Virus record (IMG/VR): IMGVR_UViG_3300044732_002489
Location: 1 to 20,515 of that record
Strand: one strand, 5' to 3'
DNA from: a virus
Length of the DNA: 20,515 bases
Within the stretch, counting starts at the first letter, position 1. Every line of letters starts with the position of its first letter. A program made the translations under genes and the position numbers. This document shows positions 1 to 20,515 of the stretch, piece after piece. The notes under the pieces are model-generated. The model was not told the DNA's origin, did no database searches, and saw nothing but the letters and a program-made list of their open reading frames with translations.

Positions 1-640
1 CAAACTCATCCAGGAATAATAAGTGAATGGTAAAACCGATACCTCCAGTCTTGGTTGTGTTTTGACCAATGATTCGACATTTATTATCGAACATCATAGT
101 CATAACGTCTTTCTTAATTACGCCTGGCTTAAGAAAGAATGGAAGACCTTCAACAATTGCTTTGATTTTATCCATAATTTCCTTTGTAGTAGCTCCTTTG
201 TTGGACATAAGGAGTACATTTTTATCAAAGTGAAATAGTAGATACCAAGTTAAAAAGATAGATGAAGTGATAGTCTTACCAATTTGTCGAGGAGCTAAAA
301 AGATATTCCATCGATTGTCTTGGTATGATCTAAGAACCTTTTCTTGATATGGTCTTAATTTGATCTTCATGTAACCTTCATCGGTCATTACTTGACAATA
401 CTTATTGGCAAAATGCACAATATCTTTTGCACATTTTTTTAGTTCTTCAAATTCTTCGTCTGTATATTCGAAAGTGATATTTCCTTTTCGATAATCAGGA
501 TTTCCCTCGTAAAATGGATGTTCGGCTGTATTGTAACCTTCTTCCATTGCAGCCAGCAATTTGTCTACTTTTTCAGTAGTCCATATCAGACGATCATCGC
601 TTTCAGAAGGTTCTTTGTATTCTTTTACGGTAAATGACAT
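1..640 (-). CDS. 17: Terminase large subunit, T4 gp17-like (5' part, runs off left edge)
   Basis: This is the N-terminal 213 residues of the DNA-packaging motor ATPase, which with the small terminase translocates DNA into the prohead and cuts it with a C-terminal nuclease not present here. I translated it from the ATG at 640-638; it stays open to base 1, so it is partial. Visible motifs are LRPYQE at residues 95-100 (adenine/Q-motif region), Walker A APRQIGKT at 116-123 (T4 has SRQLGKT) and Walker B LLFLDE at 207-212, with the catalytic Glu directly after the Asp. The start lies one base after the TGA of the upstream epimerase gene, so it is probably translated from the same message as the sugar cassette. 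The unusual point is that the partner gene 16 is about 5.5 kb upstream rather than adjacent. Seen: motifs and open frame. Known: gp17 ATPase signature. Confidence 0.93.
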   Translation of the reverse strand, partial: MSFTVKEYKEPSESDDRLIWTTEKVDKLLAAMEEGYNTAEHPFYEGNPDYRKGNITFEYTDEEFEELKKCAKDIVHFANKYCQVMTDEGYMKIKLRPYQEKVLRSYQDNRWNIFLAPRQIGKTITSSIFLTWYLLFHFDKNVLLMSNKGATTKEIMDKIKAIVEGLPFFLKPGVIKKDVMTMMFDNKCRIIGQNTTKTGGIGFTIHLLFLDEF

Positions 641-641
641 A

Positions 642-1583
642 TCATTTTCTTTTTTGTTCCATAAACCAATCTATAGTCATTTTTAGACCTGGTTCTAATT
701 CTATTGATGGAATGTACCCAAATGATTTTGAGTTATTTATATCAGCTAAAGAATTCTGAATTTCTCCTTTTCTTGGAGATTCGTAAATAGGTTCAATATC
801 AGAATTTAGACTGTCTTTGATTATTCTATAAAGTTCGTTAACGGATGTAGTTTTTCCCATTGCTACATTAAAAATAAATGATCCATTTTCATTTACATTT
901 TTAATCAAATGTATGTTAAAATCAACAACATTTTTTACATGAGTAAAATCTCTAGATTGAGTTCCATCTCCATATATGATTGGAGACTCGCCATCAACAA
1001 TAGATTTTATGAATTTTGGAATAACCGCAGAGTATTCTGAATCCCATTTTTGATTTTCTCCAAATACGTTAAAGTATCGCAATCCATAAAAATTGATTCC
1101 ATATATCTCATTTGACTGTCTAGCTATCATCTCATCCATTCGCTTACTTAGAGCATAAGGAGAAAGAGGTTTTCCGATAACCGTTTCTTTTTTGTATTCA
1201 GCCGGATCGTCTCCATATACAGAAGATGAACTTGCATATATGATTTTTTTGATGTTGTTATTTTTTGCAGCTTCAACGATATTCATAAAGCCACATACAT
1301 TATTTAACATGTAATCTTTTGGAATTTCCATAGATTTTGGAACAGATCCCCATGCTGCTTGATGACATATAACGTCAATTCTTTCGCAAATTTCATTTAC
1401 TAACTCAAAGTCACATATATCTCCTCTCATTAAAAAAATCTTGTCCGACTTTACTAGGTTTTTAGGATCTCCATTTACCAGGTTGTCAATTATGAAGATT
1501 CTTGTAATTTCTGGATCTTCACATAATTTGTTAGCTATATTAGATCCGATGAATCCAGCACCTCCGGTTATTAGTACATTCAT
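642..1583 (-). CDS. NAD-dependent UDP-sugar 4-epimerase, WbpP/Gne type
   Basis: A 313-residue extended short-chain dehydrogenase/reductase that probably interconverts UDP-GlcNAc and UDP-GalNAc (or the uronic acid forms) to feed the adjacent glycosyltransferases. The Rossmann nucleotide-binding motif GGAGFIG is at residues 7-13, the Ser cluster SSSS at 118-121, and the catalytic YxxxK pair is Y143/K147 (YALSK). The segments SAVIPKF near 185 and GDGTQSRDF at 205-213 match the substrate-binding region of WbpP-like 4-epimerases rather than RmlB-type dehydratases. Length is normal for the family. Its start overlaps the end of the upstream small glycosyltransferase gene by four bases (ATGA type), and it ends one base before gp17. 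The exact sugar is inferred; a 4-epimerase acting on UDP-Glc or a related NDP-sugar remains possible. Confidence 0.88.
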   Translation of the reverse strand: MNVLITGGAGFIGSNIANKLCEDPEITRIFIIDNLVNGDPKNLVKSDKIFLMRGDICDFELVNEICERIDVICHQAAWGSVPKSMEIPKDYMLNNVCGFMNIVEAAKNNNIKKIIYASSSSVYGDDPAEYKKETVIGKPLSPYALSKRMDEMIARQSNEIYGINFYGLRYFNVFGENQKWDSEYSAVIPKFIKSIVDGESPIIYGDGTQSRDFTHVKNVVDFNIHLIKNVNENGSFIFNVAMGKTTSVNELYRIIKDSLNSDIEPIYESPRKGEIQNSLADINNSKSFGYIPSIELEPGLKMTIDWFMEQKRK

Positions 1584-2203
1584 ATTTTATTTATTTCGTT
1601 AACAATTTCGTATTCGATATTCCAATCAGTATTGCATAGAGGGTCACTTAAAAAAATTTCTCTATTTTTTGATGTATCTCTATTTATATGTTTAGTAGAG
1701 AAAGCTGGATCAACTTCTAATTTTATAGGAGCAATTTCAAATGAATAACCTAATCTTTTTGCTCTTCTAATGAAATCAATATCGGACATTCCATAATTGC
1801 CACTATAAATGGTATTCCATCCTCCTATTTTTATATAGTCTTCTTTTCTTATTAGGATGTGTGAAGGATTTGGTAGTAATTGCTTATCTCCACAAACTCT
1901 ATTAAAGTGAAAAATTGTTTTGTCCGGGATATCTATTTTAGAAATTTCTGAATAATCTGCTCGATGATCTAAATCAAATCTCAATATAACATCTCCTTTA
2001 CATTTAAGAACTCCAAGGTTAACTGCATCCGAATTGAATAACAAATCTTCTTTTATTCTGTAGACATTTGCCCAATCTATCTTTAGAGGAGAAGGACTAC
2101 AATCGTCAACTACTACTAGGTCTAAATCGCAAGATCTCAAATTAGATTCTTGCCACATTAATGCATCGTATGAATTGTAGTAACAAGTGGATAGGCTTAA
2201 CAT
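1580..2203 (-). CDS. Small GT-A (GT2-like) glycosyltransferase
   Basis: A 207-residue protein with features of a GT-A fold glycosyltransferase, expected to transfer a sugar from an NDP donor. VVVDDCSPSP at residues 30-39 is the strand-plus-Asp nucleotide-binding segment, RFDLDHR at 75-81 looks like the DxD metal site, and GGWNTIYSGNYGMSDIDFIRR at about 117-137 corresponds to the acceptor region with the catalytic-base Asp. The usual IPTYN opening is replaced by STCYYNSYDAL, so it is a divergent, compact member lacking any membrane segment. It lies four bases after the 1059-residue glycosyltransferase gene and overlaps the epimerase start by four bases, placing it in a translationally coupled sugar cassette. 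Family level is fairly clear; donor and acceptor cannot be read from the sequence. Confidence 0.72.
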   Translation of the reverse strand: MLSLSTCYYNSYDALMWQESNLRSCDLDLVVVDDCSPSPLKIDWANVYRIKEDLLFNSDAVNLGVLKCKGDVILRFDLDHRADYSEISKIDIPDKTIFHFNRVCGDKQLLPNPSHILIRKEDYIKIGGWNTIYSGNYGMSDIDFIRRAKRLGYSFEIAPIKLEVDPAFSTKHINRDTSKNREIFLSDPLCNTDWNIEYEIVNEINKI

Positions 2204-2207
2204 AAAT

Positions 2208-5200
2208 CTAGATATGATTTTGTATTGAATCTGCGTTCATGTATTCTTTTTCTTTTATGACGTTACTATATCCAGCACTATCACCGTAATGAAGACATTT
2301 TAGTTCTCCATCGGAATATCCAATCCAAAATTCAGCTTCATGTCTATCTCCAATTCTTATTCTATCGATATCCGGCAAAGACTTTATATAGCTTGATTTT
2401 GACCACCAAAAATTGCCAGAAAAATGTTTTGGATTCCTTTTGTACCTGGATTTGTATTCTGATGTTGACCACCAGAATTTGTCGGTTGATCCCGATACAC
2501 TCTCCATTGATGAAGGAGTCTCTCGTATTTTAACACCAACTGCATCATATCCGTCTTTTAATGATTCAATACAAGAAGAATAATCATCTATCAAATAATG
2601 CTCCATGTATCTTCTCCAAGCCCTTATAGGTTCTATTCTACGAGCATCTTTAATTTTACTAACTCCTTTGGTATGTAGGTAGTAACAATAAAACTCGTCT
2701 TTTGATGCCATCTCTTTAATCTGATTTAAGATTCCAAACTCATACTCATTCTGATTAGTTAGGTGGATCCTTATATCGACATTGAAATTCTTTTTATATG
2801 AATCGATAATTTTATTAAAATCCTCTAGGTCTGAATCTACTTTGTAATAGACTCTTAAGAATAAAACATTGGTATCTTTCATTAAGTTAGAATTGAACAA
2901 TCTTTCCATTTGCTCAACGACTATAGATTTCCAATCATTAATGAGAGCTACAAAATAGAACCCGTATATTCGCATACCTTTCACCGATATATCTTCTTTT
3001 TGACTACGGTAACCCAAATCAAGGTAATTTTTTATGATTCTTTTCAAAGAGGTCTTTTCTTTGATCTCTTTCATTTTTTTCAATGCTATATTCCATTCAG
3101 CTTTACCAAATGTACTATAAATCTTTTTTATGACATTATCCACCGATTCATCATTAGGATCGCAATAGTAAGGATAATCACTTCCTAGCATTTCTATGTT
3201 ATGAGCACTTCTATTAGCGATTACTGGACATCCAAGAGACGCTGCAGTTGATATCTTAGTCAATGGTTGTATCTTATCATCTTCGCCCTTTGGTTTGACG
3301 GCGTAGTGAACGTTGTAGTGTTCATAAAGACTTATCTTCTCATCAAAGTCATACCAATCTATGCTGTGTCTTTCTATATTAGAGTTTTTACCATAACACT
3401 TCTCTGGTTGACCTATATAGCATATTCTAGGAGAAGAAATTCCATCGTGTATGCTTATATTACTAAATCTTTCATCCCAATGATGGTATATGACTTTACA
3501 CTTCTCGGGACTTTTGAATATGTGTCTCAATTCCTCCATCTGTCTAACCGAGGTGAATATACCATAGTCAAATGATTTGAATGTATTGAGATTATGTTTA
3601 GATTGGTCAAAATCTACCATATCACATATGACTTCGTTAAATTCGGTCAGCGGTAAAGCTTTTTCATAATTTGACATCTTTAGGAGCACAATTTTCTTGT
3701 ACTTTATCTTATTAGATTCATTAAAAGAAACGATATTACATCCGATTTTTTCTGATATGTCCCTACCTCTCATTTTCGTAGATCCCCAATTACCTCTACC
3801 TTCATCGTATACGAAGCATAAGTTGTTATTGAATACTCGACTTTTCTTATGAGGAGTAGGTATGTAATTTCCTCTTTTGTCGGTATCTACTTTGATGAGA
3901 ATACTCTTTCGTCTATCTTCTATCTTGAAAGTTCCTATAGAAACTCCAGCTTTACTAATTGAATACGGAAAAGCAATCTGATCTCTGCTCGAGTACCTCA
4001 ATATCTCTTCCCACCATATGTTATTGAAGTTTTGTACTCGTTTAGTATTTTTTCTTAACATCAAACCACATTCATAAAGTCCCGAACCAATGCCAAATTT
4101 TCGGTATTTCTCTAGCTGATCGGAAATTCGAGATTCGCTATCTAGTTTAGATTCTATACATTGAGCTCCCTCTTCATAAATGGAATTTCTCTTATGATGT
4201 CGGAAAACCAAGATCTCCTTTTTAGACTCTACTATCTCGCCTACTATTTTGTTAGGATCTTCGGTTAACATCATATTAGCATCGATGTGTAAAGAGTAGT
4301 CATGATTAGGAAGTAATTCATGTGGATGCGTTCTTATATACTTGCATATAAGTTTTGTATTCTTTAGCTTAGTTATGTGAGGAAACTTACTTATGTTTAT
4401 TACTTCCCATCCGTCAATCTCAATATCTCTATCTAAGAAAGCTATACATTTCGTGTTATCAAATTTTTTCGTTGGACGTAAATTGTCGTAATCTCCTATA
4501 TTTTCAGTAAAGACTACGATTCTAGGTGATTTGTTGAAAACCACACTAAAATCTTCTGATATCGTTGATTGTGAATTTCTAAAAAAACGTCTACTTTTTG
4601 ACATTCTTCCGTGATCTTCTTTGTATCTTCTAACATAGGCAAATCTATCTGAACTAGGAACCGAAATAGTTAGATTTTTACGATCTACATAATAGCAATT
4701 AGAAAGAATTTTACCTGTTTTCATAGAAGCCTCGGATCCAAAACATAAAGTAAACCTATTAAAGTATTCACTATCTCCTCCATATCTGGTATCATCATAA
4801 TATCCTAATATGTCAAAAACTTCTCTTTTGTATAGAGTCGTATTTTCGCAAAATGAATATGTGCTAACTACCTTTTTTGTATTAAAATCAACTCGGTTGT
4901 ATCCACAAGAAACACCTTTTGTATTGACATCTAAATCAAAAAATCCTAATTGAAATTCTAATTTATCTGGTAGCATTAAATCATCGGAATCATGAATACA
5001 AAAATAATCAAATCCTAGGTCAGATCCGAAATAAAGACCTATGTTAATTGATCGATAAGTTCCTAAATTTTTATTGTTTTTTAGTACTTTTACACGAGTA
5101 TCTTTTATAGAATTAAGAATTTCATATGTTCTATCTGTGCTGCAATCATCGACAACAACTACCAAGAGATCTTGATATGTTTGATTTAGAACTGAATTTA

Positions 5201-5387
5201 CTGAATCTAATATAGTCTTTTCTGAATTATAAGTCGGAATAATAACCAACACTTTACCTATGTTTATTGAATAACTAGTAATCTCTTCTTTAATCTCTTC
5301 TTTAATATCAATCTTCGGTCTTTTGAAATTAATGCCATGATTTTGTTTCTTACTCCAACCATGAACCTTTTTTAATTTACTACTCAT
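2208..5387 (-). CDS. Multidomain glycosyltransferase (GT2 + DUF616-like + GT-B-like + C-terminal GT-like)
   Basis: A 1059-residue cytoplasmic protein that appears to hold four transferase-like modules. Residues about 44-240 are a GT2 domain: IIPTYNSEKT (49-58), VVDDCS (78-83), DSDD (133-136) and GGDSEYFNR (203-211). Residues about 288-495 resemble DUF616/TOD1-type transferases, starting RIVVFTENIGDYDNLRP, with HIDANM (367-372) and RHHKR (396-400). Residues about 520-795 look GT-B/GT4-like, with KISTAASLGCPVIANRS near 711-727, the usual nucleotide-sugar-binding half. Residues about 804-1045 form a further domain with YLHTKGVS (903-910) and HFSGNFWWSKSSYI (988-1001), as in some polysaccharide-cluster transferases. 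No transmembrane segment is evident. The start overlaps the deacetylase stop (ATGA). Probably builds or extends a short glycan on a virion or host-surface target. The first domain is confident, the other three less so. Confidence 0.8.
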   Translation of the reverse strand: MSSKLKKVHGWSKKQNHGINFKRPKIDIKEEIKEEITSYSINIGKVLVIIPTYNSEKTILDSVNSVLNQTYQDLLVVVVDDCSTDRTYEILNSIKDTRVKVLKNNKNLGTYRSINIGLYFGSDLGFDYFCIHDSDDLMLPDKLEFQLGFFDLDVNTKGVSCGYNRVDFNTKKVVSTYSFCENTTLYKREVFDILGYYDDTRYGGDSEYFNRFTLCFGSEASMKTGKILSNCYYVDRKNLTISVPSSDRFAYVRRYKEDHGRMSKSRRFFRNSQSTISEDFSVVFNKSPRIVVFTENIGDYDNLRPTKKFDNTKCIAFLDRDIEIDGWEVINISKFPHITKLKNTKLICKYIRTHPHELLPNHDYSLHIDANMMLTEDPNKIVGEIVESKKEILVFRHHKRNSIYEEGAQCIESKLDSESRISDQLEKYRKFGIGSGLYECGLMLRKNTKRVQNFNNIWWEEILRYSSRDQIAFPYSISKAGVSIGTFKIEDRRKSILIKVDTDKRGNYIPTPHKKSRVFNNNLCFVYDEGRGNWGSTKMRGRDISEKIGCNIVSFNESNKIKYKKIVLLKMSNYEKALPLTEFNEVICDMVDFDQSKHNLNTFKSFDYGIFTSVRQMEELRHIFKSPEKCKVIYHHWDERFSNISIHDGISSPRICYIGQPEKCYGKNSNIERHSIDWYDFDEKISLYEHYNVHYAVKPKGEDDKIQPLTKISTAASLGCPVIANRSAHNIEMLGSDYPYYCDPNDESVDNVIKKIYSTFGKAEWNIALKKMKEIKEKTSLKRIIKNYLDLGYRSQKEDISVKGMRIYGFYFVALINDWKSIVVEQMERLFNSNLMKDTNVLFLRVYYKVDSDLEDFNKIIDSYKKNFNVDIRIHLTNQNEYEFGILNQIKEMASKDEFYCYYLHTKGVSKIKDARRIEPIRAWRRYMEHYLIDDYSSCIESLKDGYDAVGVKIRETPSSMESVSGSTDKFWWSTSEYKSRYKRNPKHFSGNFWWSKSSYIKSLPDIDRIRIGDRHEAEFWIGYSDGELKCLHYGDSAGYSNVIKEKEYMNADSIQNHI

Positions 5388-6109
5388 AATCTAGTAAAGT
5401 TCAGTTTTAATTTTTTTGCTCTATTTATTATTTGCTTAATTGCATCAAGAGTTTCGAATCCGAGTCCGTTAGTATGTAAAAGATATACATCTCCTCCTTT
5501 CATGAATTTAAGTATGTTTGCAATCGCTCTATCTCTTGATTCTTCTTTAGGTCCTAACTTACCTTTAAATCGATCAAGAACTTTTCCAGTCCATGCTAAA
5601 AACTCAATTCCTTTTGAATTGAGGTATTTAATTGAGTAATCAGTAAAAGCTCCATGAGGAAATCGATAATACTCTACCTTTATGTCAAATGTAGATTCTA
5701 AGTAAGTTATGGTATCATCTATTTCTTTTCTTTGATCTTCTTCTGAAAGATTCAATATATTGACATGATGATTTCCATGAGCTTGTATAGAAAAAAGTGG
5801 ATTTTTAAAGACAGTAAGATCTTTGTCTTTATTTTCTTTACACCACTCAACGTTAAGCATAAAGGTTGCAGGTATTCTATTTTCTATCAACCAATTAATG
5901 ATCTCTAGGTCTAAATCATGAGATGGACACATATCAAATGTCAAATGGAGATGAGTATCTCCAACTGACTTAATTGCTCTAGGATCTAGTTCTTTTTCTA
6001 AATGCCTAAGCGGATTTTTCATGATAAAATCATGATATTTACTAAAGGTCCCTCTCTTGATGTCTTGTATCATTTTCTTGTTGGTAATCGCAGTCCTCAT
6101 CAAATCCAT
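5384..6109 (-). CDS. NodB-type polysaccharide deacetylase
   Basis: A 241-residue carbohydrate esterase family 4 (NodB homology) protein, expected to remove N- or O-acetyl groups from a sugar polymer or glycan. Motif 1 is LTFDMC with D59, motif 2 HGNHH is at 111-115 (two metal His separated as in HxxxH), motif 3 RFPHG is at 149-153, and a motif-5-like VYLLH lies near 208-212. The second Asp of the classic TFDD, normally a metal ligand, is Met here, so metal binding or activity may differ; some deacetylase subfamilies do carry TFDxC variants. There is no signal peptide, so it would act in the cytoplasm or with a virion part. It sits 50 bases downstream of the gp16-like gene and overlaps the large glycosyltransferase start by four bases, so it opens the sugar cassette. 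Met4 is an alternative start. Confidence 0.82.
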   Translation of the reverse strand: MDLMRTAITNKKMIQDIKRGTFSKYHDFIMKNPLRHLEKELDPRAIKSVGDTHLHLTFDMCPSHDLDLEIINWLIENRIPATFMLNVEWCKENKDKDLTVFKNPLFSIQAHGNHHVNILNLSEEDQRKEIDDTITYLESTFDIKVEYYRFPHGAFTDYSIKYLNSKGIEFLAWTGKVLDRFKGKLGPKEESRDRAIANILKFMKGGDVYLLHTNGLGFETLDAIKQIINRAKKLKLNFTRL

Positions 6110-6159
6110 ATTCGTCTTTGTTATCGTTCCATTGAGGAACTGAAGGAGGTTTGTCTTTT

Positions 6160-6786
6160 TTAGATGTTTGTTTGTTCGTCGGAGTCGAAATCGGTTGGGT
6201 CTGATTTTGTTTCTTCATTACCTAATTCTTCTTGTATTTCTTTCATTAAGTTTCTTGTTCCGCGATTAACGTTACCAATAGCTTTAGGTTTAATTTCTAT
6301 TGCTTGAGAATCTGAATAAATGTCAATATCTCTTTTGAGCTTTTTCATGTTCTCTTCGGCAGCCATCATATGAAGTGTTTGATGCTTCATAATATCCAAC
6401 ATAGTCTTTTGTAGGCCTCCAAGAACCTCAAACATACGAGGAGATACTTCACCGGCATCAATACTTCGCATTAAAGTGGTTATTGCATGTTCAGCAGTCT
6501 GCATCTGAAATATCAGGTTAGACATCGTCATTACATCAATTTTTGCCTTTAATTGAATGTACTCATTCTTTTGTATAAGTTCTTCTGATAGATAGAACTT
6601 TAAAAGAGAGTTCATTAATTTTCTAGCGCTGTTTGTAGAGGTATCTTTAACCACCGCGTAGTTCATAGGTTCATGTTCGCTAAAAGTCGGTAGACCTCCA
6701 CCAGTAGTTGCCGGTAGGTCATCTTTTAATAAATCATCTATTGATCTACGGATTGGGCTTTCCTCGTTATTCTTTTCGTTCTCCAT
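6160..6786 (-). CDS. 16: Terminase small subunit, T4 gp16-like
   Basis: A 208-residue protein proposed as the small terminase, which recognises genome concatemers and regulates the gp17 motor. It has a disordered N-terminus (DDLPATTGGGLPTF), then a long helical core from about residue 50 to 150. The segment SPRMFEVLGGLQKTMLDIMKHQ mirrors T4 gp16 [22 protein letters not shown], and MKEIQEELG near 180 corresponds to the C-terminal LMDEIGDAYE helix of T4 gp16, in the same order and similar spacing. Length is close to, slightly above, the family norm. It follows the 618-residue structural gene by 17 bases, and the deacetylase follows it. The identification is by remembered similarity plus its place upstream of gp17 after a possible neck gene. 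A DNA-binding core protein of another kind is possible but less likely. Confidence 0.68.
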   Translation of the reverse strand: MENEKNNEESPIRRSIDDLLKDDLPATTGGGLPTFSEHEPMNYAVVKDTSTNSARKLMNSLLKFYLSEELIQKNEYIQLKAKIDVMTMSNLIFQMQTAEHAITTLMRSIDAGEVSPRMFEVLGGLQKTMLDIMKHQTLHMMAAEENMKKLKRDIDIYSDSQAIEIKPKAIGNVNRGTRNLMKEIQEELGNEETKSDPTDFDSDEQTNI

Positions 6787-6803
6787 TTCTTTTATATGAT
6801 TAT

Positions 6804-8660
6804 TTATCGTACGTATTCCTTAACCATTCTCAATGGAGGAATTGCGTTATCGATCGTCAACGCATATCTAGAATCTTTAACTATGTATTGATTAAGAAGA
6901 AGTGGTTGTTTTTCTTCTTCTATAGATTCATCCCATATCCTAACATTCGTAATTCCTATAGTTCCAGCTCTTAATTCAAATGTTCCTGAATTTTTAACTT
7001 CTTGAGTTGGTGAATCTACGTGCTTAGTGAATATAAGCTTAAGATCGGTTGTTTTATTTTGCGTTGGTTGCTTGGTATTGTACTTCATTTCCCAGATATG
7101 TATAGACACCTGAGAAAATTCGTTCATGTGATTAACTACTAATCCATACCAATTTTGAGGATTCAATTTAGGAATCTCAAATGTATGAGTATTGGAATTA
7201 ACTTTAACCGTAATCGATTGAGTAATTGCAGAATTAGCAGTAGTTCCTGGAGCATAATCTAAAATGATTCTAAATCCTTTTTGTTCGATATCTGAATATC
7301 CATCTATAAGAATATCGTAAGTGTTAGGAGATTTTGTAAATGTAGTTTTAGTTGTTTTGAACCACATAGAAAATGCGGTATTTTTTTCAATTCCTCGATT
7401 TACGCTCATTTTGTATTTAACCGCTAAATCACCCCATTTCATTACTTTATCCATATCGTAAAAGTATTTTCCGACAATTGTAAAGTAATTAGTCAAATCA
7501 CTAACTTCTATTTTTAGATTGCTATTTATATGAGATCTCACTTTATCAAATCCACCTATTGCAGTGGTTGTGTATTGTTGTGGGTTTGTTATATCAATAT
7601 ACTCTTTATCAATTTCTGGTTGTAGAATCTCATCAAAATCTTCGGTGATATCATCAACGTATTGAGCAATAGCAGGATTTTCTCTCATTACATTTGCTTT
7701 ATCTTGCCATTTATAAAGCATAACTTTGTAATAAGCTTCCGCTGCCATGAAATCTCTATATAGGTATGCTGAATGGACTTCAAACATACGATCAATTAAA
7801 GGAAAGTAAAGGTAATCTTTTTGTTCTGGTAGATCATCATATCCAAAAGCTCTTTCAAAATGTTCTTTAACTATATGAACTTCAATACCATCACCAAAGT
7901 CCATATCAAATGGCATAAATTTGATAGCATTGTCAGGAAGCGTATTATCAGGAACTAGTATTTTGATGTCTTTAACATCAGTAACTTCGAATAAAGAGTA
8001 TTCCTTAAGTACGGTATCTGCGGATTCCAGTTTTGCTTGAGTTTTGAAATATCTTACACAATGCCCGAACATTTCAGAAACTGCACACGAAAGATCTTTC
8101 CATAGCTGGATTCCTGGACCCATTACATCATAAGGTCTAAATAGACTTGATGAATCGCATTTTAGAGTAACTCCACTACTAAAATTAGTAGTAACACATG
8201 AATTTGCTTTACATGCACTTTGAACTGGAAATTGCTTTTCTATTGGAAGTTCTGGAGCAGGAACATGAGTGATTTCTAAAACAACAGTTTCTAGTCTTCT
8301 AGCTCCTGATTCAGTTCCTCTACGAACAAATCTAAATTGGATATCTATGCAATTATTCTTGGAAAGAATGTTTCTATAGACTTGTTGAAGATTTGGATTT
8401 TCAACTCCTCCAATTAAGAAATTTTCCCAAGCGGACCAAACCACATGAGGTTTACCAGTAGCTCTGTCTAATTGCGTAGTATCATATGACCATCTAATAT
8501 AAACGTCATGTCCGTTTTGTACAGTATCTAAAGGTATAAGATCAAAACTTACCGAATCAAAAGAGCCTACATATCTGAATGGCTCACTAAAAGATACAAG
8601 AAGAGTATCTCCTTCTTTGTAAGTTATGTTATTGGATGTTATATTTAATGTGTATCTCAT
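6804..8660 (-). CDS. Virion structural protein, possibly gp14-like neck protein with C-terminal LamG-like domain
   Basis: A 618-residue, beta-rich protein without signal peptide or membrane segment. Residues about 281-298 (KDYLYFPLIDRMFEVHS) resemble the GDLIYFPMDNSLFEI segment of T4 gp14, with a preceding VHIVKEHFERAF region that also lines up loosely. Residues about 415-590 look like a concanavalin/LamG-type jelly roll: TAFSMWFKTTKT (428-439), NWYGLVVNH (503-511) and GTIGITNVRIWDESI (566-580). The N-terminal 130 residues look like a separate beta domain, and Cys residues cluster at 150-168. In T4 the neck genes 13-14-15 directly precede 16, and this gene directly precedes the gp16-like gene. 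Known: such carbohydrate-binding folds occur on virion surfaces. The structural role is likely; the neck assignment is tentative. Confidence 0.5.
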   Translation of the reverse strand: MRYTLNITSNNITYKEGDTLLVSFSEPFRYVGSFDSVSFDLIPLDTVQNGHDVYIRWSYDTTQLDRATGKPHVVWSAWENFLIGGVENPNLQQVYRNILSKNNCIDIQFRFVRRGTESGARRLETVVLEITHVPAPELPIEKQFPVQSACKANSCVTTNFSSGVTLKCDSSSLFRPYDVMGPGIQLWKDLSCAVSEMFGHCVRYFKTQAKLESADTVLKEYSLFEVTDVKDIKILVPDNTLPDNAIKFMPFDMDFGDGIEVHIVKEHFERAFGYDDLPEQKDYLYFPLIDRMFEVHSAYLYRDFMAAEAYYKVMLYKWQDKANVMRENPAIAQYVDDITEDFDEILQPEIDKEYIDITNPQQYTTTAIGGFDKVRSHINSNLKIEVSDLTNYFTIVGKYFYDMDKVMKWGDLAVKYKMSVNRGIEKNTAFSMWFKTTKTTFTKSPNTYDILIDGYSDIEQKGFRIILDYAPGTTANSAITQSITVKVNSNTHTFEIPKLNPQNWYGLVVNHMNEFSQVSIHIWEMKYNTKQPTQNKTTDLKLIFTKHVDSPTQEVKNSGTFELRAGTIGITNVRIWDESIEEEKQPLLLNQYIVKDSRYALTIDNAIPPLRMVKEYVR

Positions 8661-8669
8661 CTAGTAGCC

Positions 8670-9047
8670 TTATTTGTTTATGGCAGCAAAGATGAGTGAT
8701 AGTATGATTCCGACTATAGAAGTATATACAATCCAAAGGGCTTTACTTACGCCATCCTTCCATTTATCAAGGTTATCGACTTTGTTTTTCAAATCAGGAA
8801 ACTCGTCTAAACTTTCTTCGAATCTAGTGATAGAATCGGTGTTTTTGTTTATTCTTACGATTACTCCATCGTCTGGGTTAAACAATCTTTTTTTAAAGTA
8901 TTCTAGATCTTCCTTTATGGTTTTTTGATCTGCGCTTAAACTTTGAATAGACTGCTTAATAATCTCAAGCTCACCGTTAGGTAACTTTTTCTTTATTATT
9001 TCAAGAGCAGATAAAATCTCCTCAATTCTAGGATCTTGTCCAGCCAT
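8670..9047 (-). CDS. Coiled-coil protein with C-terminal membrane anchor
   Basis: A 125-residue protein of unknown function. Residues 1-95 are charged and heptad-like (IEEILSALEIIKKKL, IKQSIQSLSADQKTIKEDL, EFPDLKNKVDNLDKW), predicting a coiled coil. Residues about 103-122 (ALWIVYTSIVGIILSLIFAA) form one membrane segment with a short tail ending in NK. This layout is shared by XhlA-type hemolysin/holin-accessory proteins and by some phage spanin-like or tail-linked membrane proteins. It leads the late block with the structural protein, gp16, sugar genes and gp17, and a GATATATAC motif ends 17 bases before its start. A role in lysis or virion assembly at the membrane is an inference from architecture only. 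Confidence 0.6.
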   Translation of the reverse strand: MAGQDPRIEEILSALEIIKKKLPNGELEIIKQSIQSLSADQKTIKEDLEYFKKRLFNPDDGVIVRINKNTDSITRFEESLDEFPDLKNKVDNLDKWKDGVSKALWIVYTSIVGIILSLIFAAINK

Positions 9048-9064
9048 TATAAACAGGATTTTTT

Positions 9065-9073
9065 GTATATATC
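9065..9073 (-). promoter_or_regulatory. Putative late promoter core GATATATAC before the 125-aa gene
   Basis: The minus strand reads GATATATAC, overlapping the TGA stop of the 223-residue gene and lying 17 bases upstream of the 125-residue gene. The downstream bases (ACAAAAAATC) also resemble those after the copy at 12666-12674. Three of the four exact copies in the window sit just before genes, so it may be a phage promoter -10 element. Function is inferred from position and recurrence. Confidence 0.35.
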
Positions 9074-9743
9074 ACTTTTCAACAATTATAAGTGCGATAC
9101 TATTATCCTTTTCTAATTTGGTACCGAAAATAAGTTGTAGGTTTAAGATATATGTGGCTTCTTCACTTTCCTGATCTAGTCTTGCTAAATACATACGTAA
9201 TTTGGAAAGAAACTCTCTAACGGAGACTTCGAAGTATGGAGTTTTATCAAATGGATCATTTCTATAGTAACCTAAATTTTTGAAAATCATTTTACATTCT
9301 GCCAAAAATTCAGGAGCACATATTGAAGGCAAATCAACCTTAGTGTGTATGATACGATAATCAAAAGATATTGAATCTTTTATCTTTCTAGAGTAAATTT
9401 GTGATTCTGATACGTTTATTCTAAAATATCTCATCTTAGAAAATGAGCGAATCATATTGTCTATAAAGAATATAGAAGTAACTGACTGATTAAGCGCATC
9501 ATAAGGAGTTGAATCAAAATCAACCAAATCCTTCTTGAATTTAGTATGAAGAATATCGTACATATCATCAACTTTCACGAAAAAAGATGTATCATCTAGT
9601 CCCGGAATTCTAACGGTATGAGCCCTTTCTTTGAGTTCGGTTATTAATAAACGGTCTTTGTAATTGTTATTGTAAAGATAAATCTCAAGAATTAAAGGAT
9701 CAATAGCATTAGTTATCATATCATCTTCATTAATATCAGTCAT
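9072..9743 (-). CDS. Conserved-looking phage protein of unknown function
   Basis: A 223-residue soluble protein I do not recognise. It is acidic at the N-terminus (MTDINEDDM), has mixed alpha/beta character, and carries no signal peptide, membrane segment or metal motif that I can see. The stretch around residues 160-195 (YRNDPFDKTPYFEVSVREFLSKLRMYLARL) is probably a helix-rich core. Its start overlaps the end of the gp62-like gene by eight bases, implying coupled translation with a replication gene, while the next gene downstream begins a structural block after a possible promoter. Candidates worth testing are a tail-completion or baseplate component and a replication accessory factor, but nothing in the sequence decides between them. 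Confidence 0.7.
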   Translation of the reverse strand: MTDINEDDMITNAIDPLILEIYLYNNNYKDRLLITELKERAHTVRIPGLDDTSFFVKVDDMYDILHTKFKKDLVDFDSTPYDALNQSVTSIFFIDNMIRSFSKMRYFRINVSESQIYSRKIKDSISFDYRIIHTKVDLPSICAPEFLAECKMIFKNLGYYRNDPFDKTPYFEVSVREFLSKLRMYLARLDQESEEATYILNLQLIFGTKLEKDNSIALIIVEK

Positions 9744-10143
9744 ACATCTTTAATTGTTTTTCTAACGAAGAGAAGAGTTTTTTCATCTCTTCGGGATTGA
9801 ATCTAATAGCATCTTTTAATTCTCTTTCTCCTAAATTATTTCGTTGCATCCATATCTTTGCAACTTCAGGATCAGGTTTCCATACTTTGTCAGTAGGAGA
9901 TTTTTTAGTTTTAGTATATATCCATCCTGGAACTCTTTTGAATCGAGATGCAACCAATTGCCAAAGATCTACAACTGCCCATCCATTCATACCAACACGA
10001 TTTAATTGCTGAGCAGTCGTTGGATGTTGAATGGCCATAAATCTTTGGATCATAAAGAAATGTTTAGCCTTGTCTGAATTCTTGAGTTGTGAATACTTTT
10101 TAGGGTCAGTAAACATGACCTTTACAAAATCGAATAGTTCCAT
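9736..10143 (-). CDS. 62: Probable clamp-loader small subunit, gp62-like
   Basis: A 135-residue protein that fits the layout of the small clamp-loader subunit of T4-like phages outside the T4 core group: an N-terminal FDF motif (LFDFVKVM), then HFFMIQRFMAIQHPTTAQQLN, matching the NRxxSxxxxxxxxANxxN pattern I recall from cyanophage gp62, a basic KR/W segment (RFKRVPGWIYTKTKK), and a C-terminal helix (ERELKDAIRFNPEEMKKLFSSLEK) resembling the family's closing repeat. With gp44 it would open the sliding clamp and load it on DNA. In T4, 62 lies directly after 44; here it is about 2.5 kb downstream beyond RNase H. It overlaps the next gene by eight bases and starts one base after the 70-residue gene. 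The match is by remembered pattern only, hence moderate confidence. Confidence 0.5.
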   Translation of the reverse strand: MELFDFVKVMFTDPKKYSQLKNSDKAKHFFMIQRFMAIQHPTTAQQLNRVGMNGWAVVDLWQLVASRFKRVPGWIYTKTKKSPTDKVWKPDPEVAKIWMQRNNLGERELKDAIRFNPEEMKKLFSSLEKQLKMYD

Positions 10144-10144
10144 A

Positions 10145-10357
10145 TTATTTTTTATGATAGTAGATGTAGTAGATGTTAATCATGATAACCAATATGTTCA
10201 TAACTTGCACAGGATAGGATCCTAAAAAGAATCCGTAAACAACAAACATTGCGCATCCTATAGTGTTAACAACTCTAAGAGTAACCATGTCTCGTAATGT
10301 CATCGATATTAAAACAATTATCATTGACAAATATCCAAAAAGTTCTAAATGGCTCAT
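10145..10357 (-). CDS. Small three-helix membrane protein, YgjV/PQ-loop-like
   Basis: A 70-residue integral membrane protein with three hydrophobic segments at about residues 4-20 (LELFGYLSMIIVLISMT), 30-48 (VNTIGCAMFVVYGFFLGSY) and 50-67 (VQVMNILVIMINIYYIYY). The order of IGYxSxxxxxxS, LRxxNxIGxxxFxxYG and GSYPVxxxNxxIxxxNIYY is one I recall from small YgjV-like or PQ-loop-type proteins of Bacteroidota. It overlaps the 74-residue coiled-coil gene by four bases and ends one base before the gp62-like gene. Its role in infection is unknown; host membrane modification is the simplest idea. It could be a host-derived gene captured by the phage. Confidence 0.6.
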   Translation of the reverse strand: MSHLELFGYLSMIIVLISMTLRDMVTLRVVNTIGCAMFVVYGFFLGSYPVQVMNILVIMINIYYIYYHKK

Positions 10358-10578
10358 ACTGAAAGATTGTCACCAAGTTTATCATCTTCAGACTCTTCTA
10401 ACGAAGGAACATTTCGATATTCTTTAATATATCTCTTTTGTTCGAGTACTAATCGTTTTTCTTCAATTTGGTTTTTCTTTTCCAATCCGTCTGCAATTCT
10501 TTTTAATTGCTCGGCTATCATTGGAACGTCAAAATCAACGAATCGTTGACCTCTACGAGTTTTTGCAAAATCATCCAT
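10354..10578 (-). CDS. Small coiled-coil phage protein
   Basis: A 74-residue soluble protein of unknown function. The opening FAKTRRGQRFVDFDVPMIAEQLKRIADGLEK follows a pattern (T-R-x-G-x-x-F, then P-x-x-x-x-x-L-x-x-I-A) that I recall in small proteins of many large phages, followed by a charged helix and an acidic tail (EESEDDKLGD). It sits 14 bases after RNase H and overlaps the membrane-protein gene by an ATGA junction, so it belongs to the replication-gene operon. No enzymatic motif is visible. A role as adaptor or regulator is possible but unsupported. Confidence 0.62.
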   Translation of the reverse strand: MDDFAKTRRGQRFVDFDVPMIAEQLKRIADGLEKKNQIEEKRLVLEQKRYIKEYRNVPSLEESEDDKLGDNLSV

Positions 10579-10592
10579 ATTTGTTTGTTTTA

Positions 10593-11840
10593 TTATTTTA
10601 TGAGGTTATCCCAGAAATCACCATCAAAAGATGATTCTTTTTTATCAATAATTTTTACATCAGAAACACTTTCTGATATTGATTTGAATAAACCGGATTC
10701 GTTAAATTCGGTTTTCTTTTCTTTTGTGTATGTAGTTCCTTGAAGGATTTTTTCTTTATCAAGAATTGAATGTATTTCAGATCCTGAAAGAGATTTTGTG
10801 TTGTTTTCGATAGATTCGAACATTGAATTGCAAACATCATTTGGAATACAACTTGTATGTAGATAAACAAGATCTCGATTAGTTTTCCATCGTTGAATTA
10901 CTTCATCTAAAGGTTTATCAATTTTAATTGCGGATATTGCCAATTCGCAGATTCGTTGAATATGTTCATCTAAGAAGAAATGAGATTGATTGATAAAGAC
11001 TTTATCATCTTTGAACTTAGACATAATTTCAGAAACATGTTTATCGGTAACTCGGTAAGTTACAGGTCCTCGTTTTGTTTCTTTAACCACGGTATGTAAA
11101 GGAGGAACATTATCACCAGCATCACCAACTAGAATTTTCTTAAATAAGAAGTCCATAACATTTACTTCATGAGCTTTCATTTTGTTTCCTTTAATGATAT
11201 CTCGAAGATTTTGTTTAGTATTTGACATTAGATCTACAGGAAGATTGAAAATATCGTTTGTAGTTGCATGTTCCTCGATATCTAACCATGATTGGAATCT
11301 AGGAAATACATGAATGTCTTTATCGAATTTATTGTAGTAAATTGTATTTGCAGATGATGAATTGTCCATATTAACTAATTGTAGCAAATCATTATCACCT
11401 GAAATGATAATTGCATTTTGACCTTGTTGATTAAGATGAGATGACCATGCAAAGATTAAATCATCGGCTTCGGCATGTTGTACTCTAGAAACAATTACAC
11501 CAAGTTTTTCTAATGATGCAATAAATTCATTATGAACGTTGTAAATTTCGTTCCAGTTAATTGATGTTGATTTTACTCGATTTGCTTTGTATTCCGTATC
11601 TAGGAATTTTTTACGCCAAGATGATGAATCGACCGTATAAACTATTCGATTAACAACGCCTTCGAAACGTTTAATTTCTGCAGCAAAGTCTGTGGCTAAT
11701 TTCCAAAGAAGAAGATTTTTATCAGCTTCTGGTTCATCGATGAAATTAAAAGGTTTGCCAGTTTTAATTTTTTGGCCGATGAAATAAGTTTTGTGTAACC
11801 AAAAGTTACCGTCAAAGATTAATGTGTACTTACCAGTCAT
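10593..11840 (-). CDS. rnh: T4 RNase H-like 5'-3' nuclease (FEN family)
   Basis: A 415-residue flap endonuclease-family protein, expected to remove RNA primers and 5' flaps from lagging-strand fragments. Metal-binding acidic residues follow family order: D10 (LIFDGN), D71 (TVDSSSWRKKF) before the helical-arch segment EYKANR (83-88), E124/D126/D127 (AEADDL), D149/D151 (SGDNDL), and D240/D243 (GDAGDNVP), the last at the helix-hairpin-helix. It is about 110 residues longer than T4 RNase H (305 aa); the extra length is C-terminal, partly low-complexity, and ends in DGDFWDNLIK, an acidic-aromatic tail of a type often used to bind a sliding clamp or SSB. It follows the 83-residue gene by 28 bases and is followed closely by two small genes and the gp62-like gene. 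Enzyme class is confident; the tail's role is inferred. Confidence 0.9.
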   Translation of the reverse strand: MTGKYTLIFDGNFWLHKTYFIGQKIKTGKPFNFIDEPEADKNLLLWKLATDFAAEIKRFEGVVNRIVYTVDSSSWRKKFLDTEYKANRVKSTSINWNEIYNVHNEFIASLEKLGVIVSRVQHAEADDLIFAWSSHLNQQGQNAIIISGDNDLLQLVNMDNSSSANTIYYNKFDKDIHVFPRFQSWLDIEEHATTNDIFNLPVDLMSNTKQNLRDIIKGNKMKAHEVNVMDFLFKKILVGDAGDNVPPLHTVVKETKRGPVTYRVTDKHVSEIMSKFKDDKVFINQSHFFLDEHIQRICELAISAIKIDKPLDEVIQRWKTNRDLVYLHTSCIPNDVCNSMFESIENNTKSLSGSEIHSILDKEKILQGTTYTKEKKTEFNESGLFKSISESVSDVKIIDKKESSFDGDFWDNLIK

Positions 11841-11868
11841 TATTTATGATTTTTTAATTATATGAAAT

Positions 11869-12120
11869 TTAGTTAAGACAGATTTTTGAAATCATTTCAC
11901 GAATTGGTTCTTTTTTGAGATAATCAAATAGCTCTTGATAAGACATAATCTCGATATCAGACATGTAGTTTTCATCCCAAACTTCGTAATGTTCAGGTTT
12001 TGTTTGACATTCTAGGATTGAGATTATTGAACCGTCCTTTCGAGTATGGATGTAATTTGTTGAATACATTAAGAAAGGATTTTCTGTGACTGCAAAGTCG
12101 ATTGGGAATTGTATTGACAT
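11869..12120 (-). CDS. Small phage protein of unknown function (83 aa)
   Basis: I chose the ATG at 12120-12118, giving MSIQFPIDFAV and 83 residues. A longer frame begins at 12162, but its first 14 residues are encoded by the terminator and A/T-rich leader, so it is unlikely. The protein is acidic, soluble and without a recognised motif; YEVWDENYMSDIEIMSYQEL suggests a small alpha/beta fold. It is the first gene after the bipartite upstream element and so probably leads the operon containing RNase H. Early expression is inferred from that position and neighbours. No function can be given. Confidence 0.65.
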   Translation of the reverse strand: MSIQFPIDFAVTENPFLMYSTNYIHTRKDGSIISILECQTKPEHYEVWDENYMSDIEIMSYQELFDYLKKEPIREMISKICLN

Positions 12121-12131
12121 ATTTATTAATT

Positions 12132-12199
12132 TTATAGTATAAAAATAATAAAAAAAAGCCACAAGAAAAAATCCTGTGGCTAAAAGTTATTAACAATTT
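12132..12199 (-). promoter_or_regulatory. Bipartite upstream element, copy 1
   Basis: Two blocks here recur upstream of the 63-aa gene. Written on the plus strand they are TTATAGTATAAAAATAATA at 12132-12150 and AAAAGTTATTAACAATTT at 12182-12199. Read on the minus strand, the AAATTGTTAATAACTTTT block comes first and the TATTATTTTTATACTATAA block follows, with a hairpin between and the start codon 11 bases after the second block. The TATACTATAA part could be a -10-like element. The order and strand match copy 2, so this is likely an early or middle promoter region; the exact -10/-35 assignment is not certain. Confidence 0.45.
12151..12180 (-). terminator. Rho-independent terminator after the 132-aa gene
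   Basis: On the minus strand GCCACAGGA pairs with TCTTGTGGC (nine pairs, one G-U) around a five-T loop at 12158-12180 and is followed directly by a run of Ts. It would end transcripts of gp44 and the 132-residue gene before the promoter-like block at 12132-12150. The plus strand lacks a comparable T tract. Confidence 0.8.
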
Positions 12200-12246
12200 G
12201 TATTTAGTAATTAATCTAAATTAAGAGACTCATTAGTAAATGATTT

Positions 12247-12645
12247 TTAGAATTTAGAATCTCTAGTAAAGAAGAATGCAACGAATCCATATTCATCGTA
12301 TCTAACTACTTTCAAATTAGAATCTAACATAAGATCAAATCCGCTAGGAAGATCAAGATCACCTAGATCTGTAGGAACTCCTCTAAATTTAGAGTCCATA
12401 GCATCATATGCCTTAGTTAAAACAGCGTCATCATAATCAGATTCAGAATCTAAACGACAAACATTTGAAGGATTTTCACCTAAAAGATCACATGCCTTTT
12501 GATGATATGCTATAACATCGTCGTCATCCATTTCATCCATAAGAATATCTACTGAATCATACATATTATAAGCTTTACTAGCTAAAGCTCCTTCATTAAT
12601 CATAGATTCGTTCAAAAAATCTTCGAATTTTGGTATATTTTTCAT
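12247..12645 (-). CDS. Possible internal head protein with capsid-targeting-like N-terminus
   Basis: A 132-residue acidic protein of unknown function. It opens MKNIPKFEDFLNESMINEGALAS, which resembles the capsid-targeting sequence of T4 internal proteins (MKTYQEFIAEA) and includes two prohead-protease-like sites, LNE|S at residues 11-13 and INE|G at 16-18, consistent with the T4 gp21 rule (L/I)xE followed by a small residue. The rest is rich in Asp (MDEMDDDD near 36-43) with an aromatic C-terminus (YGFVAFFFTRDSKF). It follows gp44 by 28 bases, has its own GATATATAC motif 20 bases upstream and a terminator downstream, so it may be a separately controlled late gene. Being packaged and cleaved is an inference from the N-terminus; the protein family is not recognised. 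Confidence 0.6.
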   Translation of the reverse strand: MKNIPKFEDFLNESMINEGALASKAYNMYDSVDILMDEMDDDDVIAYHQKACDLLGENPSNVCRLDSESDYDDAVLTKAYDAMDSKFRGVPTDLGDLDLPSGFDLMLDSNLKVVRYDEYGFVAFFFTRDSKF

Positions 12646-12665
12646 ATTTTTAATGATTTTTTCTT

Positions 12666-12674
12666 GTATATATC
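12666..12674 (-). promoter_or_regulatory. Putative late promoter core GATATATAC before the 132-aa gene
   Basis: The minus strand reads GATATATAC, touching the TAG stop of gp44 and 20 bases before the 132-residue gene. The following ACAAGAAAAAATC is nearly the same as after the copy at 9065-9073, giving an extended match of about 18 positions. This supports a shared regulatory element; function is inferred. Confidence 0.35.
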
Positions 12675-13627
12675 TAGCTTCTTACTATCATTTGTAATCG
12701 ATAAATTAACGAAAGCATTGTGATTACTGGATCGATAACGAATCGAGATTCGTATGAATGTTTGTTAACTTCATATGAAATTTCACCAACTTTTCGCATA
12801 AGTTGTGGTTTTTCAACTTGAATGTATTCTACAAAATCGGTTCCTAAAGATTGAATAACATCATCAACTTTTGCAGAATAATTAGAGACTAGATATTGAT
12901 AATTTTGAACTTCGTTTGCAGATGGATTGAAGATGTGTTCATAAAGATCTTTGAATACTCCGTGGAATTTTTTAACATCATCAAATGTAATCTTGGTTTT
13001 ACCTTCTGCAAAATAACCTTGAAGGACATTAATTGTAGATCTTAGATCTGGGAATTTACGTCTTACAAGTTCAATTAGAGCATCCTTTTCAATATCCATT
13101 CCTTCAATACGAATGATTTCGTATACTCGCTTAAAGTATTTCTTTTCAATTTCTTGTTCTTCAACATCGGAAAAGTCAAAATTGATACATTCAAAACGAG
13201 ATTGAATGTTGTCTGGAATTTTGTTGAAATAATTACAGGTTGCAATAAAACGAGCAGTTTTTTCGAATTGTTCAATGGTTCCACGAAGTGCTTTCATATA
13301 TTGATCTGATACTCCATCAAACTCATCAAGAATTACAACTTTAAGTTTTTTTTCACCATCAATAACCGAAAGAGTAGAACAAAATTCCGCAATTTTAGTT
13401 CTTACAACATCAACACCAGTTTCTGATGAGCAGTTGATATACATGTGAGGATGATCGGATGCTAGGATTCTAGCGGATGAGGTTTTTCCGGATCCAGGTC
13501 CACCATAAAAAAGAAGGTTTTGGTATACCCCTTTGCTTAATTTGTTAAACACACGATCAGGAACAATAAGTTCATCTAGATTTGTTGGACGATATCTTTC
13601 AGTCCAGAGTAATTTTTTTGGATTCAT
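12674..13627 (-). CDS. 44: Sliding-clamp loader ATPase subunit, T4 gp44-like
   Basis: A 317-residue AAA+ protein, the large clamp-loader subunit that assembles with gp62 and loads the gp45 sliding clamp for the replisome and, in T4, for late transcription. The N-terminal WTERYRPTNLDELI is the family's opening box. Walker A GPGSGKTS is at residues 43-50, Walker B VVILDEFD at 97-104, sensor 1 ATCN at 129-132 and the arginine-finger SRF at 143-145. The length equals that of T4 gp44 (319 aa). There is no gp62 gene directly downstream, unlike T4; the next gene is the possible internal head protein. The lipoprotein gene precedes it by 32 bases. The start is preceded by ATAAATAAT and no Shine-Dalgarno sequence. 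Confidence 0.95.
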   Translation of the reverse strand: MNPKKLLWTERYRPTNLDELIVPDRVFNKLSKGVYQNLLFYGGPGSGKTSSARILASDHPHMYINCSSETGVDVVRTKIAEFCSTLSVIDGEKKLKVVILDEFDGVSDQYMKALRGTIEQFEKTARFIATCNYFNKIPDNIQSRFECINFDFSDVEEQEIEKKYFKRVYEIIRIEGMDIEKDALIELVRRKFPDLRSTINVLQGYFAEGKTKITFDDVKKFHGVFKDLYEHIFNPSANEVQNYQYLVSNYSAKVDDVIQSLGTDFVEYIQVEKPQLMRKVGEISYEVNKHSYESRFVIDPVITMLSLIYRLQMIVRS

Positions 13628-13659
13628 ATTATTTATATGTTGTTTTCATTTGTGCAGTA

Positions 13660-13896
13660 TTAATTGATGTTTTCTTCATAATGGTTTTTACCGCTTGATT
13701 GAGATGTCATTGTTTCTCCTTTAGATGTAAAGTAGTGTACATGACCTCCATCGTTAAATCGATAGACTCGGATTCCGTCCTTTTCGAATAGGAATTCAAC
13801 TTCAAATCCATTACCTTCAGTAGAAGTAGTTTGTGCATCTTTGTAGCAACCAGTTAGTGCTAATGCGGTCAAAGAGATTAAAAAGATTTTTTTCAT
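13660..13896 (-). CDS. Small lipoprotein (DUF4884-like)
   Basis: I chose the ATG at 13896-13894, giving MKKIFLISLTALALTGC as a type II signal peptide: two Lys, a hydrophobic core and a lipobox LTGC with Cys17 as the lipid-modified residue. The longer frame from 13944 would put 16 residues before the signal. The mature part is about 61 residues with FEVEFLFEKDGIRVYRF and GHVHYFTSKGET, similar to what I recall of DUF4884 lipoproteins of Bacteroidota. It would sit in a host envelope membrane; phage lipoproteins of this size sometimes block superinfection or alter the envelope. It starts one base after the 64-residue gene ends and precedes gp44 by 32 bases. Lipoprotein status is firm, family and role are tentative. 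Confidence 0.8.
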   Translation of the reverse strand: MKKIFLISLTALALTGCYKDAQTTSTEGNGFEVEFLFEKDGIRVYRFNDGGHVHYFTSKGETMTSQSSGKNHYEENIN

Positions 13897-13897
13897 T

Positions 13898-14092
13898 TTA
13901 TGAGAGTTTTTGTTTGATATTTTTACGATTAAGGGATAGATCAAAAATAAAGCCAGAAAGGAATAGCTTCATAGTAAGAGATTTTCTACAATTATCATCT
14001 ACGTACTGGACGGTTTTATTCCAGTCTAGTTTGTGCTTGGTAACCAACATATCGATTAGTTCCAGCGTTGGGTTTGGTTTTGGTTGTTTCAT
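13898..14092 (-). CDS. Small protein of unknown function (64 aa)
   Basis: A 64-residue basic protein opening MKQPKPNPTLELIDMLVTKHKLDW. The first 30 residues look like a helix (LELIDMLVTKHKL) and residues 41-52 are hydrophobic (MKLFLSGFIFDLSL), too short for a confident membrane helix. It starts one base after the 63-residue gene and ends one base before the lipoprotein start, so the three are probably read from one message. No family is recognised. The tight spacing and lack of an overlapping better frame support it as a real gene. Confidence 0.6.
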   Translation of the reverse strand: MKQPKPNPTLELIDMLVTKHKLDWNKTVQYVDDNCRKSLTMKLFLSGFIFDLSLNRKNIKQKLS

Positions 14093-14093
14093 A

Positions 14094-14285
14094 TTATTCA
14101 GATATTGTGTAAGAAGCAGTGCATATTGTTAAGAGGATCAACATAAAGGTAAATCCAATTTCGTTGAGAACTCCAGCGAAATGAATGTGGTTTTGTAAAG
14201 TACCTTGCATCATTGCATAGATAGTAAAGCAAAGAATGATGGTTAGAACTAAGTAACCGAGTCTTTTAAATGATGAGATTTTCAT
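14094..14285 (-). CDS. Small two-helix membrane protein
   Basis: A 63-residue protein with two membrane segments, about residues 9-28 (LGYLVLTIILCFTIYAMMQG) and 40-58 (NEIGFTFMLILLTICTASY), joined by a short His-containing loop. The N-terminus MKISSFKR is basic, suggesting both ends face the cytoplasm. It is the first gene after the second copy of the bipartite upstream element and heads the run of small genes leading into gp44, so early expression is likely. No family is recognised. Small early membrane proteins of this type in other phages often target host envelope functions, but that is only context. Confidence 0.6.
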   Translation of the reverse strand: MKISSFKRLGYLVLTIILCFTIYAMMQGTLQNHIHFAGVLNEIGFTFMLILLTICTASYTISE

Positions 14286-14440
14286 AATTGTTTTGTTTAT
14301 TGATTATAGTATAAAAATAATACTTTTTATTGGAATAAAAAAATTTTTTGACAATTATTTTTCAAAAGTTATTAACAATTTAATAGGTTGTTTTTCCTCG
14401 GTTTTTTGGATAAATAAAACAAAAAAAATTAAAACGCCTT
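14286..14440. promoter_or_regulatory. Divergent intergenic region with bipartite element copy 2
   Basis: This 155-base A/T-rich stretch separates the minus-strand 63-aa gene from the plus-strand speD-like gene. On the plus strand it holds TTATAGTATAAAAATAATA at 14304-14322 and AAAAGTTATTAACAATTT at 14364-14381, identical to the blocks at 12132-12199 and in the same order and orientation. Between them is a perfect inverted repeat, TTTTTATT and AATAAAAA around GG at 14324-14341. A plus-strand TTGACA at 14348-14353 could serve speD, with a poor match for a -10 box about 17 bases on. The minus-strand assignment is the stronger one because of the second copy. Confidence 0.45.
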
Positions 14441-14875
14441 ATGTTCAAACCCTATCACCAACATCTTTTAGTAAAAGGAACAATCAAAAAGACTACTAAA
14501 AGTACAGAAGAAATTAACAATTGGTTTAGTGAACTAGTCAAAAAAGTTGGAATGGTAGTTGTTGCCGGTCCTACATCTGTTTATATAGATGAACTTGGAA
14601 ACGAAGGACTAACCGGGACAGTAACTCTAGCAACATCTCATGCTTCAATCCATATATGGGATGCTACGGATCCAATGTGTTTTCAATTTGATATTTACAG
14701 CTGTAAATGTTATGACATTAAAATCGTAATTGACCATCTAAATGAAGCATTCGATATGATTGATTTTGAATGGATAGAAATTGATCGTAACGATCGCATG
14801 ACTATTGCCGATAGAGGCCATGGTAAAGGAGGAGAATTTTGGAGTGATTTCGATCAACTCAAATACAAAAATTAA
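14441..14875 (+). CDS. speD: S-adenosylmethionine decarboxylase-like protein (SpeD family)
   Basis: A 144-residue protein of the prokaryotic AdoMet decarboxylase family, pyruvoyl enzymes that self-cleave and convert AdoMet to the aminopropyl donor for spermidine. The core SHASIHIW (residues 66-73) matches the family SHxxIHxW: S66 would become the pyruvoyl group, H71 aids processing, and C88 in DIYSCKC stands for the catalytic Cys of DVFTCG. Two features differ: the residue before the Ser is Thr rather than the usual Glu, and the loop between His71 and Cys88 is about two residues longer. It is the only plus-strand gene, with its own terminator. Known: relatives in the family include pyruvoyl Arg/Orn decarboxylases, so AdoMet may not be the substrate. 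No spermidine synthase is seen in the window. Confidence 0.82.
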   Translation: MFKPYHQHLLVKGTIKKTTKSTEEINNWFSELVKKVGMVVVAGPTSVYIDELGNEGLTGTVTLATSHASIHIWDATDPMCFQFDIYSCKCYDIKIVIDHLNEAFDMIDFEWIEIDRNDRMTIADRGHGKGGEFWSDFDQLKYKN

Positions 14876-14891
14876 AAGCAATACACATAAG

Positions 14892-14930
14892 AAAAGGTCA
14901 GTTATTTTATTAACTGACCTTTTGTTTTTT
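14892..14930 (+). terminator. Terminator of speD-like gene, possibly bidirectional
   Basis: A perfect 13-bp inverted repeat, AAAAGGTCAGTTA at 14892-14904 and its complement at 14911-14923, with a six-base loop, followed by GTTTTTT on the plus strand. It lies between convergent genes. On the minus strand the stem ends in TTTTCTT, so it may also stop transcripts of the ATP-grasp gene, less strongly. Confidence 0.85.
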
Positions 14931-14980
14931 ACTCGGAATAGTAACCGAAATCATCATATTGCTCTTCCATAGTGCAATTC

Positions 14981-16474
14981 TTATTTTTCAAATTTAATTC
15001 CAGCGTGATTGTCTTCTTTTGCATCGCCGGCAGAGTATTCTCCTTCGAAAGAAGTAACTATGAATGTTTTAGTAGGAGATACTGCACATCCAATACGTTC
15101 CATAAATTTTCTATTTACCAAGAACTTCGTCGATTTATCCTTGCGATCAACCAACGAAACATGAACGTCTTTATAAGTTTTACCATTGAATTGTATTTCT
15201 ATTTCTATTATAGGTCTTTCTTCAACAACCTTGCCAACTTCGGCATTTGCCCAACCAACAACTTTGTGTGCGAATTTTTTACCACCTAGTTCCCATTTAA
15301 CTTCTTTTTTGTTATCACTTAGATCCATTTTATCATATGTTAATGAAGATGATAAAGATCCGTTACCAGTGTCAAATTTAGCAACGATATCACCAATTCC
15401 CGGAATATGAATTACTTCTCGGAATCCAACAACTCTTTTTGAACGAATCCAATTTGATTTATCTTCTAAGAAATCTATAATGTCCGATACAACATCTATG
15501 CCAGTTGCTTTTTTAAGACCTTGAGTTCCAGGAGAAGCATTAACTTCTAGAACATAATTTTTACCTGTTTTCTTATCAACAATGATATCAACTCCACACC
15601 AATTACATCCAATAGCTTTCGCAGAATTTATTGCGATTTCTTCTTGTTCCGGAGTAACTTTAGTTTTTTCAACGGTTCCTCCCAATGAATAGTTAGTTCT
15701 AAAATCTTTCTTAACTCGGTTTCTTCTCATATACCCAAGAAGTACTGCATCAGTATCTTCAGGTTTTGGCGAGTTGAACTTTCGTGTAAGAACGTGTATT
15801 CTTAAATCATATTCAGATTCGATCTTCTCTTGGATAAGAACTTCTAATTTAGGATCCATTTTCCAAAGAGTTTGAAGTACGGATTTTAAAGATGCCAGCG
15901 ATTCAATAATTGAGACACCAATTCCCTGAGAACCGGAAAGTAATTTAAGTACAACTGGGAATTTATTACCAACTTGTTTAACGGCAGAATCAATAGTCTC
16001 TTCGTTTTCGATAATTGCCATTTTAGGAACCGGAATACCAGCGTCCATGAGTATTTTTGATGTAACATATTTATTTTCACAAGCTAGAATAGAATCGATA
16101 GTATTTACTACGAAAAATCCAGCATCTTCTAATTTTGAACAAACATCCCTTGTAAAAGTAGATCTTACAACTCCTCTACGAGTTAAAATAGCCGTATCAT
16201 CTACATTAATACCCATTGGCTTTTTATTTTCCTTATCAAAGATAAGTAGATCATATTTCATCGTTTTATCTTCGGTAACTACGCAACTGTTGATATCGAC
16301 TATTCTATGTTGAATTCCTCTTTTCTTCAGTTCTTCAGCAACTGCCGGAACCGTATAGGATTCTTCACTCATGTTAGACAGAAGAATAATCTTGATTTTT
16401 GGTTTTTTAGCTTTAGCTTCTTTTGCTTCGTTAATGGTCACCCATTCGTCGAAATACAGCATTTGTCTTTTCAT
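14981..16474 (-). CDS. RimK-type ATP-grasp ligase fused to RimB-like retropepsin domain
   Basis: A 497-residue two-domain enzyme. Residues about 28-340 are a RimK-type ATP-grasp, which joins amino acids (Glu in RimK) to a protein C-terminus using ATP: glycine-rich loop LLSGSQGIGV (178-187), YDLRIHVL (222-229), DFRTNYSLGG (257-266), GVDIIVD (294-300) and EVNASPG (310-316) with metal ligands E310 and N312. Residues about 346-474 match RimB/DUF785 (PF05618), an aspartic protease of retropepsin type: AKFDTGNGS with D368-T369-G370, and FLVNRKFMERIG (451-462). The N-terminus YFDEWVTINE|AKEAK resembles a capsid-targeting sequence with an INE|A cleavage site. The start overlaps the zinc-ribbon gene by 44 bases; M5 is an alternative. 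RimK and RimB are separate genes in bacteria I recall, where they extend and trim ribosomal protein S6. Domains confident; target inferred. Confidence 0.88.
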   Translation of the reverse strand: MKRQMLYFDEWVTINEAKEAKAKKPKIKIILLSNMSEESYTVPAVAEELKKRGIQHRIVDINSCVVTEDKTMKYDLLIFDKENKKPMGINVDDTAILTRRGVVRSTFTRDVCSKLEDAGFFVVNTIDSILACENKYVTSKILMDAGIPVPKMAIIENEETIDSAVKQVGNKFPVVLKLLSGSQGIGVSIIESLASLKSVLQTLWKMDPKLEVLIQEKIESEYDLRIHVLTRKFNSPKPEDTDAVLLGYMRRNRVKKDFRTNYSLGGTVEKTKVTPEQEEIAINSAKAIGCNWCGVDIIVDKKTGKNYVLEVNASPGTQGLKKATGIDVVSDIIDFLEDKSNWIRSKRVVGFREVIHIPGIGDIVAKFDTGNGSLSSSLTYDKMDLSDNKKEVKWELGGKKFAHKVVGWANAEVGKVVEERPIIEIEIQFNGKTYKDVHVSLVDRKDKSTKFLVNRKFMERIGCAVSPTKTFIVTSFEGEYSAGDAKEDNHAGIKFEK

Positions 16475-16952
16475 TTTTATGAATATATTTTATGAATTTT
16501 CGTTGTGTTTCTTTAATCAATTTTTTGTGATATTCAGTAAAAGCAATCATCGAATCTAAAACAGATTGACTGACATTATTAGCATCCTTTACATAATATG
16601 TATAACACTTTGAACATACAAAATTGTCTATTTTGAAGTTATCTACTTTAGATTTGATAGAATTTTTACAATATGCGCAATTCCAATCAAGTAACTTAAA
16701 AGTCCGTTTAATAGATGAATAAGTTGATACTTCTCGTGTCTCTGGGTTCACAAATGGTCTTTGTAAATGAGATACATTAATAGCCGCATCTTCTAACCTA
16801 AACAAACACATTATGAATCTATCATCACTAGAATTTTTGCTAATGATTGGATTTTTCAAAAGTACTCTTTGATATCTAGGACTTAAACCTTTTAATACGA
16901 TACCAAAACGAGTTTTTTCTCTTCCTCGATTCTGCCTCTTAATGTTAATCAT
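16431..16952 (-). CDS. Zinc-ribbon protein of unknown function
   Basis: I chose the ATG at 16952-16950 (MINIKRQNRG), which overlaps the stop of the 580-residue gene by eight bases; a longer frame from 16973 adds seven residues inside that gene. The 173-residue protein is basic, with a zinc-ribbon-like pair CAYC (92-95) and CSKC (113-116), spaced by 17 residues. The C-terminal third is helical and Lys-rich (YHKKLIKETQRKFIKYIHKNEK). The N-terminus (KTRFGIVLKGLSPRYQRVLLKN) might be an RNA- or DNA-binding basic region. No nuclease (HNH) signature accompanies the Cys pairs. It lies between the 580-residue gene and the ATP-grasp gene and overlaps the latter by 44 bases, so coupled translation is likely. 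Nucleic-acid binding is plausible, the role is unknown. Confidence 0.7.
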   Translation of the reverse strand: MINIKRQNRGREKTRFGIVLKGLSPRYQRVLLKNPIISKNSSDDRFIMCLFRLEDAAINVSHLQRPFVNPETREVSTYSSIKRTFKLLDWNCAYCKNSIKSKVDNFKIDNFVCSKCYTYYVKDANNVSQSVLDSMIAFTEYHKKLIKETQRKFIKYIHKNEKTNAVFRRMGDH

Positions 16953-18687
16953 TAATGATGTAATTTGGATCATTAAGCTTTTCTAAAAGAGAAACTATAG
17001 CTGCTTCAATTGCCCAACAATTAAGTTCTAAAGAACTAACTGATTCAGTAGGAGTATCATCTAGATCTTTAATAGCTTTTTCTATTTCTTTAGCATTGTT
17101 AAGAATAGCTTCTTTCTTTTTAGGATCTTCCTCTTTATTTGCTGCGTCTTTTACAGTTTTTAATTTATCTCCTAATAAAGTCTTTTTAGCATCAACTTCA
17201 GCTTTAGGTTCAGTCTTAGGCTTTTCTTCTTTAGGAGTTTCAGTCTTAGGTTTTTCTTCCTTAGGAGTTTCCGTCTTAGGTTTTTCTTCCTTAGGAGTTT
17301 CGGTCTTAGGCTTTTCTTCTTTAGGAGTTTTAGTTTCTATTTCATCGCTTCCTAACTCATCATCGGACTCTTCTGAATCTGCATTGGTTGATGTGTCTGT
17401 ATCTTCATCGTCAGATTCTTCACTATCTCCTTTAGGTTCAGATGTAGTTACGCCGGATGTTTCAGGAGCATCAGCATCTTTAGTATCTTCAGCACCAGTC
17501 TCAGCTCCCTTATCGGTTTCTTCATCATTCTCTGATGATTGAATTTTCTTAAGTTGTTCTTTCTCTTCAGGAGTACCTTCTTTCTGAGCTTTTTCATTGG
17601 ATTTAGCAAGCATTTCTTCTTCACCTTTTTCGTAGGTTTTAACTGCTTCTTTATCCTTACTAACGATTTTTTGTAACTCTGCCTTTTGTTCGGCATTATT
17701 TACCATTTGTATACAAGCATCTCTCATTTTTATACGATTCTCTATACGTAAACGAGTTTTTAACTTGTTCAATGGAGTTAACAATTTTGTTATTGCTCCG
17801 GAAACAAGTAGATCAGTTTTTTCTTTAAGATCTGATATCTTTTGAGCTTGAAGATCTTTTTTATTATCGATTGATTTTTGTAAAGTTTCTATCTCGGCTG
17901 CTAATTTATCAATCTCCTCTGATTTAGCATTTCCATCATCTTTACCCTTTTCCGGAGTAACTGCTTTAATAACATCCTTGGCACCGCCTAAAACTTCTTT
18001 TAATTTACTAATTAAACCTTTCTTTTTAGCTTTAAGAGCTTCTATTTTTCCTTTAACTCCTTTGGATTCTTCTTCGTAAACAAAAGATTCGTTTGGAATC
18101 TTTTTGTCTTTAGGTCCTGATTTTTCTTTTTTATCTGAATCTGCTAGTTTTTGAATTTCTAAATCAATATCGTTAATCTGCCCTTGTAATTCAGCGGCAG
18201 CTTTCCATTTATCTGCCTTTTCTTTTGCAGCATCGGTATCTTTATCTTCTAATTTAGCTCGTTTAACTGCCAATTCGCTAGATTTTATCTTGGTATCAAA
18301 AATCTTTTTGTCAATCTTATTTCTTTCTGATTTTTTATCTTTAGGGACTGATTCCTTTTTTGATTTTAATTTTTCTAGTGCATCTTGCAAAGCTTTTTTA
18401 CCTGCAGATATCTTTTCTATTTTAGCTTTGATCTTAGAAGCCTTTCCAGGTCTTTTAGCTTCTAAAAGAATTTCGAAGAATAAATTAGATTTTAGATCTT
18501 CTCCGTATACAGATTCTTCTATAAATGTTACTACATCTTCTATAGAAGTACCTTCATCAAATTCAACGATATAATCATCCGATATACTCTCAACGAACAA
18601 TTCGAAAATTTCTTTGTTATTAATTTCATATACCATTTTTTGATAGTTCTCTAATACAAGATCTCGTAAGTCTTTTTCTGTTTGCAT
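16945..18687 (-). CDS. Lys/Glu-rich coiled-coil head-associated protein (scaffold/core candidate)
   Basis: A 580-residue, highly charged protein. Residues 1-75 are acidic and helical and end LFFEILLE|AKRPGK, an LxE|A site of the prohead-protease type. Residues about 76-380 are Lys/Glu-rich and heptad-like (IKAKIEKISAGKKALQDAL, EIDKLAAEIETLQKSIDN). Residues 386-450 are very acidic (SEESDDEDTDTS). Residues 454-493 are four copies of TPKEEKPKTE, and the C-terminal 85 residues are helical again, with a late CWAIEAAIVSLLEKL. No signal peptide, membrane segment or enzyme motif is seen. In T4, charged coiled-coil core proteins such as gp22 surround the capsid gene, and this gene lies downstream of the major capsid gene, so a prohead core or internal-protein role is a reasonable guess. 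A tail-associated role is possible. Confidence 0.7.
   Translation of the reverse strand: MQTEKDLRDLVLENYQKMVYEINNKEIFELFVESISDDYIVEFDEGTSIEDVVTFIEESVYGEDLKSNLFFEILLEAKRPGKASKIKAKIEKISAGKKALQDALEKLKSKKESVPKDKKSERNKIDKKIFDTKIKSSELAVKRAKLEDKDTDAAKEKADKWKAAAELQGQINDIDLEIQKLADSDKKEKSGPKDKKIPNESFVYEEESKGVKGKIEALKAKKKGLISKLKEVLGGAKDVIKAVTPEKGKDDGNAKSEEIDKLAAEIETLQKSIDNKKDLQAQKISDLKEKTDLLVSGAITKLLTPLNKLKTRLRIENRIKMRDACIQMVNNAEQKAELQKIVSKDKEAVKTYEKGEEEMLAKSNEKAQKEGTPEEKEQLKKIQSSENDEETDKGAETGAEDTKDADAPETSGVTTSEPKGDSEESDDEDTDTSTNADSEESDDELGSDEIETKTPKEEKPKTETPKEEKPKTETPKEEKPKTETPKEEKPKTEPKAEVDAKKTLLGDKLKTVKDAANKEEDPKKKEAILNNAKEIEKAIKDLDDTPTESVSSLELNCWAIEAAIVSLLEKLNDPNYIIND
17211..17330 (-). repeat. Four tandem 30-bp units inside the 580-aa gene
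   Basis: Units lie at 17211-17240, 17241-17270, 17271-17300 and 17301-17330, each encoding TPKEEKPKTE. The first and fourth share one set of silent variants and the second and third another, so an ancient two-unit duplication with inversion of order, or conversion, is likely. The unit is a multiple of three, so copy number can change without breaking the frame. Confidence 0.95.
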
Positions 18688-18713
18688 CTTAATGTATTTT
18701 GTTATCTATGTAA

Positions 18714-19277
18714 TTATTCAGCTTCGTCATCTTCGACTGGAGGAAGTACGGCTTGAGGTATTTCCCCGGTTTTGCCTTCAAGTTCCCATTTCTTAAGTTT
18801 TAATTCATTTAACTTTGCGTAATCTTTGAATCTATCTTGAGTGGCTTCAAATTCAGCGGCAACTGATTTTTTAACTTTTCTTTTTTTCAAAAGATAAGCT
18901 ATTAAAAGTCCAACTGCTAATACTCCAAGGGCTGCTCCTTTTACTGCTGATTTTGCAGTATCAACCGCTGAATCAAAATCTTTTTGAGGATCATAGTATT
19001 TACCACCGGCATCTCCACCAGTCCATCCATCATCTTCAGATAACAAATCTAGTTCGTATGATTCATATAGATGTTTAGATAAAGAACTTTCCGGAGAAAA
19101 TTCATTAGCAACCGATTCGCACATATGACCAACACCGGTTTGATACAAAAGCAAAAACTTTACAATTTCATCAAATTCTTGTTTAGACGGCGTGTGTTTG
19201 TATTGATTGCATAATACCATATACTCGTTGAGTTCTTCTCTTAGAGCTACATAGTCTGATTGATCGATTAATTTCAT
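18714..19277 (-). CDS. Single-pass membrane protein with acidic tail
   Basis: A 187-residue protein of unknown function. Residues 1-70 are soluble and helical, 76-100 are Gly/Asp-rich (EDDGWTGGDAGGKYY), residues about 111-130 are one hydrophobic segment (AVKGAALGVLAVGLLIAYLL), followed by KKRKVKK, and a charged helix to the acidic end VEDDEAE. The positive cluster after the segment predicts a cytoplasmic C-terminus. The layout could suit a head-assembly initiator, which in T4-like phages starts at the inner membrane, or a virion component released in the host. It is the first gene after the capsid terminator, with GATATATAC 23 bases upstream, and precedes the 580-residue gene by 26 bases. The acidic Glu-ended tail is of interest given the RimK-type ligase downstream. 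Confidence 0.68.
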   Translation of the reverse strand: MKLIDQSDYVALREELNEYMVLCNQYKHTPSKQEFDEIVKFLLLYQTGVGHMCESVANEFSPESSLSKHLYESYELDLLSEDDGWTGGDAGGKYYDPQKDFDSAVDTAKSAVKGAALGVLAVGLLIAYLLKKRKVKKSVAAEFEATQDRFKDYAKLNELKLKKWELEGKTGEIPQAVLPPVEDDEAE

Positions 19278-19300
19278 ATCTTTTTATATGCTTATTTTAG

Positions 19301-19309
19301 GTATATATC
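19301..19309 (-). promoter_or_regulatory. Putative late promoter core GATATATAC before the 187-aa gene
   Basis: The minus strand reads GATATATAC here, 23 bases before the 187-residue gene and directly after the capsid-gene terminator. Because that terminator blocks read-through, the downstream genes need a promoter nearby, which makes this copy the best argument that the motif is functional. Confidence 0.4.
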
Positions 19310-19321
19310 TCAAAATAGTAC

Positions 19322-19355
19322 AAATAAAAAAAGAGCTCTACTAAGTAGAGCTCTT
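19322..19355 (-). terminator. Strong terminator after the major capsid gene
   Basis: A perfect 11-bp stem, AAGAGCTCTAC at 19331-19341 and its complement at 19345-19355 with a three-base loop, followed on the minus strand by a T run. It lies 21 bases after the capsid stop codon and would isolate this highly expressed gene from the head operon. Confidence 0.9.
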
Positions 19356-19376
19356 CTAATATGGTTAAGTTTAAGA

Positions 19377-20515
19377 TTAAACTAGAGAACCAAGGTTTGA
19401 ATCTAAGTTAACACCTGAAGTTAAGTACATAGTTTCTGGGTGGAAACCAGCTTCAACTAAAGCATAACGAGATTTAACCGCAACTTTAGGAGCCATAGTA
19501 CCTTCAGCGATAGTTTGTACTGATTCAGCCATTAAGTAAGGCATGAATACTAAACCTGGAGAGTTACCATCACCTTTACGTCCAACACAGAAACGAGTAT
19601 CGTTCCAAGCACGGTTAGGATCGTTATAGATAGCTAATCCAGCCAAAGTACCGATTGGATATAAAGATCCACTCATTTGGTTGATTGTGTTAGCCATTGG
19701 TGCAGGTACGAATCCAGCAACATCTTGTAAAGCAGAACATACTTGACCGTTAGTTACTACGAAAGTAGCAGGTCCACGACGACCTCTAATAGCGATTAAG
19801 TTAGCGATTGCAAGAACCTTAGACATAATCTTACGTTGACGTGTATGTAAGTTTTCAGAAGCTGAGTTGTTTACCTCAGTTGCAGCTACAACTTGAGCCT
19901 TAAGAATAGAAGACTGTAAGTAAGCACCGAAGTTAGTTGCAGGGTTACATCCACCAGTTGCCAATGTATTAGCAGCGATTGCAGTAGATCCTAAGTTCAA
20001 GAAGAAGTTACCTCCTTGAGTACGGATTACGTATTCGTGGTTTCTTTCTCCTAGAGCGAAGATACGATCTAAGATGTTTTTGTTGATTGATTGAGTCAAT
20101 TCGTTGATTAATACTGATTCAACTTGAGATACAGCATCTACACCGAATTGTTTAAGATCTTGAACTTGCTCACGAGTTACTGCAGCAGCAACTTGGAAAG
20201 TCTTAGCTTCAACTGATTTGTTGAATAGACTTAAGTTCATTACGTTATCCATAGTTCCTTCACCAGCGTTTCTTGAATATGGATCATTCAATTCAGGTGC
20301 ATTGTAAGAATAAGGAGTAGTGTTAAGAGCAGCACCAGAGAATCCTGTGATGTGATCTTCTAAAGCCTTAACTAATTCAACTGTTACACCAGCAGTAGCA
20401 CCAGTTACACCACCGATACCAGCAGCAATTGCAGTTTGTAAGTTAGACAATAAAGTTCCAGAAGTCATACCAACCGAAGTAGTTTGACGTACGTGGAAGA
20501 TTGGCATTCCGTCAA
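19377..20515 (-). CDS. 23: Major capsid protein, T4 gp23-like (5' part cut by right edge)
   Basis: The C-terminal 378 or so residues of the hexameric shell protein. The frame is open through the edge: codons GAC GGA precede the ATG at 20507, and DGMPIFHVRQT corresponds to the middle of gp23 (near TGQVFALR), so that ATG is internal and well over 100 residues are missing. Matches to T4 gp23 in order are LFNKSVEAKTFQVAAAVTRE with EIDKQVIEAKSRQLKAAYSIE, SQVESVLINELTQSINKNIL with AELSGILATEIMLEINREVV, and LVFMPYLMAESVQTI followed by VAVKSRYALVEAGFHP with IYYAPYVALTPL and MGFKTRYGIGINPF. GC-richer codons and few A/T runs set it apart from its neighbours, consistent with high expression. A strong terminator follows. 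The N-terminal cleavage site lies outside the window. Confidence 0.93.
   Translation of the reverse strand, partial: DGMPIFHVRQTTSVGMTSGTLLSNLQTAIAAGIGGVTGATAGVTVELVKALEDHITGFSGAALNTTPYSYNAPELNDPYSRNAGEGTMDNVMNLSLFNKSVEAKTFQVAAAVTREQVQDLKQFGVDAVSQVESVLINELTQSINKNILDRIFALGERNHEYVIRTQGGNFFLNLGSTAIAANTLATGGCNPATNFGAYLQSSILKAQVVAATEVNNSASENLHTRQRKIMSKVLAIANLIAIRGRRGPATFVVTNGQVCSALQDVAGFVPAPMANTINQMSGSLYPIGTLAGLAIYNDPNRAWNDTRFCVGRKGDGNSPGLVFMPYLMAESVQTIAEGTMAPKVAVKSRYALVEAGFHPETMYLTSGVNLDSNLGSLV

What the first reader, a model, noticed from the sequence alone, without database searches (positions are those of the whole stretch)
14981..16474. Phage-encoded fusion of a RimK-type ligase with its opposing RimB-like protease, carrying a possible capsid-targeting leader
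One polypeptide holds an ATP-grasp ligase of the RimK type (EVNASPG, GVDIIVD) and a RimB/DUF785 retropepsin domain (FDTG at 367-370). In bacteria these are opposing activities that lengthen and trim a Glu tail on ribosomal protein S6. The first 16 residues end in a gp21-like site (INE|A) after a YFDEW motif, so the enzyme may be packaged and injected, allowing it to modify host ribosomes before any phage gene is expressed, or to tail a phage head protein. The canonical DTGA is DTGN, so protease activity may be altered. The domain calls are sequence-based; packaging and target are inference.
Basis: partly seen in the sequence, partly recalled or inferred. Interest (0 to 1): 0.85.

Follow-up and report, generated by a model that had tools for sequence, protein, structure and literature searches.

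The report
Head-packaged phage glutamate-tail editing enzyme
A T4-type phage carries one protein that can probably both add and cut off short glutamate tails on other proteins, and its front end looks like the address tag that T4 uses to load proteins into the virus head for injection into the host.

Summary
In detail: a 497-aa ORF on the MINUS strand (16474..14981) fuses a RimK-type ATP-grasp ligase (residues 27-343; Z about 30 to RimK crystals) to a RimB/DUF785-type retropepsin (345-475; Z 15.8 to RloA2). The fusion is not new. Monier 2008 reported phage RimK with C-terminal DUF785, and Little 2025 showed that a bacterial RimB-RimK hybrid is an active poly-Glu protease. At least 588 IMG/VR stretches encode relatives.

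The leader is the new part. Across divergent copies, residues 8-17 keep the layout of the T4 ipII/ipIII capsid-targeting sequence (54/84 copies with exact T4 spacing; shuffled mean 0.12) before an unconserved linker. Cellular RimK and cyanophage stand-alone RimK lack it. Unrelated neighbouring genes carry the same leader, and 22/28 large contigs encode a gp21-type protease. The distant homologue YerA41_066 was detected in virions by mass spectrometry. Packaging is therefore likely; cleavage, injection and enzymatic activity are inferred.

The S6-target idea is weak: S6 proteins of MAGs holding such contigs mostly lack Glu-ended tails. Verdict: new variant of a known kind.

The parts
14981..16474 (-). 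RimK-RimB fusion ORF, 497 aa
16427..16474 (-). Capsid-targeting-like leader, residues 1-16 (MKRQMLYFDEWVTINE), predicted gp21-type cleavage after E16
   Evidence: column conservation in A2; T4 ipII/ipIII comparison; pLDDT <50 over residues 1-23 with a short helix 8-14
16397..16426 (-). Unconserved linker, residues 17-26
15446..16396 (-). RimK pre-ATP-grasp and ATP-grasp ligase domain, residues 27-343
   Evidence: Z 30.7 over 289 residues, rmsd 2.6 to RimK 7qys; TIGR00768 over cut-off
15050..15442 (-). RimB/DUF785-like retropepsin domain, residues 345-475
   Evidence: Z 15.8 to RloA2 9g59, 15.6 to DUF785 2pma; profile hits
15362..15376 (-). FDTGN active-site motif, residues 367-371, D368 predicted catalytic
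   Evidence: DTGN in 87/87 phage copies; invariant in A2
16431..16973 (-). Conserved 160-180 aa neighbour overlapping the rimKB start by 44 bases; function unknown
16945..18687 (-). Acidic, repeat-rich putative prohead core protein
   Evidence: position and composition only
18714..19277 (-). Conserved neighbour between gp23 and the putative core protein
19377..20507 (-). gp23-type major capsid protein, 5' end cut by the window
   Evidence: PF07068 1.2e-30
12247..12645 (-). Second protein with a T4-spaced leader (MKNIPKFEDFLNES)
14892..14923 (.). Terminator-like hairpin between rimKB and the opposite-strand AdoMet decarboxylase gene
   Evidence: consensus scan only

Best explanation
The gene makes a two-headed poly-Glu editing enzyme that is carried in the phage head. 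The first ~16 residues act like the T4 internal-protein capsid-targeting sequence: they send the protein into the assembling prohead core and are probably removed by the gp21-type prohead protease after Glu16. The mature enzyme would be delivered with the DNA. In the host the RimK half would ligate Glu onto the C-terminus of a target protein, using ATP, and the RimB half (acting as a dimer) would trim the tail. Shown here: both folds, conserved ligase metal/ATP/Glu residues and the catalytic Asp, the family-wide leader, and gp21/gp23 in the same genomes. Shown by others: virion presence of a distant homologue. Inferred: cleavage, ejection, activities, and a host rather than phage target; the identity of the target is open.
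For: RimK fold Z about 30. Residues equivalent to PA RimK R64, R189, D248, E260, N262 (Glu or metal sites; PMC10092738, and general RimK knowledge for the metal sites; mapping read from the alignment) are R99, R225, D296, E310, N312, all invariant in 53 relatives. Retropepsin fold and invariant DTG. Leader: exact T4 ipII/ipIII spacing in 54/84 copies against a shuffled mean of 0.12; alignment columns F/Y8 87%, F/Y/W11 94%, L/I/V14 100%, E16 89%, then an unconserved linker. The same leader sits on unrelated proteins (G001: 10 N-terminal hits, 0.7 expected, p=4e-9). It is absent from cellular RimK and cyanophage stand-alone RimK. rimKB ends the gp23-core gene run in close relatives. 22/28 large contigs have gp21-type S77, 26/28 gp23. 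The YerA41 homologue is in virions by LC-MS/MS. A T4 CTS of 10 residues suffices for packaging and delivery (PMC9026906).
Against: The window copy lacks exact T4 spacing. YerA41_066, the only virion-detected homologue, has no canonical leader, and 63 proteins including RNR were found in that preparation, so contamination is possible. The bacterial RimBK hybrid showed protease but no S6-glutamylating activity. A subclade (L039, L043-L052) has a different N-terminus, F[VI]F[KQ]G. No activity was measured. The leader pattern was written after some of the leaders had been seen, though its positions come from T4.
Confidence: 0.62

Rival explanations
1. Packaged and injected enzyme whose target is host ribosomal protein S6 (RpsF), remodelling translation before phage genes are expressed.
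For: The RimK and RimB relatives with known function act on S6 (PMC11957791); fold and catalytic residues conserved.
Against: S6 proteins in MAGs that contain such phage-like contigs mostly do not end in Glu and Bacteroidetes-type ones end in a basic tail (binning is uncertain). Ribosomal protein S21 is found in only 4/28 RimKB-family records, so there is no broad ribosome package. Score far below the S6-ligase equivalog cut-off (100 against 331 bits).
Confidence: 0.2
2. Acts inside the prohead or during head assembly: gp21 cuts after Glu and so creates Glu-ended fragments, which RimK could extend and RimB could trim.
For: Gene sits in the gp23-core block in close relatives; leader targets the core; gp21-type protease cleaves after Glu (PMC9026906).
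Against: In other relatives the gene lies next to DNA polymerase/regA or replication genes (Mosig) or away from the head genes (L006, L023, L031). No conserved Glu-rich C-termini in head neighbours.
Confidence: 0.15
3. The leader is a conserved N-terminal helix with another role (for example dimer contact or host protein docking) and the enzyme acts as an ordinary cytoplasmic protein made during infection.
For: No direct packaging data for a leader-bearing copy; YerA41 copy lacks the canonical leader and is a middle gene.
Against: Leader is shared with unrelated proteins in the same genomes, matches T4 ipII/ipIII, is predicted detached and disordered, and is absent in cellular and cyanophage RimK.
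Confidence: 0.17

Closest known systems
Phage RimK with C-terminal DUF785 from marine metagenomes (Monier et al. 2008, PMC2530865)
   Same: Same domain order, T4-like genome context
   Different: Leader, packaging and retropepsin nature were not described in the passages read
RimBK hybrid of Desulfotalea psychrophila (Little et al. 2025, PMC11957791)
   Same: Same two domains in one chain; shows that the RimB part of a fusion can cut poly-Glu
   Different: Reversed order (RimB first); cellular; no leader reported; no S6 glutamylation seen. The cellular B-K example read here (L128) has DTGA
T4 internal proteins ipI/ipII/ipIII
   Same: Capsid-targeting leader layout and prohead-protease site
   Different: T4 IPs are small inhibitors of GmrSD restriction enzymes (PMC12373910), not enzymes of this kind
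YerA41_066 / g112, 'ribosomal protein modification protein'
   Same: Homologous fusion (32% identity), found in virions
   Different: No canonical leader; distant phage with modified DNA
Cyanophage RimK (S-RIM12, S-CAM8, S-RIM32)
   Same: Phage RimK ligase
   Different: No RimB domain, no leader, separate branch in the tree

Membership tests
RimK family alpha-L-glutamate ligase (TIGR00768) | Score over curated cut-off | tested here: met
   165.6 against 143.4 bits
RimK family alpha-L-glutamate ligase (TIGR00768) | RimK fold with Mg/ATP residues D, E, N | tested here: met
   Z 30.7; D296, E310, N312 invariant
RimK family alpha-L-glutamate ligase (TIGR00768) | Poly-Glu contacting residues (PA RimK S7, R8, S14, R64, S68, R189, N262) | tested here: inconclusive
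   R64, R189 and N262 equivalents invariant, S7 kept as S/T; R8 and S68 equivalents differ
30S ribosomal protein S6--L-glutamate ligase equivalog (NF007764) | Score over curated cut-off | tested here: not met
   100.3 against 331 bits
RimB/DUF785 (PF05618) | Pfam gathering score for this protein | tested here: not met
   19.1 against 27 bits; 30/53 relatives match at E<=0.01, best 7.6e-8
RimB/DUF785 (PF05618) | DUF785/retropepsin fold | tested here: met
   Z 15.8 to 9g59, 15.6 to 2pma, about 8 to HIV/Ddi1 proteases
RimB/DUF785 (PF05618) | Catalytic DTG motif | tested here: met
   DTG in 87/87, followed by N rather than A
RimB/DUF785 (PF05618) | Cleaves poly-Glu | not testable with these tools
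   needs biochemistry
RimBK hybrid (Little 2025) | RimB domain N-terminal to RimK | tested here: not met
   order is RimK then RimB
T4-type capsid-targeted internal protein | CTS-like leader (aromatic..aromatic-aliphatic..E|A/S/G) | tested here: met
   family level: 54/84 exact, columns conserved; window copy has two extra residues
T4-type capsid-targeted internal protein | Leader shared with otherwise unrelated proteins of the same phage | tested here: met
   G001 10 hits against 0.7 expected; window 12247-12645
T4-type capsid-targeted internal protein | gp21-type protease in the phage | tested here: met
   22/28 large relatives; upstream of gp23 in the L005 and L020 contigs; the window itself ends inside gp23, so not seen in the window
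T4-type capsid-targeted internal protein | Present in virion, cleaved, and ejected | not testable with these tools
   virion presence reported only for the distant YerA41 homologue

The most novel reading that the evidence does not exclude
A widespread class of T4-superfamily phages injects, with its DNA, a preformed write-and-erase enzyme for glutamate tails that reprograms a host protein (ribosomal or defence-related) before any phage gene is read; DTGN marks a retropepsin subfamily tuned for this use.
Probability: 0.3. Interest if true: 0.85.

Novelty: new variant of a known kind. Interest (0 to 1): 0.6.

Why it matters
T4 internal proteins with a known function are restriction inhibitors. 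A capsid-targeted protein-modifying enzyme spread over hundreds of environmental phages would show that heads deliver enzymes that rewrite host proteins at time zero. It would also explain the long-noted phage RimK-DUF785 fusion. The leader pattern gives a simple way to list the injected proteins of T4-superfamily phages from sequence alone.

Tried and rejected
DTGN as a decayed or altered site: rejected, invariant in 87/87. Ribosome-package idea through co-encoded S21: 4/28 only. Phage-encoded Glu-tailed substrates: none with EE ends or Glu5 runs in the window, G001 or Mosig (Glu5 runs are expected to be rare anyway). Whole-model structure search did not show the C-terminal domain because RimK fills the list, so it was folded alone. 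YerA41 structural neighbours share no CTS-like leader. In Mosig RimKB is the only leader hit, so the genome-wide leader class is not universal. Monophyly of phage RimKB is only moderately supported (87/73). No paper linking phage RimK to capsid targeting was found in the held library, which lacks most subscription journals. The text of Iyer and Aravind on ATP-grasp amidoligases was not available to check.

Full report
What is there. The finding's coordinates hold one open frame on the minus strand, 497 aa, in a 20,515-base IMG/VR virus record. It lies at the end of a same-strand run of head genes: gp23 major capsid protein (19377-20507, PF07068 1.2e-30), two uncharacterised proteins of which the larger is acidic and repeat-rich (putative prohead core), a conserved 180-aa protein whose end overlaps the rimKB start by 44 bases, then rimKB. 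Close relatives keep the order gp23, two neighbours, 160-170 aa gene, rimKB (L003, L005, L016, L020), and in the L005 and L020 contigs a gp21-type protease lies just before gp23.

The two enzymes. Residues 27-343 are RimK: TIGR00768 over its cut-off, and the AlphaFold model (mean pLDDT 86.3) matches RimK crystals at Z about 30 over 289 residues. The residues equivalent to P. aeruginosa RimK R64, R189 and N262 (poly-Glu contacts; PMC10092738) and D248 and E260 (metal sites, from general knowledge of RimK), mapped by reading the alignment, are invariant in 53 relatives. Other Glu contacts differ (R8, S68). Residues 345-475 are a RimB/DUF785-like retropepsin: weak from the single sequence, but a 53-member profile finds only RloA, RloA2 and DUF785 2pma with significance, and the domain folded alone (pLDDT 91.8) matches RloA2 at Z 15.8, with HIV-type and Ddi1 proteases at about 8. 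DTGN is invariant in 87 of 87 copies, against DTGA in the cellular relative L128. It is a family signature, not a lesion.

The leader. At least 588 IMG/VR stretches encode relatives. In an alignment of 53 diverse copies, columns 8, 11, 14, 16 and 17 are aromatic, aromatic, aliphatic, Glu, Ala/Ser/Gly in 75-100% of rows, followed by an unconserved, low-confidence linker. This is the layout of the T4 ipII/ipIII capsid-targeting sequence MKTYQEFIAE|A, read from the T4 record. 54 of 84 copies match its exact spacing in the first 30 residues, against 0.12 on average after shuffling; among 20 representatives under 60% identity, 7 match exactly and 13 with relaxed spacing. The window copy has two extra residues before INE|A. 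The same leader sits on other proteins: in the 148.8-kb relative G001, 10 N-termini match where 0.7 are expected (p=4e-9), nearly all without similarity in their mature parts; in the window, 12247-12645. Cellular RimKs start directly at the first strand, and so do cyanophage stand-alone RimKs. Of 28 large RimK-family phage records (27 with the fusion, plus Melnitz), 22 encode a gp21-type S77 protease and 26 a gp23. In T4, ten such residues suffice to package foreign proteins that are then delivered into the cell (PMC9026906).

Direct packaging evidence. The YerA41 homologue (32% identity) is annotated 'structural protein' and listed as 'Ribosomal protein modification protein' with the mark for proteins found in purified particles by LC-MS/MS (PMC7354516). 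I matched gene 066 of the record to g112 of the paper by product name and its place just after the ribonucleotide reductase genes. Its leader is not canonical, and 63 proteins were seen, so this supports but does not prove head packaging for the leader-bearing copies.

Target. S6 is the known target of RimK and RimB, but S6 proteins in genomes whose assemblies contain phage-like RimKB contigs mostly lack a Glu-ended tail, and Bacteroidetes-type ones end in a basic tail (such contigs may be mis-binned). A DUF4884 lipoprotein hints at a Bacteroidetes host for the window. The bacterial RimBK hybrid cut poly-Glu but did not glutamylate S6. The phage ORFs scanned show no Glu-Glu ends. The target is open; I put S6 at about 0.2.

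What is known and what is new. Phage RimK with C-terminal DUF785 was reported in 2008 (PMC2530865), and the cellular hybrid was characterised in 2025 (PMC11957791). I found no report of the leader or of head packaging for this enzyme in the searched library. The phage fusions cluster as one lineage (moderate support), from which the Melnitz RimK seems to have lost RimB while keeping a leader. I therefore file it as a new variant of a known kind.

Noticed in passing
12247-12645 (-): Unrelated 132-aa protein with an exact T4-spaced leader MKNIPKFEDFLNES: likely a second internal head protein.
   Followed up: partly
L006 contig (G001), e.g. L094:9783-10521, L096:16766-17053, L098:10463-16821: About ten otherwise mostly unrelated proteins with near-identical leaders MKHIKLFEQF[IL]NE[AGS]; probably an internal-protein repertoire.
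   Followed up: partly
L039, L043-L045, L047, L049-L052, N-terminus of rimKB: A subclade of RimKB has a different conserved N-terminal motif, F[VI]F[KQ]G, instead of the F..F[IL].EA leader.
   Followed up: no
L011:82-1131 (Melnitz-3): RimK-only protein with a leader (FSQFITEE) nested inside the RimKB clade: RimB apparently lost.
   Followed up: partly
14441-14875 (+): S-adenosylmethionine decarboxylase (PF02675 1.1e-13) on the opposite strand, facing rimKB across a hairpin; suggests phage polyamine synthesis.
   Followed up: no
13660-13944 (-): Small lipoprotein with DUF4884 similarity (E 9e-7, just under its cut-off); hints at a Bacteroidetes host. No obvious Shine-Dalgarno before rimKB fits.
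   Followed up: no
642-6109 (-): Block of sugar genes: NAD-dependent epimerase, glycosyltransferase-like proteins (one of 1059 aa) and a polysaccharide deacetylase.
   Followed up: no
L121, L123: RimKB fusions in 400-410 kb contigs binned as Erysipelotrichaceae/Firmicutes MAGs; possibly very large phage genomes mis-binned.
   Followed up: no
L009:6503-6712 (Mosig): Phage-encoded ribosomal protein S21 about 5 kb from rimKB; also in 3 of the 27 other RimK-family records tested.
   Followed up: yes
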